Below, piece after piece: positions 1 to 64,000 of a DNA stretch of 64,000 nucleotides. Within the stretch, counting starts at the first letter, position 1, and every line of letters begins with the position of its first letter. The position numbers and the translations under genes are program-made. Source of the stretch: an uncultured Lacinutrix sp. (GTDB lineage Bacteria; Bacteroidota; Bacteroidia; Flavobacteriales; Flavobacteriaceae); assembly GCF_947500325.1 (NCBI RefSeq), contig NZ_CANMRQ010000001.1:64001-128000 (forward strand), in the 5' to 3' direction. The notes beneath the pieces were generated by a model that was not told the DNA's origin, did no database searches, and worked only from the letters and a program-made list of their open reading frames with translations.

Positions 1-967
1 AATATTCGGCTATTTGTACCGTATTGGTTGCTGCTCCTTTTCTAAGATTATCACTTACTATCCACATATTTAATGTATTGGTTTGAGAACCATCACGACG
101 AATACGCCCTACAAACACATCATCTTTACCATTAGCATATAAAGGCATTGGATAGGTATTTACATCTACATTATCTTGTACTGTAACACCGTCTGTTTCA
201 CTAAGCATTTGTCTCACCTCACTAAGATCAAAATCATTTTCGAATTCAACATTTACGGCTTCACTATGTCCTCCGGCAGTTGGAATTCTAACAGCTGTTG
301 CAGTAACAGCAATAGTTTTATCATCAAGAATTTTTTGAGTCTCTCGAACTAACTTCATCTCTTCTTTTGTGTAACCGTTCTCTTCAAAAACATCACAATG
401 TGGAATGGCATTTTTATTGATAGGGTATGGATAAGCCATTTCTCCTTTTATTCCTGCTAATTCGTTTTCAAGCTGTTTAACAGCTTTTACTCCTGTTCCA
501 GAAATAGATTGATATGTAGAAACAACTATACGTTTTATTTTATATTTATTATGTAAAGGAGCTAAAGCCATTACCATTTGAATGGTAGAGCAATTTGGGT
601 TTGCTATAATTTTATCATCTTTAGAAAGTTCTTTTGCATTTATTTCTGGAACAACCAATTTTTTTGAATGATCCATTCTCCAAGCTGAAGAATTATCAAT
701 TACCGTAGTTCCAGCTTCAGCAAATTTAGGCGCCCATTCTAAAGACGTATTTCCTCCCGCTGAAAACAAAGCTACATCGGGTTTCATATTTACAGCGCTT
801 TCAAGACTTACTATTGTATGTTCTTGATTTTTAAAGGTTACTTTTTTTCCAACAGATCTTTCTGAAGCTACTGGAATAAACTCAGAAATTTTAAAATTAC
901 GTTCTTCTAATACTTTACGCATTACTTCGCCAACCATTCCTGTGACACCGACTACAGCTAATTTCAT
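1..967 (-). CDS. asd: Aspartate-semialdehyde dehydrogenase, 3' end beyond window
   Basis: NADPH-dependent reduction of aspartyl phosphate to aspartate semialdehyde, the branch point to lysine, threonine, methionine and diaminopimelate; cytosolic. I translated it from the reverse strand. About 322 residues are visible, and family members run to about 330, so only the last few codons are missing. The dinucleotide-binding loop GVTGMVG lies at residues 7-13, the catalytic cysteine is Cys126 in NPNCSTIQ, and a GGHSE segment near residue 246 supplies the catalytic His. The ATG at 967 is the natural start because the glycine-rich loop follows at once. A TAnnTTTG box lies just upstream and an mscL terminator separates it from mscL, so it is probably its own transcription unit. 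Confidence 0.95.
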   Translation of the reverse strand, partial: MKLAVVGVTGMVGEVMRKVLEERNFKISEFIPVASERSVGKKVTFKNQEHTIVSLESAVNMKPDVALFSAGGNTSLEWAPKFAEAGTTVIDNSSAWRMDHSKKLVVPEINAKELSKDDKIIANPNCSTIQMVMALAPLHNKYKIKRIVVSTYQSISGTGVKAVKQLENELAGIKGEMAYPYPINKNAIPHCDVFEENGYTKEEMKLVRETQKILDDKTIAVTATAVRIPTAGGHSEAVNVEFENDFDLSEVRQMLSETDGVTVQDNVDVNTYPMPLYANGKDDVFVGRIRRDGSQTNTLNMWIVSDNLRKGAATNTVQIAEY

Positions 968-989
968 TTATATTATAATTTAAGTACTA

Positions 990-997
990 CAAAGCTA
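990..997 (-). promoter_or_regulatory. Candidate -7 box of asd
   Basis: The minus strand reads TAGCTTTG, an exact match to the Bacteroidota TAnnTTTG box, about 23 bases upstream of the asd ATG. No good TTG/TTTG -33 element is seen 19 bases further up. Confidence 0.45.
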
Positions 998-1052
998 TTA
1001 TATTTCTTTATAGGTAGTATATAAAAACATATTATTTTTTCATAAAAAATTA

Positions 1053-1092
1053 GTGTAAAAAAAACCGGTTTTGCAATTACAAAACCGGTTTT
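1053..1092 (-). terminator. Rho-independent terminator after mscL
   Basis: Perfect 13-bp inverted repeat (1061-1073 with 1080-1092, core AAAACCGGTTTTG) with a six-base loop. On the minus strand it is followed by a run of eight T. It closes the mscL transcript before asd. Confidence 0.85.
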
Positions 1093-1115
1093 TAAAATAT
1101 TTCTTAAAAATTAGA

Positions 1116-1520
1116 TTACTTTTTTAAAGCATCTCTAATTTCCATTAGTAATTCATTGTCTGTTGGTCCAGCTGGCGGAGCATCTGGTGCCGGTTTTTTA
1201 GTTTTGTTATATGCTTTAACAATCATAAACATTACTAATCCTACAACAATTAAACTAATTATAGTGTCAATCCATGCTCCATATTCTACTGCAGCAACTC
1301 CAGCTTCTTTAGCAGCTTCTAGAGTTTTATATTCTACATCTCCTGGAGTCCAAAATTTGTCAGAAAAACTTACTCCACCAGTGACTAGACCAATAAGTGG
1401 CATAGCTATTTTAGAAACGAAACCGTTTATTACAGCTCCAATAGCTCCCGCCATAATTACAGCAACCGCGAAATCAATCACATTTCCTGTCATAATAAAA
1501 TCCTTAAATTCTTTAAGCAT
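1116..1520 (-). CDS. mscL: Large-conductance mechanosensitive channel MscL
   Basis: Homopentameric inner-membrane channel that opens on membrane tension and releases solutes during hypo-osmotic shock. At 134 residues it is family-sized. The N-terminal amphipathic segment MLKEFKDFIM is followed by TM1 (about 15-45, with the gate-forming AVAVIMAGAIGAVI) and TM2 (about 84-105), and then a charged cytoplasmic helix ending in a run of lysines. A proline/alanine-rich stretch, PAPDAPPAGP, links TM2 to the C-terminal helix bundle. It is monocistronic, with its own strong terminator downstream. Confidence 0.96.
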   Translation of the reverse strand: MLKEFKDFIMTGNVIDFAVAVIMAGAIGAVINGFVSKIAMPLIGLVTGGVSFSDKFWTPGDVEYKTLEAAKEAGVAAVEYGAWIDTIISLIVVGLVMFMIVKAYNKTKKPAPDAPPAGPTDNELLMEIRDALKK

Positions 1521-1613
1521 AATTTTAATTTTTAAGTTAGTTGATATTAATTGTTTTCAATTTAGTTAAAATTTTAACATAAACAGAAATAAAACAGTAA
1601 TGAAACACAAAAA

Positions 1614-2720
1614 CTATCGATAAAACACTCTTTTTATTCGTTGAGATGTATTAGTGAGTAACTCATAAGAAATAGAGTGAATAGAACTGGCTAAATTTTC
1701 AGCTGTATGATGTGGCCCAAAAACGATAACCTCGTCTCCTTCTTGACACGAAATATTTGTAATATCTACCATAATCATATCCATACAAACATTACCAATA
1801 ATATGAGCTTTTTTTCCATTTATAAAAACAAACCCTTTTTTATTACCATATTGTCTACTAATTCCATCTGCATGACCAATTGGTAAAGTTGCTGTTTTAG
1901 TTAAATTCGTAGCTATAAAAGCACGATTATAGCCTAAACTATCTCCTTTTTTTAATGTATGAATTTGAGAAATTATAGTTTTTAAAGTCGCTATGGGCTT
2001 AAGGCTTCTATTAAATTTAGCATCGTTACCAAAACCATATAATGCAATACCACTACGAACCATATTAAAATGTGCGTCTGGGTAATTGAAAATACCTGAA
2101 GTATTACTTTGATGTAGTACTGGCTCGTATCCTAAAATATTAGACATCTTTTTTGCAATGGTTTTAAATTGCTTAATTTGATTGAGAGTAAACGCTCTTT
2201 CATTCTCATCCTCACTTGCTGCTAAATGAGAAAAAAGAGATTCTACTTTTATAGATTCGGCGAGTATTAGTTGAGTAGAAACACTATTAATTTCAGTTTC
2301 ATTTAAACCAAGTCTATTTAAACCAGTATTAAATTTTAAGTGAATAGGATAGTCTTTTTGTTTATTTTCTTTAGCAATAGCTATAAAATTTTCCATTACA
2401 CGCAAAGAGTAGATGCTGGGTTCTAAGCGGCGTTTAATTAGAGTTTTAAAATTTTTAGGTTGCGGATGCAAAACTAGAATAGGTGTTTGAATTCCTGCTT
2501 CTCTAAGTGCAACACCTTCATCTGTATAAGCAACAGCGAAATAATCTACACCTAAGCTTTCAAGATATTTTGCAATTTCTACAGCATCACTACCGTAAGC
2601 AAATGCTTTTACTACTGCCAGAAATTTGGTGTCACTTTTAAGTTTAGATTTAACGAATTCAAAATTATGCTTTAATGCCTTTAAATCTATCTCAAGAATC
2701 GTTTCCTCTGCTTTAGGCAT
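1614..2720 (-). CDS. alr: Alanine racemase
   Basis: PLP enzyme interconverting L- and D-alanine for peptidoglycan. Its 368 residues are the usual length. The PLP-binding lysine is Lys38 in VVKAFAYG; the second catalytic residue is Tyr264 in SLGYNRAF, and the C-terminal beta-domain carries the expected GNVCMDM motif. The canonical KANAYG motif reads KAFAYG here (Asn to Phe), a variant I cannot rank as unusual without alignment. Its start overlaps the end of tdk by 8 bp, so the two are co-transcribed and probably translationally coupled. Confidence 0.95.
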
Positions 2721-3354
2721 TTTTATTTTTAGGTTTTATTTCTTCCGCATCATTCACTTTCATTGTTTTTATTTTTTCACGCATAGTAGCTTTGTAATAT
2801 GCAGCGCGGCTTAACGGTTCGTATTCTTCGGTTTCTCCTAACAATACTAAATCTTCACTTTTATTTTTTCTATAACTAAATTGAGCCAGGTTTCCTGTGC
2901 GAGTACATACAGCATGTACTTTAGTAACATACTCTGCAGTTGCCATTAAATTAGGCATTGGACCAAAAGGGTTTCCTTTAAAATCCATATCTAATCCAGC
3001 AACAATAACTCTAATACCTTTATTAGCCAAGTCATTACAGACACGAACAATTTCATCATCAAAAAATTGGGCTTCATCAATACCAACAACATCACAGCCA
3101 TCTGCTAAAATAGGAATGTTAGCAGCTGCTGGAACTGGGGTTGATCTAATTTCATTAGCATCATGGGAAACAACCATTTCATCGTCATAACGCACATCTA
3201 TTGCTGGTTTAAAAATCTCTACTTTTTGCTTTGCAAACTGAGCACGTTTGAGTCTGCGAATCAATTCTTCGGTTTTACCAGAGAACATTGAACCGCAAAT
3301 CACTTCAATCCAACCAAATTGTTCTTTTTGATTTACTGTATTTTCAAGAAACAT
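2713..3354 (-). CDS. tdk: Thymidine kinase, type II
   Basis: Salvage phosphorylation of thymidine to dTMP in the cytosol. The Walker A loop GSMFSGKT is at residues 21-28, the catalytic acidic pair lies in GIDEAQFF, and the thymidine-binding lasso is near the C-terminus. The lasso zinc site of well-studied type II enzymes uses four cysteines. Here HAVCTRTG has only the first, and the C-terminal pair is absent, so the lasso is probably zinc-free. First gene of the tdk-alr pair. Confidence 0.93.
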
Positions 3355-3408
3355 TTCGTAATTTTAACACACCAACAAGAAGTATTTCTCGTTGCTATAA
3401 AGGTGGTT

Positions 3409-3416
3409 CAAATTTA
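3409..3416 (-). promoter_or_regulatory. Candidate -7 box of tdk-alr
   Basis: The minus strand reads TAAATTTG, an exact TAnnTTTG, giving a predicted leader of about 50 bases to the tdk ATG. No matching -33 element was found. Confidence 0.45.
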
Positions 3417-3472
3417 TTAAAAATCAAAAGCCTAAATTGCATTAAATTCAAATAATTATAAAATTTTAATCT

Positions 3473-4210
3473 ATGAAGAAGAAGTTAGAATCAGAATTGA
3501 TGAGCATTGCCCATAAGATTCTTAAACTAAAAGGAAAAGAAGATGTTAATAAAATGCATGCTGAAGTTGCTGCGCTTTATGAGAAACTTACTGTTTTAAA
3601 ATTTGCTCAAGAGAATTTTGAAGATGATTTACCTACTATAGGAAATGACTCATCTTTTTTTGGTATGCTAGATACAGCATTTAATAATACTGTTAGTGAT
3701 AATATAGAAGTTGACAATAAAACTTATGTAAATCTAGATGAGCGAGAAGAAGAAGACATCATGGAACCCGTAATGGAAAAAATAAAAGACATGGTTGCCC
3801 AAATGCCTCAAGAAACACAAGAAGTTGATGCTATTTTTGAACAAGTAAACGCAGATTCTAAGCCTTATAAAAATGACTTTGAGGAGATTACTGCAAACTA
3901 TAGTGAAACTCCTGTTTTTGAAAAAGCTAATGATATTAAGGCTGAAAATGAAAAAAAATCCCTTAATGATAAATTAAAATCTGGAGGAATTAATATTGGA
4001 CTTAACGATAAGTTAGCTTTTATTAAGCATCTTTTTGATGGTAAAAGCGAAGATTATGATCGTGTAATTTCTCAACTTAATACTATTGAAAGTTTTGATG
4101 CTGCAGATCATTTTATTAAAACTAAGGTTAAACCAGATTATAATTTTTGGTTACAAAAAGAAGAATATTCTGAACGTCTTATGGAAATAATAGAATCTAA
4201 ATTTAATTAA
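3473..4210 (+). CDS. Conserved hypothetical protein, acidic, helix-rich
   Basis: 245 residues with no signal peptide or membrane segment. The N-terminal 45 residues (Lys-rich, heptad-like, through YEKLTVLKFA) look like a coiled coil. The middle is acidic and probably disordered. The C-terminal 80 residues from KSLNDKLKSGG onward look like a compact helical domain (INIGLNDKLAFIKHLFDG). I do not recognise a named family; similar proteins are, as I recall, common as unannotated genes beside rsmI in flavobacteria. It ends on the ATG of the next gene (the last stop base is the first base of the next start), which indicates one operon with the DoxX-like gene and rsmI. Confidence 0.8.
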   Translation: MKKKLESELMSIAHKILKLKGKEDVNKMHAEVAALYEKLTVLKFAQENFEDDLPTIGNDSSFFGMLDTAFNNTVSDNIEVDNKTYVNLDEREEEDIMEPVMEKIKDMVAQMPQETQEVDAIFEQVNADSKPYKNDFEEITANYSETPVFEKANDIKAENEKKSLNDKLKSGGINIGLNDKLAFIKHLFDGKSEDYDRVISQLNTIESFDAADHFIKTKVKPDYNFWLQKEEYSERLMEIIESKFN

Positions 4211-4563
4211 TGGATATAAAAAAAATAATCTACTGGATTACAACACTAGGTGTTTGTGGCATGTTCTTATTTTCTGCAACCATGTATTTTACCAAATATG
4301 ATATGGTAAAAGGCTTTTTTGAAATGCTTAACTATCCCACTTACATTATATATCCGCTGGCAATATTAAAAGTTTTAGGTATCGCTATGATTTTATGGCG
4401 TAAAAGCAATTGGTTGACTGAATGGGCATATGCTGGCTTCTTTTTCGATGCCATTTTAGCCACTGCAGCTCATGAAAATGCTGGTCATGGTTTTGGACTA
4501 TCTCATATTGCTATCCCTGTTATTTTGGTGTCTTATTTTTTAGGTAAAACTGTTAGAAAATAA
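4210..4563 (+). CDS. DoxX-like membrane protein
   Basis: 117-residue protein with four predicted transmembrane helices (about 7-25, 42-62, 72-88, 96-113). The spacing and the small loops resemble the DoxX/DoxX-like family; in actinobacterial relatives this family has been tied to membrane redox complexes with superoxide dismutase, but the role here is unknown. It overlaps by one base both the upstream hypothetical gene and the downstream rsmI, so it sits in the middle of a tightly coupled three-gene operon. Confidence 0.75.
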   Translation: MDIKKIIYWITTLGVCGMFLFSATMYFTKYDMVKGFFEMLNYPTYIIYPLAILKVLGIAMILWRKSNWLTEWAYAGFFFDAILATAAHENAGHGFGLSHIAIPVILVSYFLGKTVRK

Positions 4564-5234
4564 TGAGCAAACTCTATATTGTTCCAACGCCAATTGGAAA
4601 TCTCGAAGATATAACACTTAGAGCCATAACTGTTTTAAAAGAAGTAGACTATATTTTAGCCGAAGACACTAGAACTTCGGGGAAATTGCTAAAACATTTT
4701 GAAATTAATACGCCTATGCAAAGTCACCATATGCATAATGAACATAAAACGGTCACACGATTAGTAGAACGTTTAAAAGGAGGCGAAACTATTGCTCTTA
4801 TTAGTGATGCAGGAACACCTGCTATTTCAGACCCTGGATTTTTATTAACTCGTACTTGTGTTGAAAATAACATTGAGGTTAATTGTTTACCTGGAGCAAC
4901 AGCTTTTGTTCCTGCGCTAGTAAATTCTGGTTTACCTAACGATAAATTTATTTTTGAAGGCTTTTTACCAGTAAAAAAAGGGAGACAAACCCGATTACTA
5001 CTTTTAGCAGAAGAAACTCGCACTATGATTTTTTATGAAAGCCCTCATAAACTTATTAAAACCTTAGGGCATTTCTGTGAATATTTTGGGGAAGATAGAC
5101 CTGTTTCAGTATCAAGAGAACTCACCAAATTATATGAAGAAACTATTCGAGGCACAGCAAAAGAAGTACTAGAACATTACACTAATAAACCTCCAAAAGG
5201 AGAGATCGTAATTGTGGTTGGTGGAAAAAAGTAA
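4563..5234 (+). CDS. rsmI: 16S rRNA (cytidine(1402)-2'-O)-methyltransferase
   Basis: SAM-dependent 2'-O-methylation of C1402 in the ribosomal decoding site. 223 residues in the tetrapyrrole-methylase fold. Visible family motifs are PTPIGNLEDITLRA at the N-terminus, the SAM-binding ISDAGTPAISDPG, and the FYESPHK segment. It is shorter than the E. coli enzyme (286 residues) because the C-terminal extension is missing, as is common in Bacteroidota. Last gene of the operon that starts at 3473. Confidence 0.94.
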   Translation: MSKLYIVPTPIGNLEDITLRAITVLKEVDYILAEDTRTSGKLLKHFEINTPMQSHHMHNEHKTVTRLVERLKGGETIALISDAGTPAISDPGFLLTRTCVENNIEVNCLPGATAFVPALVNSGLPNDKFIFEGFLPVKKGRQTRLLLLAEETRTMIFYESPHKLIKTLGHFCEYFGEDRPVSVSRELTKLYEETIRGTAKEVLEHYTNKPPKGEIVIVVGGKK

Positions 5235-5277
5235 AACATAAAGTATATTTAATTACTTTTAAAAAAATCAATCAAAA

Positions 5278-7017
5278 ATGTTCAAAAAACAAATCTATTT
5301 TTTACTCATTTCAATCCTTCTAGTTAACTGCAAATCAACTAAAACAACTCAAGAAGTTAAATCTCTATCTTCAAAAAACATAAATTATTTTGACATACTT
5401 AATAATGAATTTACAGGTAATTTAGCTTATGAAACTACTGCCTTTGTTGAAAAATACTGGAGAGTTGTTGGTAACACTGGCTTCAATAAAAGCATTAATT
5501 TTATAGCAGAGCATCTTGAAAAAGCAGGCTATGTTAACGAAGACAATGCAACGCCTAACGATATTCTAACTTATAGAATAGAAAAACGCCCACTTAAAAA
5601 ACCAACTTGGGAACCTGTTTCTGCTTTAGTAACAATAGAAGGTGAAAACAAAACTTTGTTACAACAAACAACTAATAGTAATATGGTTGCCTTAAATTCT
5701 TATAGCACTACTAAAGAAGGTGTTACAGCAGAAGTTGTTCATATTAAAAATATAATAAATTTAAAAAACACGGATGTAAAAGGGAAAATAATCTTTGTTG
5801 AATCTCATCCAGCTGGAGCTTTTCAAACAGGAGTAATAAAAGGAGGTGCTGTTGGTATTTTATCTTATAGTAACCCAAATTATTTGCAACCAGAAAAAAA
5901 CACAACATCTATACAGTTTAGATCAATTCCTTTAAATGAAGATGTTAAGGGTTGGGCAATAGCTATGTCTTATGCATCAAAAGAACATTTAAAAAAAGCT
6001 TTAAATAAAGGTAAAGTGACTTTAAATGTGAAAATAGAAACAAAAATATATCAATCTGAGGAACTAACTATTGTCGCAGATATAAAAGGTAGCAAATCAC
6101 CTAATGAGCGTCTAGTTTTTAGTGCTCATGTACAAGAACCTGGTGCAAATGATAATGCGACAGGAGTTGGCGTCGCTTTAGAAATGGCTTCAATAAGTGC
6201 TCGATTAATTAAAGAAAATAAATGGTCACCAAATAGAACGTTGACATTTCTTTGGGGAGATGAAATTATCTCTACTAGGCGTTATGTGCAAGAAAATAAA
6301 GCACGAGCAAAAGATATTAAATGGGGTATTAGCCTAGATATGGTTGGCGAAAACACAGATATCACTGGAGGTTCTTTTTTAATCGAAAAAATGCCAGACC
6401 CAAGTGCAATATGGACCAGAGGAAATGACAAACATACAGAATGGGGAGGAAGTAAAATGAGTTTAGAACAAATGAAACCTCACTATTTAAATGATTTTTT
6501 AATCCATAAATTTAAAGAACAGGGCGAAAGAGCTAATTGGATTGTGAATACAAACCCTTTTGAAGGAGGAAGTGATCACGTTCCTTTTTTAAGTGCAAAT
6601 ATTCCAAGTGTACTTTTCTGGCATTTCACAGATCAATTTTATCACACAGATAATGACCGTATAGATAAAGTTTCGAAAACGACTCTAAAAAATGTTGGAA
6701 CAGCTTCTCTGGTATCTGCATATACGCTTTTAAACTCAGATGAAAACTTAGCTAAAGACACTATTAAACAGATTGAAAATTCGGCAATAGAAAGATTAAA
6801 CGAAGAATTAGTACAAAGCAAAATAGCATTAGAAAAAGGAGACAAGTTAAAAACCCAAGTCTCAATAATTAAAGCATGGAAAGATTGGTATATAAAAGCC
6901 ATAGAAACTACAAAAGACATGGTTGATAATACCTCAACAATACAACAAGACATTATTAATTCTCAAAATAATATTAAAGCAAGAGCAATAACCATAATTA
7001 ATAGTTTAAAAAATTAA
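5278..7017 (+). CDS. M28-family peptidase lipoprotein with PA domain
   Basis: 579 residues. A lipoprotein signal with lipobox ILLVNC places Cys18 as the lipidated residue, so the enzyme is anchored in the envelope. Residues about 150-235 look like a protease-associated (PA) domain; the M28 zinc-peptidase domain follows. Probable metal ligands are His284 (FSAHVQEPG) and Asp292 (ANDNATGVG), the acidic pair in FLWGDEI (328-329), Asp354 (SLDMVGEN) and a late His in FYHTDND. The usual Glu-Glu pair of M28 enzymes reads Asp-Glu or Glu-Ile depending on alignment. A roughly 100-residue helical tail follows the catalytic domain. The substrate is unknown; it is probably an aminopeptidase. Confidence 0.82.
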   Translation: MFKKQIYFLLISILLVNCKSTKTTQEVKSLSSKNINYFDILNNEFTGNLAYETTAFVEKYWRVVGNTGFNKSINFIAEHLEKAGYVNEDNATPNDILTYRIEKRPLKKPTWEPVSALVTIEGENKTLLQQTTNSNMVALNSYSTTKEGVTAEVVHIKNIINLKNTDVKGKIIFVESHPAGAFQTGVIKGGAVGILSYSNPNYLQPEKNTTSIQFRSIPLNEDVKGWAIAMSYASKEHLKKALNKGKVTLNVKIETKIYQSEELTIVADIKGSKSPNERLVFSAHVQEPGANDNATGVGVALEMASISARLIKENKWSPNRTLTFLWGDEIISTRRYVQENKARAKDIKWGISLDMVGENTDITGGSFLIEKMPDPSAIWTRGNDKHTEWGGSKMSLEQMKPHYLNDFLIHKFKEQGERANWIVNTNPFEGGSDHVPFLSANIPSVLFWHFTDQFYHTDNDRIDKVSKTTLKNVGTASLVSAYTLLNSDENLAKDTIKQIENSAIERLNEELVQSKIALEKGDKLKTQVSIIKAWKDWYIKAIETTKDMVDNTSTIQQDIINSQNNIKARAITIINSLKN

Positions 7018-7018
7018 G

Positions 7019-7588
7019 ATGCAAACCTTACTTCATAATATTAGTCAATGTACAATTTGCTCTAAGCATTTGCCTCTAGGACCACGACCAGTTGTTACCG
7101 CTCATACAGATTCTAAAATTATAATTATTGGTCAAGCTCCTGGAACTAAAGTTCATAATTCTGGAATTCCTTGGGACGACCAAAGTGGAAAAAAATTACG
7201 TCAATGGCTTAATGTTAGTGATGAGGATTTTTACAACACTAAAAATTTTGCTATAATTCCAATGGGCTTTTGCTATCCAGGTAAAGGTAAGACTGGAGAT
7301 TTACCTCCAAGACCAGAATGCGCTCCAGAATGGCATAATTTATTATTAGAAAAAATGCCAAAAGTAGAATTGATTCTATTAATTGGTGCTTATGCTCAAA
7401 AATATTATTTAAAAGAGACCGCTAAAAAAACACTTACTGAAACTGTTGGTGATTATAAATCCTATTTACCAAAATACTTCCCTATTCCTCATCCATCTCC
7501 AACCAATAGATTTTGGAGAAGTAGAAACCCATGGTTTGAAGAACTAATTGTTCCTGAATTACAAAAAACAATTAAAACTATTTTATAA
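7019..7588 (+). CDS. Uracil-DNA glycosylase superfamily protein
   Basis: 189 residues. N-terminal cysteines in CTICSKH (Cys11, Cys14), plus one in GFCYPG and one in RPECAPEW, could bind an iron-sulfur cluster as in family 4/5 enzymes. The active-site motif IIGQAPGTKVHNSG and the late HPSPTNR segment match the GQxPG and HPSP motifs of the superfamily. It would excise damaged bases such as uracil from DNA. It begins one base after the M28 stop codon, so it is co-transcribed, although no functional link is evident. Confidence 0.83.
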   Translation: MQTLLHNISQCTICSKHLPLGPRPVVTAHTDSKIIIIGQAPGTKVHNSGIPWDDQSGKKLRQWLNVSDEDFYNTKNFAIIPMGFCYPGKGKTGDLPPRPECAPEWHNLLLEKMPKVELILLIGAYAQKYYLKETAKKTLTETVGDYKSYLPKYFPIPHPSPTNRFWRSRNPWFEELIVPELQKTIKTIL

Positions 7589-7615
7589 AAAAACCTCACC
7601 ATTTCTGGTAAGGTT
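7587..7615 (-). terminator. Terminator of the AhpD-like gene
   Basis: A 10-bp stem (7592-7601 with 7606-7615, one C-A mismatch) and a four-base loop. Read on the minus strand it is followed by a T run, so it ends the AhpD-like transcript. On the plus strand no T run follows. Confidence 0.7.
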
Positions 7616-7647
7616 CTATATTCTAAAATTAAAATAATGTAAACTTA

Positions 7648-8238
7648 TTAAACGTGTTTACCTACTTCAAAACCATGTTTTCCAAGATATTGGTTTCCAC
7701 TATCAATAGCATCACCTTCTAACGTTGTACCCATAGAATCATTCCATCTATTTAAGTAACCAAAAAGAGAAATAACACCTAACATTTCTACTATTTCTCC
7801 TTCATCCCAATGTTCATGTAAACGTGTTTTAATATCTTCATCAACTGCATTAGGCACCATAGAGGCAGCTAAAGAAAAATCTAAGGCAGCACGTTCTGCT
7901 TCACTAAAAGCAGAATGCGTTCTATATTCCCAAATGTTATCTAATTGCTCTTGTTCTGCGCCATAACGTTCAGCAGCACGAATAGCATGTGCTTGGCAAT
8001 AACGACAACCCGTACTATTACTACTTACCCAAGCAATCATTCGCTTAAGAGCAGAAGTTACTCGTCCTTCGTTAGCCATTACAGCCATGTTTAAATTTAT
8101 AAATGCCTGCGAAATAGCAGGACGACGTTGCATTGTTAATACCGAATTTGGGCAAAACCCTAAGGTTTCATTAAAAAAATCTGCAAGTTTTTTTGTTTCT
8201 AAATCATGCTCTGCATGTAAAGGTGTCACTAAAGGCAT
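7648..8238 (-). CDS. AhpD-like / carboxymuconolactone decarboxylase-family protein
   Basis: 196 residues, all helical, no signal peptide. The segment TGCRYCQAHAIRAAERYG carries the CxxC redox pair followed by His, typical of AhpD-type peroxidase-associated proteins in the CMD family. The conserved tail GDAIDSGNQYLG suggests the larger two-domain group often annotated as peroxidase-related. It is divergent from an OsmC-family gene, which also acts on organic peroxides, so the pair may form a small oxidative-stress locus. The direct substrate is not deducible. Confidence 0.85.
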   Translation of the reverse strand: MPLVTPLHAEHDLETKKLADFFNETLGFCPNSVLTMQRRPAISQAFINLNMAVMANEGRVTSALKRMIAWVSSNSTGCRYCQAHAIRAAERYGAEQEQLDNIWEYRTHSAFSEAERAALDFSLAASMVPNAVDEDIKTRLHEHWDEGEIVEMLGVISLFGYLNRWNDSMGTTLEGDAIDSGNQYLGKHGFEVGKHV

Positions 8239-8257
8239 ATGTTTGTTTTTTATGTAG

Positions 8258-8265
8258 TATTTTTG
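8258..8265 (+). promoter_or_regulatory. -7 box of the OsmC-family gene
   Basis: TATTTTTG is an exact TAnnTTTG match. Its predicted transcription start (about 8271) is downstream of the first in-frame ATG at 8267, which decides the start codon of the OsmC gene in favour of 8297. Confidence 0.6.
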
Positions 8266-8296
8266 GATGCATCAATTAACAAAAAAATCTTTAATT

Positions 8297-8719
8297 ATGT
8301 CGCATAAAGTTACAACAGTTTGGAAAGAAAAAATGGTTTTCGAAAGTGATAATCCTAGTGGTTATACGTTTAATTTAGGTCAGTCGGAAGAAAACAACGA
8401 CCCTTACAAACCTTTAAGACCAAAAGCTGCAATGTTATCTTCTTTAGCTGCTTGCTCTGGTTTAGATGTTGTCTCTATTGCTGAAAAAATGAAAGTCTCT
8501 TTTAATGATTTTAAAATTGATATTGAAGGACAACTTACTGAGGAACACCCAAAAACGTATCATACTGTAACTGTAGATTATCATTTTTATGGTAACGATT
8601 TAGATGAGAAAAAAATTAATAAAGCAGTAAATTTATCTATAGAAAAATATTGTGGTGTTATGGAAATGTTTCGTCAATTTGCAGATATAAAAACGACTAC
8701 ACATTTTCATAATAATTAA
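8297..8719 (+). CDS. OsmC-family protein
   Basis: 140 residues from the ATG at 8297. An in-frame ATG exists at 8267 but lies before the predicted transcript start and adds a non-conserved leader. OsmC/Ohr proteins are cytosolic thiol peroxidases acting on organic hydroperoxides. The central LAACSGLDVVSIAEKM carries the family's first conserved cysteine; the second is in KYCGVMEMF, at the expected helix. The beta-alpha-beta swap pattern and the late Cys fit the YhfA/OsmC branch. It lies upstream of a GNAT gene and recJ with 5- and 3-base gaps, so a common transcript is likely. Confidence 0.88.
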   Translation: MSHKVTTVWKEKMVFESDNPSGYTFNLGQSEENNDPYKPLRPKAAMLSSLAACSGLDVVSIAEKMKVSFNDFKIDIEGQLTEEHPKTYHTVTVDYHFYGNDLDEKKINKAVNLSIEKYCGVMEMFRQFADIKTTTHFHNN

Positions 8720-8724
8720 TATTT

Positions 8725-9321
8725 ATGAATTTTGACTTTAATAAAGATTATGTTTTGGAGAACGATATGGTTTTACTAAAACCGCTACATGAAAGTCATA
8801 TTCCTAAATTATTAAACATTGCTAATGAACCAAATATTTGGGATTATTCCTTTATAAAAGGAGATGGATTACAAAATTTAACGAATTATATACTGTCTAC
8901 ATTACAAGCAAGAAAAAATAAAAGAGAATATCCTTTTCTTGTTATTGATAAGAGAATAAATGCTGTTGCTGGTTGTACACGATTCTGTGATATAAATTTA
9001 ATATTAAACAACACAAGACTTGGTTACACTTGGTATGGAAAACGATTTCAAGGTACTGGTTTAAACAAAAATTGTAAATATTTGTTGTTTGAATTTGCGT
9101 TTAATGTTATGAAAATGGAACGAATAGGTCTTGGTGCCTATATTGAAAACAAAAGAAGTATTGCGGCCATGAAAAGTGTTGGGTGTGTTCAAGAAGGCAA
9201 GTACAGAAAAGCACTACCAAGTCCTACAGGAACAGGAAGAACCGATGCTATTTTATTAAGTATCTTAAAAGAAGAATGGATAGCATCAAAAAAAGAAGCA
9301 CTTAAACGAAAATTAATATAG
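8725..9321 (+). CDS. GNAT-family N-acetyltransferase, RimJ/RimL-like
   Basis: 198 residues with an N-terminal domain starting NDMVLLKPLHESHIPKLL, typical of the Acetyltransf_3 (RimJ/RimL-type) branch. The acetyl-CoA loop region is FQGTGLNKNCKYLLFEFAF, and the C-terminal IENKRSIAAMKSVG segment is the usual last beta-alpha element. It would transfer an acetyl group from acetyl-CoA to an amine, with the substrate unknown. It lies tightly between the OsmC gene and recJ. Confidence 0.85.
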   Translation: MNFDFNKDYVLENDMVLLKPLHESHIPKLLNIANEPNIWDYSFIKGDGLQNLTNYILSTLQARKNKREYPFLVIDKRINAVAGCTRFCDINLILNNTRLGYTWYGKRFQGTGLNKNCKYLLFEFAFNVMKMERIGLGAYIENKRSIAAMKSVGCVQEGKYRKALPSPTGTGRTDAILLSILKEEWIASKKEALKRKLI

Positions 9322-9324
9322 TAA

Positions 9325-11016
9325 ATGCGTTGGACTCTAAAACCAAAACCAAACCTTGATACCGTTAAGTTCTTACAACAAGCTTTACAGGTTGACGAAT
9401 CTATCGCATCGCTTTTAGTTCAAAGAGGTATTGAAACTTTTGAACAAGCAAAAGATTTTTTTAGACCTAGTTTAAACGATTTACATGATCCTTTTTTAAT
9501 GAAGGATATGGATAAAGCTGTTGCACGAATAGAAACAGCAATACAAAACAATGAAAACATCCTAGTCTATGGCGACTACGATGTTGATGGCACAACGGCA
9601 GTTTCACTAATGTCTTCTTATTTATTAAGTAGCTATTCTAACGTTGCCACCTATATTCCTGACCGTTATAATGAAGGCTATGGTATTTCATATATGGGTA
9701 TAGATTTTGCTCATGACAATGAGTTTTCTTTAATTATTGCATTAGATTGTGGTATAAAAGCCATAGATAAAGTTGCTTATGCTAAAGAAAAAAATATCGA
9801 TTTTATAATCTGTGATCACCACAGACCTGGAGACAATATACCAAATGCCATTGCTGTTTTAGATCCTAAACAAAATGATTGCAATTACCCATATAATGAA
9901 TTATGCGGTTGTGGTGTTGGTTTTAAATTAATTCAAGCATTAGCTTCTAAAAAAGGGGAAACTATAGAAGATGTTATTAAATATCTTGACTTAGTAGCAA
10001 CTGCTATTGGCGCAGATATTGTTCCTATTACTGGAGAAAACAGAATTCTGGCCTATTATGGTTTACAGGTTATTAATGAAAAACCAAGAGCTGGATTTAA
10101 AGCTATTATCAATCAAATTAAAAAAGAAACGCTTACTATTACTGATGTTGTTTTTATTATTGCTCCTAGAATAAATGCAGCTGGACGAATGAAACATGGA
10201 CAATATGCTGTTGATTTATTAACAGAAACCAATATTCAAACAGCAGAAGTTTATGCAAAAGAAATAGAAGATTTTAATACCGATAGAAAAGATGCAGATA
10301 AGCAAATAACCATTGAAGCGTTACAACAAATTCAAGACAATAAAGAAGAAGAACAATACACATCTGTAGTTTATCAAGAGAATTGGCATAAAGGTGTTAT
10401 AGGCATTGTAGCAAGTAGACTTATTGAAACCTATTATAGACCAACTTTAGTATTCACTAAAAGCGGAGATAAATTAGCTGCATCTGCAAGATCTGTTAAA
10501 GGCTTTGATGTTTATAATGCTTTAGAAGCTTGCTCAGAACACATAGAACAATTTGGAGGCCATAAATACGCTGCAGGCTTAACATTAAAAGTAGAAAACT
10601 ACGAAGCTTTCAAGCATAAATTTGAAGCTGTTGTTGAGGCTACAATTGATAAAAAATTATTAACTCCAGAAATTACTATAGATACTCAAATAGAACTTAA
10701 TACTATTACTCCAAAATTCTATAGAATTTTAAGTCAGTTTGCTCCTTTTGGCCCAGGAAATATGGCTCCAGTTTTTATGAGTGATAATCTTAAAGATACC
10801 GGTTATGGTAAATGTGTTGGAGAAGATGATAAACACCTACGTATTACTGTAAAGCAACCTAATAGCAATAAAATAGTTTGCATTGGATTTGGTTTAGGGA
10901 ATAAATTAAATATTATTAAAAGAGAAGATTCTTTTATGGCAGCCTATTCAATTGATGAAAACCATTGGCAAGGTAATGTAAGCCTACAACTAAAGTTAAG
11001 AGATATAAAAGAATAA
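9325..11016 (+). CDS. recJ: Single-stranded-DNA-specific exonuclease RecJ
   Basis: 5'-3' ssDNA exonuclease used in mismatch and recombinational repair. 563 residues, close to E. coli RecJ. DHH-phosphoesterase motifs are GDYDVDGT (83-90) and the CDHH motif near residue 164; the DHHA1 segment GGHKYAAGLTL follows, and an OB-fold domain closes the protein (GFGLGNKLN region). It starts three bases after the GNAT stop. The nearby AddAB-like genes at 21.7-30.5 kb are other end-processing enzymes, but they are not in one operon with it. Confidence 0.95.
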   Translation: MRWTLKPKPNLDTVKFLQQALQVDESIASLLVQRGIETFEQAKDFFRPSLNDLHDPFLMKDMDKAVARIETAIQNNENILVYGDYDVDGTTAVSLMSSYLLSSYSNVATYIPDRYNEGYGISYMGIDFAHDNEFSLIIALDCGIKAIDKVAYAKEKNIDFIICDHHRPGDNIPNAIAVLDPKQNDCNYPYNELCGCGVGFKLIQALASKKGETIEDVIKYLDLVATAIGADIVPITGENRILAYYGLQVINEKPRAGFKAIINQIKKETLTITDVVFIIAPRINAAGRMKHGQYAVDLLTETNIQTAEVYAKEIEDFNTDRKDADKQITIEALQQIQDNKEEEQYTSVVYQENWHKGVIGIVASRLIETYYRPTLVFTKSGDKLAASARSVKGFDVYNALEACSEHIEQFGGHKYAAGLTLKVENYEAFKHKFEAVVEATIDKKLLTPEITIDTQIELNTITPKFYRILSQFAPFGPGNMAPVFMSDNLKDTGYGKCVGEDDKHLRITVKQPNSNKIVCIGFGLGNKLNIIKREDSFMAAYSIDENHWQGNVSLQLKLRDIKE

Positions 11017-11043
11017 TTTATATTCTTATGCGTTTCTTTTAAT

Positions 11044-12150
11044 ATGAAATATAAGATTACGCTATTTTTTATTTTTCTTATTACGGTTACAAACTCACAA
11101 AATTTAGTAAAAAACCCAAGCTTTGAAGACTATAAAAAATGCCCTACAGAATTAGGAGCTTTCCATGATAATGTTATGTGTTGGTCATGTTCAAATTATG
11201 GCTCAACAGATTACTTTAATAACTGTAATAACGATTTAGGTTACTTTAATTATGTAGGCAATCAAACCCCAAGAACAGGGAAAGGTTATGCCGGGATATA
11301 TGCTTATGCTCCTAATAGTTATAGAGAGTATATTCAAACAAAATTTATTAATAAACTAGTAAAAGGAACAGAATATATAATCACTTTTTATGTTAGTCTT
11401 TCAGATTGTTCTTCACATGCCGTAAATACATTTGGAATATTATTTACCGAAACGAAATTAGATCATGCTAGTTCAAATTTTATTCACTTAAAATATTTAA
11501 ATCGAGACAAAATTAAATATAATTTTATTTCCGTTATGGATAATACGTTCTATTCTAATACTCAAGAATGGATTAAAATATCGACCATTTATAAAGCAAA
11601 AGGTTATGAAAACTATTTGTCTATTGGCAATTTTGATGTGAACAGAAAAATAGTAATAACAAATGTCTGGCCAAGTGCAGAAAGACAATTTGCATATTAC
11701 TATATAGATGATATCAGTATTATAGATTATTCAAATATTTTAAAAGAAAAAACAATTGAAATAGATAAAGAAAAGAAGGTAGAAGAAGACATTTTATTAG
11801 AAACTGAAAAAATCCATGTATTTAAAAATGTATTATTCGATTTTAATAAATCAACATTATTAAAAGACTCCGTTGAAGATTTAGATAAACTATACCTTCA
11901 TTTATCTAAAAACTCAAATCTATTTGTAGAAATTTATGGGCATACAGATAATATTGGTTTACAAAGACGAAATCAAGAATTATCTACCAAACGCGCAAAA
12001 GCTGTTTCAGATTACTTAATTTTGAAAGGACTAAATAGTAGTCGTATACAATGGTTTGGTTTTGGAAGCACAAAACCAATATTAAAAAATAATTCTGAAG
12101 AAAATAGAGCACAAAATAGACGTGTAGAATTTAAGTTAATTTCTAAATGA
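11044..12150 (+). CDS. OmpA-family outer-membrane protein
   Basis: 368 residues. A cleavable signal peptide ends near TNSQ. The N-terminal part begins NLVKNPSFEDYKKCP, a start shared by many flavobacterial surface proteins, and probably forms a carbohydrate-binding-like beta-sandwich with several cysteines (CWSCSNYG). After a short charged linker (about 235-255) the C-terminal OmpA peptidoglycan-binding domain follows: FDFNKSTLL, IYGHTDNIG, and the NRRVEFKL end. It probably tethers an exposed domain to the cell wall. It overlaps the MFS gene by four bases. Confidence 0.85.
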   Translation: MKYKITLFFIFLITVTNSQNLVKNPSFEDYKKCPTELGAFHDNVMCWSCSNYGSTDYFNNCNNDLGYFNYVGNQTPRTGKGYAGIYAYAPNSYREYIQTKFINKLVKGTEYIITFYVSLSDCSSHAVNTFGILFTETKLDHASSNFIHLKYLNRDKIKYNFISVMDNTFYSNTQEWIKISTIYKAKGYENYLSIGNFDVNRKIVITNVWPSAERQFAYYYIDDISIIDYSNILKEKTIEIDKEKKVEEDILLETEKIHVFKNVLFDFNKSTLLKDSVEDLDKLYLHLSKNSNLFVEIYGHTDNIGLQRRNQELSTKRAKAVSDYLILKGLNSSRIQWFGFGSTKPILKNNSEENRAQNRRVEFKLISK

Positions 12151-13418
12151 GTAAAACCAAAAACGATCCATACGCAGCATTGCGTTTTAAAGAGTTTAAT
12201 ATTTTTTTACTCATGCGTTTTTTATTGGTTTTTGGTTGGTCTATGCAATTTATTGTAATAGAATGGCAAGTATATGCACTTACTAAAAGCCCTCTAGCAT
12301 TAGGTATTATTGGTCTTTGTGAATTTTTACCTGCTTTTCTAATAGCTCCTTTTGCGGGATATATTGTTGATAAAAAAGAAAAAAGGAATTTGTTCGCACT
12401 TTGTATTGCTCTATTTTCTTTAATAAGTTTTGGGCTGTTTTGGCTAACATCAAATTATGTAGAAACCTCATGGCCAACAAATACGGTTTTATATGGTATT
12501 TATAGCTTAGTTTTTTTTGGTGGTGTTTTGAGAGCTTTTTTTGGACCTACTATTTTTTCACTCATCGCACTTTTGGTACCTAAAAAGATATATCCTAATG
12601 CAGCTACATGGAGTAGTAGTACATGGAAAGGCGCTAATGTTTTTGGTGCCCTGTGTGGCGGTTTTTTAATTGCATGGATTGGTGTTAATTATACACTTGG
12701 TATTATCTTTTTATTAGTAATGTTAGCATTATTACTGGTGTTTCAAATAGCCAAAAAACCTATTTTAAATAAAGGAAATAATGAATCTGTGAAAGAAAGT
12801 TTAAAAGCTGGACTTAATTTTGTGTTTAATGATAAGGTAATTTTAGGTGCTTTAACCTTAGATATGATTGCCGTTTTATTTGGAGGTGCAGTTGCAATTT
12901 TCGCTGTATTTGCAACAGATATTTTGGATGCAGGACCTAAAGGATTTGGTATATTAAATGCAGCATTATCTTCTGGAAGTATAATAACAATGTTAGCTAC
13001 AACATATATACCTATTACAAAAAGTACTGGGAAGAAATTACTTGTTTCAGTTTTTGGGTTTGGTGTTTTTATGATAATTTTCGGTGCGTCAAAATTGTTA
13101 TGGCTTAGTGTTATAGCGTTATTCTTTTCTGGTGTTTTTGATGGAATTTCAATGGTGGTTCGTCAAACCATACTACAACTTAAAACACCTGATGAAATGA
13201 GAGGTCGTGTTGGCGCCGTAAATTCTATGTTTGTTGGGTCTTCTAATGAACTTGGAGCTCTTGAGAGTGGTATAGCTGCAAGACTATTTGGTGCACCTTT
13301 AGCGGTTATTCTTGGTGGTTCTATAACACTTATTATTGTGGCAATAATTGGTGCAAAAAATCAACCTTTACGTGATCTTGATTTGACAAAAGATATCGAG
13401 GATGATCAAGATCAATAA
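12147..13418 (+). CDS. MFS transporter
   Basis: 423 residues with about 12 transmembrane helices in two halves. The loop 2-3 motif GYIVDKKEKRN matches MFS motif A, and the second half has the equivalent DEMRGRVGAVNSMF segment. The Enterobactin-exporter-like (MFS_3) subgroup fits best, suggesting an exporter of a small molecule, but the substrate cannot be inferred. The start ATGA overlaps the stop of the OmpA-family gene, so translation is coupled. It converges with the sulfatase gene, whose stop is one base away. Confidence 0.85.
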   Translation: MSKTKNDPYAALRFKEFNIFLLMRFLLVFGWSMQFIVIEWQVYALTKSPLALGIIGLCEFLPAFLIAPFAGYIVDKKEKRNLFALCIALFSLISFGLFWLTSNYVETSWPTNTVLYGIYSLVFFGGVLRAFFGPTIFSLIALLVPKKIYPNAATWSSSTWKGANVFGALCGGFLIAWIGVNYTLGIIFLLVMLALLLVFQIAKKPILNKGNNESVKESLKAGLNFVFNDKVILGALTLDMIAVLFGGAVAIFAVFATDILDAGPKGFGILNAALSSGSIITMLATTYIPITKSTGKKLLVSVFGFGVFMIIFGASKLLWLSVIALFFSGVFDGISMVVRQTILQLKTPDEMRGRVGAVNSMFVGSSNELGALESGIAARLFGAPLAVILGGSITLIIVAIIGAKNQPLRDLDLTKDIEDDQDQ

Positions 13419-13419
13419 A

Positions 13420-14739
13420 TTACTCTCTAATTTCGTCTAATTTAATAATTAAATCATTTAATATTGAAGCATTACTATCGCTTAATGGTAATTGATTTGC
13501 GTTTAATAAATTTGGATTTTCTACAGTGTTTGTACTTAAATCATAAAACGCTTCATTAATACCTCCAAGATTAATATACTTATGAGTAGCGTTTCTTATT
13601 GCATAATTATTACTTCCAGCATCAGTATTAATTTCGGTATAAACATAATCTCTTGTATTGGTATTAGACGTTGTTAAAAGCGTTTTAAAGCTTTTACTAT
13701 CATTTATTTCTGAAACAGTATTACCAGTTAATTCTGATATGGTTGCAAATAAATCTGTAGTATTAATTAAGGCATCTTCGGTATCATTTATACGCATTAC
13801 ATCCTTTCCAGAAATTATCATTGGTACATTAACACCGCCTTGATAAACAGTTCCTTTTGCTCTTGGAGAAGGATATTCTTGAACCACTTGATTTGGTGTA
13901 CCATTATCACCAATAAAAATAATTATAGTATTCTCTTTTTCTTCCTGTGACATAGCGTTTAGCAATCTACCCATTTCTGTATCCATAGCCTCAATCATTG
14001 CCATATAATATGGTAATGGATTTGCGTCTATACTTGCTTGATCTGTTGGTAAAGCGCCTTGTGAATGTAGTTCGCTAGGAGGTAAATGAAATGGAGTATG
14101 TGGCGCATTATATGCAAGCCACAAAAACCATGGTTGCGATTGATTACTAATCCAATCTATGGCAAGATCTGTAAATTTTGTAGTTGTATATTCAGTAGAA
14201 GAATTTGTTTGTCCATTTTCTGTTAAATTCCAATTGGTATAAGATTGTACGCCTCCATTTAAAAGACCAGCATAATAATTAACACCCATATTAGTTGGGT
14301 GATTGGCATTTGTAGACAAATGCCATTTACCAATAACGGCATGATTATATAAATTTCCTGTTGTATTATCTATATAACTTTGCAAAGACGTTTCAGATGT
14401 TGATAATTCATCATTTACACTTAATACACCTGTTCTATAGCCATATTTTCCAGTAATAATACTTGATCTTGTTGGTGTACATACTGGATAAGACCATAGG
14501 TTATTAAACCTAATTCCAGTATTTATCATGCTTTCTAAATTTGGCATGTTAGGCTTTATGCTTCCAATATTGTATCCTGGAGTTGCATCTAAACCCATAT
14601 CATCTGCTATAATAAGTAAAATATTGGGCTTACTTTGTGTTGTATTATTTTCAGATGGAGCAATTACAGTATTGTCTGATTTGCAAGAAAAAAATACTAT
14701 AGTTAAAAGTAGAATAAATTGTAATTGAATAGGTCTCAT
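13420..14739 (-). CDS. Sulfatase lipoprotein (Cys-type)
   Basis: 439 residues. The lipobox IVFFSC puts Cys19 at the lipidation site. The alkaline-phosphatase-like domain starts with PNILLIIADDMG (metal-binding Asp46-Asp47). The signature CTPTRSSIITG provides Cys87, which the formylglycine-generating or anaerobic maturase enzyme must convert, and GKWH and the late FIGDNG motif bind metal and sulfate. It hydrolyses sulfate esters, in marine flavobacteria usually algal polysaccharides or mucins. No polysaccharide utilisation genes or sulfatase-maturation gene lie nearby, so the substrate is open. Confidence 0.9.
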   Translation of the reverse strand: MRPIQLQFILLLTIVFFSCKSDNTVIAPSENNTTQSKPNILLIIADDMGLDATPGYNIGSIKPNMPNLESMINTGIRFNNLWSYPVCTPTRSSIITGKYGYRTGVLSVNDELSTSETSLQSYIDNTTGNLYNHAVIGKWHLSTNANHPTNMGVNYYAGLLNGGVQSYTNWNLTENGQTNSSTEYTTTKFTDLAIDWISNQSQPWFLWLAYNAPHTPFHLPPSELHSQGALPTDQASIDANPLPYYMAMIEAMDTEMGRLLNAMSQEEKENTIIIFIGDNGTPNQVVQEYPSPRAKGTVYQGGVNVPMIISGKDVMRINDTEDALINTTDLFATISELTGNTVSEINDSKSFKTLLTTSNTNTRDYVYTEINTDAGSNNYAIRNATHKYINLGGINEAFYDLSTNTVENPNLLNANQLPLSDSNASILNDLIIKLDEIRE

Positions 14740-14797
14740 AAATTTGGATATATAAGCTTAGACTATAAAATTCTCATTTCGTTTAATTCAATTATAA

Positions 14798-15748
14798 TTA
14801 GTTTTTATTTTTATTTTCCGCGCTTAAAAAATCAAAAATTAATTCATTTATAAGTTGTGGTTTTTCTTCTTGTATAAAATGTCTTGCGTCTATTAAATGA
14901 ACATTTTTATCATATATATTTAAATCATTTATTACTTTCTCTTCTTGTAACTCCCAAAATAAAAATGAATCCATTTTACCCCAAACTACTAGTACAGGAA
15001 CATCAACAGACAGTAACGTTTCTTTATAATTAGGTAATGCATTACAAGTCTGTGTGAAAAAATAATACATACCATGTGTTTTTCCTTCTTTTAAAGGTTT
15101 TTTATAACCTTCTATATCTGCCTTATTAAGGGTATTCTTTTTTAGTCCAGAATTAAAAAGCCCTTTAAGCATTGTATTTGCTGTAATGTTATTTCTATAA
15201 GCCCACATTGCTGTTTTGGCAAAAAATCCTTTTTTAAATCGAATTGGTGGATTAAAACCTTCTTGATAAATAATAGTATTTAAAACGACTAGTTTTTCAA
15301 TTCTATTAGGTTGTTTTTTTAGTAATTCCCATGTCCAAAGACCTCCTGCATCATGAGTAACATGAGTCCAGTTTTTAATCTTTAATTCATCCATTAAAGC
15401 TATAAGACGTTCAGCATGTTTTTCTTCAGAATAGATATTATAGCCTTTAGGAGAATCACTACTACCAAAGCCCAGCATATCTGGTACAATTACACGATAA
15501 GATTTAGACAACTCATCAATCATTTTCCTATACAACCATCCTGAAGTTGGAACACCATGAAGTAAAACAATAACATCTCCATAGCCTTTATCTATATACT
15601 TAATAGCACCTTCTTGAGAAAAAAATGTTTTTTGCCTTTCTCTATATATATGATATGTCATTTGATTATTTCTTATAATTTTTGATTGGTATGGCTTACA
15701 TGAAAAGAAAACGCCTTGAAAAACTAATAGCAATAGTAATTTCCTCAT
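14798..15748 (-). CDS. Alpha/beta hydrolase lipoprotein with Asp nucleophile
   Basis: 316 residues. Lipobox VFFSC (Cys17) suggests envelope anchoring. Oxyanion motif HGVPTSGWLYRKM; the nucleophile elbow is THDAGG with Asp133, as in haloalkane dehalogenases and epoxide hydrolases rather than esterases (Ser). The charge relay acid is probably in VVWGKMDSFL, and the His is in IDARHFIQEE. The lid is four to five helices (about 160-230). The reaction is therefore likely dehalogenation or epoxide hydrolysis, not ester cleavage; the substrate is unknown. It is co-oriented with the sulfatase and 58 bp upstream of it, but no operon evidence is strong. Confidence 0.82.
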   Translation of the reverse strand: MRKLLLLLVFQGVFFSCKPYQSKIIRNNQMTYHIYRERQKTFFSQEGAIKYIDKGYGDVIVLLHGVPTSGWLYRKMIDELSKSYRVIVPDMLGFGSSDSPKGYNIYSEEKHAERLIALMDELKIKNWTHVTHDAGGLWTWELLKKQPNRIEKLVVLNTIIYQEGFNPPIRFKKGFFAKTAMWAYRNNITANTMLKGLFNSGLKKNTLNKADIEGYKKPLKEGKTHGMYYFFTQTCNALPNYKETLLSVDVPVLVVWGKMDSFLFWELQEEKVINDLNIYDKNVHLIDARHFIQEEKPQLINELIFDFLSAENKNKN

Positions 15749-15813
15749 AATGAGAAGTTTTTTTTAAAGATAATAGAAAATCTAATAAAATTACTATGAA
15801 ACTAAATTTCTAT

Positions 15814-15821
15814 TATCTTTG
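15814..15821 (+). promoter_or_regulatory. -7 box of the peptidoglycan-binding-like gene
   Basis: TATCTTTG, an exact TAnnTTTG, leaves a predicted leader of about 30 bases to the ATG at 15859. No clear -33 element. Confidence 0.5.
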
Positions 15822-15858
15822 TTTGAGCTATACGTCTTTCTATAATATCTAAACATCA

Positions 15859-16518
15859 ATGAAGAAAATTCTAATTTTTATCCTTGTCGTTATCATTCTA
15901 ATATTTGCCTATTCGGAATATAAAGAATACCAACGTTTTCACCCCAAAAATGCAAACATAATAGCATCTAACACTATTGATTTAGACTACCATAATAAAG
16001 AAACTATTTTTAATTATTATAGAGCTTTAGAAAATGCTAATAACTATATGCAAATGCAATGGAGTGTTAATGGTATAGATGTTAGAAGCCCTGAAGATGA
16101 TAATGAGGAAACGAATTTAGCTGTATCTAAATATGGCGAAAAAGTAGCTAAACTAAATTACTTTAAAAATATTCTTGAGCGCTCTAAAAAACTTAAAAGT
16201 GAAGGTTATAGTAATAAGGATATTAAGAGTTTTGAAACCCAAGGTTTAACTACTAAAGCGTATACGCTTAAAATAAATAAAGAGAAATATAAACAAATGA
16301 TTCTTGAAATGATGCCCGAAAAAGCATTGTTTTCTGGAGAGCGCAATCAATTTGTATATGAAATACAGAAGTTATTAGTAAAAAAAGGATATGATATCCC
16401 TATTGATGGCGTCTATAAAAATGTGACTTCTGATGCTTTGATGTTATTTGAAGAAAAAAACAACTTATTTACAGATGGAAAAATTGATTTAATCTCCTTA
16501 AATTTATTACTGAAGTAA
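15859..16518 (+). CDS. Membrane-anchored protein with C-terminal peptidoglycan-binding-like domain
   Basis: 219 residues. An N-terminal hydrophobic segment (about 4-20) is probably an uncleaved anchor, since no signal-peptidase site is obvious. A helical, charged middle follows. The last 60 residues (EIQKLLVKKGYDIPIDGVY, then a repeat-like TDGKIDLISLNLLL) resemble the PG_binding_1 fold, which binds peptidoglycan or directs periplasmic proteins to it. No catalytic domain is visible. Function unknown. Confidence 0.72.
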   Translation: MKKILIFILVVIILIFAYSEYKEYQRFHPKNANIIASNTIDLDYHNKETIFNYYRALENANNYMQMQWSVNGIDVRSPEDDNEETNLAVSKYGEKVAKLNYFKNILERSKKLKSEGYSNKDIKSFETQGLTTKAYTLKINKEKYKQMILEMMPEKALFSGERNQFVYEIQKLLVKKGYDIPIDGVYKNVTSDALMLFEEKNNLFTDGKIDLISLNLLLK

Positions 16519-16555
16519 TTTTTTAATATTACCAAATAGTTAATTATAATTTTAT

Positions 16556-17278
16556 TTGAATTTTTTTCATCATTTGAAAACCGAATCACTTCTTAAAAAC
16601 ACAGCTTTAATTCTTGGTCTTTTTTGTGTGTTAATTTCTATGACTTCCTTTAGTCGATTAGAATTTTATTTTAAACCATTATTTCACCTTGTTTTATTAC
16701 TTAGTTATTCTATTTTTTCTAAAAAAATAAAGCCTATAGTGTACGTTTTCTTTTTAAGTGCAATGGTTGCAGAATATATGGCTAGTTCTAATTTTTATTT
16801 GAATTTTTTTTGGATTCTATTAAGCTTTTCAATATGCTTTATTAGTGGTATTATTCTGTTATTCCCGTTCTTAAAAAAAGGCAATCTAAAATTTAAAGGC
16901 ACTAATCTTATATTTATTTTAATAGTTATTGCTGGTTTAAGCTATATAATACTTTCCATATATGTTAAATCTATTAAAGCGCTTAATAGTGAAGGTTTTT
17001 TCACTTTTGTAACTATTATATTTTCTGCTTTTATATTGTCCTGTTTTTACATCACTTCCACATATAACCATCCTAAAAGTATTCTTTTATTCTTAACTGG
17101 TATAGGTTATGGAATAACTTGTATTGCAAGTTTAATCATGTTTACATTTAATATAGACAACGTTCTATTAATAGGGTTTATAAATTTAAGTGAAACGACA
17201 GCGCAATTTTGTTTTGCTTATTTTATGATTGATTATAATGAGGTATTAGACAATAAAGATTTATTAGATAAAATCTAG
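16556..17278 (+). CDS. Multi-pass membrane protein, possibly YhhN (lysoplasmalogenase)-like
   Basis: 240 residues with seven to eight predicted membrane helices. The KPLFHLVLLLSYSIF segment followed by a helical pair resembles the YhhN/lysoplasmalogenase family, but the conserved acidic residues of that family are hard to find, so the match is weak. The only in-frame start upstream of the first helix is TTG at 16556, because an in-frame TAA stands at 16547; the next ATG is at 16640, inside the first helix. Its stop is four bases from the convergent lpxH-like stop. Confidence 0.65.
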   Translation: MNFFHHLKTESLLKNTALILGLFCVLISMTSFSRLEFYFKPLFHLVLLLSYSIFSKKIKPIVYVFFLSAMVAEYMASSNFYLNFFWILLSFSICFISGIILLFPFLKKGNLKFKGTNLIFILIVIAGLSYIILSIYVKSIKALNSEGFFTFVTIIFSAFILSCFYITSTYNHPKSILLFLTGIGYGITCIASLIMFTFNIDNVLLIGFINLSETTAQFCFAYFMIDYNEVLDNKDLLDKI

Positions 17279-17282
17279 CTTA

Positions 17283-18041
17283 TTAAAGTTCATATTTTTT
17301 TAAATCTAAAGTATCTCCATCAAAAACGCCATACGTATAATACGAAATCCAATCTCCGAGATTAACATACTTAGAATTATTCTTTAGTTCTATATCTAGA
17401 GGAAGATGTCTGTGCCCAAACACAAAAAAGTCTCTGTGTTTACTTTCCAATTTTCGTTTACAATATTGAACGAGCCATTCTTTATCTTCACCTAAAAATT
17501 TAGCATCTTCATCTCCTGAAATCAACTTATTTTTAACAGAAAGGTATTGTGCTAATCGTACTCCTAAATCTGGATGCAGCCATCTAAAAAACCATTTAGC
17601 AATTGGGTTTGTAAACACTTTTTTCATGCGCTTATATCCTTTATCTCCGGGTCCTAAACCATCACCATGACCAATAAAAAAGGTTTTATTATTAAAAGTA
17701 TATTCTTGAGGTTTATGATATACAGGAATATTTAGTTCTTCTTCAAAGTAACCATTCATCCATAAATCATGATTACCAACAAAGTAATAAATTGGAATTC
17801 CAGAGTCGCTTATTTCTGCTAATTTCCCTAATGTTCTTGTAAATCCTTTTGGTACAACCATTTTATACTCTGCCCAAAAATCAAATAAATCTCCAAGCAA
17901 GAAAATAGCTGCAGCATCTTCTTTAACCATATCCAACCAAGCTACAAATTTTTTCTCTCGAGGAAACGATTGTTCTTGTGTTGGCGCACCTAGATGATTA
18001 TCTGAAGCAAAATATATTTTCTTTCCTTTTGGAATTTGCAT
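17283..18041 (-). CDS. lpxH: UDP-2,3-diacylglucosamine diphosphatase (LpxH-like)
   Basis: Metallophosphatase that forms lipid X from UDP-2,3-diacylglucosamine in lipid A synthesis, on the inner face of the membrane. 252 residues. Metal-binding motifs: FASDNHLGAP (Asp14, His16), LLGDLFDFW, VGNHDLW, and the late GHGDGLGPGD and FGHRHLPL histidines. Assignment to LpxH is by motif and length; LpxG-like or other calcineurin-type enzymes could be confused with it. A leading ATG at 18041 precedes the first beta strand closely, which supports the start. Confidence 0.82.
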   Translation of the reverse strand: MQIPKGKKIYFASDNHLGAPTQEQSFPREKKFVAWLDMVKEDAAAIFLLGDLFDFWAEYKMVVPKGFTRTLGKLAEISDSGIPIYYFVGNHDLWMNGYFEEELNIPVYHKPQEYTFNNKTFFIGHGDGLGPGDKGYKRMKKVFTNPIAKWFFRWLHPDLGVRLAQYLSVKNKLISGDEDAKFLGEDKEWLVQYCKRKLESKHRDFFVFGHRHLPLDIELKNNSKYVNLGDWISYYTYGVFDGDTLDLKKYEL

Positions 18042-18075
18042 GGGTAAATATAATTAATTCCTTTACTAATAAGAA

Positions 18076-18525
18076 TTAGTTTTCACTCGCATACCATTCG
18101 GCATACGAACTTTCTGTCTCTTGTAATTTTAATGAATGTAGCTGTACATTATTAGGTAAGCGCTTTTTTATTTTTGCGGCAAAATCAATAACCATCATTT
18201 CACTTGTTGGTTGGTAATTCACCAATAACACATTATGACCTCTATCTTGAAGTTCTTTAGCCAATTCAACATGAGGTGTGTTTTTATTAAAAACGGTTGC
18301 GTGATCGAAAACATCTACAATCTCCTCTTTTACTATTTTCTTAAGGTCTGAAAAATCAATAACCATCCCAAACTTTACATTTGAATTATCAGTTATTGGT
18401 TGCCCAAAAACAGTTACAGATAATTTATAACTATGCCCATGAACATTCTTACACTTACCGTCATAACCATATAATGCATGACCAGTTTCAAAAGAAAACT
18501 GTTTAGTAATGCGTATATTTCCCAT
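18076..18525 (-). CDS. queD: 6-carboxy-5,6,7,8-tetrahydropterin synthase
   Basis: Converts dihydroneopterin triphosphate to carboxytetrahydropterin, second step to queuosine (and other 7-deazapurines). 149 residues. Zinc ligands are His16 (FETGHALYG), His29 and His31 (KNVHGHSYKL), and the catalytic Cys25 lies between them. The family's closing QETESSYAEW is present. It begins inside the stop codon of a small membrane peptide (TAATG overlap), which suggests translational coupling. Neither queC nor queE is in this window. Confidence 0.93.
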   Translation of the reverse strand: MGNIRITKQFSFETGHALYGYDGKCKNVHGHSYKLSVTVFGQPITDNSNVKFGMVIDFSDLKKIVKEEIVDVFDHATVFNKNTPHVELAKELQDRGHNVLLVNYQPTSEMMVIDFAAKIKKRLPNNVQLHSLKLQETESSYAEWYASEN

Positions 18526-18626
18526 TATCTACGATTTCTGTTTCTATTAATAATATATATTACAACAAGTGCAACACCTAGTAAAAGAAATAATCCATTT
18601 CCACCTAAAAATTTAAGAATATCCAT
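18525..18626 (-). CDS. 33-residue single-helix membrane peptide upstream of queD
   Basis: Translated from the reverse strand between queD and the MATE gene: it starts MDILKFLGG, continues with an uninterrupted hydrophobic helix (about 11-26), and ends in a basic tail NRNRNRR. The stop codon TAA shares its last base with the A of the queD ATG. A single membrane helix followed by positive charges is a typical layout for a small inner-membrane protein with its tail in the cytosol. It resembles no family I can name. The coding potential rests on the sensible membrane topology, an ATG start and the queD coupling. Confidence 0.6.
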   Translation of the reverse strand: MDILKFLGGNGLFLLLGVALVVIYIINRNRNRR

Positions 18627-18657
18627 ATTGTATTGTTTAAAAAACTATGCTTCAAAG

Positions 18658-19992
18658 TTAATCCTTTTGTGATAGTGGTAAAAATTCTTTTCTGAATTTT
18701 ATAATTAATGGGATGCCTCTAGCTATTATCCAGGCTGTAAATGCAATAAAAACACCATATAACTTAAAATCATAGCTATCTAAAACATATAATACAGGTA
18801 GAAAAACAATTAATGTTGACAATAATAAAAGGTTTCTGAGATCTTTCATTTTACCAAGCCCTTTAAAAACACCATCAAAAATAAAAGCCAGCGCACAAAG
18901 TGGTTGCATAAGTAATACTATCCAAAACACATTATAGAATTGTTTAAGTACTTCTGGTTCTTTAATAAAGATTTTGCCTATAGGATAATATAGAATCGCA
19001 CCTAAAACACTTATAATTGTGCCAATAATAATTCCATATTTTATTAATTTATTACTTAGCGTTATCATTTTGCTATATTCCTTTCCGCCATATAATTTTC
19101 CAGATAAAATATTACCAGCACTAGCATAACCGTCTATTAAAAAAGCACCTAAAAACCATAAGTTAATTGCAATAGTGTAAGCTGCTATATAGTCTTTACC
19201 ATAACCTGTCGCAAACCTAGTAGCAAAATACAAAGCAGCATTTAAAGCTAGTGTTCTAACAATTAAGTTGCCTATCATAATTAAAAACCGTTTAATCTCT
19301 TTATTGAAAGGAAAACTAATTTTTAAAGGAATGTTCGTTTTTTTAATAAGATAATATGCCGAAAGTATTGCCATTAAAAGTTGTGCAAAAACACTAGCAT
19401 AAGCTGCGCCTTTAATATGCATTGCTGGAATAATATTAGTAATACCATATACTAAGATATAATCTAAAAAGATATTTGCAATAGCTCCAACAATAGCAAT
19501 TATCATTGGGTAAAACGTATTTTGCAAACCCCTAAAAGCCCCAAAAACAGCAATTGTAAACAATGTAAAAGGGAAACCAAAAACACGAATTTTATAATAC
19601 TCTATTGAATAATCTAGAATTAGACCCGAAGCATTATAAAGTTTAAAAATATTATATGCAAAAGGGTAGGTACAAATAATGATTAATATACTTAATGAAG
19701 TGATTATAAATATTGCTTGAGCTGGTAGATTTTTTACTTCTTCCAATTTATTTGCTCCTAAATATTGAGAAACAATAGAAGAAATAGCACTTCTTGTTTG
19801 TCCAAACACCCATATTAACATTGATAAAAACGTAGAAACTATGCCTACAGCAGCAAGGGATTCTGTTGCATTTAAATCTATATTTCCTACAATGGCAGCG
19901 TCGGTAAGTGACAAAATAGGTTCTGATACTCCTGAAATTAATGCAGGAATTGCCAATGTATTTATATGTTTTAGACTAATGTTTGTACTCAA
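18658..19992 (-). CDS. MATE-family efflux transporter
   Basis: 444 residues with twelve membrane helices in two homologous halves, the usual MATE length. The N-terminal helix carries LAIPALISGVSEPILSLTDAAIVG, and the Ala/Gly-rich ESLAAVGIVSTFLSML follows. It exports cations or drugs in exchange for Na+ or H+; specificity is unknown, and the DinF/NorM branches are both possible. The reading frame has no ATG before residue 58, so translation probably starts at the TTG at 19992 (an upstream in-frame TAG excludes a longer protein). Confidence 0.87.
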   Translation of the reverse strand: MSTNISLKHINTLAIPALISGVSEPILSLTDAAIVGNIDLNATESLAAVGIVSTFLSMLIWVFGQTRSAISSIVSQYLGANKLEEVKNLPAQAIFIITSLSILIIICTYPFAYNIFKLYNASGLILDYSIEYYKIRVFGFPFTLFTIAVFGAFRGLQNTFYPMIIAIVGAIANIFLDYILVYGITNIIPAMHIKGAAYASVFAQLLMAILSAYYLIKKTNIPLKISFPFNKEIKRFLIMIGNLIVRTLALNAALYFATRFATGYGKDYIAAYTIAINLWFLGAFLIDGYASAGNILSGKLYGGKEYSKMITLSNKLIKYGIIIGTIISVLGAILYYPIGKIFIKEPEVLKQFYNVFWIVLLMQPLCALAFIFDGVFKGLGKMKDLRNLLLLSTLIVFLPVLYVLDSYDFKLYGVFIAFTAWIIARGIPLIIKFRKEFLPLSQKD

Positions 19993-20048
19993 AATATAAA
20001 AGGATTTTTTGCTAGACTAAGGTCGGAAACTTTTATTATAAAAAGCTG

Positions 20049-20056
20049 TATTTTTG
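20049..20056 (+). promoter_or_regulatory. -7 box of the universal stress protein gene
   Basis: TATTTTTG is an exact TAnnTTTG, with a predicted leader of about 23 bases to the ATG at 20085. Confidence 0.5.
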
Positions 20057-20084
20057 TAGCCTAAATCATTTTAAAAAATTTACT

Positions 20085-20882
20085 ATGAAAAATATTTTAG
20101 TTCCTGTTGGCTCATCAAAAAATGCAAAAAGTCATTTACAATATGCCGTAGATTTTGCTAAAGCTACTGGAGCAAAATTATATGTAGTACAAGTTTATAA
20201 CGTTTATACAAAGGCTGGGACTATGATTAAAATAGACCATATTTTAGAACGTGAAAGTAAAGCCTTTTTAGATAATCATATTGCTGAGATAGATAATAAA
20301 GGAGTTAATATTGTAACTAAAACTTTTAAAGGGAAATTAATTGATACGATAGAACTAGTAAGTAAGTCTTTAAATATTGATTTAATTATTTTGGAACCAA
20401 GAACCAATTCTATTAAAGATGAAGTTTACTTAGGGAAAACTTCTGGTAAAATTATAAAACAAACAAATATTCCTGCTTTAATTGTTCCTGAAAACTATGT
20501 TTTTAGTAATATTAATAGTGTTCTATTAGCCATAAAATCTGGTAAAATTAAAAAAGATGCTGTTTTAGAGCCTTTAAAACAAGTGAAACAAGATTTTAAT
20601 GCTATTGTAAATGTATTGCTTGTTAAAACTCCTTTTTACAATGAAGGTGATTTTGATATAAATACAGATTTAAAAGATCTAACTGCAAATATTACCAAAA
20701 CAGAAAACGCGACAACTTACCAAGGTGTTTTAGAACATTATAAGGAACAAAACCCTGATTTATTATGCGTTGTAAGACGCCAAAGAGGTTTTTTTACAAA
20801 GCTTTGGGAGAAAAATGTTGTCTTAAAAAAAGAGTTTCATATAACTCAATTTCCTGTTTTAGTACTTAGTGGGCTAAAATAG
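20085..20882 (+). CDS. Universal stress protein, two tandem Usp-like halves
   Basis: 265 residues. The N-terminal half (about 1-145) has the Usp start MKNILVPVGSSKNAKSHLQYA, and the segment KTSGKIIKQTNIPALIVPE ends the first domain. The second half (from NINSVLLAIKSGKI) is a degenerate copy without the ATP-binding glycine motif. Such proteins are cytosolic and associated with starvation or stress survival; the biochemistry here is unknown. The gene runs 17 bp past the stop codon of the convergent alpha/beta hydrolase gene. Confidence 0.86.
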   Translation: MKNILVPVGSSKNAKSHLQYAVDFAKATGAKLYVVQVYNVYTKAGTMIKIDHILERESKAFLDNHIAEIDNKGVNIVTKTFKGKLIDTIELVSKSLNIDLIILEPRTNSIKDEVYLGKTSGKIIKQTNIPALIVPENYVFSNINSVLLAIKSGKIKKDAVLEPLKQVKQDFNAIVNVLLVKTPFYNEGDFDINTDLKDLTANITKTENATTYQGVLEHYKEQNPDLLCVVRRQRGFFTKLWEKNVVLKKEFHITQFPVLVLSGLK

Positions 20883-21711
20883 AACTAATACTCTTATCTA
20901 CAACTTTATTTAAAGCCAAGGGTAAATGGTTTTCATTCCATGGTTCTTTTGCACTAAAAACATGGTCACTATTTTCTATTGGAAATAATTTACTATTACT
21001 ATTCCATAAGTGTAATGATTCCGCTTCATTATATTTAACAGATGGGTCATCTTTTGCATGGATAATTAAATGAGGAATAGATAATTTTCTTTCTGCTTGT
21101 TCTATATTTAATCGTTCTTCATTAGTTTTAAAGTCCTCATAAAATTGATAATTATGAGGCATTTGCTGTTTTGTTCTTCCATTTAAAACATATTTAACGC
21201 CTTCTTTTTTCCACTCTTCAAGGTTACCAATTGTAGCTGTTCTCTTTGCAAAATCGCATACACTTGCTAATGTTATAAGTTTAGTAATTCTTGAATCTTC
21301 AGACGCTTTTAAAATAGTAATGCCACCACCACGTGAATGTCCAATAAGTGTAACATTGTTAAAATCTATTTCGTTTTTAAATTCGTAGTTCTCCGCTAAA
21401 AAGTAATCTAAAACAAACTCTAAATCATCTAGTTCTTTAGTATAGTTGTTTTCGGCAAAAGCTTCTAAATCCGGGAAATTAATTGGATTCTCGACTGTAC
21501 CACCATTATGCGAAAAATTGAATTTCACAAAAAATAGATTCGCATTCATAAAAGCTTCTGCCAGTAAATTCCATGCACCCCAATCTTTAAAGCCTTTATA
21601 GCCATGACAAAAAATTACTAAGGGTTTTGGAGTTTTATTTTCATTAAAAAAAACATCGAAAACAATAGGTTTTTGGTTCTTTCTAGTTAAAACATTGTTT
21701 TTACTAATCAT
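20866..21711 (-). CDS. Cytosolic alpha/beta hydrolase, dienelactone-hydrolase-like
   Basis: 281 residues, no signal peptide. FCHGYKGFKDWGAWN is the oxyanion-hole region. The nucleophile elbow is LIGHSRGGGITIL, so Ser is the nucleophile. The acid is probably in IIHAKDDPSV, and the His in SDHVFSAKEPW near the C-terminus. It would hydrolyse an ester or peptide bond, with the substrate not inferable. Its start overlaps the AddB-like stop by four bases, so it is the downstream gene of that operon; its 3' end overlaps the convergent usp gene. Confidence 0.85.
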   Translation of the reverse strand: MISKNNVLTRKNQKPIVFDVFFNENKTPKPLVIFCHGYKGFKDWGAWNLLAEAFMNANLFFVKFNFSHNGGTVENPINFPDLEAFAENNYTKELDDLEFVLDYFLAENYEFKNEIDFNNVTLIGHSRGGGITILKASEDSRITKLITLASVCDFAKRTATIGNLEEWKKEGVKYVLNGRTKQQMPHNYQFYEDFKTNEERLNIEQAERKLSIPHLIIHAKDDPSVKYNEAESLHLWNSNSKLFPIENSDHVFSAKEPWNENHLPLALNKVVDKSISSILAH

Positions 21712-24458
21712 TTTATCTCTTTTTCTATAAAATTAATTTCTGGATTACATATCTCTATAATTAGTTTTTTTAGCTCTTCAAAATAATTATTTAGAGTGTC
21801 TTGAGTAATTAAAGTATTTTTATTTCCACCTCGGGGTTTTTCTTTTTTTGTAAATTTTAAAAACCCTGCATTTAAATTCTTAAAAGAAATAACACCTGCT
21901 TCTACCGGTAAACTAATTATATTCTTCTGATGCATCATATAGGCATAAGCTAATATTTGAAAGCTTTTACTGTATTTTTTATAATCTGTAGAGATGTCTT
22001 CCCAGTTAATAATTTCAACTTGGTTTTGTAATACTTTTCCAGTTTTATAATCTATAATTCTTGTTATACCATTATATTCATCTACACGATCTACAGTTCC
22101 ATTTATATTAATTTCAAAATCTAATTCTGGAATAGATAAAGGCAATTCTGTCTTATCTTCTAATGCAATAATTTTAATCGTATTTCCTTGTTTTAGATCT
22201 TCTATTTCCATTTTTAAAAAATTCTCAACATAGCGTTTTGCTATTTCAAAAATGATAAGGTTTTTACCTTTGGTCATATCTCCATCCTTATATGCACATT
22301 CAAAAAAATGCTTAATCGTAGTTTCTACTTGAGGTTTCATACTCTCAATAGCCTCTACTTTTAAAATTTGTCCCAAAAATGGCTTGTACAAGGCCTCTAA
22401 AGTATCGTGAACCACAGTTCCCATTGTATTAGCTGCAACTGTTTCTTCTACCTCGTCTAAATCTTTAACTCCAAGTAGTTTTTGATAATAAAAGTCTAAA
22501 GGGTTTCGAATATAATTAGTTAAAGATGATGGAGAAAACCCCTGTTTTGCTATAGTTTTAAGCTTTTGTATTACTGAAGTTGTTTTTTCTATTTCATTTA
22601 ATTTATTCTCAATACGTGGTACTTTAGGAGTTACAATTTTATGTTCAATTTGATGTATTCCTTCTAATTCTAATTGATTGATAAAACGACTTTTTTCTCC
22701 TCCAGTTAAAACATCTGCTTCTGTATTATATAATATATAAACATTTTTTGCTCGTTGTAATAACCTATAAAAATGATAAGTATAAACTGCATCTTTTTCT
22801 TTATAGGTAGGTAAATTATTTTCTAGTTTTACATCAAAAGGAATAAAAGAATTATTAGTCTTTCCTGAGGGTAAGACACCTTCATTTACAGAAGAAATTA
22901 TAACTGTTTCAAAATCTAATACGCGAGATTCTAACATACCCATTACTTGTAGACCTTGCAATGGTTCTCCTTGAAAATCTAAAGTTTCAGAAGATAACAA
23001 CTCTTTATATATACTAAATAATGCAGAAATATCATTTATATGCTTATAGTTCTCATTAAGGCGTAACAATTCATTAAAAAGAGTATTGAATCGAAATAAA
23101 TACTCCAGCGATAATGTATTAGCTTCTTTATCTCCCGAAAGGTTTTCTTTTATTTTTTTTATAATCTTAAAACAATTTTCAAGACTAATTCTAGCATTGT
23201 TATGCCAATTGCCAAATAGTATATCTATAACGCTATTGTTATGCGATTTTAAGTCTGAAATAGATAAATAGGCTAGGTTATTTTTTTGAATAGTTTCTAT
23301 AAGCTTAGAAGCGTGATTTATTGATTCATTATCAAATAATGGTCGAATAAATTGATGAGACAAAACACTAATAACATCTTTATAGTAAAACGTTATTGAT
23401 CCTTTTTTGTGAATAGAAAATAATCTTTCAAATAAAGAAGCTAATGGTATCGAACTTAATGGAAATCCCATAGTAACATTCAGTTTCTCTATATTAGATG
23501 GAATAGAGTTTAATACAGGTATTAACATGTTTTCATCTCCTAAAACAACTGCAGTACTCTTTAATTTAGGGTTCTTATCACTAATTTTTTTTAATATTAA
23601 TCCTATTGTCTTTGCCTGACCTATATTTTTTGGTATACCATAAATTTGAATGTTTTTTTGAGAGGCATAGTGGTTAGTTATCCAATTATATGGCTCTTTT
23701 GCAAAATATTTCCAATTATTCTTATGTTGTCTAGTAAACAATCCTGCATCATGAATTGTGTTATTAAAAAAAGTTGCATCTATATCCCAATACACCTCAC
23801 CAAGATCATTTTTTAACAACTCTTGAATTATAGTTTCTTCTGCAGTATTAAGTGCATTAAAACCTAAAAAAACATGCTGTTTCGTTGTATTGCTATTACA
23901 ATAATTTTGAATGTTTTCTACGGCTTCTCTATAAATTAATCCCTGATAACCAACTTTGTTCTTAATTAATACTTCTGTATAATCTTTGTAATAAAATTTT
24001 AGCTTATCCCAAAATTTGAGGTAATTCTTAACAATTTCGGTTTTATCATTATCTAGAGACCAATGATCTAATTCTTTAATTGCTGCTAAATAATTAAATA
24101 TTTTATCTTGCTGTATTAGATACCTATCTATTTCATTAAAATCTTGTAGAAGTATTTGTGCCCATTTACAAAAACTTTCAAAAGGCTCTCTTTCTTTCTT
24201 TGGAGTTAAATTAATATAAGTGTTATAAAACTCAAAAAGAAGCTCTGTATTGGTTATAGATTTTAATTGAGCTAGTTCTTCAACAAACTCTTCAATACTA
24301 AGAACTATAGGTGCAAAAATTGTCTTATTTAGCACAGTAGCAAGTTCTTTTTTTAAAAAAATGCCTGCTCGCCTACTTGGTAATATAAATACTAAATCGG
24401 ATACGTTTTTATTCTTCTTATTTAGATCTTCTAATACATCGAAAATAAAACTATTCAT
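21708..24458 (-). CDS. addB: AddB-like helicase-nuclease subunit, PD-(D/E)XK
   Basis: Subunit of an AddAB-type complex that processes double-strand breaks to a Chi-recombination substrate. 916 residues, smaller than B. subtilis AddB (1166). The N-terminus LVFILPSRRAGIFLKKEL is an inactivated UvrD-like ATPase region; the C-terminal nuclease starts FSPSSLTNYIRNPLDFYY and carries the catalytic TRIIDYKTGK. The four-cysteine iron-sulfur cluster of canonical AddB is not apparent. Its probable partner is the AddA-like gene at 27325, three genes upstream; a porin and kbl lie between them. Its own promoter would be needed because a strong terminator lies just upstream. Confidence 0.85.
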   Translation of the reverse strand: MNSFIFDVLEDLNKKNKNVSDLVFILPSRRAGIFLKKELATVLNKTIFAPIVLSIEEFVEELAQLKSITNTELLFEFYNTYINLTPKKEREPFESFCKWAQILLQDFNEIDRYLIQQDKIFNYLAAIKELDHWSLDNDKTEIVKNYLKFWDKLKFYYKDYTEVLIKNKVGYQGLIYREAVENIQNYCNSNTTKQHVFLGFNALNTAEETIIQELLKNDLGEVYWDIDATFFNNTIHDAGLFTRQHKNNWKYFAKEPYNWITNHYASQKNIQIYGIPKNIGQAKTIGLILKKISDKNPKLKSTAVVLGDENMLIPVLNSIPSNIEKLNVTMGFPLSSIPLASLFERLFSIHKKGSITFYYKDVISVLSHQFIRPLFDNESINHASKLIETIQKNNLAYLSISDLKSHNNSVIDILFGNWHNNARISLENCFKIIKKIKENLSGDKEANTLSLEYLFRFNTLFNELLRLNENYKHINDISALFSIYKELLSSETLDFQGEPLQGLQVMGMLESRVLDFETVIISSVNEGVLPSGKTNNSFIPFDVKLENNLPTYKEKDAVYTYHFYRLLQRAKNVYILYNTEADVLTGGEKSRFINQLELEGIHQIEHKIVTPKVPRIENKLNEIEKTTSVIQKLKTIAKQGFSPSSLTNYIRNPLDFYYQKLLGVKDLDEVEETVAANTMGTVVHDTLEALYKPFLGQILKVEAIESMKPQVETTIKHFFECAYKDGDMTKGKNLIIFEIAKRYVENFLKMEIEDLKQGNTIKIIALEDKTELPLSIPELDFEININGTVDRVDEYNGITRIIDYKTGKVLQNQVEIINWEDISTDYKKYSKSFQILAYAYMMHQKNIISLPVEAGVISFKNLNAGFLKFTKKEKPRGGNKNTLITQDTLNNYFEELKKLIIEICNPEINFIEKEIK

Positions 24459-24470
24459 TGTATAAAAATA

Positions 24471-24501
24471 AAAAACGCCTCGGTATAACCGAGGCGTTTT
24501 T
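24471..24501 (-). terminator. Strong bidirectional terminator between the porin and the AddB-like gene
   Basis: A 14-bp stem (24471-24484 with 24488-24501, AACGCCTCGGT arms) with a three-base loop and A/T tracts at both ends. It ends the OmpA porin transcript, so transcription of the AddB-like gene just downstream must start afresh. Confidence 0.88.
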
Positions 24502-24531
24502 ATAAAAACTTATTTAAAAGTATTGAGAAAC

Positions 24532-25968
24532 TTATTTTCTAAGTTTAACCTCAGTACGTCTGTTGTTTTTTCTACCTGCACTTGTTGCATTACTATCGAT
24601 TGGGTAATCTTCACCAAATCCATAAGCAGTTAATCTTGCAGTGTTAATTCCATTTTCTACTAAGTAATCTTTTACAGCATTAGCTCTTCTTTCAGATAAT
24701 GACTGGTTAGAAGACTTACTGCCTTGACTATCTGTATGACCTTCAATTGTAAAGTTAGACTCTGGGTATTCTTTTAAGATTGCAGTAATGTTCTTTAACA
24801 CTTCATACGTTTGTTGCTTGAAAGAAGATTTTCCAGAATCAAATAAGATTGTCTTAGCGTAGCTTTGTAACTTCTCAATAACTTCTTGAGTTGGTTGAAC
24901 AACAACTTCAGGACATCCATTGTTAGCAACTGTTCCTACTTCTTTAGGACATTTATCAACGTTATCTGTTACACCATCACCATCTGTATCTCCCCAAGGA
25001 CATCCTTGGTTTGCAGCTGGACCAGCTTCATTAGGACATTTGTCTTTTGCATCAGCGATACCATCAGCATCAGCATCTGGACAACCTCTTAAGTTTTTAA
25101 GACCTTTAACAGTAGGACAATCATCACTACCATCAACAACACCATCACCATCAGTATCAGGACATCCATTAAATTCTGCTAAACCAGCAACATTTGGACA
25201 ATCATCTTTACTATCTTCGATACCATCAGCATCAGCATCTGGACAACCGTTGAAAGCTTCTAAACCAAATACTTCTGGACAAGCATCATTTTTGTCGTAT
25301 ATACCATCTCCATCAGAATCTTTTCCTCCAAATCTAACTGATACACCAGCAGAATGTTGGAAATGCTTTGTTAAGTAATCACTAAAAGAGTGCTTATATT
25401 TACTTTCAACAAAAACACCAATATTTTCATTAAACCAGTAAGTTGCACCAAGAGCTGCATTTAAAGTTCCAGCTCCTACATTATTAGTTCCACCTACTCC
25501 GTTGTCATTATATCGTCCTTCTTCAATCCATGTATATCCACCACCGATACCAAATGTTGGCTCGAAAGTTTTACACTTGATTAAGCTTCCTAAATTATAT
25601 CTAACTAATGCATCTAATGCATAGTAGCTTAAATCTCCAACTCTTACACTTGGTGTAGTATCACCAAATTGTCCCCATTTAGTTATTCTATTAATAGAAC
25701 CTCCAACTTCAACACTAAAGTTATCTGATATGTATTTAGATGCCGAAATTGTAGATAAAGAAGGAAGAATATTCCAGTGATCTTCAACATTAAAGAATTC
25801 GTCAAAGTAATCTCCCTGAGGAGCATCTTCTCCAACTGGATAAACGTCAACCGCGTTTATACCAAATTTAATAGCCCAAGGATTGTCTTGGTCTTGTGCA
25901 TTTACATTATTGAAACTTACAATAAGTACTAATGCGAATAATAATCTGCTAAGATTTTTCATATTCAA
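24532..25968 (-). CDS. OmpA-family outer-membrane porin with thrombospondin type-3 repeats
   Basis: 478 residues. A signal peptide ends at NVNAQ. An N-terminal eight-stranded beta-barrel (about 26-215) is followed by five calcium-binding thrombospondin type-3 repeats (about 216-345; units such as DSDGDGIYDKNDACPE with a Cys per repeat) and a C-terminal OmpA domain (IEGHTDSQGS, ending in NNRRTEVKL). It is probably an abundant structural protein tying the outer membrane to peptidoglycan. The promoter is nearly ideal, and the strong terminator downstream also fits a highly expressed gene. A wide variety of flavobacteria have a close homologue. Confidence 0.93.
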   Translation of the reverse strand: MNMKNLSRLLFALVLIVSFNNVNAQDQDNPWAIKFGINAVDVYPVGEDAPQGDYFDEFFNVEDHWNILPSLSTISASKYISDNFSVEVGGSINRITKWGQFGDTTPSVRVGDLSYYALDALVRYNLGSLIKCKTFEPTFGIGGGYTWIEEGRYNDNGVGGTNNVGAGTLNAALGATYWFNENIGVFVESKYKHSFSDYLTKHFQHSAGVSVRFGGKDSDGDGIYDKNDACPEVFGLEAFNGCPDADADGIEDSKDDCPNVAGLAEFNGCPDTDGDGVVDGSDDCPTVKGLKNLRGCPDADADGIADAKDKCPNEAGPAANQGCPWGDTDGDGVTDNVDKCPKEVGTVANNGCPEVVVQPTQEVIEKLQSYAKTILFDSGKSSFKQQTYEVLKNITAILKEYPESNFTIEGHTDSQGSKSSNQSLSERRANAVKDYLVENGINTARLTAYGFGEDYPIDSNATSAGRKNNRRTEVKLRK

Positions 25969-25998
25969 AAAGTTTAATTTTTAAGTGTTAATTAGAAG

Positions 25999-26029
25999 CA
26001 AAAATAAGTTGTTAAATCTTTTTAACAAA
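25999..26029 (-). promoter_or_regulatory. Consensus flavobacterial promoter of the OmpA porin
   Basis: Read on the minus strand: TTTG (26029-26026), 19-base spacer, then TATTTTTG (26006-25999), an exact match to the TTTG-N19-TAnnTTTG consensus. The predicted start is about 25993, leaving a 25-base leader. Confidence 0.85.
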
Positions 26030-26054
26030 GACAAATATATAAAAATATTGGTTA

Positions 26055-26071
26055 TTGACATAAAATGTCAA
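26055..26071. promoter_or_regulatory. Perfect inverted repeat TTGACAT-N3-ATGTCAA upstream of the porin promoter
   Basis: A 7-3-7 dyad centred about 35 bp upstream of the porin -33 box and 15 bp past the kbl stop. It has the size of a dimeric regulator operator. A similar core, GACAT-N3-ATGTC, lies upstream of dinB (42195). No T run follows, so it is not a terminator. Confidence 0.4.
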
Positions 26072-26085
26072 AATTATTAAGCCTT

Positions 26086-27279
26086 TTATATTATTTCTAA
26101 AGTCTTACCAACTTTTGTAAAGGCCTCAATAGCTTTATCTAAATGTTCTTTTTCATGAGCAGCAGATAACTGTACTCTTATTCTAGCTTTATCCTTTGGT
26201 ACTACAGGAAAAAAGAACCCTATAACATAAATTCCTTCCTGTAAAAGCATATTTGCCATTGTTTGAGATAATTTTGCATCATAAAGCATTACTGGTACTA
26301 TAGCTGAATCTCCATCTATAACATCAAATCCGGCTGATTTCATACCTTTTTTAAAGTAATTTGTATTACTTTCTAGCTTATCTCGTAAAGATGTATCATT
26401 TTTAAGCATATCAAAAACCTTAATTGATGCTCCCACAATAGCTGGCGCTAAAGAGTTTGAAAATAAATAAGGTCTAGAACGCTGACGTAATATATCTATA
26501 ACCTCTTTTTTTGCTGTTGTATAACCTCCCATGGCGCCACCAAGAGCTTTTCCTAAAGTTCCAGTAATAATATCTATACGTCCTAAAACACCTTTTTCTT
26601 CAAGTGTTCCTATTCCTGTTTCTCCTATAAAACCTGTAGCATGACACTCATCTATCATAACTAACGCATCGTATTTATCTGCTAAATCACATATCTTATC
26701 TAAAGGAGCAACTAAACCGTCCATTGAAAACACACCATCTGTTACTATTATTTTAAAACGTGCTCCATTTTCATTAGCAGCTATAAGTTGTTGTTCTAAA
26801 TCTGCCATATCATTATTTTGATAACGATAACGTGCCGCCTTACATAAACGCACACCATCAATAATAGAAGCATGATTTAAAGAATCTGAAATAATAGCAT
26901 CTTCTTTACTAAGTAAAGGTTCGAAAACACCTCCATTAGCATCAAAAGCAGCAGCATATAATATAGTATCTTCTGTACCGTAAAAATCTGCGATTTTTTG
27001 TTCAAGCTCTTTATGTATGTCTTGTGTTCCACAAATAAATCTTACCGAAGACATACCAAAACCATGAGTATTCATTGTATCTTGCGCAGCTTTAATCACT
27101 TCTGGATGCGATGACAGTCCCAAATAATTGTTTGCACAGAAATTTAAAACGGTTTCTCCTGTATTTAATGTAATCTCTGCTCCTTGTGGTGATGTTATAA
27201 TACGCTCTTCTTTATATAGCCCATTACTTTTTATGCTTTGTATTTCTTCTTGTAAGTATTCTTTTATTTTACCGTACAT
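26086..27279 (-). CDS. kbl: Glycine C-acetyltransferase (2-amino-3-ketobutyrate CoA ligase)
   Basis: PLP-dependent cleavage of 2-amino-3-ketobutyrate with CoA to glycine and acetyl-CoA, the second step of threonine breakdown. 397 residues as expected. The PLP lysine lies in [11 protein letters not shown], the aspartate that binds the pyridine ring in [10 protein letters not shown], and the N-terminal [10 protein letters not shown] segment is typical. 5-aminolevulinate and serine palmitoyl synthases share this fold; length and motif wording favour Kbl. Threonine dehydrogenase (tdh) is not in this window. A TAnnTTTG box lies directly upstream. Confidence 0.92.
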
Positions 27280-27304
27280 ATTTTTCTTTAATTAGTTGGT
27301 TTTA

Positions 27305-27312
27305 CAAATCTA
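27305..27312 (-). promoter_or_regulatory. -7 box of kbl
   Basis: Minus strand TAGATTTG, an exact TAnnTTTG, 26 bases upstream of the kbl ATG, in the gap after the AddA-like stop. It implies kbl is transcribed separately from the AddA-like gene. Confidence 0.5.
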
Positions 27313-27324
27313 AGAATGTTTAAA

Positions 27325-30300
27325 CTAATTATAATTTTTAATAGTAATATCTTTATTAATATATATTAATATTTTTTTAGACACTTTAAATTCCATCTCT
27401 TCCAAAACATCATGATAGTCTTGAAGTTGATGTTGGTATTTAGGATTATGCAATCCTGTTTTATAATCAATAATTACAACTTCATTTTCATTATTAATAA
27501 TTAAACGGTCTGGTCTATAAATTTTGCCTGTCTTAGAAATAATATCGCGTTCATTATATACCGTATTACTTTCGGAATAATACTTTTTTAAATCTGGATG
27601 GTTTATTATTTGAAGTATTGAAACCCGAAGCGCATCTGCTTGTTCATTATTAATTACTCCAGAAGTTATAAAATCATTAATAGCAAAATCAACATCATTT
27701 TCTGTTTTAATATGCTCCATAATATCATGTAAAAGATTTCCTTTCTCAATGGCTTGCTCTTGATTTGTATCCCATAAATAGCCTGAATTTGTTATAACTT
27801 TAATATTATGATCTTGTTTAGCTGTAGATATAAATTCTTCTAATTCTATTGTTTCATTTTTATTATTTACTGCTTTAGTTATTGATCGCTTTTGAGAACC
27901 AAAACTATATTCCATTTTCGAATTATCCCAATGATTACTTTGCATCAAATAATTAATTAGCATTCCTGAATATGTATTAGGCTTAACAAAACCTTTAGAA
28001 TCAATGTCTTTTTTACCTATAACATATAATTGTTCTATTGGGCGAGTTAAAGCAACATATAATAAATTAACATTATCTAGTTCTAATTCTGCTTGATGTC
28101 TTTTATAAATATAATTTCCAACATCTCCATATAGCTCAAAATCTTTATTATAATTTAAAAGTGTATGCGTAAAACCTTTATACTTCTCAGCATCTAGTGC
28201 AATCCATTCTTTAGGTTCAATTTCTCTATAAATATCTAAATCTGCATACGGAAATATAACAACAGGAAATTCTAACCCTTTAGATTTATGAATCGTCATT
28301 ATTTGAATAGCGTCTTGATTTTGAGGCGACACAATACTTAAACTATCTTTCTTTTTCTCGAAATAGTCCAAAAATGATAAAACATCTGAAATATTTTTTT
28401 GAGAATACTCTAAAACCAAATCAAGATAAAATTGAATATAAGCATTAGAACTGTCTACTAATTTAAATTCGCGAACAATGGTTTCAACAACATCATAAAG
28501 TGCTTGCTGGATTATTATTTTTGAATTGATAAAGATTCCGAAAGACTCAAAACTTTTAAATAATTCAGTAAGCTCTATTTTTATATGGTTTTGAAAATAC
28601 TCATGCTTATCTTTTATAGAATACTTTTGAGCTAGAAAATCTAAAATAGAAAGTCTAGATTCACTATCATTTGGATTGACTAATAGTATTAAAAGATTAT
28701 TTACAAAATTAACTTCCGGTGAGTTACTAATTAGCATTGTTTCGCTAGAAGTAATTTTTAATCCTTTACTACTTAAAAATTCAGCAATAGCAATACCTTC
28801 TTTTTTCTTTCTAACTAGAATACAAATGTCTTTTAATGTATAACCATTTTCTAGACAAGAGTTAACACTTTCAAGAACCTCATTAGTGTATAAATCATTT
28901 CTATTTTCACCAGTATCAAAATCAATAAACTTAAGGTTAACATAGCCTTTCTCTTCTATAAAAAAATCTTGACTAGCATGTTTATATAAATTAGAATAAT
29001 CTAGATTCATAAACACTGTAGTAGATAAGAACTCAAAAAAACGATTATTAAAATCTACTATGTTCTCGAAACTACGATAGTTTGCAGGCAAGTTTTCAAG
29101 TTGTTTTTCTACATGAAATGGGTTGTCCTCATTAAATAAACCTATAAATTGTTCTGCTTTTCCGCCTCGCCATCTATAAATAGCTTGTTTGGCATCACCA
29201 ACCAACATTGCTGTCCCTTGTTCTCCTTTTATATTTTGCCCAGACAATGTATTCTCTACTAAAGGAATTAAGTTTCCCCATTGCATTTGCGATGTATCTT
29301 GAAATTCATCTATAAAATAATGTCGAAATTTTTCTCCCATTCGCTCATAAATAAAAGGAGTAGGTTGTCCACTAATTTCTTTACTTATAATGTTATTAAA
29401 TTCTGAAATAAGCATTTTATTCTGTTCTTCTTTTAAAATGTTTAGCTCTTTATTAATAACATTTAATACAGAAAGCGGTGTTAGGTTTTTATAAAAAGCA
29501 TTTAAAAACTTATAATTAAAAACAGCACGTTTAGTGTTATGGTATGCTTTTTCTATTTGCGGTAAGATAGACTCAATAATACTAGCTTTAGTTTCATCTA
29601 AAGTTTTATTATAAACCTTTATTCTCTCAGAAATATTATTCTCTAATTGATTATCGTATAATCTTGTAAAGTTTAATTCTCTAGCCTTTTTAAAATGATT
29701 GGGTAAAGTCCCTCGTGTAAAATCTGTAAAATCTAATCCGTTTTTTGTTATTAATTCTAAAACGCTTGTTGCACTATTGATAATATTTTTTTTAGAAGTC
29801 TCGATTTCGGAAATCAAAAGTTTTTTCAACTCTTTAAAATCATCTAAGGTTTTATCTTCTATAGTTTTTATAAACTCTAAGTCGTTTTCTTTAATAAGCA
29901 AATTTGCAATGCTATTAAAGTCTTTAGAGACATCCCAACTTTTATCATCATCTGCTTTTTCAATAGCAAAATCGACTAGAATTTTAGTTAGTCGTTTATC
30001 ACTTCCTGCTTTGGCTATTAAACTATCTACTGCTTCATTTAATAATGATTTCACGTCTAATTCAACTTCAAAATTTAGTGGCAACTTTAAATCGTAAGCA
30101 AAGGTTCTAATTAGGCGATGATTGAATCCATCTATTGTAGAAATATCAAATGCTGCATAATTATGCATTATAGTATTTAATATGATTTTTGATCTTTTAT
30201 GTAAAGTATCATCTTCAATAGGTAACTCTTCACAAATAGCTTTAAACATACTATTTGGAGTTTCTAAAATTTCTATATCTGAAAACAGTTTTAACATTTC

Positions 30301-30480
30301 TATAATCCTAGCTTTCATTTCACCTACGGCTTTATTTGTAAATGTGATAGCTAAAATGTGTTTAAACTGATAATTACTGGTAGAAGCAAATAGTATTTTG
30401 AGGTATTCTTTTACAAGTGTAAAGGTTTTTCCACTTCCGGCAGAAGCATCATAAACCCGAAAAGAATGTTGGTTTGGCAT
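27325..30480 (-). CDS. addA: AddA-like UvrD-family helicase-nuclease
   Basis: ATP-driven helicase and nuclease subunit of an AddAB-type break-resection complex. 1051 residues. Walker A ASAGSGKTFTLVKEYL at the very N-terminus; GVGEMKARI-type motif Ia; DEFQDTSQMQW (motif II); IMTIHKSKGLEFPVV (motif V), and LYVALTRPIEQLYV (motif VI). The C-terminal PD-(D/E)XK nuclease carries VVIIDYKTGL. Both helicase and nuclease therefore look active. It is shorter than B. subtilis AddA (1232). The partner AddB-like gene is at 21708; two unrelated genes separate them. Confidence 0.9.
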   Translation of the reverse strand: MPNQHSFRVYDASAGSGKTFTLVKEYLKILFASTSNYQFKHILAITFTNKAVGEMKARIIEMLKLFSDIEILETPNSMFKAICEELPIEDDTLHKRSKIILNTIMHNYAAFDISTIDGFNHRLIRTFAYDLKLPLNFEVELDVKSLLNEAVDSLIAKAGSDKRLTKILVDFAIEKADDDKSWDVSKDFNSIANLLIKENDLEFIKTIEDKTLDDFKELKKLLISEIETSKKNIINSATSVLELITKNGLDFTDFTRGTLPNHFKKARELNFTRLYDNQLENNISERIKVYNKTLDETKASIIESILPQIEKAYHNTKRAVFNYKFLNAFYKNLTPLSVLNVINKELNILKEEQNKMLISEFNNIISKEISGQPTPFIYERMGEKFRHYFIDEFQDTSQMQWGNLIPLVENTLSGQNIKGEQGTAMLVGDAKQAIYRWRGGKAEQFIGLFNEDNPFHVEKQLENLPANYRSFENIVDFNNRFFEFLSTTVFMNLDYSNLYKHASQDFFIEEKGYVNLKFIDFDTGENRNDLYTNEVLESVNSCLENGYTLKDICILVRKKKEGIAIAEFLSSKGLKITSSETMLISNSPEVNFVNNLLILLVNPNDSESRLSILDFLAQKYSIKDKHEYFQNHIKIELTELFKSFESFGIFINSKIIIQQALYDVVETIVREFKLVDSSNAYIQFYLDLVLEYSQKNISDVLSFLDYFEKKKDSLSIVSPQNQDAIQIMTIHKSKGLEFPVVIFPYADLDIYREIEPKEWIALDAEKYKGFTHTLLNYNKDFELYGDVGNYIYKRHQAELELDNVNLLYVALTRPIEQLYVIGKKDIDSKGFVKPNTYSGMLINYLMQSNHWDNSKMEYSFGSQKRSITKAVNNKNETIELEEFISTAKQDHNIKVITNSGYLWDTNQEQAIEKGNLLHDIMEHIKTENDVDFAINDFITSGVINNEQADALRVSILQIINHPDLKKYYSESNTVYNERDIISKTGKIYRPDRLIINNENEVVIIDYKTGLHNPKYQHQLQDYHDVLEEMEFKVSKKILIYINKDITIKNYN

Positions 30481-30563
30481 ACTATTTTACAATTTTGACA
30501 CAAGATAAAAACAATCAATCATTTGATAAGCATTTATTATTTTTAAATGAATGGTTTTATGTG

Positions 30564-30571
30564 TAAATTTG
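30564..30571 (+). promoter_or_regulatory. -7 box of sodB
   Basis: TAAATTTG, an exact TAnnTTTG, with TTTT at the -33 position 19 bases upstream. The predicted leader is about 30 bases. Confidence 0.55.
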
Positions 30572-30605
30572 AATAGAATTTTTTTAATAATAAAAACACA
30601 GAATT

Positions 30606-31214
30606 ATGGCTTTCGAATTACCGAAATTAAAATATGCATACGACGCTTTAGAACCAAATATAGATGCGCGTACAATGGAAATACACCATTCTAAACACCA
30701 TAATGGTTATACCTCTAAATTAAATGCTGCAATTGAAGGCACAGATTTAAATGGAAAAACTATTGAAGATATATTAACTAATCTTGATATGGATAATAAG
30801 GCTGTTAGAAATAATGGTGGTGGATTCTACAACCACTCTTTATTTTGGGAAGTAATGAATCCAGAAGGAAAAGGGCGTTTATCTGGTGAATTAAAAGATG
30901 CTATTGAAGCAGCTTATGGTTCTTTTGATGCTTTTAAAGATGCATTTAGTAAAGCTGCAGCAACTCAATTTGGATCTGGTTGGGCTTGGCTATGTGTTCA
31001 TAAAGGAGGAAAAGTAGAAGTTTGTTCTACACCAAACCAAGACAATCCATTAATGCCAGGAGGAACTTGTGGAGGAACACCAATCTTAGGCTTAGATGTA
31101 TGGGAGCATGCTTATTATTTAAACTATCAAAATAGAAGACCTGATTATATTGAAGCTTTCTTTAATGTAATTAACTGGAATGAAGTAGAAAGACGTTATG
31201 CTGAAGCAAAATAG
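30606..31214 (+). CDS. sodB: Superoxide dismutase, Fe/Mn type
   Basis: Disproportionates superoxide; cytosolic. 202 residues. Metal ligands: His27 (EIHHSKHH), a His in [11 protein letters not shown], and the Asp and His of [19 protein letters not shown]. Sequence alone does not settle iron or manganese; the Bacteroidota enzymes are often cambialistic. It has its own promoter and a strong terminator, so it is monocistronic. It is divergent from the AddA-like gene. Confidence 0.95.
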
Positions 31215-31233
31215 TCAAAAACAATAATATATT

Positions 31234-31267
31234 AAAAAAGCAGATTCGTTTGAATCTGCTTTTTTTT
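31234..31267 (+). terminator. Terminator of sodB
   Basis: A 14-bp stem (AGCAGATTC arms, 31234-31247 with 31252-31265), loop GTTT, and a run of T after it. Confidence 0.88.
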
Positions 31268-31300
31268 ATACACTTAAAATTTAATTTGCTGGGTTTCTTT

Positions 31301-31377
31301 TAAAATAAAAAAGGTGAACGAGAGTTCACCTTTTTTGCCCCAAATCTACCATGAACTTAACCTACTTATGTTATGGT
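31301..31377 (-). ncRNA. Candidate small RNA, copy 1 (Flavo-1-like?)
   Basis: One of two perfect 77-bp direct copies between sodB and the PurF-like gene. On the minus strand it starts ACCATAACATAAG, pairs ACCAT with ATGGT to form a first hairpin, runs through a short GATTTGGGGC linker, and ends in a 13-bp terminator hairpin (31307-31319 with 31324-31336) followed by T. An exact TATATTTG box lies at 31383-31390, giving a start at about 31377, the first base of the conserved unit. Size, place and structure recall the Flavo-1 RNA motif, but I cannot check the covariance model. No ORF lies inside. Confidence 0.65.
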
Positions 31378-31382
31378 AAGCT

Positions 31383-31390
31383 CAAATATA
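31383..31390 (-). promoter_or_regulatory. -7 box of small RNA copy 1
   Basis: Minus strand TATATTTG, exact TAnnTTTG, placing the start of transcription at about 31377, precisely where the 77-bp conserved unit begins. Confidence 0.55.
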
Positions 31391-31529
31391 ACGAGAACAA
31401 ATTTGATTTATTGTTTTTTTAGACAAAAAGCATAAAAATCTGATAAAGTGTGTTTTATCGATGCGATAGAATAATTTAAGACTGTATTAGATGAAAAGCA
31501 CTGTTGAAAATAGAGATTAAAAAACAATA

Positions 31530-31606
31530 TAAAATAAAAAAGGTGAACGAGAGTTCACCTTTTTTGCCCCAAATCTACCATGAACTTAACCTACTTATGT
31601 TATGGT
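31530..31606 (-). ncRNA. Candidate small RNA, copy 2
   Basis: Identical over 77 bp to copy 1, 229 bp away, with the same orientation and the same terminator hairpin (31536-31548 with 31553-31565). Flanks have diverged, but upstream traces of the same promoter region remain: TAAATTTA stands where copy 1 has TATATTTG, and TTTTAGAC(T/A)AAAAGC appears in both about 45 bp upstream. It therefore looks like a duplicated gene whose RNA body is kept constant while its flanks drift. Confidence 0.6.
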
Positions 31607-31690
31607 GATTTAAATTTATAGTAATTTAATTTTCCTAGGAAATCTTTTAGACTAAAAGCACCTATTTCTGTTTAAGTGATTAATTACTAG

Positions 31691-33589
31691 TTAATAAGCT
31701 CGCTCTTTATTTCCTTCATAAAAATTAATAAAAGCTCTATTAACTACTCTATTACCTCCAACTGTTGGATAATTTCCAGTAAAATACCAGTCTCCTAAAT
31801 TATCTGGACACGCCATATGAAGGTTTTCTACTGGTTGAAAAATAATTTCAACTTCTGCATTTACAGATTCATCACTCAATAACTCAGAAATTTTTGCCGA
31901 AATTTGCTCTGGTGTAAATTGATCATAAATTTCTTTCACAAAATTCTTAACATCCTTATCTGCCAAGTCAACTTGCTTCTTACATTTAGCATATACTTCT
32001 TCCACTAAATGATATTTATTATTATCTTTCAATAAAGCCAATGCAGCATTAAAAGCAACTAATGTTTCCAAATTAGCCATATCTATACCATAACAATCTG
32101 GGTAACGTATTTGCGGTGCAGAAGATACAACAACAATCTTTTTAGGATGTAGCCTATCCATCATTTTAATAATACTCTTTTTTAAGGTTGTCCCGCGAAC
32201 AATACTATCATCTATAATAACTAAATTATCTGTTGGTTTTATAACGCCGTATGTAACATCATAAACGTGCGCTACTAAATCATCACGACTACTATCTTCT
32301 GTTATAAATGTCCTTAGCTTAACATCTTTAATTGCAATTTTTTCTATACGAGGTCTTTCTTTTAAAATATCTATTACCTGTTCTTTAGATAATTTTCCAT
32401 TTCCATCTAAAATTGCTTGTGTTTTTCGCTCATTTAAATACTCTTCAACAGTTTCTATCATTCCAAAGAATGATGTTTCTGCCGTATTTGGTATATATGA
32501 AAAAACACTATTTGCAGTATCATTGCCTATAGCTTTTAATACTTCTGGCATTAACAATCTACCAAGCATTTTTCGTTCTTGATATATTTCTGCATCACTA
32601 CCTCTAGAAAAATAAATACGCTCAAAAGAACAAGCTTTTCGTTCTAATGGCTCTAATATTTTCTTAATAGAAACTGAGCCTGATTTTTTAGTAATTATTG
32701 CATGACCTGGATCTAATTCCTTAACATCATCGAATGCTACATTAAAAACCGTTTGAATTACTGGACGCTCTGAAGCAACAACAACCACTTCATCATCTTT
32801 GTAATAATATACTGGGCGAATACCTGCTGGATCACGTAATACAAAAGAATCTCCATGACCTAAAAGACCTGCCATTGCGTATCCGCCATCCCAATTTTTT
32901 GCTGCTCTTCTTAAAATCTTTCCAACTTTTAAACGCTTAGCTATTAATGGAGAACATTCGTTTTTATTATAGCCTTCTTTTTTTAAATCTTTATAAATTT
33001 TACTCACTGCGTCATCAAGAAAATGCCCTATTTTCTCCATGATTGTAATTGTATCTGTATACTCTTTTGGATGTTGACCAAGTTCAACTAAATTGCTAAA
33101 TAACTCTTTAACATTAGTCATGTTAAAGTTACCTGCTAAAATTAAATTTCTATGCTGCCAGTTATTTTGTCTTAAAAACGGATGTACACTTTCTACACTA
33201 TTTTTTCCAAAAGTTCCATAACGTACATGACCTAAAAGAACTTCTCCAATATATGGTATGTTCTGTTTTTGCAATGCTACATCATCATTATATTCTGGAT
33301 GCGCAGTAAGCTCATTATTAATACGTTCATTAATTTGAGCAAAAATATCTTGAATGGGTTGCTGTTCTATAGAACGTACTCTACTTATATAACGTTCTCC
33401 TGGTTTAGTATCTAATTTAATACTAGCAAAACCAGCACCGTCTTGACCACGATTGTGCTGTTTTTCCATCATTAAATACATTTTGTTTACACCGTAAAAT
33501 GCACTTCCATATTTTTCTTTATAATACTCTAATGGTTTTAAAAGTCTAATATGTGCAATACCGCACTCGTGTTTTAAAGCATCACTCAT
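31691..33589 (-). CDS. Amidophosphoribosyltransferase-family protein, long form
   Basis: 632 residues, well over the roughly 500 of PurF. The N-terminal Ntn-glutaminase has Cys9 after a short propeptide-like leader (ALKHECGIAHIR), and HNRGQDGAGFA and GHVRYGTFG follow as in PurF. The C-terminal phosphoribosyltransferase domain has the PRPP loop LVIIDDSIVRGTTL. The extra residues are mainly insertions in the glutaminase domain and a C-terminal tail of about 100 residues. It would make phosphoribosylamine from PRPP and glutamine, but whether it is the only PurF or a paralogue cannot be seen here. The leader upstream is unusually rich in CAA repeats. purN lies 2.4 kb upstream. Confidence 0.85.
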   Translation of the reverse strand: MSDALKHECGIAHIRLLKPLEYYKEKYGSAFYGVNKMYLMMEKQHNRGQDGAGFASIKLDTKPGERYISRVRSIEQQPIQDIFAQINERINNELTAHPEYNDDVALQKQNIPYIGEVLLGHVRYGTFGKNSVESVHPFLRQNNWQHRNLILAGNFNMTNVKELFSNLVELGQHPKEYTDTITIMEKIGHFLDDAVSKIYKDLKKEGYNKNECSPLIAKRLKVGKILRRAAKNWDGGYAMAGLLGHGDSFVLRDPAGIRPVYYYKDDEVVVVASERPVIQTVFNVAFDDVKELDPGHAIITKKSGSVSIKKILEPLERKACSFERIYFSRGSDAEIYQERKMLGRLLMPEVLKAIGNDTANSVFSYIPNTAETSFFGMIETVEEYLNERKTQAILDGNGKLSKEQVIDILKERPRIEKIAIKDVKLRTFITEDSSRDDLVAHVYDVTYGVIKPTDNLVIIDDSIVRGTTLKKSIIKMMDRLHPKKIVVVSSAPQIRYPDCYGIDMANLETLVAFNAALALLKDNNKYHLVEEVYAKCKKQVDLADKDVKNFVKEIYDQFTPEQISAKISELLSDESVNAEVEIIFQPVENLHMACPDNLGDWYFTGNYPTVGGNRVVNRAFINFYEGNKERAY

Positions 33590-33640
33590 TGTTGTTGTTG
33601 TTGTGTTGTGAGTTGTTTGTTAAATATATATTCTAAATAA

Positions 33641-33672
33641 AAAACGCGCTCAAAATTTGAGCGCGTCTTTTT
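33641..33672 (-). terminator. Terminator of the PfkB kinase gene
   Basis: ACGCGCTC/GAGCGCGT stem (33644-33654 with 33656-33666, A/T pairs closing the loop) followed on the minus strand by TTTTTTATTT. It separates the kinase from the PurF-like gene. Confidence 0.8.
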
Positions 33673-34597
33673 ATGTTAATTCAATTTCGAATTGTGTTAA
33701 ATCCTTGAACTGCTGTAAGCGTTTATGTACTTCACTACTTGTTAGACTCTCCATTCGCTCTGTACCAAATTTCTCTACACAGAAAGACGCCAATGTTGAA
33801 CCATAAATTACTGCGTTTTTCATATTCTCAAAAGATGTATCTCCTGTTTTTGCCAAATACCCTGCAAAACCACCAGCAAATGTATCTCCTGCTCCTGTTG
33901 GATCAAAAACCGCTTCTAAAGGTAATGCCGGAGCATAGAATACACTATCATCATGAAATAATAAGGCACCATGTTCTCCTTTTTTAATTACCACATATTT
34001 TGGACCCATTTCGTGAATTTTTCTAGCCGCAACCACTAAAGAGTATTCCCCTGTTAATTGTCTTGCTTCTTCATCATTAATGGTAATAACATCAACATTT
34101 TTAATAACTGAAAGTAAATCGTCTAAAGCAATGTCCATCCAGAAATTCATAGTATCTAAAATTGCTAACTTAGGTTTTTTAGACATTTGATTTAATACAC
34201 CTTGCTGTACTATTGGGTGTAAGTTTCCTAACATTACAATGTCTGCATCTTTATAATCTTCTGGAACTATTGGGTTAAAATGCTCTAATACATTTAACTC
34301 TGTTGCTAAAGTATCACGAGAATTCATATCGTTATGATATTTTCCACTCCAAAAGAAAGTCTTACCATCTTTTACAATTTCTACACCATCAATATTTAAA
34401 TTCTTACTTGTTAAAAGATCTAAATGTTCTTGTGGGAAATCACCACCAACTACAGATACTAAAGCTGCATCTACATTAAAATTTGAAGCAGATAAACCAA
34501 TATATGTTGCTGCTCCTCCTAATATCTTATCTGTTTTTCCAAAAGGTGTTTCAATAGCATCAAATGCTACAGTACCTACCACTACTAATTTGCTCAT
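33671..34597 (-). CDS. PfkB-family carbohydrate/nucleoside kinase
   Basis: 308 residues, ribokinase fold. N-terminal GGAATYIGLSASNF near residue 28 and the C-terminal anion-hole signature DPTGAGDTFAGGFAGYLA define the family. It phosphorylates a sugar or nucleoside with ATP; adenosine kinase, ribokinase and inosine-guanosine kinase all share these motifs. Its position next to a PurF-like gene suggests a nucleoside or ribose substrate, but that is only context. The promoter is close to consensus. Confidence 0.85.
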   Translation of the reverse strand: MSKLVVVGTVAFDAIETPFGKTDKILGGAATYIGLSASNFNVDAALVSVVGGDFPQEHLDLLTSKNLNIDGVEIVKDGKTFFWSGKYHNDMNSRDTLATELNVLEHFNPIVPEDYKDADIVMLGNLHPIVQQGVLNQMSKKPKLAILDTMNFWMDIALDDLLSVIKNVDVITINDEEARQLTGEYSLVVAARKIHEMGPKYVVIKKGEHGALLFHDDSVFYAPALPLEAVFDPTGAGDTFAGGFAGYLAKTGDTSFENMKNAVIYGSTLASFCVEKFGTERMESLTSSEVHKRLQQFKDLTQFEIELT

Positions 34598-34618
34598 AAA
34601 GCGTTTTAAAATTTAGTG

Positions 34619-34648
34619 CAAATATACAGTCTTTAATTACAATCTCAA
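34619..34648 (-). promoter_or_regulatory. Consensus promoter of the PfkB kinase
   Basis: Minus strand: TTG (34648-34646), 19-base spacer, TATATTTG (34626-34619). Exact spacing and -7 box; predicted leader about 16 bases. Confidence 0.75.
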
Positions 34649-34654
34649 GTTTTT

Positions 34655-35272
34655 TTATTCTTGTGATACAATACTAGAATGAGATTGTTTAATTGTCGCT
34701 TTTAATTCTGAAAATGTTTTAAATGGCCCTTTAATTAAAAGACTGTTTACAACAAAAGCAGGAAGATTCCCTTCTGGATCTAAAAACAATTGCTGTGTTA
34801 CTATAGTTTTAGCACCCTTTTCTTCTAAAAGCCAATATCCCATTACTGTTTTAATTCTTATAGTCTTTTCTTTTAAGGGTAATGCATTGGGTAAACTTTC
34901 TAATGTGAGTTTTATCTTTTTATTAGACAATTTTTCTACTGTTAAAAGCGTAATAATATCTCTGTCTTTTATTGGCCATGGTAATTGTTTATGTGCATAA
35001 AAAACATGTTCACTATCTGATATTGATTTCACATAATAGCTAACACCTGCTTCGCAATTAGTAGTATAATCTGGAGCTTCAAGTAATTCTGCTAATACAT
35101 TATCTATTCTTGTTTCAATTATTGTTGTTGCCTTATATTCATCAAAATTGATATTCTCAATAGCACGCGTATAAATTTGTATGTTGTTTTCGTTTTTTTT
35201 TAGTTTCCATTCGTTTTGAGAAAAACTTAGTAATGGAATTAATAACAAATAAACTAAAGGTGTTTTCAACAT
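34655..35272 (-). CDS. Exported START/SRPBCC-domain protein
   Basis: 205 residues. A signal peptide (MLKTPLVYLLLIPLLSFSQ) is followed by a START-like fold: NNIQIYTRAIENINFDEYKA at the N-terminus of the domain, PWPIKDRDIITLL in the middle, and a C-terminal helix. Such proteins bind lipids or hydrophobic ligands in a helix-grip cavity. It is exported, probably to the periplasm. I cannot name a ligand. It lies between the PfkB kinase and rnhA, and has no obvious operon with either. Confidence 0.8.
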   Translation of the reverse strand: MLKTPLVYLLLIPLLSFSQNEWKLKKNENNIQIYTRAIENINFDEYKATTIIETRIDNVLAELLEAPDYTTNCEAGVSYYVKSISDSEHVFYAHKQLPWPIKDRDIITLLTVEKLSNKKIKLTLESLPNALPLKEKTIRIKTVMGYWLLEEKGAKTIVTQQLFLDPEGNLPAFVVNSLLIKGPFKTFSELKATIKQSHSSIVSQE

Positions 35273-35345
35273 AACAATTCTTTTTTTTAATTGTTTTAGT
35301 TGTTAGATTTTACGATTCATTACAACACCACATGTTAAATAGACA

Positions 35346-35987
35346 TTATTTTCGGCCAAAATCTGCTGGGATTTCTCCCCAAGCTTTAGTTTCCCATTTT
35401 ACAATAGTAGTTTTATATTCATTCTCTTTTAACCAAGTCACAGCACGATCTACCAAATCATATACTGGTTTGTTTTTTTTATTCCGTTCTAATTTAGAAT
35501 TACAAGTTTGTTTTCGCACCCAACTCATAGCTGTTCTAGAATCTGTATATATAATACGATTACTATTATGTTTTTTTAGATAACTTAAACCATGAACTAA
35601 AGCTAGAAACTCTCCTAAATTATTTGTTCCTTCTGGAAAAGGACCTTGAATGAATAATTGTTTTTTTGTTTTAGTATCTACACCTCTATATTCCATAATA
35701 CCTGGATTACCACTAGAAGCTGCATCAACTGCTATAGAATTATAATTAGGCTGTCCTATTTTTTTTAATTGCTCGTCTGTAAGCTCACTCGTAAATGTTT
35801 TATTCTTACCAACATAATCAAAATAGTTTCCTTTAAGGGCTTTTTTAGCAGCATCAAATGTACTAAAAGACTTGTATTGCGCACCTTCAAAATCTTTTAT
35901 TTGAGCCTTACAATCATTCCAAGATTCAAAAACACCTGTATGATGCCCTTTCCAAACTGTATAATATTTTTTCTTCTTTTTACTCAT
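35346..35987 (-). CDS. rnhA: Ribonuclease H with N-terminal viroplasmin-like hybrid-binding domain
   Basis: 213 residues. The N-terminal domain (about 8-50; YYTVWKGHHTGVFESWNDCK) is the caulimovirus/RNase H1 hybrid-binding fold that grips RNA-DNA duplexes. The catalytic domain (about 75-213) has Asp in IAVDAASSGNPG, Glu in GEFLALVHG, Asp in YTDSRTAMSW, and the later acidic residue near the C-terminus. It removes RNA primers and R-loops. It overlaps purN by 8 bp, so they are translated from one mRNA. Confidence 0.9.
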   Translation of the reverse strand: MSKKKKKYYTVWKGHHTGVFESWNDCKAQIKDFEGAQYKSFSTFDAAKKALKGNYFDYVGKNKTFTSELTDEQLKKIGQPNYNSIAVDAASSGNPGIMEYRGVDTKTKKQLFIQGPFPEGTNNLGEFLALVHGLSYLKKHNSNRIIYTDSRTAMSWVRKQTCNSKLERNKKNKPVYDLVDRAVTWLKENEYKTTIVKWETKAWGEIPADFGRK

Positions 35988-36546
35988 TTAAAAGTCTTTC
36001 AACCACTATAGGAAAATGTTTCATTTCTAATTCATGAATCTTAGCAGCAACATCTTCAGCAGAATCTGAAGGTTTTACCTCACATTTGGCTTGAAAAATG
36101 ATAGCGCCTTCATCATAATGTTCATTTACATAATGAATAGTAATACCCGTTTCAGTTTCTTTATTATTTACTACTGCCTTATGAACATGCATTCCATACA
36201 TGCCTTTTCCACCAAATTTTGGTAATAGAGCAGGATGTACATTTATAACTTTATTTGGGAAATGTTTAAGAATGTTTTCCGGAAATTTCCATAGAAAACC
36301 AGCTAGAACAATTATGTCTGGATTAGTACTCTTTAAAATATTAAGCACATCTTCTGTTTCAGTAAAAGCTATTTTATTAAATGATAATGCGCTAATTCTT
36401 AGCTTTTTACACCTATCCAAAACTTTGGCATGCGGATTGTTAGTAAGAACTTGAATAACAGACGCATTGTCCCTATTTTGAAAAAACTTAATTAAATTTT
36501 CAGCATTACTTCCGCTTCCGGACGCAAAAATTACTACACGTTTCAT
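35980..36546 (-). CDS. purN: Phosphoribosylglycinamide formyltransferase
   Basis: Third step of purine synthesis: formyl transfer from 10-formyltetrahydrofolate to GAR. 188 residues. N-terminal FASGSGSNAENLIKFF binds phosphate; Asn-His-Asp catalysis is visible in INVHPALLP (Asn and His) and the conserved HYVNEHYDEGAII (late Asp). The gene is divergent from acpP, and the 181-bp space between contains the acpP promoter. It overlaps rnhA, which is unrelated in function. Confidence 0.93.
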   Translation of the reverse strand: MKRVVIFASGSGSNAENLIKFFQNRDNASVIQVLTNNPHAKVLDRCKKLRISALSFNKIAFTETEDVLNILKSTNPDIIVLAGFLWKFPENILKHFPNKVINVHPALLPKFGGKGMYGMHVHKAVVNNKETETGITIHYVNEHYDEGAIIFQAKCEVKPSDSAEDVAAKIHELEMKHFPIVVERLLNE

Positions 36547-36688
36547 TTTCTAGTTTCAATGTTAAATCTTCAAACAAAAAAAAGAATAATTATTAACAAT
36601 TATAGGCTAAAACACAATTTCTTGAATAGAAATTATTAAATTACAATCACATTTTTTCTGTAAAGGTGTGTTTTAAAATAAAGTTTTT

Positions 36689-36696
36689 TATTTTTG
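36689..36696 (+). promoter_or_regulatory. -7 box of acpP-fabF-rnc
   Basis: TATTTTTG, exact TAnnTTTG, with TGTG 19 bases upstream in place of TTTG. Predicted leader about 26 bases. Confidence 0.6.
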
Positions 36697-36727
36697 CCTC
36701 TTAATTAAAACTAAAAAAATTAAAATT

Positions 36728-36961
36728 ATGTCAGACATTGCATCAAGAGTAAAAGCGATAATCGTAGACAAATTAGGTGTTGATGAGAACGAAGTTGTAA
36801 CTGAAGCTAGCTTCACTAACGATTTAGGAGCAGATTCATTAGACACTGTTGAATTAATTATGGAATTCGAAAAAGAATTCGATATTCAAATTCCAGACGA
36901 TCAAGCTGAAAACATTGCAACAGTTGGTCAAGCTGTATCATACATTGAAGCTGCAAAATAA
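36728..36961 (+). CDS. acpP: Acyl carrier protein
   Basis: 77 residues, acidic, four-helix. The phosphopantetheine attachment serine is Ser37 in [12 protein letters not shown], and the rest follows E. coli AcpP. It carries growing acyl chains for FabF (next gene), FabH (50 kb) and the other fatty-acid enzymes. The acpP-fabF-rnc order is a standard bacterial arrangement. The codons are noticeably better than the surroundings in GC terms (more GAC and GTT), consistent with high expression. Confidence 0.97.
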
Positions 36962-36973
36962 GCACTAATATTT

Positions 36974-38224
36974 ATGGAACTTAAGCGAGTTGTAGTTACA
37001 GGCCTAGGCGCTCTTACACCAATAGGGAATACCAAAGAAGAATACTGGAATGCTCTAATAAAAGGTAAAAGCGGTGCTGCGCCTATTACATATTTTGATA
37101 CTGAAAAGTTTAAAACAAAATTCGCTTGTGAGTTAAAAAACTTTGACGTGAACGATTTCATACATAGGAAAGAGTCACGTAGAATGGACAGGTTTACGCA
37201 GTACGCAATGGTCGCATCTGATGAGGCTATTGCGGATGCTAACCTAAATTTAGATACCGTTAACAAACTTAGAGTTGGCGTTATTTGGGGAGCAGGAATT
37301 GGTGGTTTAGAAACATTCCAGAACGAAGTATTAAACTTTGCTGATGGAGACGGAAGTCCAAGGTTTAACCCTTTCTTTATCCCTAAAATGATTGCAGATA
37401 TAGCACCAGGAAACATATCTATTAAAAATGGATTTATGGGGCCTAATTATACTACAGTATCTGCTTGTGCATCATCTGCTAATGCGATGATTGATGCTTT
37501 AAACTATATTCGTTTAGGTCATTGTGATGTTATTGTTACTGGTGGAAGTGAAGCTGCAGTAACTATTGCAGGAATGGGTGGGTTTAATGCCATGCACGCT
37601 TTATCTACTAGAAATGATAGTCCTGAAACAGCTTCAAGACCTTTTGACTCTACAAGAGATGGTTTTGTTTTAGGAGAAGGAGCAGGAGCAATTATTCTAG
37701 AAGAATATGAGCATGCTAAAGCAAGAGGTGCTAAAATATATGCAGAAGTTGTTGGTGGTGGTTTATCTAGTGATGCTCACCATATGACAGCTCCACATCC
37801 AGAAGGAATAGGTGTTATAGCAGTAATGAAAAACTGTTTAGAAAATGCTGGATTAAAACCTGAAGATGTAGATCATATTAACACACACGGTACATCAACG
37901 CCTTTAGGCGATGTTGCTGAGTTAAAAGCTATAACAGAAGTTTTTGGAGATCACGCAAAAAACATCAATATAAATTCTACTAAATCAATGACTGGTCACT
38001 TGTTAGGTGCTGCTGGAGCAATTGAATCTATTGCCTCTATTTTAGCAATGGAACACGGTATGATTCCACCTACAATTAATCATGAAAATATTGATGAGAA
38101 TATAGATCCTAATTTAAACTTAACACTAAACACGCCTCAAAAACGCGATATAAAAGTCGCAATGAGTAATACTTTTGGCTTTGGTGGACATAATGCTTGT
38201 GTATTATTTAAAAAATTAGACTAA
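36974..38224 (+). CDS. fabF: Beta-ketoacyl-ACP synthase II
   Basis: Elongates acyl-ACP by condensing malonyl-ACP; cytosolic. 416 residues. Active-site triad: Cys165 (TVSACASSANAM), a His in DHINTHGTSTPLGD, and a second in KSMTGHLLGAAGAIE. The gene is 12 bases after acpP and 7 bases before rnc. It also defines membrane fluidity, since FabF handles unsaturated chain elongation at low temperature in other bacteria (known of the family, not shown here). Confidence 0.96.
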   Translation: MELKRVVVTGLGALTPIGNTKEEYWNALIKGKSGAAPITYFDTEKFKTKFACELKNFDVNDFIHRKESRRMDRFTQYAMVASDEAIADANLNLDTVNKLRVGVIWGAGIGGLETFQNEVLNFADGDGSPRFNPFFIPKMIADIAPGNISIKNGFMGPNYTTVSACASSANAMIDALNYIRLGHCDVIVTGGSEAAVTIAGMGGFNAMHALSTRNDSPETASRPFDSTRDGFVLGEGAGAIILEEYEHAKARGAKIYAEVVGGGLSSDAHHMTAPHPEGIGVIAVMKNCLENAGLKPEDVDHINTHGTSTPLGDVAELKAITEVFGDHAKNININSTKSMTGHLLGAAGAIESIASILAMEHGMIPPTINHENIDENIDPNLNLTLNTPQKRDIKVAMSNTFGFGGHNACVLFKKLD

Positions 38225-38231
38225 ACCTCGA

Positions 38232-38975
38232 ATGAAACGCATTCGAAACATATTCAACTCCCGTAAAAAAGAAAACGGGGTTTTTTTTACTACCATTTCA
38301 GAAATAATAGGCTATAAACCTAAAACAGTTAAGCATTTTAAAACTGCTTTCACACATCGTTCAATGAACATTAAAAACAGTAATGGTCATGTTGTTAATT
38401 ATGAACGTTTAGAGTTTTTAGGTGATGCTATGTTAAGTGCTGTAATTGCTCATCATTTGTACGAAGAAGTCCCTAGTGGTGATGAAGGTTACTTAACTAA
38501 AATGCGTTCTAAAGTGGTAAGTAGAGAGCATTTAAATGAACTAGGAAAAGATCTTCAATTAATTAAATTAGTAGAAAGTAAAATACCTAAAGGTCAATTT
38601 GGAGATAATATTCATGGTAATTTATTTGAATCTTTAGTTGGTGCTATTTATTTAGATGGAGGTTATAAAGCCTGTGAAAAATTCATTTACAAGCGGGTTA
38701 TTATTCCTTTTGTAGATATCGCTCAATTAGAAGGTAAAGTTATAAGTTATAAAAGCTTGCTAATAGAATGGTGCCAAAAAGAAAAGAAAACTTTCGACTA
38801 TAATGTTTATGAAGATACTGGTAATGATAATATTCGTCATTTTTCAGTTAAACTTTCAATAGATCAAAAAATTGTAGCTAAAGGAAGAGCAACTTCAAAA
38901 AAGAAAGCAGAAGAAAAAGCATCTAAGCGCGCTTTTTTCGTTTTTCAAAATCAAATATCTAAAGCTTTTTTATAA
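38232..38975 (+). CDS. rnc: Ribonuclease III
   Basis: Cleaves double-stranded RNA in rRNA maturation and mRNA control. 247 residues. The RNase III signature YERLEFLGDAML carries the catalytic acidic residues; the second Glu is in GNLFESLVGAIYLDGG. The double-stranded RNA-binding domain occupies about 175-240 (SYKSLLIEWCQ and the AKGRATSKKKAEEKAS end). It forms an operon with acpP and fabF, a conserved order in many bacteria. Confidence 0.95.
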   Translation: MKRIRNIFNSRKKENGVFFTTISEIIGYKPKTVKHFKTAFTHRSMNIKNSNGHVVNYERLEFLGDAMLSAVIAHHLYEEVPSGDEGYLTKMRSKVVSREHLNELGKDLQLIKLVESKIPKGQFGDNIHGNLFESLVGAIYLDGGYKACEKFIYKRVIIPFVDIAQLEGKVISYKSLLIEWCQKEKKTFDYNVYEDTGNDNIRHFSVKLSIDQKIVAKGRATSKKKAEEKASKRAFFVFQNQISKAFL

Positions 38976-39088
38976 GCTTGAATTTTCGTTTTCGTTTTCT
39001 AAAGAAAACCTTTTCTAACTATAACGATTTCGTATTAATTTATTCTTAAGATTACCCCAAATTAGCTGTTTTCGTCCATATTAAATAC

Positions 39089-39096
39089 TATATTTA
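39089..39096 (+). promoter_or_regulatory. Near-consensus -7 box before the IPExxxVDY gene
   Basis: TATATTTA differs from TAnnTTTG by the last base. Predicted start about 39102, upstream of the ATG at 39117, with no good -33 element. Confidence 0.35.
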
Positions 39097-39116
39097 CAAT
39101 TAATTCTGTTGTGAAC

Positions 39117-39608
39117 ATGGCAATTAAAAAACTCGTTTTAGATGATTTTTTTGAAGAAGAAGACTTCTCGCTTATTGGAATTCATTGCACTATTGAAGAT
39201 TATCGCTTAGCTTTTTTACTTAATAAAGTTTTAGATATTAAACTTTCTAGGCAAGACAGTGATATCGATAACAACAATCGAAAAACAACTTTTTCTTTAT
39301 TTGAATGGGAAGATAGCGCACAGTTTAAAACATGGAATTTAGTATCTAATACTTGCAAAGTATTATCTAACCAGATAAACGAAAACAGTTTAGATTCTCT
39401 TTTTAGTTTTAATGAAACGATAACTAAAATTCATCATTTAGTTCCTGAGTATAGTAAAGCTAATTATCTACTTAAAATTAATAATGCGCTTAATAAAAAA
39501 AAAGAAAAGCTCATTTTAAACAAAATACTAAACATAGATCAAGTCATTACGGCATATAGTATTGCAACAAATGAACTAAAATCTAAAGACCAATTAATAT
39601 TTAACTAA
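39117..39608 (+). CDS. IPExxxVDY-family protein
   Basis: 163 residues from the ATG at 39117; an in-frame GTG at 39111 adds two residues, but the ATG is preferred. I recognise the family by the N-terminal KLVLDDFFEEEDFSLIGIH and the region LAFLLNKVLDIKL. The eponymous IPExxxVDY motif reads VPEYSKANY here, so the closing Val-Asp is Ala-Asn. Soluble, function unknown. The gene ends on the first base of the pyk start codon, a conserved linkage with pyruvate kinase that suggests a role in regulating it or in co-expression only. Confidence 0.75.
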   Translation: MAIKKLVLDDFFEEEDFSLIGIHCTIEDYRLAFLLNKVLDIKLSRQDSDIDNNNRKTTFSLFEWEDSAQFKTWNLVSNTCKVLSNQINENSLDSLFSFNETITKIHHLVPEYSKANYLLKINNALNKKKEKLILNKILNIDQVITAYSIATNELKSKDQLIFN

Positions 39609-41035
39609 TGTTAAAAAGAAAAAAAACCAAAATTGTAGCGACCTTAGGTCCTGCAACTAGTAGCAAAGAAGTGCTTAAAGGCATGCTTGACGAAGGTGCT
39701 AATGTATTTAGAATTAATTTTTCTCATGCAGAATACGAAGATGTAAAAGAGCGTGTACAAATGATTCGTGAACTTAATGACGAATTTGGTTATAATGCTT
39801 CAATTCTTGCCGATTTACAAGGACCTAAACTACGTGTAGGTGTTATGAAAGGGGAAGTTATTGTAAACCCAGGAGATGAAATTATTTTTGCAACTGGAGA
39901 ACGTTTTGAAGGCACAAAAAAACGCGTCTATATGACCTATGATAATTTTCCTCAAGATGCAAAAAAAGGAGAACGCATTCTTTTAGATGATGGAAAATTA
40001 ATATTTGAGGTTATTTCTACAGATAAGAAAAGTGAAGTAAAAGCAAAAGTTATTCAAGGCGGACCTTTAAAATCTAAAAAAGGGGTAAATCTTCCAAATA
40101 CAAATATTTCTCAGCCAGCTTTAACAGAAAAAGATATTGAAGATGCTAAATTTGCTTGTGAATTAAAAGTCGATTGGTTAGCATTATCTTTTGTACGTCA
40201 CGCTGAAGATTTAATGGTACTTCAAGAACTTATTAAAGAATATAGTGATCACAAAATTCCAATTATTGCTAAAATTGAAAAACCTGAAGGCGTTGCTAAT
40301 ATCGATAAGATTGTTGCATACTGTGATGGTTTAATGGTAGCAAGAGGTGACTTAGGGGTAGAAATACCAGCTGAAGAAGTTCCATTAGTACAAAAGCAAT
40401 TAGTATTACGCGCCAAACGTGCAAGAATTCCAGTAATTATTGCTACACAAATGATGGAAACTATGATTGATAGTCTTACACCTACTCGAGCAGAAGTTAA
40501 TGATGTTGCCAATTCTGTAATGGATGGTGCAGATGCAGTAATGTTATCTGGAGAAACTAGTGTAGGTAAATATCCCGTACAGGTTATTAAGCAAATGGCA
40601 AACATTATTCGTAGTGTTGAAGATAGTGACCTAATTCATGTCCCGGAAGCTCCACCACATATACGTACTAAACGCTACATTACAAAATCGATTTGTTATC
40701 ACGCTGCACATATGGCGAACGAAATTGATGCTAAAGGAATTTCAACACTAACAAATAGTGGTTATACAGCATTTCAAATTTCTGCATGGAGACCAAGCGC
40801 TCATATATTAGTATTTACATCTAATAAACGAATTCTAACACAACTAAACTTACTTTGGGGAGTTAAAGCATTCTTTTACGACAAATTTGTAAGTACAGAT
40901 GAAACTATAGAAGACGTTAATAAAATGGCTCAAGAAATGGGTTATCTAGAAAAAGGAGATATGCTAGTAAGTCTTGCTGCAATGCCTATTCAAGAAAAAG
41001 GAATGGTTAATACATTACGAGTTACTGAGATATAA
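39608..41035 (+). CDS. pyk: Pyruvate kinase
   Basis: Last step of glycolysis: phosphoenolpyruvate and ADP to pyruvate and ATP. 475 residues. Domain A opens with KIVATLGPATSSKEVLKGM; the substrate-binding PKLRVG and the catalytic KIEKPEGV follow, then MVARGDLGVEIP and the potassium-site region. C-terminal domain CNxxxTSGxT equivalent is STLTNSGYTAFQISAWRP. It shares one base with the IPExxxVDY gene upstream and is followed by its own terminator. Confidence 0.96.
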   Translation: MLKRKKTKIVATLGPATSSKEVLKGMLDEGANVFRINFSHAEYEDVKERVQMIRELNDEFGYNASILADLQGPKLRVGVMKGEVIVNPGDEIIFATGERFEGTKKRVYMTYDNFPQDAKKGERILLDDGKLIFEVISTDKKSEVKAKVIQGGPLKSKKGVNLPNTNISQPALTEKDIEDAKFACELKVDWLALSFVRHAEDLMVLQELIKEYSDHKIPIIAKIEKPEGVANIDKIVAYCDGLMVARGDLGVEIPAEEVPLVQKQLVLRAKRARIPVIIATQMMETMIDSLTPTRAEVNDVANSVMDGADAVMLSGETSVGKYPVQVIKQMANIIRSVEDSDLIHVPEAPPHIRTKRYITKSICYHAAHMANEIDAKGISTLTNSGYTAFQISAWRPSAHILVFTSNKRILTQLNLLWGVKAFFYDKFVSTDETIEDVNKMAQEMGYLEKGDMLVSLAAMPIQEKGMVNTLRVTEI

Positions 41036-41047
41036 ATAGAAAATAAT

Positions 41048-41081
41048 AAAAAAGTCTGCTATTTAAATAGCTGGCTTTTTT
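41048..41081 (+). terminator. Terminator between pyk and dinB (bidirectional)
   Basis: GCTATTT/AAATAGC stem extended by a mismatch and closing A/T pairs, ending in a run of T on both strands. It serves both convergent genes. Confidence 0.7.
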
Positions 41082-41082
41082 A

Positions 41083-42183
41083 TTAAAATTTAAATTGTAA
41101 TTGTACGCTTATACTTTTTTTATCGACCTTTTTAGTCGTTTTTTCAGTATTTAAATTAGATAAAGAAATACCCAATAATCGTACAGAATTATTTAGCTTT
41201 TCTTGATACAATAAATCTTTAGCTGTTTCTAAAATAATATCCTTATCACTTATAAAATAAGGTAAAGTTTTACTTCTTGTCTGTAATGTGAAATCACTAT
41301 ATTTTATTTTAAGCGTTACTGTTTTACCTGCTACTTTGCTCTTAGCTAATCTACGAGAAACTTCGTCTGCAATATGCCGTAATTTTTCAAGCATAAAAAT
41401 CTCTGATGACAAGTTTTCATTAAACGTGCGTTCTGCTGCTAAACTTTTTCTTACACGATTTGGTTTTACTTCGCTATTTTGTATGCCTCTAACAATATAA
41501 TAATAGTACTTACCAGATTTTCCAAAGTTTCCTTCTAGGAATTCTAATGTTTTTGACTTTAAATCAATACCAGTAAAAATACCTTTTTGATACATTTTTT
41601 CGGCTGTGACTTTGCCAATACCATAAAATTTTCTAATATCTAATTGTTCTAAAAACTCTAAAACCTCTTCTGGATTTACTGTTTTTTGACCATTTGGTTT
41701 ATTATAATCGCTGGCTACTTTAGCTATAAATTTATTTATTGAAATACCCGCAGATGCCGTCAATCCTACTTCATTAAAAATGCGTGCTCTAATTTCTTCA
41801 GCTATAAGCGAAGCACTAGGGTTTCCTTTCTTATTTTCTGTTACATCCAAATATGCCTCGTCTAATGATAATGGTTCGACTAAATCGGTGTAATCATGAA
41901 AAATAGCTCTAACCTTCTTCGAAATTTCATTATAACGCTCAAACCTTGGACGTACGAATAGTAACTCTGGACACAAACGTCTTGCTTTAACTCCACTCAT
42001 AGCACTTCTTACACCAAACTTACGTGCTTCATAACTAGCTGCACTAACAACTCCTCTTGTTCCACTACCGCCAACAGCTAAAGGTTTACCTTTAAGTTCT
42101 GGATTGTCCATTTGTTCAACAGAAGCATAAAAAGCGTCCATATCTACATGAATAATCTTTCTTGTTGGTAAATCGTTTTGCAT
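41083..42183 (-). CDS. dinB: DNA polymerase IV
   Basis: Y-family translesion polymerase. 366 residues. Palm catalytic motifs HVDMDAFYASVEQ (first Asp) and SLDEAYLDVT (Asp-Glu pair); the helix-hairpin-helix KFYGIGKVTAEKMY follows, and the little-finger domain covers about 240-340. The C-terminal tail ends in LQFKF, which resembles the QLxLF beta-clamp binding box in place and character, though weakly. A possible operator (AGACAT-N3-ATGTCT) lies just upstream. Confidence 0.94.
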   Translation of the reverse strand: MQNDLPTRKIIHVDMDAFYASVEQMDNPELKGKPLAVGGSGTRGVVSAASYEARKFGVRSAMSGVKARRLCPELLFVRPRFERYNEISKKVRAIFHDYTDLVEPLSLDEAYLDVTENKKGNPSASLIAEEIRARIFNEVGLTASAGISINKFIAKVASDYNKPNGQKTVNPEEVLEFLEQLDIRKFYGIGKVTAEKMYQKGIFTGIDLKSKTLEFLEGNFGKSGKYYYYIVRGIQNSEVKPNRVRKSLAAERTFNENLSSEIFMLEKLRHIADEVSRRLAKSKVAGKTVTLKIKYSDFTLQTRSKTLPYFISDKDIILETAKDLLYQEKLNNSVRLLGISLSNLNTEKTTKKVDKKSISVQLQFKF

Positions 42184-42194
42184 GCTGTAAATTT

Positions 42195-42209
42195 AGACAT
42201 TATATGTCT
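42195..42209. promoter_or_regulatory. Inverted repeat AGACAT-N3-ATGTCT upstream of dinB
   Basis: A 6-3-6 dyad 12 bases upstream of the dinB ATG and 60 bases upstream of the CYTH gene. It shares the GACAT-N3-ATGTC core with the porin dyad at 26055. It could be an operator for dinB or CYTH; no regulator is known to me for this core. Confidence 0.35.
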
Positions 42210-42269
42210 TTATTATAAAAGTTTTACGGTTAAACTAAAAGGCATATTGAACACTATGACACATAATTT

Positions 42270-42737
42270 ATGATTGAAATCGAGCGCAAATTCTTAGTAG
42301 ATTCTAATGACTTTAAATCTGAGGCGTTTAAAAATACACGAATAATTCAAGGTTTTTTAAGCACAGATAAAAAACGAACCGTTCGTATTAGGCTTAAAGG
42401 AAATATAGGCTATATAACTATTAAAGGCATTTCCTCTAAAAATGGTTTATCCCGTTTTGAATGGGAAAAAGAAATTTCTAAAACTGAAACAGAAGCACTT
42501 TTAAAACTTTGCAAAAAAGGAATGATAGACAAAGTACGTTATGAAGTTAAAGTAGGCAATCACACTTTTGAAATCGATGAGTTTTATGGAGACAATAAAG
42601 GTTTAGTTATAGCCGAAGTAGAACTAACTTCAGAAAATGAAAGTTTCTCAAAACCTAATTGGCTAGGGAAAGAAGTTACTGGAGATAATAAATATTATAA
42701 TTCACAATTAAGTAAAACACCATATAATAAATGGTAA
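42270..42737 (+). CDS. CYTH-domain phosphatase-like protein
   Basis: 155 residues. The CYTH signature EIERKFLVD is at the N-terminus, and positively charged beta strands RTVRIRLKG, YITIKGI and YEVKVGNHTFEIDEF line the tunnel. CYTH enzymes hydrolyse inorganic triphosphates (tripolyphosphatase) or, in other branches, make cAMP; the short single-domain form points to triphosphatase. It is likely cytosolic and divergent from dinB. Confidence 0.88.
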   Translation: MIEIERKFLVDSNDFKSEAFKNTRIIQGFLSTDKKRTVRIRLKGNIGYITIKGISSKNGLSRFEWEKEISKTETEALLKLCKKGMIDKVRYEVKVGNHTFEIDEFYGDNKGLVIAEVELTSENESFSKPNWLGKEVTGDNKYYNSQLSKTPYNKW

Positions 42738-42753
42738 ATAATTCTTTTAAATT

Positions 42754-43236
42754 ATGAAAAAAACACTTTTATTTTTATTGATTATACTTTCTGCATGCAA
42801 AACTGAAACCAAAGAAGTTCTTGTTGAAGAAGGTATTGTAAATCAACAAAGCTCAAAAAAAACACTTGAAGACTTAAAAACTAATCATTTTGAAGTTTTT
42901 GATTATGTTGACGAGAAAACAAAAGATACGGTAATTATGCAAAAATATTTTATTGCCTTCCTAAAATCTGGAGCCAATACAAGCCAAAACAAAGAAGAAA
43001 CTGAAAAATTACAAAAAGAACATTTAGCACATTTGGGAAAGATGTACGATTTAGGTTATGCAGATATTTCAGGTCCATTTGGTGATGATGGAGCTATACG
43101 AGGCATAACTATTTACAACGTCCCTACATTAAAAATGGCAGATAGTTTAGCTAATTCTGATCCTATGGTTAAAGCTGGAAGATTAGAAATAGAAATTCAT
43201 TCATGGTGGGCAGCAAAAGGTTATGGCTTAAGATAA
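42754..43236 (+). CDS. YCII-domain lipoprotein
   Basis: 160 residues. Lipobox LIILSAC puts Cys15 at the lipidation site. The C-terminal region from YFIAFLKSGANTSQN to the end reads as a YCII-related domain, with the conserved His in KEHLAHLGKMYDLG and the Asp-Gly of SGPFGDDGAIRG. YCII domains are small ferredoxin-like folds, mostly of unknown function and usually cytosolic; an exported lipoprotein copy is less common. It follows the CYTH gene by 16 bases. Confidence 0.78.
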   Translation: MKKTLLFLLIILSACKTETKEVLVEEGIVNQQSSKKTLEDLKTNHFEVFDYVDEKTKDTVIMQKYFIAFLKSGANTSQNKEETEKLQKEHLAHLGKMYDLGYADISGPFGDDGAIRGITIYNVPTLKMADSLANSDPMVKAGRLEIEIHSWWAAKGYGLR

Positions 43237-43280
43237 CCTGAAAGGCTATTGCTCTCGTTGTCTTTTTTGTAAAATTATAA

Positions 43281-44366
43281 TTAATTACCTGATACGTTTA
43301 TAGTCGATGTAGAGAAAAATTCTGACGTTATTTGTGATGACCATGTACCAGATTGACCACTAAAAGCATATAATGTATTTACATCACTATCAAACATAAT
43401 AAAGTTTCCATTAGAGCTCTGTATTGTTGATGTAGAGAAAAATTCTGACGTTATTTGTGACGACCAATTCCCTGTACTATTACTATATGCATAAAGTGTA
43501 TTTGTGTCACTATCGAATGCTAAATAATTATTATTTGATGTTTGTATTGTAGAAGTAGAAAAAAACTCTGAGGTAGTTTGTGTAGACCAAACACCAGTAT
43601 TTCCATTATAGGAATAAAGACTATTAAGATCGCTATCAAACATAATAAAGTTTCCATTTGATGTTTGTATTGTAGAGGCAGAAAAGAACTCTGAAGTTAT
43701 TTGAGATGACCAAGATCCTGTATTTCCATTAAAAGCATATAATGTATTTGCATCGCTATCTAACATAATAAAATTCCCTTTTGAAGCTTGTATTGTTGAC
43801 GAAGAGAAAAATTCTGTCACTATTTGTGTAGACCAAGTTCCTGTATTACCACTATATCCATATAGAGTATTAATATCACTATCTAACATAACAAAAGAGC
43901 TAGAAGAAATAACATTATTAATTGGGATTTGTATATCTGTTACACCATTAATATTTGCATCTAAAGCAGATGTGCTTTTAGCATATAATGCATATGGCAC
44001 GCTTAATAATTTATTAGCTCCAAAAATGGTATAATTTGTTCCTCCCATGGTATCTATTTCAGATTTAATATAAAAAGAATTACTTCCCCAATCTATAGCT
44101 GAAAAAACATCTGTAGTTGATCCAGCTCCAATATTTAAACTAAACAAACCATTATCATCTGTTGTTATTGAATGGGTTTCAGAATATACAACTGTTCCTG
44201 TCTCAGATCCTTGTAAAATACTAATTCGTATACTAATGGTTTCATTTTGTATTAATACATTAGACGAATTTTTAATAATAGCCTGGTAATTAAACATTTC
44301 TGGAACTTGAGAAAAAATAGTACTTGAAAACATAATAAATACTATACAAAGATATGTGTGTTTCAT
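43281..44366 (-). CDS. Exported protein with five 41-residue tandem repeats
   Basis: 361 residues. A signal peptide ends near TIFSQ. The N-terminal region (PEMFNYQAIIKNSSN, then ISIRISIL) is the beta-rich start common to Bacteroidota surface proteins with repetitive tails. From residue 157 to the C-terminus there are exactly five 41-residue units (DNA 43284-43898, 123 bp each); each contains a FDSD-NTLYA core and a WSSQITSEFFS block. The end is abrupt, with no T9SS or PG anchor domain visible. Function unknown; it may be a surface or matrix protein. Confidence 0.75.
   Translation of the reverse strand: MKHTYLCIVFIMFSSTIFSQVPEMFNYQAIIKNSSNVLIQNETISIRISILQGSETGTVVYSETHSITTDDNGLFSLNIGAGSTTDVFSAIDWGSNSFYIKSEIDTMGGTNYTIFGANKLLSVPYALYAKSTSALDANINGVTDIQIPINNVISSSSFVMLDSDINTLYGYSGNTGTWSTQIVTEFFSSSTIQASKGNFIMLDSDANTLYAFNGNTGSWSSQITSEFFSASTIQTSNGNFIMFDSDLNSLYSYNGNTGVWSTQTTSEFFSTSTIQTSNNNYLAFDSDTNTLYAYSNSTGNWSSQITSEFFSTSTIQSSNGNFIMFDSDVNTLYAFSGQSGTWSSQITSEFFSTSTINVSGN
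43284..43898 (-). repeat. Five tandem 123-bp coding repeats
   Basis: Exact multiple of 41 codons per unit, five units, no partial unit. Adjacent copies share most codons (for example the AGAGAAAAATTCTGACGTTATTTG-type block recurs in several copies), so gain or loss of units by slippage would keep the frame. Confidence 0.8.
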
Positions 44367-44402
44367 TTATAAGATTTTAATAAACAAAACTAAAGAATAA
44401 AA

Positions 44403-44431
44403 AAAAACACCACAGTAAATGTGGTGTTTTT
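44403..44431 (-). terminator. Terminator of the metalloprotease gene
   Basis: 12-bp stem AAAAACACCACA with loop GTAAA and a T run on the minus strand. It stands 20 bases beyond the stop codon. Confidence 0.85.
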
Positions 44432-44451
44432 ATAATAATAAAGTTAAAAAG

Positions 44452-47427
44452 TTATTCTACTATAATTTTCTTAGTAATTGTTTTAGAACCATCATTAATA
44501 TTTAATAAATACATTCCAGATTCAACATTACCAAGGTTAATTGCTTTGTTAAACTCTCCAGAAGTATTACTATATGAGTTTTTAATAATAGAACGACCTC
44601 TAATATCAAATACTGCAACATCTATATTACTTGAAGTAGTATTAAACTTAACATTAAACGCTCCGTTATTAGGATTTGGATATATACTTAAATTATTAAG
44701 TTCAAATTCATTAACACTTAAAGCCTCTAAAACATTTACAGAGTAATCCTCTACTTGTCCCCAAAAAGCAGTCTCGCATGGCGTAAGACTATCTACGTTA
44801 GCTATTTGTTCATTTTTCATCATGATTCTCATAGTAGTCGATCCTAGAACTGCATCAGTAGGTACCATTATAGTATAAGGAGAGTCACTAGTTGCAACAT
44901 CAACAACATTTATTGCCGTTCCTAAATTATATTTTTCATCTGCATCAAAAGTACAGCTTTGATCCCAATCAATCCAAGCACTTATAACATATGGAAAATC
45001 ACCATTAGAATTTACATGTACTGTCATATCATGAGACGAACCTCTTTCAACATCAGTAGAAATAGCCGTAAAATCTTGATAAGGATCATCTGCACTTGCC
45101 GCTAAAGTAACATTATTAATAGTATTAAATATAACTCTAGTAATTCTATCATCATCAGCGTTAGAAGCAGAAGATGCACAAACACCATTAGTAAGCGTTA
45201 ACATTACTGTTTCTGTCTTTACTACAGATGGTGAAGTTGCAGTAACTGTAATTGTATAATCTCCTGGTGTAGCTCCAGTAAGTCCTGTAACATCCATAGT
45301 AAATGCTCCATCTGTACTTAAAGTTGAAGGAGTAAATGTAACTGTTGATCCTGCAGGTTGACCTGCCGCTGTTAATGTTGTCGTTTCAGAAAAACCATTT
45401 GATGTTATATAATTAAAATCGTAACTCACAGCATCTATATTACATGCAGATTGAGCTCCTGTATTACTAATTATATTAAAATCTGGAGTAGTTGTATCTG
45501 AAAGTGGAAAAACATCAGTAATAGCATAAAATATATTATCAGCAGCTTCTACTAAAATTCTTGAACTATTATTTAGAGGAATACTAGGAACTGTAATTGA
45601 AGCAGTTCCATTATTAGGAACTCCAGTTGCTAATGTTGTATCAAAGTTATTTCCTCCATCTGCAGAAAATAAGATATTAACTGTTTGACAATTTATTGTA
45701 ACATTATCTGTTTGACCAACAGTCCATATAACTGTTTGTGTACTTCCTGGTCCCCAACTTGTTGGTGTAACTACTGTAAAAGGAGCAACGTTTTCTACAG
45801 TAACTACCATTTCATCTGATTGCGTATTTCCTGCTACAGGAGCATTATCTCTAACTGTAAATAAGAAGCTCATTGTTCTTGCAACAGATGGAACAACTTC
45901 CCAAGTTGATGCTAAAGAACCTCCTAACACAGTAGCAAAATCAGGAAAGTATCTTTCTGGAACTGTTTTAGGATCTAATGATCTAAAAGTTGGCCCTCCA
46001 GTATTAGTAGCTTGAGGTGGCATTGGAGCTGGAGTAGTATCATTTTGCTCCCAAGAATACGTTAATGAATTTCCTGCATCTGCATCTGTTCCAACACCAG
46101 TAAGTTTAAATGCCGTAGATGGAGGAATAGAATAATCCGCTCCTGCACTAGCAGTTGGTGCTGTATTTCCACTTGCAGATAACACAGGACAACTACTACT
46201 GTTTCCAACAGATATATTTAACCACATTTCTTTAATATTTTCACCATGAAAATAATCATCACTATTGTTTTGTACGTTTGGAGCACAAATACCTGCATAA
46301 CCCATTATAGATGATGCACTTCCTGGCTCAACAGACACAGCTGATCTTTGACAATTATTATTTTGTGTATGATTTCCACCAAATTGATGACCTAATTCAT
46401 GAGCTACAAAATCAACATCGAAAGCATCTCCTATTGGAGCTCCCAAACCGGTTACTCCACCAGCTTTAATATTTGTACATGGTGAATTCAAATACGCAAC
46501 ACCACCGCCGCCAGTACTAAAAACGTGACCTATATCGTAGTTAGCAGTACCTATATTAGTATCACATACTGTCTGGTTTTCTCCTAACATTGTACCTCCA
46601 TTATTATTAGTATATGGATCTGTAGCTCCATTTAAAAATATAATAGATGTGTTATCTACCATAATCATGGTTAATCCTAAATCTCTTTCATATATACCAT
46701 TATTACGATTTATAGTAACATTCATAGCTGCCATTACTGCTGCTGTTGTTCCTCCATGGAATGCAGCATACTCACCAGTACAAGCAAGAGCTAGTCTGTA
46801 AGTACGTAATTGTCCATCATCAGCGTTTCTTAACGCTCTATATTCTTCATCAGATACACCGCTCTTTTCAAGAACCGACTCTGTTTCACATACAAAGTTT
46901 TCTGTATTATTATCTCCTTCAGAATTTATAAACGAAATATATGTTTTTAAATCATTTGAATACGGTTCTATAAAAACTGTTTTCTTTTCAGATAAAATCA
47001 TACCGCTTAAACCTTTTTCAGGAGAAATAGTTAAACGAAGCATTGCTGAAGGATTTTCTATACCAACACCAACATATGACTTGATTTCAGGAAATTGAGC
47101 TTCTAAACTAGGCTCCATAACTGATACTTCACTGATTCTAAAAGATTCTAACTTACCATCAGCATTTGGAAACAAAGCCGTTAAATTTGAAACTTTAGCA
47201 AATGCATCTCTTTTAGGTGCATTAACTAAAATATTCGATAATTGTTCTACATTAACATTAAAAAATGTAGATTTTTGAGGAATTTCCTTGTAAAATTGAA
47301 CATCGTTAGCACTTATTTTGTTAGCGCTTACTTGAGACCAAATTGCAGATTGTTTTTGAGCATATAAGCTTAAAGAAAACATAACTACAAAAAACAAGAA
47401 AAAACTTTTAAAGTATTTTTTTTTCAT
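44452..47427 (-). CDS. Reprolysin-like zinc metalloprotease with T9SS sorting domain
   Basis: 991 residues. A signal peptide ends near LYAQ. After a propeptide (to about 200) the catalytic metzincin domain carries HELGHQFGGNH (343-353), the HExxHxxGxxH zinc motif, and a Met-turn at SIMGYAG. Ig-like or fibronectin-like beta domains follow (about 420-900), several with Thr/Ser-rich linkers. The C-terminus SIYPNPNNGAFNVKF to GMYLLNINDG is a type A T9SS sorting domain: it is exported by type IX secretion and then cleaved. Role: secreted or surface peptidase for external proteins. The upstream promoter is near consensus. Confidence 0.92.
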   Translation of the reverse strand: MKKKYFKSFFLFFVVMFSLSLYAQKQSAIWSQVSANKISANDVQFYKEIPQKSTFFNVNVEQLSNILVNAPKRDAFAKVSNLTALFPNADGKLESFRISEVSVMEPSLEAQFPEIKSYVGVGIENPSAMLRLTISPEKGLSGMILSEKKTVFIEPYSNDLKTYISFINSEGDNNTENFVCETESVLEKSGVSDEEYRALRNADDGQLRTYRLALACTGEYAAFHGGTTAAVMAAMNVTINRNNGIYERDLGLTMIMVDNTSIIFLNGATDPYTNNNGGTMLGENQTVCDTNIGTANYDIGHVFSTGGGGVAYLNSPCTNIKAGGVTGLGAPIGDAFDVDFVAHELGHQFGGNHTQNNNCQRSAVSVEPGSASSIMGYAGICAPNVQNNSDDYFHGENIKEMWLNISVGNSSSCPVLSASGNTAPTASAGADYSIPPSTAFKLTGVGTDADAGNSLTYSWEQNDTTPAPMPPQATNTGGPTFRSLDPKTVPERYFPDFATVLGGSLASTWEVVPSVARTMSFLFTVRDNAPVAGNTQSDEMVVTVENVAPFTVVTPTSWGPGSTQTVIWTVGQTDNVTINCQTVNILFSADGGNNFDTTLATGVPNNGTASITVPSIPLNNSSRILVEAADNIFYAITDVFPLSDTTTPDFNIISNTGAQSACNIDAVSYDFNYITSNGFSETTTLTAAGQPAGSTVTFTPSTLSTDGAFTMDVTGLTGATPGDYTITVTATSPSVVKTETVMLTLTNGVCASSASNADDDRITRVIFNTINNVTLAASADDPYQDFTAISTDVERGSSHDMTVHVNSNGDFPYVISAWIDWDQSCTFDADEKYNLGTAINVVDVATSDSPYTIMVPTDAVLGSTTMRIMMKNEQIANVDSLTPCETAFWGQVEDYSVNVLEALSVNEFELNNLSIYPNPNNGAFNVKFNTTSSNIDVAVFDIRGRSIIKNSYSNTSGEFNKAINLGNVESGMYLLNINDGSKTITKKIIVE

Positions 47428-47452
47428 GATAAAAATTTTTTATTTTAAGAAC

Positions 47453-47483
47453 TAAAGATAAATTGATATTATTAAACCTACAA
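47453..47483 (-). promoter_or_regulatory. Promoter of the metalloprotease gene
   Basis: Minus strand: TTG (47483-47481), 20-base spacer, TATCTTTA (47460-47453), one mismatch at the last base of TAnnTTTG. Leader about 20 bases. Confidence 0.5.
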
Positions 47484-47485
47484 GG

Positions 47486-47516
47486 TTTGGTAGTTAAAAT
47501 TCTCAAAGTATATTAT
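47486..47516 (+). promoter_or_regulatory. Weak candidate promoter of the 47522 lipoprotein
   Basis: TTTG (47486-47489), 19-base spacer, TATATTAT (two mismatches). It would start transcription at about the ATG itself, so a leaderless mRNA or a different start is implied. Confidence 0.25.
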
Positions 47517-47521
47517 TCAAT

Positions 47522-48055
47522 ATGAAACACATATATTTATTTAGTGTATTATTAGCTTTTATAGCTACAAATGTATCATGTAAAGCCAGTAAAAAAAAAG
47601 ATTTAAAAACTAACTCAAAATCTGTTATGGTTAATTGCCCAAAAGACGGTATTTGTACCTTTGAAGTATTAAAAAACAAATCATTACAAGTAGAAAAAGA
47701 TGATATAGGTTCTCTGTATCCTATTTTATTGGATGGAAAAACTAATGTTTTAAAGTTTGAATATAAAAGAAACGAAATTCCAAATACGCAAGATGGTAAT
47801 TATAGTGAATTAATTTATGTTGAACTACCACAAAAAATTGAAAACATTAAACTTAATGATACTAATTTAAACAGTGCAAAAGTTTTATTTGCAAGGTTAT
47901 GTTTTTGTAGAGGCCAAACCGGTTACTATAAGGTGTCTAAGGGCCAATTAGAAATTAATAAAAATGATGATGATAGCTTTAATTTTAAACTTAATTTTAA
48001 AATAGATGAAGTCCCTCAAATTATTACTGTAATAGAAGAATCATTTAAGTTATAA
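47522..48055 (+). CDS. Lipoprotein of unknown function
   Basis: 177 residues. Lipobox ATNVSC gives Cys20 as the lipidated residue, followed by a lysine-rich segment (KASKKKDLK). The mature domain is beta-rich with two cysteine features: CPKDGICTFEV near the N-terminus and LCFCRGQTGYYKV near 130. I do not recognise a family. It is convergent with accC and shares a bidirectional terminator with it. Confidence 0.7.
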   Translation: MKHIYLFSVLLAFIATNVSCKASKKKDLKTNSKSVMVNCPKDGICTFEVLKNKSLQVEKDDIGSLYPILLDGKTNVLKFEYKRNEIPNTQDGNYSELIYVELPQKIENIKLNDTNLNSAKVLFARLCFCRGQTGYYKVSKGQLEINKNDDDSFNFKLNFKIDEVPQIITVIEESFKL

Positions 48056-48058
48056 AAC

Positions 48059-48091
48059 AAAAAAGCGACTTAAAATAAGTCGCTTTTTTTT
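48059..48091. terminator. Bidirectional terminator between the lipoprotein gene and accC
   Basis: GCGACTTA/TAAGTCGC stem with AAA loop, A/T extended to 15 bp on each side, T run on both strands. Confidence 0.88.
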
Positions 48092-49443
48092 TATTCTTCA
48101 ATTTCTTTTTCCATCACAAAATCTTCCATAAATTTAGTGGTGTAATTTCCTGATAAATAATCTGGGTGATCCATTAATTGTCTATGGAAAGGTATTGTTG
48201 TTTTTATACCTTCTATTACAAACTCATCTAAAGCACGTTTCATTTTATTAATGGCTTCTTCTCTAGTTTGAGCTGTAGTAATTAACTTAGCGATCATAGA
48301 ATCATAATTTGGCGGAATTGAATATCCTGCATATACATGCGTATCTAAACGCACGCCATGACCACCTGGCGCATGTAATGTTGTAATTCTTCCTGGTGAT
48401 GGTCTAAAATCATTAAAAGGATCTTCAGCATTAATTCTACACTCTATAGAATGCAACTTAGGTGTATAATTTTTACCTGAAATAGGTACACCTGCTGCCA
48501 CTAGAATCTGCTCACGAATTAAATCGAAATCAATTACCTGTTCAGTTATTGGGTGTTCAACTTGAATACGTGTATTCATTTCCATAAAGTAGAAATTTCT
48601 ATGCTTGTCTACTAAAAATTCTACTGTCCCAGCGCCTTCATACTTTATATATTCAGAGGCTTTCACTGCTGCTTCACCCATTTTCTTACGTAAAGCTGTT
48701 GTCATAAATGGAGATGGCACTTCTTCTGTTAATTTTTGGTGACGTCTTTGTACAGAACAATCTCTTTCAGAAAGGTGACATGCTTTCCCATTAGAGTCCC
48801 CAACAATTTGAATTTCAATATGACGTGGTTCTTCAATAAGTTTTTCCATGTACATATCATCATTTCCAAAAGCAGCTTTAGATTCTTGTCTTGCAGATTC
48901 CCATGCTTCTTGTAAATCTTCAGGCTTCCATACAGCACGCATTCCTTTTCCACCACCACCAGCAGATGCTTTAAGCATTACTGGATAACCGGTTTCCTTT
49001 GCTACTTCTATACAATCTTCAAAGGTTTCAATAACACCTTCGCTTCCTGGAACACAAGGTACTCCTGCAGCTATCATTGTTGATTTTGCATTAGCTTTAT
49101 CTCCCATTCTATCAATCATTTCTGGCGAAGCCCCAATGAATTTGATTTCATGTTCAGCACAGATTTTTGAAAACTTAGCGTTTTCAGATAAAAACCCATA
49201 ACCTGGATGTATTGCATCTGCGTTTGTAATTTCTGCTGCTGCAATAATGTTGGACATTTTTAAATAAGATTCGCTACTTGGTGCTGGACCAATACAAACC
49301 GCTTCGTCTGCAAATTTAACGTGAAGACTTTCGGCATCAGCAGTAGAATATACAGCTACTGTTTTAATACCCATTTCTTTACAAGTACGAATAACACGAA
49401 GTGCTATCTCTCCTCTATTTGCAATTAGTATTTTTTTAAACAT
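48091..49443 (-). CDS. accC: Acetyl-CoA carboxylase, biotin carboxylase subunit
   Basis: ATP-dependent carboxylation of biotin on BCCP (next gene upstream), the first half of malonyl-CoA synthesis. 450 residues. ATP-grasp motif [12 protein letters not shown]; catalytic-site [16 protein letters not shown] with the conserved Glu and Arg; RNAEDP-type segment [10 protein letters not shown]. The N-terminus [19 protein letters not shown] is typical. The order fabH-accB-accC is one transcription unit on the minus strand. Confidence 0.96.
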
Positions 49444-49526
49444 AAATTCTTCAAATTTTCAATATTCAAAAAACAAACTCCAAAAGATATTCTATTAGAA
49501 TTTGGAATTAAAAATTGTGATTTATA

Positions 49527-50006
49527 TTAAGACGGATCCACTAAAAATAATGGTTGATCAAACTCTACAGGAGAAGCATCATCTACTAAAATTTTAACAA
49601 CTTTTCCTGACACTTCAGATTCAATCTCATTAAATAATTTCATTGCTTCAATTATACAAAGCACATCTCCTTCTGCAATATTTTGCCCAACCTCAACAAA
49701 TAAAGGTTTGTCTGGAGATGGTTTTCTATAAAAAGTACCAATAATTGGTGATTTTACAGTTATATATTTAGAATCGTCATTCTCAGCCGCTGGTGCTGGA
49801 GCTGCAGCCGCTGGTGCCGGAGTTGCTGCTGCAGGTGCTTGCATTTGCATTTGTGGCATTTGTGCCATAGGCATTTGCTGAACAATTGTAGTCTCTTCCG
49901 ATCCTGTTTTTATTGTTATCTTAACATCATCTGTTTCTAATTTAACCTCACTTGCTCCTGATTTGGCTACAAATTTGATTAAGTTTTGAATGTCTTTTAA
50001 ATCCAT
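49527..50006 (-). CDS. accB: Biotin carboxyl carrier protein
   Basis: Carries the biotin between carboxylase and carboxyltransferase. 159 residues. Biotinylated lysine is Lys123 in CIIEAMKLFNEIE. The linker between the N-terminal region and the biotinyl domain (about 44-75) is unusually rich in Ala, Pro, Met and Gln (for example PMAQMPQMQMQAP), which would act as a flexible arm. Operon between fabH and accC. Confidence 0.96.
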   Translation of the reverse strand: MDLKDIQNLIKFVAKSGASEVKLETDDVKITIKTGSEETTIVQQMPMAQMPQMQMQAPAAATPAPAAAAPAPAAENDDSKYITVKSPIIGTFYRKPSPDKPLFVEVGQNIAEGDVLCIIEAMKLFNEIESEVSGKVVKILVDDASPVEFDQPLFLVDPS

Positions 50007-50038
50007 AATTACAGTTATTAAGTTTTTTAGTTAGTTTA

Positions 50039-51034
50039 TTATGAGTTATAGGCCCATTTTAAATAAATAGATCCCCATGTGAAGCCACCTCCAAAGGCAG
50101 CAAAAATTATATTATCACCTTTTTTAAGTTGTGATTCATAGTCATTAAGTAATAACGGTAGAGTAGCAGAAGTCGTATTACCATACTTCTCTATATTCAT
50201 CATTACTTTATTTTCATCTAATTCTATACGGTTTGCAGTAGCATCAATAATACGCTTATTAGCTTGATGTGCAGCTAACCATGCAATATCATCTTTCGAT
50301 AAATTATTACGTTCTAATATTTTAACAGCAACATCTGCCATATTAAATACAGCGTTTTTGAATACTGTTTTTCCGTCTTGAAAAACAAAATTCTCTTTTC
50401 TTTCTATACTTTCTGCTGTTACAGGGTATGAAGAACCACTTGATTTAACTTGTAAAAATTCTCTACCCGCTCCATTACTTCTTAAATATTCATCTTGAAG
50501 CCCTAAACCATCTTCATTAGGCTCAAATAACACAGCTCCAGCTCCATCTCCAAAGATGATGCATGTTGCTCTATCTTCATAATTAATCATTGAAGAGTTT
50601 TTGTCTGCTCCTATTAATAAAACGTTTTTGTAACGACCAGATTCAATATACTTTGCAGCTGTAGACATACCAAATAAGAAACTTGAACATGCTGCTTCTA
50701 AATCAAAAGAAAAAGCATTAGTAGCTCCTATTTGAGTTGCTGTATATGCTGCTGTAGAAGCTGCTTGCATATCAGGAGTGGCTGTAGCAACTATAACTAG
50801 TTCTATATCTTCAGGGTTAATTCCTTTTTTATTAATAAGGTCTTGGGCAGCTTTAATGGCCATATAAGATGTCCCTTTGCCTTCTCCTTTAAGAATGCGA
50901 CGTTCTTTGATACCAGTTCGTGTGGTAATCCATTCATCGTTTGTATCAACCATAGTTTCAAGTATCTTGTTGGTTAATACATATTCTGGCACATAAGCAC
51001 CTACAGCTGTGATTGCTGCTGAGATTTTACTCAT
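50039..51034 (-). CDS. fabH: Beta-ketoacyl-ACP synthase III
   Basis: Starts fatty-acid synthesis by condensing acetyl- or branched acyl-CoA with malonyl-ACP. 331 residues. Cys116 (LEAACSSFLFGM), a His in WLAAHQANKRI and an Asn in KYGNTTSATLP form the Cys-His-Asn triad. Branched-chain starters would make the iso-fatty acids typical of flavobacteria (known of the group, not shown here). It is followed by accB after 32 bases and preceded by rpmF. Confidence 0.96.
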   Translation of the reverse strand: MSKISAAITAVGAYVPEYVLTNKILETMVDTNDEWITTRTGIKERRILKGEGKGTSYMAIKAAQDLINKKGINPEDIELVIVATATPDMQAASTAAYTATQIGATNAFSFDLEAACSSFLFGMSTAAKYIESGRYKNVLLIGADKNSSMINYEDRATCIIFGDGAGAVLFEPNEDGLGLQDEYLRSNGAGREFLQVKSSGSSYPVTAESIERKENFVFQDGKTVFKNAVFNMADVAVKILERNNLSKDDIAWLAAHQANKRIIDATANRIELDENKVMMNIEKYGNTTSATLPLLLNDYESQLKKGDNIIFAAFGGGFTWGSIYLKWAYNS

Positions 51035-51168
51035 ACTTTTTAAGTTAATTCGACCAAAAACGACCCAAAATTGTGCAAAAACGGCAAAATTCTGATGAAT
51101 TTAATCATTTTTCGTCAATATTGCGCAAATTAAGTTCTTTTTAACGCATAGAAAAATTTATAACAAAA

Positions 51169-51192
51169 AAAACGCCCACAAGTGAGCGTTTT
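51169..51192 (-). terminator. Terminator of rpmF
   Basis: AAAACGCTCAC/GTGGGCGTTTT stem with one G-T wobble followed by a T run on the minus strand; fabH therefore needs its own promoter, though none with an exact -7 box was found in the 178-bp gap. Confidence 0.7.
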
Positions 51193-51212
51193 CTATATGC
51201 ATGCATAGCAAA

Positions 51213-51416
51213 TTATGCAATATTTTCTTCTGCTACAGCATTGTCAATTAAAACTTGACCTCTGTAATAAAGTTTTCCTTCAAACCAATGAGCTCTATGA
51301 TATAAATGAGGCTCACCCGTTGTTGGACAAGTTGCAACTTGTGGCGCAGTTGCTTTATAATGAGTTCTTCTCTTATCTCTTCTTGTTTTAGAGATTTTTC
51401 TTTTAGGATGTGCCAT
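51213..51416 (-). CDS. rpmF: 50S ribosomal protein L32
   Basis: 67-residue ribosomal protein. N-terminus [19 protein letters not shown] is the L32 signature. The zinc ribbon of many L32 proteins (CxxC...CxxC) is reduced to a single Cys in [16 protein letters not shown], so it looks like the C-minus form. It sits ten bases after yceD, a pairing seen across bacteria, and is followed by a terminator. Confidence 0.96.
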
Positions 51417-51425
51417 TTTATTTTT

Positions 51426-51965
51426 TTATTTATCCGTTAATAGTTTCTTTAATGTATTCCATCGAGGATCTATTTCCTCTTGGTCTTCCTTTATATCCTT
51501 AATTTTAGGACTTAATTCTTCTAATTTTTTAAGTATTTCTGAATCTAATGTTCCGTCTTCAACACCTGGATGAATGCGTTTAGTTGGCATTGCTAATACA
51601 ATTAATTCATAAACATATTGTTGTATATTAATCTCGTACTCACCATGAGGTATAATTAATATATCTATGTTTTCATCATTAAATTCTTCGCCAAATTTCA
51701 CGACCAAATCAAATTCGTTTTCAATTGGTTGATTATATGGCTCATTAGTAACATCACAGTTAACATTAACTGTTCCAGAGACTTCAAAATGTAGTTCTAA
51801 AAGTGTTGCTTTTTTTTCTAATTCTACATCAACTTTTAAATTACTACTATTAAAGTCTTCATACTCAAAATATTCAAAGAACTTATTATCAATTTCGTAA
51901 TCAAAATGATGTTTTCCTACTTTTAAACCTACAAATGGAATTGTAAACTCTTTCAATGGCTTCAT
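51426..51965 (-). CDS. yceD: YceD (DUF177) family protein
   Basis: 179 residues from ATG at 51965. A longer frame is open to a TTG at 51998, but an exact TAnnTTTG box (51988-51995) lies inside that extension, so the ATG is the true start. Cytosolic protein of the DUF177 family: the N-terminus PLKEFTIPFVGLKVGKHHF and the acidic C-terminus DQEEIDPRWNTLKKLL are typical. Plant relatives are needed for 23S rRNA accumulation; the bacterial role is likely in ribosome assembly. It precedes rpmF. Confidence 0.88.
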   Translation of the reverse strand: MKPLKEFTIPFVGLKVGKHHFDYEIDNKFFEYFEYEDFNSSNLKVDVELEKKATLLELHFEVSGTVNVNCDVTNEPYNQPIENEFDLVVKFGEEFNDENIDILIIPHGEYEINIQQYVYELIVLAMPTKRIHPGVEDGTLDSEILKKLEELSPKIKDIKEDQEEIDPRWNTLKKLLTDK

Positions 51966-51987
51966 TATCACATCTATTTTGAGCCTG

Positions 51988-51995
51988 CAAATATA
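51988..51995 (-). promoter_or_regulatory. -7 box of yceD-rpmF
   Basis: Minus strand TATATTTG, exact TAnnTTTG, with TCTG 19 bases upstream. Predicted start about 51982, 17 bases before the ATG at 51965. Confidence 0.65.
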
Positions 51996-52054
51996 CAAAT
52001 TTTTATTAATCTGGCAGACTTATCAACATTTTTTTGTTTACTTCTTTTTTAAAT

Positions 52055-53116
52055 TTACTTTCTATCGTCAAAACGTTTTCTTTTACTAATAGCTAAAGGG
52101 TTTTTATTTAACTCTTCATACTCTTCTCTATTTCTAAAAATAGTAACAGCCGTAAATAACGCTTCTTTAAAAGAGCCAAGATCTGCAATTCCTTTACCAG
52201 CTATTTCGTATGCAGTACCATGATCTGGAGACGTTCTAATTCTATCTAAGCCAGCCGTATAATTAACACCTTGACCAAAAGACAATGTTTTAAATGGTAT
52301 TAAACCTTGATCATGGTAAGAGGCAATAATTGCATCAAAGCTTTTATAATTGTTAGATCCAAAAAAACTGTCTGCTGCGTAAGGCCCAAAAACGAGTTTA
52401 CCACTTTCCTTAATTTTTTTAAGGGTTGGTCTCATAACGGTATCGTCTTCTGTACCAATAACTCCATTATCTCCAGTATGTGGATTAATACCTAAGACTG
52501 CTATTTTTGGTTTATTAATTCTAAAATCCTTTTTTAATGAATTATATACTGTTTCAATTTTCTTATTTATTAAATCTGAAGAAATATGACTAGAAACGTC
52601 TTTCACAGGAACATGATCTGTTAACAAACCTACTCTTAAAGTATTTGTTACCATAAACATCAAACTTTCACCTTCCAACTCTTGAGCCAAATAATCTGTA
52701 TGGCCAGGAAATTTAAATGCTTCAGATTGAATATTACTCTTATTAATTGGAGCTGTTAACAATACGTCTATTTGTTTTTCTTTTAATGCTTTTGTAGCTC
52801 TTGTTAAAGATTTTATTGCGTACTCTCCTATTTTAGAGTCTTCTTTTCCAAAATTGATAAATACATCTTCCTTCCAACAATTTAATATATTTACCTTCTT
52901 ATCTGTAGCTTGATTTATATTTTGTATACCATTTAAACTCATGTTTAGTTTAAAATGGTTTTTAACAAAAGTCATTGTTTTCATTGAAGCAAATATTACT
53001 GGAGTACAAAACTCTAGCATTCTTTGGTCTTCAAAAATTTTTAATACGACTTCTGATCCTATTCCGTTTAAATCTCCTATAGAAATTCCAACTTTTATAT
53101 TTTCTACTCTACTCAT
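52055..53116 (-). CDS. pdxA: 4-hydroxythreonine-4-phosphate dehydrogenase
   Basis: NAD-dependent oxidation step in the DXP-dependent branch of vitamin B6 synthesis. 353 residues. Start VGISIGDLNGIGSEV; metal ligands in FPGHTDYLAQ and ASYHDQGLIPFK; the GINPHTGDNG segment binds the substrate. Transcribed toward yceD on the minus strand, divergent from ribE. An exact -7 box lies in the intergenic gap. Confidence 0.94.
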   Translation of the reverse strand: MSRVENIKVGISIGDLNGIGSEVVLKIFEDQRMLEFCTPVIFASMKTMTFVKNHFKLNMSLNGIQNINQATDKKVNILNCWKEDVFINFGKEDSKIGEYAIKSLTRATKALKEKQIDVLLTAPINKSNIQSEAFKFPGHTDYLAQELEGESLMFMVTNTLRVGLLTDHVPVKDVSSHISSDLINKKIETVYNSLKKDFRINKPKIAVLGINPHTGDNGVIGTEDDTVMRPTLKKIKESGKLVFGPYAADSFFGSNNYKSFDAIIASYHDQGLIPFKTLSFGQGVNYTAGLDRIRTSPDHGTAYEIAGKGIADLGSFKEALFTAVTIFRNREEYEELNKNPLAISKRKRFDDRK

Positions 53117-53152
53117 TAAAAATGATAACTATTGTTCGTAATTTTACGTCCA

Positions 53153-53160
53153 CAAATTTA
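53153..53160 (-). promoter_or_regulatory. -7 box of pdxA
   Basis: Minus strand TAAATTTG, exact TAnnTTTG, 36 bases before the pdxA ATG, no -33 element seen. Confidence 0.45.
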
Positions 53161-53182
53161 ACGAAATAATACACTTTAAAGT

Positions 53183-53773
53183 ATGTTTACTGGAATTATT
53201 GAAACAATAGGTATAGTTAAAGATTTAAAAAAAGAGTCAGAAAACATCCATATAACGATTGAAAGTTCAATTACTCACGAATTAAAAATTGATCAAAGTA
53301 TCGCACATAATGGTGTTTGTTTAACTGTTGTAAAAATTGAAGACTCTCAATATGTAGTTACTGCAATAAAAGAGACCTTGAATAAAACCAATATAGGTAA
53401 TCTTAAAATAAATGATTCTGTTAATTTAGAACGTGCAATGAAACTTGGAGACAGGCTTGATGGACATTTAGTTCAAGGTCATATAGATGAAACCGCTATT
53501 TGCCTTAAGGTTGAAGAAACTGCTGGTAGTTGGCTATACACCTTTGCATACAATAGTGATTCAAATAATATTACTATTGAAAAAGGATCTATTACTGTTA
53601 ATGGTGTAAGCTTAACCGTTGTTAATTCTAAAAGAAATGAGTTTAGTGTCGCAATTATTCCTTACACTTTTGAGCATACAAACTTTAATAGTTTTGCAAA
53701 AAACACAATTGTAAATTTAGAATTTGATGTAATAGGTAAATATGTTAGCAAACTTAATCAAGTAAATACTTAA
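53183..53773 (+). CDS. ribE: Riboflavin synthase, alpha chain
   Basis: Dismutates 6,7-dimethyl-8-ribityllumazine to riboflavin. 196 residues with two lumazine-binding domains: the first from MFTGIIETIGIVKDL with SIAHNGVCLTV, the second with the copy GSITVNGVSLTVV. Homotrimer, cytosolic. No FMN riboswitch is visible upstream; the leader is only 66 bp to pdxA. Its stop overlaps the stop of the convergent small gene by a few bases. Confidence 0.94.
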   Translation: MFTGIIETIGIVKDLKKESENIHITIESSITHELKIDQSIAHNGVCLTVVKIEDSQYVVTAIKETLNKTNIGNLKINDSVNLERAMKLGDRLDGHLVQGHIDETAICLKVEETAGSWLYTFAYNSDSNNITIEKGSITVNGVSLTVVNSKRNEFSVAIIPYTFEHTNFNSFAKNTIVNLEFDVIGKYVSKLNQVNT

Positions 53774-53970
53774 GCTACTCTTTTTCTTTTTTGATACATT
53801 TTATAAGCCCCATATAAAACTCCCAAAATAATAAGCATGACAATTCCGCCATCAATTGGTGTTCCCGGTGGTGTAGGAGGACCTGAAGGCGTAGGTGGAT
53901 CTTGTGCTGAGCATACAAAACTTATTAATACAAATAAGATTGAGGCAAATGTTTTATTATTTTGTATCAT
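53770..53970 (-). CDS. Small exported protein, PID-CTERM-like
   Basis: 66 residues from the ATG at 53970 (a longer frame to 54009 adds 13 residues with no clear role). Signal peptide to SFVCSAQ, then a short proline-rich stretch (DPPTPSGPPTPPGTP), then PIDGG, a hydrophobic helix (about 43-57) and a basic tail KRKR. That last layout is the tripartite form of C-terminal sorting signals; NCBI uses the name PID-CTERM for flavobacterial proteins of this sort. So the whole mature protein is little more than the sorting signal. Confidence 0.75.
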   Translation of the reverse strand: MIQNNKTFASILFVLISFVCSAQDPPTPSGPPTPPGTPIDGGIVMLIILGVLYGAYKMYQKRKRVA

Positions 53971-54311
53971 AATCAGGGCGTAAATGTATAAAAAAAACTT
54001 TCTCCGCAAAACTTTTCAACACTTTTTTCTTTAAAAAAAACCCATGAACGGTAAATTTTATTCGACAAAATACCAAAAATCATTAAAAACTGACTCTTTT
54101 TAGTATTCGAATTATTCATAGAAAAAGCTCTCTTTTTTACATAGTTAGAACATAAATTATACCACAAACAAATAATATTCAATATTTTAAATAATTTAGA
54201 TTAAAGCAAGAAAGACCATATATCATTAATTAAGTCATTTTTAAATTTTATTGCCTCATTTAGTTTTATGTCTCTACTTATTATTTAAATTACATATCCA
54301 TTTAAAATAAA
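53971..54311. other. Intergenic region before the glycerol fusion gene
   Basis: About 340 bp, very AT-rich. I see no RNA structure, no repeats and no coding frame I trust; a 69-codon minus frame overlapping the small gene has no family resemblance. A TAGTTTTA stretch near 54265 is a poor -7 match, so the promoter of the fusion gene is not identified. Confidence 0.6.
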
Positions 54312-57300
54312 ATGAAAGATATATATATAGTAGCATTTGATCAAGGTACAACCAGTACAAGAACCATTATTTTTAATCAAAAAGGCCAAATAAAAGCCCT
54401 TGCACAAAAAGAATTAACTCAACATTATCCTCAATCTGGTTGGGTAGAGCATAATCCTTTAGATATTTATAATGATCAATTAGAAACTTTTAATCAAGCT
54501 GTTTTAAAATCTGCAATAAATATTAAAGATATTACAGCTATAGGGATAACTAATCAACGAGAAACTACTGTTGTTTGGGATAGAGAAACTGGAGAACCTA
54601 TATACAACGCTATTGTATGGCTAGATAAACGAACCACACCAATTTGTGATGATTTAAAAGAAAAAGGGCTTACAAATTATATTCGCGAACATACAGGACT
54701 AATTGTTGACTCTTACTTTTCGGCAACAAAATTAAAATGGATTTTAGATAACATAGAAGGTGCTCGAGCAAAAGCTGAAGCTGGTAAGTTATGCTTTGGA
54801 ACTATTGATAGTTGGTTAATTTATAAATTTACTAATGGAAAAAAACACGTTACCGATCACACCAACGCTTCTAGAACAATGCTGTACGACATTAAAAATT
54901 TGTGTTGGGATAAAACGTTGTTAGAAGCTTTAGATATTCCTCTATCTATATTACCAAAAGTTCAACAATCGTCTTCAGATTTTGGAACTATTACTTTTAA
55001 ACAAACTCACATTCCTATCTATGGTGTTGCGGGCGATCAACAAGCCTCTCTTTTTGGCCAAGGAGGCTTTAAGTCTGGAATTGCTAAAAACACTTATGGT
55101 ACTGGCTGTTTTATGCTACTTAATATTGGGAAAAAACAAATCACCTCAAAAAACGGATTACTAACAACTTTAACATGTAGTTTAGACTCAGAACCCATAA
55201 AATATGCTTTAGAAGGTAGTGTTTTTGCTGCAGGTGCTTCAATACAATGGTTACGAGATAAAATGCAACTTATTAAAAAAGCTTCTGAAACTGAAGCTAT
55301 TTGTAAAAGCATTCCTGCGTTAGAAGATATCTATGTTGTTCCTGCATTTGCTGGTTTAGGCGCACCATATTGGGATGAAAAAGCAAAAGGTAGCATCTAT
55401 GGTATGACTTTAGATACAGACAAAAATCAAATTATTAAAGCAACTGTTGAATCATTAGCATACCAAACCAAAGATCTTATTAATGCCATGATTAAAGATA
55501 GTGGTAAAGAAATAAAAACTTTAAAAGTTGATGGTGGCGCTAGCTCAAATAATTACTTGATGCAATTTCAAAGCGACATTTTAAATATTACTGTAGACAG
55601 ACCTAAAATGATTGAAGTCACTGCTTTTGGAGTTGCTCTTTTAGCAGGAATTAAAGCAGGAATTTGGAATAAAAACAATTTTGAAACCATTAGAGAAGTA
55701 GATACTATTTTTACTTCTAAAATGAAACCCAAAACTAGAAAGAAAAAATATAAAGGTTGGCTACAAGCAGTAGAAAGAACAAAAAGTTTTAGTAGAAAGA
55801 AAACAAAAACGACTTCTATACGGTTTTCTGTTTTAGATCGTGAAAAACAACTTAAAAGACTCATCTCCAAAACTTTTGATTTAATTATAATTGGCGGAGG
55901 TATTACTGGAGCTGGTATTGCTTTAGATGCATCTTCTCGTGGATTAAGTGTTTGTTTAGTTGAAAAAAACGACTTTGCCTCTGGCACTAGTAATAAATCT
56001 ACAAAACTAATTCATGGTGGATTACGTTATTTAAAACAACTAGAAATTGGATTAGTAAGAGAATCAGGTACAGAACGCGCTATAGTGCATAAATTGGCAC
56101 CGCATTTGGTTGTGCCAGAAAAAATGTTATTACCTCTTATAGAAGGAGGAACTTATGGTAAAATGATGACCTCTATTGGCTTAAAAGTATACGATATGCT
56201 CGCAAATGTTGGAGGAGATGACAGCCGAAAAATGCTTAACAAACAAGAGACTTTAGATAAAGAACCTCTTTTAGATAATACTATGGTTTTAGGTAGCGGT
56301 TATTATGCTGAATATAGAACTGATGACGCTAGATTAACAGTTGAAATATTAAAAAAAGCAACAGAATTTGGCGCTACAATTATAAATTACTGCGAAATGG
56401 AATCTTTTGTCTATAATAGCAATTCTAAAATTGAAAGTTTAAATTGTATCGATCACAATACTGGTAAAAGACTAAATATTACAGCTCGCAATTATGTCTC
56501 TGCCGCTGGCCCATGGGTAGATTTATTACGTAAAAAAGACCATTCGATTAATAATAAATATTTACACTTAACCAAAGGTGTTCACATTGTATTTCCACAC
56601 AAAAAACTACCTATTAAACAATCTGTTTATTTTGATGTAGAAGATGGCAGAATGATTTTTGCCATTCCACGAGGTCGCTCTACTTATGTAGGTACTACAG
56701 ATACAAATTATTCAGGAGATTTAGAACGCGTAATTGCAACAAAAGCTGATGCTAATTATTTATTAAAAGCAATAAATCATACGTTTCCAGATGTTAAGTT
56801 ATCAATAAAAGATATAGAGTCTAATTGGGCAGGATTACGACCATTAATTCATGAAGAAGAAAAAGACCCTTCAGAACTATCTAGAAAAGATGAAATTTTT
56901 ATTTCAGAAAGTGGCCTTATTTCAATTGCTGGTGGAAAATTAACTGGGTATCGTAAAATGGCGCATCGTGTTATTGATGCTGTATTAAAAACTGTTCCCG
57001 AAAAAAGAAAAAAACAACTTAAAAAATCATCTACCGAAAGTATCCTATTAGTTAATCCTTCATTGCAATCCTCAAAAGAAGTTAAAATTTATCAAAAAAA
57101 AATAGAAAAACAACTATCTAAAATGGGAGCTAATGAGCCTTATTATGCTTGGCATTTATGTAGCACTTTCGGAAAAAAGGCAGATAATATTATTAAAAAA
57201 GCTAGCTTCTTTATTGATGGCTCAATTCAAGAACGCTTAATTAGAGCCGAATTATGGTATTGCATCCATCATGAAATGACTAATAGTCTAGCAGATTTCT

Positions 57301-57482
57301 TTGTAAGACGAACTGGGCGCTTGTATTTTAATATTGAAAGTATTCGCAACCACCAAAATATCATTTTAAAAGATTGTATTAATTATCTAGATTGGGACAG
57401 TATTCGTGTTTTAAAAGAAAAAGAAACTATGCAACAATTATTAGATGATGCGATGACTTATTATGATTTAGAGTTTGAGTAA
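54312..57482 (+). CDS. Glycerol kinase - glycerol-3-phosphate dehydrogenase fusion
   Basis: 1056 residues in one frame. Residues 1-494 are a complete glycerol kinase: AFDQGTTSTRTIIF, GWVEHNP, ITNQRET, catalytic Asp242 in GDQQASLFGQ, and KVDGGASSNNYLMQF. Its usual C-terminus near KGWLQAVERTKSF is intact. After a basic linker (about 495-504) a full-length FAD-dependent GlpD of about 552 residues begins FSVLDREKQL; FAD-binding GGGITGAGIAL is at 528-538, then GTSNKSTKLIHGGLRYLKQ, YAEYRTDDARL and IAGGKLTGYRKMAH. No glpF is adjacent. One product would turn glycerol into dihydroxyacetone phosphate with quinone as acceptor. GlpD normally sits at the membrane. A lost stop codon by sequencing error is the main alternative. 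Confidence 0.9.
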   Translation: MKDIYIVAFDQGTTSTRTIIFNQKGQIKALAQKELTQHYPQSGWVEHNPLDIYNDQLETFNQAVLKSAINIKDITAIGITNQRETTVVWDRETGEPIYNAIVWLDKRTTPICDDLKEKGLTNYIREHTGLIVDSYFSATKLKWILDNIEGARAKAEAGKLCFGTIDSWLIYKFTNGKKHVTDHTNASRTMLYDIKNLCWDKTLLEALDIPLSILPKVQQSSSDFGTITFKQTHIPIYGVAGDQQASLFGQGGFKSGIAKNTYGTGCFMLLNIGKKQITSKNGLLTTLTCSLDSEPIKYALEGSVFAAGASIQWLRDKMQLIKKASETEAICKSIPALEDIYVVPAFAGLGAPYWDEKAKGSIYGMTLDTDKNQIIKATVESLAYQTKDLINAMIKDSGKEIKTLKVDGGASSNNYLMQFQSDILNITVDRPKMIEVTAFGVALLAGIKAGIWNKNNFETIREVDTIFTSKMKPKTRKKKYKGWLQAVERTKSFSRKKTKTTSIRFSVLDREKQLKRLISKTFDLIIIGGGITGAGIALDASSRGLSVCLVEKNDFASGTSNKSTKLIHGGLRYLKQLEIGLVRESGTERAIVHKLAPHLVVPEKMLLPLIEGGTYGKMMTSIGLKVYDMLANVGGDDSRKMLNKQETLDKEPLLDNTMVLGSGYYAEYRTDDARLTVEILKKATEFGATIINYCEMESFVYNSNSKIESLNCIDHNTGKRLNITARNYVSAAGPWVDLLRKKDHSINNKYLHLTKGVHIVFPHKKLPIKQSVYFDVEDGRMIFAIPRGRSTYVGTTDTNYSGDLERVIATKADANYLLKAINHTFPDVKLSIKDIESNWAGLRPLIHEEEKDPSELSRKDEIFISESGLISIAGGKLTGYRKMAHRVIDAVLKTVPEKRKKQLKKSSTESILLVNPSLQSSKEVKIYQKKIEKQLSKMGANEPYYAWHLCSTFGKKADNIIKKASFFIDGSIQERLIRAELWYCIHHEMTNSLADFFVRRTGRLYFNIESIRNHQNIILKDCINYLDWDSIRVLKEKETMQQLLDDAMTYYDLEFE

Positions 57483-57587
57483 AATTAGGTATTAGTAAAA
57501 TTGTTATAGACTTTATATAAATTTCTTTAGCTTTTTTTACATACAAACATTCGTTATAAAAGTCATAAAATAAATTACTAAACGCAC

Positions 57588-57595
57588 TATTTTTG
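57588..57595 (+). promoter_or_regulatory. -7 box of the pilus/secretion operon
   Basis: TATTTTTG, an exact TAnnTTTG, predicts a start near 57601 and a leader of 20 bases to the ATG at 57621. Confidence 0.55.
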
Positions 57596-57620
57596 TACTT
57601 TACGTTTTTATTTCTCCTAA

Positions 57621-58868
57621 ATGTTTAACCTTGATTTTTTTTTAAAAACAAAATATATAAAAGCCTCGTCTTTAACTAATGCTATTTTTGTTTGCCTTAT
57701 AATTTCAATTTTTTGTGGTTGTCTGGTTTTAATTAGTCATTATCAAATTTTAGTGAAATCACGTTTCGAAATTCAAAACGAACTTATTTCTAGAAACGAA
57801 TCTGCCTTTACTCATTTTTTAAATAACATTGAAACTATTAAAGATGATAGCGAAACAGTATTAGATATTTTTGATGATAATATCTTTTCTTTTGCAAAAA
57901 AAAAGAATTGGGGATTCTACTCTATTTTAAGCTGTAAAAGTGTTTTTAAAAATGATACAGTTTACAAAACGGCTTTAATAGGAAAGAAAAGTGAAAAAAA
58001 TATAGCTTTATATGTAACAGACTATGATAAGCCTTTAAAATTATCTGGAGATATTACATTTTTAGGAGATATTAAAGTCCCTAATTCCCGTATAGAACAA
58101 GCCTATATTAATGGCGTTTCTGGCAACAAAGTCAAGATTAAAGGTAAACAATTAAAATCTCAAGATAAATTACCGAAAATTGATAAAGAGATTTTGATTA
58201 ATCTTAATAATTATTCTACAGAAACTATAAAAAACGAAACTACAGTTTTTGTAAATAGCTTTAGTAACAAAACCATTGTAATTAATTTTGAAGAGCTTAA
58301 AAAATTAGATAAGGCAACTTTAAAAGGAAACATAATTTTAACGTCAAACAAAAGCATAACTATAGACAATTCATTAGCTATAAACGATATTTTAATAGTA
58401 GCTCCAAAAGTATATGTAAAAAAAGGGTTTAATGGAAATGCACAGATTATTGCAAAAACAGAAGTGGATATAGAAGAAGACGTTTCACTAACCTACCCTT
58501 CTAGTATTTATGTAAAAAATGATATAGATTCGGTTAATGTTTCTATAAAAAAAAACACGATCATTGCTGGTGGCATTGTTATTAATGGAAATACTTATAA
58601 AGGCTCCTTAAAAAGAAGTTTAACTATTGCCGAAGGTTCTAAAATAATAGGTAATGTATATTGCTATGGAAAAACACAATTAAAAGGAACTATAATAGGT
58701 TCTATATATAGTGATCGTTTTTTTTTAAAAACGGCATCTTCAAATTATGAGAACACTATTTTAAACGCTAGCATAAATAGGGATAGTTTACCTAAAAGCT
58801 TTGTAGAATTACCATTGTTTAAAACTAATATTGATAAAGCTAATTATGAAGTCCTTAAAACGTTTTAA
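57621..58868 (+). CDS. Large prepilin-like protein with C-terminal beta-solenoid (bactofilin-like) region
   Basis: 415 residues. N-terminus KYIKASSLTNAIFV followed by a helix to about 42: prepilin layout with Ala15 before the cut and Ser16 after it, but position +5 is Asn20, not Glu. In type II systems the large GspK-type minor pseudopilin also lacks Glu at +5. Residues about 115-400 repeat short beta strands with Gly turns (GDITFLGDIKV, TIIAGGIVINGN, GNVYCYGKTQLKG), reminiscent of bactofilin or right-handed beta-helix folds. This is not the GspK fold, so it may be the tip or a scaffold. First gene of the operon; overlaps the next. Confidence 0.65.
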   Translation: MFNLDFFLKTKYIKASSLTNAIFVCLIISIFCGCLVLISHYQILVKSRFEIQNELISRNESAFTHFLNNIETIKDDSETVLDIFDDNIFSFAKKKNWGFYSILSCKSVFKNDTVYKTALIGKKSEKNIALYVTDYDKPLKLSGDITFLGDIKVPNSRIEQAYINGVSGNKVKIKGKQLKSQDKLPKIDKEILINLNNYSTETIKNETTVFVNSFSNKTIVINFEELKKLDKATLKGNIILTSNKSITIDNSLAINDILIVAPKVYVKKGFNGNAQIIAKTEVDIEEDVSLTYPSSIYVKNDIDSVNVSIKKNTIIAGGIVINGNTYKGSLKRSLTIAEGSKIIGNVYCYGKTQLKGTIIGSIYSDRFFLKTASSNYENTILNASINRDSLPKSFVELPLFKTNIDKANYEVLKTF

Positions 58869-59202
58869 AACTCTTAAAGCATCTTCAATTATGGAGTCTG
58901 TAATTGCAATTGCAATTATTTCTATTTGCGCATTGGTAGCTTTAATGATATACGTAAACGTTGTTAAACAAAATAGCTCTGCATCTTATTATGAAGCCAT
59001 ACACAAAGTCAACTATTTAAAAAATGAAGCATTCCTTAATAAAGATTATCAAGACAATAGTTATATTTTTAAAGGCTATAAAATAGAAAAGACAGTAATA
59101 TTAAATAAGGACGAAAAGACTGCCCAATTAAAATGGAAAGTGGTTGTTGGCAGTAAAACTAAGATTTTTAATAGTTTAATTTCATATAATGAAGACTTAT
59201 AA
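58846..59202 (+). CDS. Prepilin-like protein (minor pseudopilin)
   Basis: 118 residues from the ATG at 58846 (a TTG at 58831 would give a longer leader). Leader FKTLKA is followed by SSIMESVIAIAIISICALVAL: Ala12 before the cut, Glu17 at +5, then a hydrophobic helix. The remaining 70 residues are a small alpha-beta domain ending in KVVVGSKTKIFN. It overlaps the upstream gene by 23 bases and the downstream one by 14, so it is strictly in the operon. Probable minor pseudopilin of GspI/J or PilV type. Confidence 0.75.
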   Translation: MKSLKRFKTLKASSIMESVIAIAIISICALVALMIYVNVVKQNSSASYYEAIHKVNYLKNEAFLNKDYQDNSYIFKGYKIEKTVILNKDEKTAQLKWKVVVGSKTKIFNSLISYNEDL

Positions 59203-59665
59203 ATTACAAGCGTATACTCTTATAGAAGCTTTAATTACTATTGTGTTGTCTAGTATTATTGTTGTAGTTAGCTATACTCTTGTTTCAACAATCTCTAAAC
59301 AATTGCATATTTTAAAACAAGAAAATGAAGAAGAGCTAGAGTATAACTTAATGAATTCTGCACTATTAAATGATTTTAATACTGCCGAAAATGCTACTTT
59401 TGAAAACACTTTTTTAGAATTACATTATTATAACAATAATATTATAAAATATAATTTTAAGAATGATAATATTATTAGAACTACTAAAGTAAAGACAGAT
59501 ACATTTAAAATAAAAACAATTAGTTATTCGTTTGAAGAAACAAAGTCTAACTCAAGCGTTTTAAAATTAAAACTAAAGTTGTTTAATGTTAGTTTAGATG
59601 CCAACTATTATGCAAACATCTCTCTTTCTAATTTAATTAATAAGAAGTATTTTAATGAAGATTGA
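59189..59665 (+). CDS. Prepilin-like protein (minor pseudopilin)
   Basis: 158 residues. Leader MKTYKLQA, then YTLIEALITIVLSSIIVVVSY: Ala8 before the cut, Glu13 at +5. The rest is helix to about 50 and then a beta-rich domain; GspJ/PilW-type is a reasonable guess by size. Start and stop overlap neighbours by 14 and 11 bases. Confidence 0.75.
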   Translation: MKTYKLQAYTLIEALITIVLSSIIVVVSYTLVSTISKQLHILKQENEEELEYNLMNSALLNDFNTAENATFENTFLELHYYNNNIIKYNFKNDNIIRTTKVKTDTFKIKTISYSFEETKSNSSVLKLKLKLFNVSLDANYYANISLSNLINKKYFNED

Positions 59666-60782
59666 TACTAGTTTATATAAAGAGCCTTCTGGTAAGAAAA
59701 AACAATCTATTGATTTAGATGGATTCTTACCTAAACGTTTTTTTAATCGATTTTCAGACAAGCAAAAGGAAGAGTTTTATAGAGAGTTTTCTACTTTAAT
59801 AAAATCTGGTGTAGACTTCAATCAAGCATTACACATCTTAACTAGTCAACAAAAATCTAAGTTTTTAAGTGACTTATATGGCAGTATTAATAAATCTGTA
59901 GTAAAAGGAAAAACACTTTTCGAAACATTAAAAACAAGCTCCTATTTTTCACCTTACGAATATTACAGCATAAAGATTGGAGAAGAAACAAGACGTTTAC
60001 CAGAAATATTTGATCAACTGCAACTCTTTTTTTCAAGAAAAAAAAGAATGAAACGACAAATTGTTTCTGTTTTAGCATACCCCATTTTTGTTTTGTGCTT
60101 TACTTTTGCAGTGCTTTATTTTATGCTAAATTTTGTAGTCCCAATGTTCTCTTCTGTATTTCAACAATTTGGAAAAGAACTTCCTAAAATAACACAATTT
60201 GTAGTTAAATTATCCAACCATTTTAATAGTGTTTTTTTAATTGTCTTAGGCCTAATATTTAGTTTTATTATTATGCATAAAACATTAAACAATAATGATA
60301 GATATAAAAGTATTATTTCAACTATAATACTTAAAATACCTTTTTTTGGTGCTTTAATGAAAAAAATCTATTTAGCTCGTTTTTGCCAATCATTAAGTTT
60401 ATTACTCTCCGCTAGAACACCTTTAATAACTGCTTTAGAGTTAACAGAGAAAATGATTTCTTTTTACCCATTAAAAAAAGCTATTTCAGAATCTAGAAAA
60501 GATGTGTTAAAAGGCGAAACTTTTGCTAATAGCTTAAGTAAACACTCTTTTTTTAATTCTAAAATAATATCATTAACATCTATAGGAGAAGACATTAATG
60601 AACTTGACAAGATGTATGATGGGCTGTCTAATCAATATAATGATGATATTGAGCACTCTACAAAAATGATAGGCACTATTTTAGAACCTGTAATGGTCAT
60701 TTTAATTGGCGCAATTGTTGGGTTTATTATGGTTGCTATGTATTCTCCAATTTTTGATTTAAGTAAAGTTATTCAAAACTAA
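59655..60782 (+). CDS. gspF: GspF/PilC-family inner-membrane platform protein
   Basis: 375 residues. Two T2SSF domains: the first (about 40-160, LIKSGVDFNQALHIL and LKIGEETRRLPEIFDQL-like) and the second (about 240-360, LLLSARTPLITALELT and SIGEDINELDKMYDGL). Transmembrane helices near 145-165, 190-210 and 345-365. It would connect the ATPase to the pseudopilus in the inner membrane. It overlaps the preceding pseudopilin gene by 11 bases. Confidence 0.88.
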   Translation: MKIDTSLYKEPSGKKKQSIDLDGFLPKRFFNRFSDKQKEEFYREFSTLIKSGVDFNQALHILTSQQKSKFLSDLYGSINKSVVKGKTLFETLKTSSYFSPYEYYSIKIGEETRRLPEIFDQLQLFFSRKKRMKRQIVSVLAYPIFVLCFTFAVLYFMLNFVVPMFSSVFQQFGKELPKITQFVVKLSNHFNSVFLIVLGLIFSFIIMHKTLNNNDRYKSIISTIILKIPFFGALMKKIYLARFCQSLSLLLSARTPLITALELTEKMISFYPLKKAISESRKDVLKGETFANSLSKHSFFNSKIISLTSIGEDINELDKMYDGLSNQYNDDIEHSTKMIGTILEPVMVILIGAIVGFIMVAMYSPIFDLSKVIQN

Positions 60783-60802
60783 AAATGTTCAACCAAAAGT
60801 AA

Positions 60803-60810
60803 TATATTTG
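60803..60810 (+). promoter_or_regulatory. Internal -7 box ahead of the major pseudopilin
   Basis: TATATTTG is an exact TAnnTTTG in the only sizeable gap of the operon (62 bp), with a predicted leader of about 29 bases. It could raise expression of the pseudopilin. Confidence 0.4.
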
Positions 60811-60844
60811 CCTGTTATTGCTATAATTAACTAATTCTAATGCT

Positions 60845-61261
60845 ATGAAAATCTCAAATAAAAAAAGATACCGACTAAAGGCATATTCTCTTCAAGAAAT
60901 ATTAGTTGTGCTGTGTATTATTGGAATTTTAATTTATTTGGTATTGCCAAATCAAACCTCTGTTGTTACTAGTGCAAAAGCTATTGAAGCTCAAAATATG
61001 TTGAGTATGATTCATAGTTTAGAAAAAAACCATTTTTATAGACACTCTAAATACTCTACAAGCTTTGAAGATATTGGTTTTGAACATGATATAACAATAG
61101 ACAACGGTGGTCCTGCTGTTTATAAGATTCAAATAATAGAAGCGTCATTAAATACTTATAAAGCCACAGCCACTTCACTTCAAGATTTTGATGGCGATGG
61201 TATTTATAATACTTGGCAAATAGATCAAAATAGGTCGCTTAAAGAAATTATAAAAGACTAA
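60845..61261 (+). CDS. gspG: Major pseudopilin, GspG-like
   Basis: 138 residues. Leader ends RLKA; the cut comes after Ala13, then YSLQEILVVLCIIGILIYLV with Glu18 at +5 and a long helix (to about 60). The short C-terminal domain ends with DFDGDGIYNTWQID, an Asp-rich loop like the calcium site of GspG. Cys24 inside the helix is unusual but not alone. As the only small pseudopilin with a complete helix and a gap and promoter before it, it is the best candidate for the main pilus subunit. Confidence 0.8.
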   Translation: MKISNKKRYRLKAYSLQEILVVLCIIGILIYLVLPNQTSVVTSAKAIEAQNMLSMIHSLEKNHFYRHSKYSTSFEDIGFEHDITIDNGGPAVYKIQIIEASLNTYKATATSLQDFDGDGIYNTWQIDQNRSLKEIIKD

Positions 61262-61262
61262 T

Positions 61263-61763
61263 TTGACTCCTATTTTATTATCTATATTGTTAACCTTGAT
61301 ACTACTAATTACTACATATCAAGATTTTGTTTCGCGTTCCATCCATGTAGCGCTTCCTGTTATTGTATTTATAATAGCACTAGTATTAAATTACTTGTCT
61401 TTAAATCTAACTATTTATGACACCTTGTATAATGTGTTATTTATAACAATAAATATAATAAGTCTAGTGCTTTATTTTTCAATAAAATCTAAACAGTTAA
61501 CTAACCCAATAGACAATGCCATAGGTATAGGAGATATTGTCTTGTTTTTCGCAATTACACCATTATTTAAAACAACGTCATTTATTTTATTCTTTATTAT
61601 TAGTTTACTATTAACTCTAATTATACACAATGTTATTAATCTATTTAAAGATGTAAAAACTATCCCGTTAGCTGGATATTTAGCTGGTTTTTTAGCTGGT
61701 TTTTTAGCTATTAATATTATTATTAAAAACGTTTTTAAAATTAATATACTTTTTAATGGATAA
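61263..61763 (+). CDS. Prepilin peptidase, short A24-type
   Basis: 166 residues, five to six membrane helices. Catalytic Asp21 in TYQDFVSRSIHV and Asp91 in IGIGDIVLFF make up the GxGD aspartyl-protease pair. The N-terminal methyltransferase domain and its cysteines (found in PilD) are absent, as in archaeal or TadV-type short peptidases, so the mature prepilins may not be N-methylated. The only possible start is TTG at 61263, since no ATG occurs in the frame; the stop of gspG is one base upstream, so it is coupled. Confidence 0.8.
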   Translation: MTPILLSILLTLILLITTYQDFVSRSIHVALPVIVFIIALVLNYLSLNLTIYDTLYNVLFITINIISLVLYFSIKSKQLTNPIDNAIGIGDIVLFFAITPLFKTTSFILFFIISLLLTLIIHNVINLFKDVKTIPLAGYLAGFLAGFLAINIIIKNVFKINILFNG

Positions 61764-63165
61764 TATTAACACAAAACATATCGAGTTAACTGTAAGTCAA
61801 CAACAATCTATTAGTAGTGATATAGCAAATCACTTTAATATAATTCCAAAGACAATAAGTGATTCTCAATTGAGTTTTTACATTGATAACACAAAAGAGA
61901 AAGACTTTAACTCTATAAAAGAAGAACTTAAACTGCTATTTAATAAGACTATAGATTTAGAACCTATAGAAGTGGCTGTTATAAAAAAAGCACTCTCTGT
62001 TTACTATAGAAAACATAACGACAAGCCACGAACTGTCTCTTATGAAAATGATTTTTTAGAAACTTTAATTTTTGAAGCTAAAGCTATTAACGCGAGTGAC
62101 ATACATATAGAAATTTATGAAGAAGACGTTAGAGTAAGATTGAGAATTGATGGGCAATTAATTGAAAAAAACCATATAAAAAAAGATTCTTATTTAGAAT
62201 TAATTAATCAAATAAAAATTAAATCCAACCTAGATATTACAGAAAAAAGACTTCCTCAAGATGGTAGAATAGAATATGATGATTTTGATATAAGAGTTTC
62301 TATTTTACCAACTCATCATGGAGAAAAAGTAGTTATGAGAATTTTAGGTCGAGATGCATCGCACTTAGACATTAATCAACTTGGTTTAGAAAAAGAAGAT
62401 GCTATATTGTATCTAGAAGCAGTAAAAAAAACAAATGGTATTGTTTTAATTAGTGGGCCTACTGGTTCTGGTAAAACAACAACTTTATACGGTACTTTAA
62501 AATATCTAAACGATATTAAACGAAATATTGTTACTGTAGAAGATCCAATAGAATATACGTTAAAAGGGATAAATCAAGTACAATTAAAAGAAGGTATTGG
62601 CTTAACCTTTTCTGCCGCATTACGCTCTTTCTTAAGGCAAGATCCAGATATTATTATGTTAGGTGAAATTAGAGATGCAGAAACAGCCCAAATGGCTATA
62701 AGAGCATCGTTAACTGGCCATTTAGTATTATCTACAATACACACCAATTCTGCAATAGGAACAATCTCAAGATTAGTAGACATGGGTGTCCCTCCTTTTT
62801 TAATTGCTGAAACAATAAATGTATCTGTAGCACAACGATTAGTAAGAACTCTTTGTAAATCTTGTAAAACAGAAGCTAATTTTAATTATGAAGATTTACC
62901 ACAATCTTTTACGACATCTCATAACATAAAAACACATCAAGTTGCAGCAGGTTGTGAAGAGTGCTATTATACAGGTTATAAAGGAAGAAGAGCTATTTAT
63001 GAAGTACTTCCTGTAAATAAAAGTGTTATAGAATCAATTAAAAACAACACTATAGAACAATCTAATTTTATTGAAGGTAAAAAATTATCTGACAAAGCAT
63101 TTAATTTATTAATTAAAGGTGAAACGTCTTTAGATGAAATTTACCCAATACTTATTAATTCTTAA
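61756..63165 (+). CDS. gspE: GspE/PilB-family ATPase
   Basis: Assembly motor for the pseudopilus. 469 residues. N-terminal domain to about 90, then linker; Walker A GPTGSGKTTTLYG (234-246), Asp box TVEDPIEY, Walker B with DPDIIMLGEIRDAET, His box STIHTNSA. The tetracysteine zinc motif is present (CKSC and CEEC, near 373 and 396). It overlaps the peptidase gene by eight bases. Confidence 0.93.
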   Translation: MDNINTKHIELTVSQQQSISSDIANHFNIIPKTISDSQLSFYIDNTKEKDFNSIKEELKLLFNKTIDLEPIEVAVIKKALSVYYRKHNDKPRTVSYENDFLETLIFEAKAINASDIHIEIYEEDVRVRLRIDGQLIEKNHIKKDSYLELINQIKIKSNLDITEKRLPQDGRIEYDDFDIRVSILPTHHGEKVVMRILGRDASHLDINQLGLEKEDAILYLEAVKKTNGIVLISGPTGSGKTTTLYGTLKYLNDIKRNIVTVEDPIEYTLKGINQVQLKEGIGLTFSAALRSFLRQDPDIIMLGEIRDAETAQMAIRASLTGHLVLSTIHTNSAIGTISRLVDMGVPPFLIAETINVSVAQRLVRTLCKSCKTEANFNYEDLPQSFTTSHNIKTHQVAAGCEECYYTGYKGRRAIYEVLPVNKSVIESIKNNTIEQSNFIEGKKLSDKAFNLLIKGETSLDEIYPILINS

Positions 63166-63171
63166 CAGACT

Positions 63172-64000
63172 ATGAATAAAAAAATAATACTACTACTCCT
63201 TTTTACACTAGTATTTAGTTTTGGGTATTCCCAAACATCTAACACTAGTGCTTTTGAGAGTAAGTTAGAAGCTTTAGCTAAAACTAAAACAGGTTTAAAT
63301 GATGTTGTAAGAATTGATTTGTCTGGATTAACACTTTACGATTTTTTAATTACAATTGCAGAAGAACACAAACTAAATGTAAGTGCAGATGCGACATTAA
63401 ATCAACAAGTTAGCAGTAATTTTTTCGATATAAATGTTAAAGATGTTTTTCTGTTTTTAGTGAAGAAATATAATTTAGAAGCAGATGTTACAAATAGTAT
63501 TATTGTTTTTAATCAAAAAAAGGAAATAGAAAAGGTAGAAAAACCTAAACCTCTTAAAAAAATAGATGTTAGCTATAATAATAAAAACAATTTTTTATCT
63601 ATTAAATTAAAAAACGATTCTCTTCCAAGAGTTGCGCAAGCAATTACAGATGCTTCACAAAAAAACATAATATTATCGCCAGAAGTTAAAGGAGAAAAGG
63701 TGTCTTCTTATATCTTAAACAGGCCATTTAAACAAGTAATAGAAATGATGGCTAAATCTAATGGTTTAGTATTAACCGAAGATGAAAATGACAATTATTA
63801 TTTAGAAAAAGATACTGCTCCCAAACCAGATAAAACATCTAGACCAAAAACGGGATCTAGTAGAAAAAATAGAGGGCAAACATCAAAATATTCTAAAGGA
63901 ACTACTGGAAGTTTTTCTATTGAAACAGATGATCAAGGCTTTTTAAATATTAAAGCATACGAAGCAGATGCTTCAGATATGATTAATGCTGCTTCAGAAA
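63172..64000 (+). CDS. gspD: Secretin GspD-like, 3' part outside window
   Basis: Outer-membrane channel. 276 residues visible; family members have about 650. Signal peptide to FGYSQ; N0 domain (about 40-110) with VRIDLSGLTLYDFLITIAEE; N1-like domain from SLPRVAQAITDASQKN to about 205; then a Ser/Lys/Thr-rich linker (SRPKTGSSRKNRGQTS) and the start of a further N domain. The channel domain lies beyond the window, so the assignment rests on the N domains and its place after gspE. Confidence 0.85.
   Translation, partial: MNKKIILLLLFTLVFSFGYSQTSNTSAFESKLEALAKTKTGLNDVVRIDLSGLTLYDFLITIAEEHKLNVSADATLNQQVSSNFFDINVKDVFLFLVKKYNLEADVTNSIIVFNQKKEIEKVEKPKPLKKIDVSYNNKNNFLSIKLKNDSLPRVAQAITDASQKNIILSPEVKGEKVSSYILNRPFKQVIEMMAKSNGLVLTEDENDNYYLEKDTAPKPDKTSRPKTGSSRKNRGQTSKYSKGTTGSFSIETDDQGFLNIKAYEADASDMINAASE

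Follow-up and report, generated by a model that had tools for sequence, protein, structure and literature searches.

In the 64,000-nucleotide stretch of DNA from an uncultured Lacinutrix sp. analysed here (hereafter the window), one gene is confirmed to encode, as judged from its sequence, a single polypeptide made up of a full-length glycerol kinase (GlpK), a short basic linker and a full-length FAD-dependent glycerol-3-phosphate (G3P) dehydrogenase. We consider it probable (about 0.8) that this is a bifunctional enzyme whose joint arose once, in the ancestor of a clade, and was later lost in place on at least two occasions, with a third loss in Gillisia. The frame, described in the original prediction as one uninterrupted run of 1056 codons, indeed extends unbroken from ATG to TAA at 54312-57482 (1056 codons plus the stop), and the features of the gene are as follows:

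54312..57482, + strand: fused glpK-glpD gene, a single open frame
54312..55787, + strand: glycerol kinase half, residues 1-492 (TIGR01311; collinear with E. coli GlpK)
54324-55058 and 55086-55655, + strand: FGGY_N and FGGY_C domains, respectively, within the kinase half
55788..55823, + strand: basic linker FSRKKTKTTSIR, residues 493-504 (aligned linkers of 35 fused loci; pLDDT)
55824..57479, + strand: FAD glycerol-3-phosphate dehydrogenase half, residues 505-1056 (PF01266, PF16901; 3da1)
55878-56870 and 57093-57401, + strand: DAO and DAO_C domains, respectively, within the dehydrogenase half

The kinase half scores 695.1 bits over residues 5-492 against TIGR01311, the curated equivalog model of GlpK (cut-off 590.35), and is collinear with E. 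coli GlpK of the FGGY family (PDB 1bo5), residues 4-493 of the query lying on GlpK 4-496. Its NQRETT, DSYFS and GDQQA motifs align with the R-E, Y and D that we take to be the catalytic residues of the E. coli enzyme, in keeping with the claim that the catalytic motifs of the kinase had been retained. The likeness to GlpK is full length and collinear up to E. coli residue 496; where GlpK ends in a tail that reads GWEEQ or GWEEN in 5 of 8 never-fused loci, the window protein instead has a basic linker leading into a second enzyme. In that second half, PF01266 (DAO) is matched at residues 523-853 with 184.4 bits (cut-off 27.9) and PF16901 (DAO_C) at residues 928-1030 with 50.3 bits (cut-off 31.4), and its 552 residues are collinear with the closest solved structure, the glycerol-3-phosphate dehydrogenase 3da1 (residues 1-526 on 3da1 2-524, E 6e-152). 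The half stays below the cut-off of the GlpD equivalog model PRK12266 (325.5 versus 360 bits) and gives its best alignment with 3da1, and for these reasons we assign it to the wider family only. It also scores below the cut-off for the type 1 oxidase GlpO (NF033461; 458 versus 840 bits), and the oxidase 2rgo matches in two stretches, its extra segment breaking the alignment. Apart from falling below PRK12266, the half differs from known GlpD (PDB 3da1; E. coli 2qcu) in being preceded by a whole kinase and in lacking a start codon of its own. Together with the solved enzymes, the TIGR01311, PF01266 and PF16901 matches bear out the earlier statement that both halves are of full length, and the basic linker of about ten residues is found at residues 493-504. 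We infer that both enzymatic activities would be working. Within the window's genome, a 130-contig draft, the sole other match spans 70 residues at E 2.6e-4, and no second gene copy of comparable strength was found.

In the window gene no ATG, GTG or TTG occurs between the last matched residue of the kinase and a point 15 residues into GlpD, which would leave a separate GlpD without an ordinary start there. The linker region is free of start codons in 19 of 35 fused loci (the window's included) and holds a possible one in the other 16. An AlphaFold2 model of the window protein, built on 42 alignment rows, has a mean pLDDT of 77.5 and a pTM of 0.54, a value at which the mutual placement of the domains is unreliable. 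Residues 493-501, which lie between helices at 473-490 and 507-519, have a pLDDT below 50 in this model, as a flexible tether would. The best 50 of 1862 Foldseek matches are all glycerol kinases and thus bear on the first half only, the dehydrogenase half being assigned by sequence.

Of 65 loci found by a scan of named species genomes, all from other assemblies, 24 have both halves in a single open frame. Their holders include Tenacibaculum agarivorans HZ1, T. skagerrakense DSM 14836, Leeuwenhoekiella marinoflava DSM 3653, L. aestuarii, L. polynyae, Aquimarina spongiae DSM 22623, Spongiivirga citrea KCTC 32990 and a Kordia isolate, with culture-collection strains in Tenacibaculum, Leeuwenhoekiella, Aquimarina and Spongiivirga; other holders are MAGs, one of which, labelled Cytophagaceae, adjoins Leeuwenhoekiella in the tree. 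The fused enzyme is found in a group of mostly marine bacteria. In Polaribacter sp. MSW5 (L055) the joint is open, but the frame breaks inside the dehydrogenase half (L055:7655-7709), which marks either a pseudogene or an assembly error. The suggestion that close relatives might all have separate genes with stop codons at this place holds for part of them only, in that these 24 loci share the open joint and other relatives are split. The same loci rule out a base-calling slip at the joint. That the two genes are truly separate in the window's genome, and their union an assembly or base-calling error, might be thought in view of the draft state of that genome and of its being the only fused one among 13 of its genus (any strong match in 7 of 13). 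We nevertheless regard this as extremely improbable, given the open joint in other assemblies, the absence at the joint of a GlpD start codon, which one miscalled base would not explain, and a dN/dS that, in comparison with the nearest relative, is about 0.05 for either half.

The fusion is uncommon both in the family and in the phylum. Among 397 sampled Flavobacteriaceae genomes at least 15 carry the fused form (the window's included; one cut by a contig end), and 226 have any match at E 1e-60 among the matches listed. Uninterrupted full-length matches occur in at least 3 of 395 genomes of the phylum sample (G000, G353 and G723), the first two of which are also in the family sample; in both samples weakly matching fusions could be missed. 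Fused and naturally split homologues are roughly 60-80% identical to the window's protein, and the genes are separate in seven relatives from the initial search. A long open-frame figure suggested further fusions (for example in G030, G455, G705, G251 and G429). That figure includes read-through of stops, and neither G030 nor any of 20 more regions checked, some chosen otherwise (e.g. for a lone GlpD), is fused. Among plasmid records, 554 have a match; in 9 of them the match extends over 80% or more of the query but is always broken into two pieces. Four of these nine are annotated as two genes, two more (Paenibacillus and one Enterococcus) were read and have separate genes, and the other three are Enterococcus records with the same match length and scores very like those of the Enterococcus record that was read. 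Two one-piece plasmid matches covering only 59-65% of the query (Microvirga, Pseudoalteromonas) were also discarded, as the genes are separate.

To place fused and split forms in relation to one another, we drew on 68 loci with both halves scored, 40 of them fused. The main tree holds 56 distinct, nearly complete rows (33 fused, 15 split and 8 of a never-fused outgroup), and in it the fused state is ancestral to a 48-row clade within which the 15 split rows are nested in two places: split group 1, Lacinutrix-like, with 4 rows and sister to a fused locus, and split group 2, of Algibacter, Flavivirga and Maribacter, with 11 rows. Three changes suffice on the best tree and on 1000 of 1000 bootstrap trees; when splitting is forbidden, 7 fusions are needed on the best tree and 4-8 over the bootstraps. 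AU tests of the trait groups, made once an initial tree was known, rejected a single clade of fused rows at p=0.00035 and a single clade of split rows at p=3.4e-5 under the model used. A recent fusion through the loss of one base between overlapping genes was rejected, the split relatives being nested inside the fused ones. Separate trees of GlpD (79 rows) and GlpK (61 rows) repeat this pattern with 4 changes each, apart from two conflicts. In these, the long-branched split loci L185 and L186 place their GlpD at the base of the clade in the GlpD-only tree and their GlpK with split group 1, and genome G133 has its kinase among the fused loci and its GlpD with lone and split GlpDs. In G133 glpK and glpD lie on different contigs (L175 and L188), the pair being physically separated as well. 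Lone GlpDs other than those of Gillisia fall with split group 2 in the GlpD tree.

The DNA around the joint carries its own marks, which we measured as the spacing from the conserved W near the end of GlpK to the first F of GlpD. This spacing is 60-75 nt in 35 of 35 fused loci (one of which is a repeat with the same GlpD), 63 and 66 nt being the commonest lengths. In split group 2 it is 64 nt in 10 of 11 loci and 62 nt in the other, no more than two bases away from a length common among fused loci. Split group 1 has 68-70 nt in 3 of 5 loci and 251 nt in the remaining 2, L185 and L186 have 58 and 59 nt, and the 8 never-fused loci span 75-156 nt, meeting the fused range at 75 nt. Two Gillisia genomes retain, in frame ahead of GlpD, a relic of the GlpK tail (glpD at L063:2105-3916 and L064:5001-6815) that matches kinase residues 454-498 at 64% and 56% identity. 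No kinase was found in the upstream stretch examined at either locus, and in the GlpD tree their dehydrogenase genes cluster with that of the window (99/87). No such relic was found in the other 18 of 20 lone-GlpD loci, one of which (L078) has only 2 upstream bases. We read the spacing and the Gillisia relics as marks of in-place fission, and in Gillisia the third undoing of the joint would have come with the loss of most of the kinase. A separate observation comes from an Algibacter MAG, where a kinase stretch (residues 362-489, 48%) with an internal stop precedes an intact glpD (L067:925-1314, coordinates the same as in L125) and, from its sequence, looks like a decaying glpK.

One ancient fusion followed by repeated in-place fission is, in our opinion, the best reading of these data, and its main competitor turns the direction around: neighbouring glpK and glpD would have been fused several times independently and never separated, the split relatives keeping the original state. 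In the never-fused outgroup the two genes lie side by side in one orientation, some never-fused pairs share a frame with only stops between them, and gene fusion is usually considered more frequent than fission. The direction of change rests on the tree, and if fission were about three times harder than joining, several fusions would be equally cheap. Set against this are the 7 fusions needed on the best tree (4-8 when the bootstrap trees are counted) where one fusion and two splits suffice, the joining of all 35 fused loci at the same place with a spacing of 60-75 nt, the 64-nt spacing in nearly all of split group 2, and the Gillisia relic, which points to loss from a joined form. We therefore think repeated independent fusion unlikely, and prefer the single fusion with later fission.

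Whether the joint does anything for its owner is another matter. In comparisons of 12 fused pairs, dN/dS of the kinase half lay at 0.03-0.15. The dehydrogenase half gave 0.02-0.10 in 10 of the 12 (one was unscored and in one dS was undefined), and split pairs (n=3) gave 0.035-0.067. These values point to strong purifying selection on both halves, each probably kept as a working enzyme; selection acting on each half is not, in itself, evidence that the joint is selected. The fusion could be neutral, a joined operon whose benefit is no more than that of co-expression, which would be compatible with a history of fusion and then fission. On two or more occasions the joint has been lost while the enzymes stayed, and the fusion is uncommon in the family, both of which suit such neutrality; the fused form has, however, persisted in several genera, most pairs showing a dS near or above 1 and a dN/dS of about 0.05, and on balance we regard neutrality as a serious possibility that somewhat less probably holds than fails. 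The existence of split descendants indicates that the joint is not essential, and its repeated loss makes any advantage conditional.

The genomic setting of the window's gene differs from that in its congeners. The fused gene follows ribE, and in four congeners (G002, G005, G010 and G011) the genes after ribE are different, with no match to the contig of the window in the ~21 kb that follow; the split pair of G002 lies ~2.3 Mb from its ribE, and that of G001 is on another contig. In the tree the window's gene is nearest to Kordia's and not to those of its congeners, and it was likely acquired from another flavobacterium. Downstream of the fused gene, at 57621-63165, lies a type II secretion/pilin-like cluster (T2SSF, T2SSE) with an N-methylation motif just under its cut-off, the first gene of which has a homologue in 2 of 10 congeners searched. 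Two genes of the MIP (aquaporin/glycerol facilitator) family exceed the Pfam cut-off elsewhere in the window's genome (G000:C21:35386-36054 and G000:C19:16771-17397), neither adjoining the fused gene.

Long flanks were surveyed at 51 loci (29 fused and 22 not), and 23 of these have a sodium:solute symporter homologue, immediately upstream in 22 and downstream in one (L053). In 11 of 29 fused loci and in 11 of 11 loci of split group 2, the symporter gene stops 17-150 nt short of glpK. A second neighbour, present in 20 of the 51 loci, is homologous to a protein of 589 residues that matches Melibiase weakly; the family scan of these two neighbours was made on the copies of one locus (L065:1540-4971). 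Neither has a homologue within the flank examined in the window. As a guess, imported glycosyl-glycerols might be the source of glycerol at the symporter loci. A link to floridoside, to which a hydrolase-like gene upstream at some loci had pointed, found no support in the literature searched. At four loci (L171-L174) an ORF of 280-296 residues lies upstream of a lone glpD, the L172 copy being alpha/beta-hydrolase-like. The separate glpK-glpD pairs of Flavobacteriaceae resemble the fused gene in having both enzymes, in their order and adjacency and, in part, in the upstream symporter homologue, yet differ in that a stop codon and a start codon part the two, which are made as separate proteins.

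We found no GlpK-GlpD fusion of this kind in the open-access literature, subscription journals lying mostly outside that coverage, and to this extent the suggestion that such a fusion had not been described is supported. This pair appears to be new as a fusion, although bifunctional fusions of consecutive enzymes are already known. The glycerol-3-phosphate dehydrogenase/phosphatase fusions of algae likewise join two consecutive enzymes of glycerol metabolism in one chain, but run in the opposite direction of the pathway and are built from unrelated domains.

In terms of function, GlpK is a soluble, oligomeric enzyme, GlpD is a monotopic (peripheral) membrane enzyme that feeds the quinone pool, and G3P is a phospholipid precursor that is toxic in excess. 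The N-terminal half of the fused protein would phosphorylate glycerol with ATP, and the C-terminal half would oxidize the resulting G3P to dihydroxyacetone phosphate with FAD, passing the electrons, by family, to the membrane quinone pool. Tied by a short, flexible, lysine-rich linker, the dehydrogenase half may hold the kinase at the membrane in a 1:1 ratio, and the tether may bring G3P to its consumer and keep free G3P low. Channelling of G3P and recruitment of the kinase to the membrane, both proposed in the original prediction, are plausible, the flexibility of the linker speaking for proximity rather than a sealed tunnel, and the interpretation as a whole is partly supported. We would give somewhat better than even odds to the fuller account in which the flavobacterial fusion arose once, anchors phosphorylation at the membrane and has been undone independently at least three times, by a mutational route still readable in the DNA: a one- or two-base shift in the linker, and a relic kinase tail.

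What the gene offers is a kinase, soluble by family, joined to the peripheral membrane dehydrogenase that uses its product, and an example of gene fission that occurred repeatedly and left intermediate states behind; fission of membrane-protein genes has been called rare (PMC3464245). An annotation named after one half would hide the second activity. With both fused and split homologues occurring in nature, channelling of G3P and control of its pool can be tested directly.
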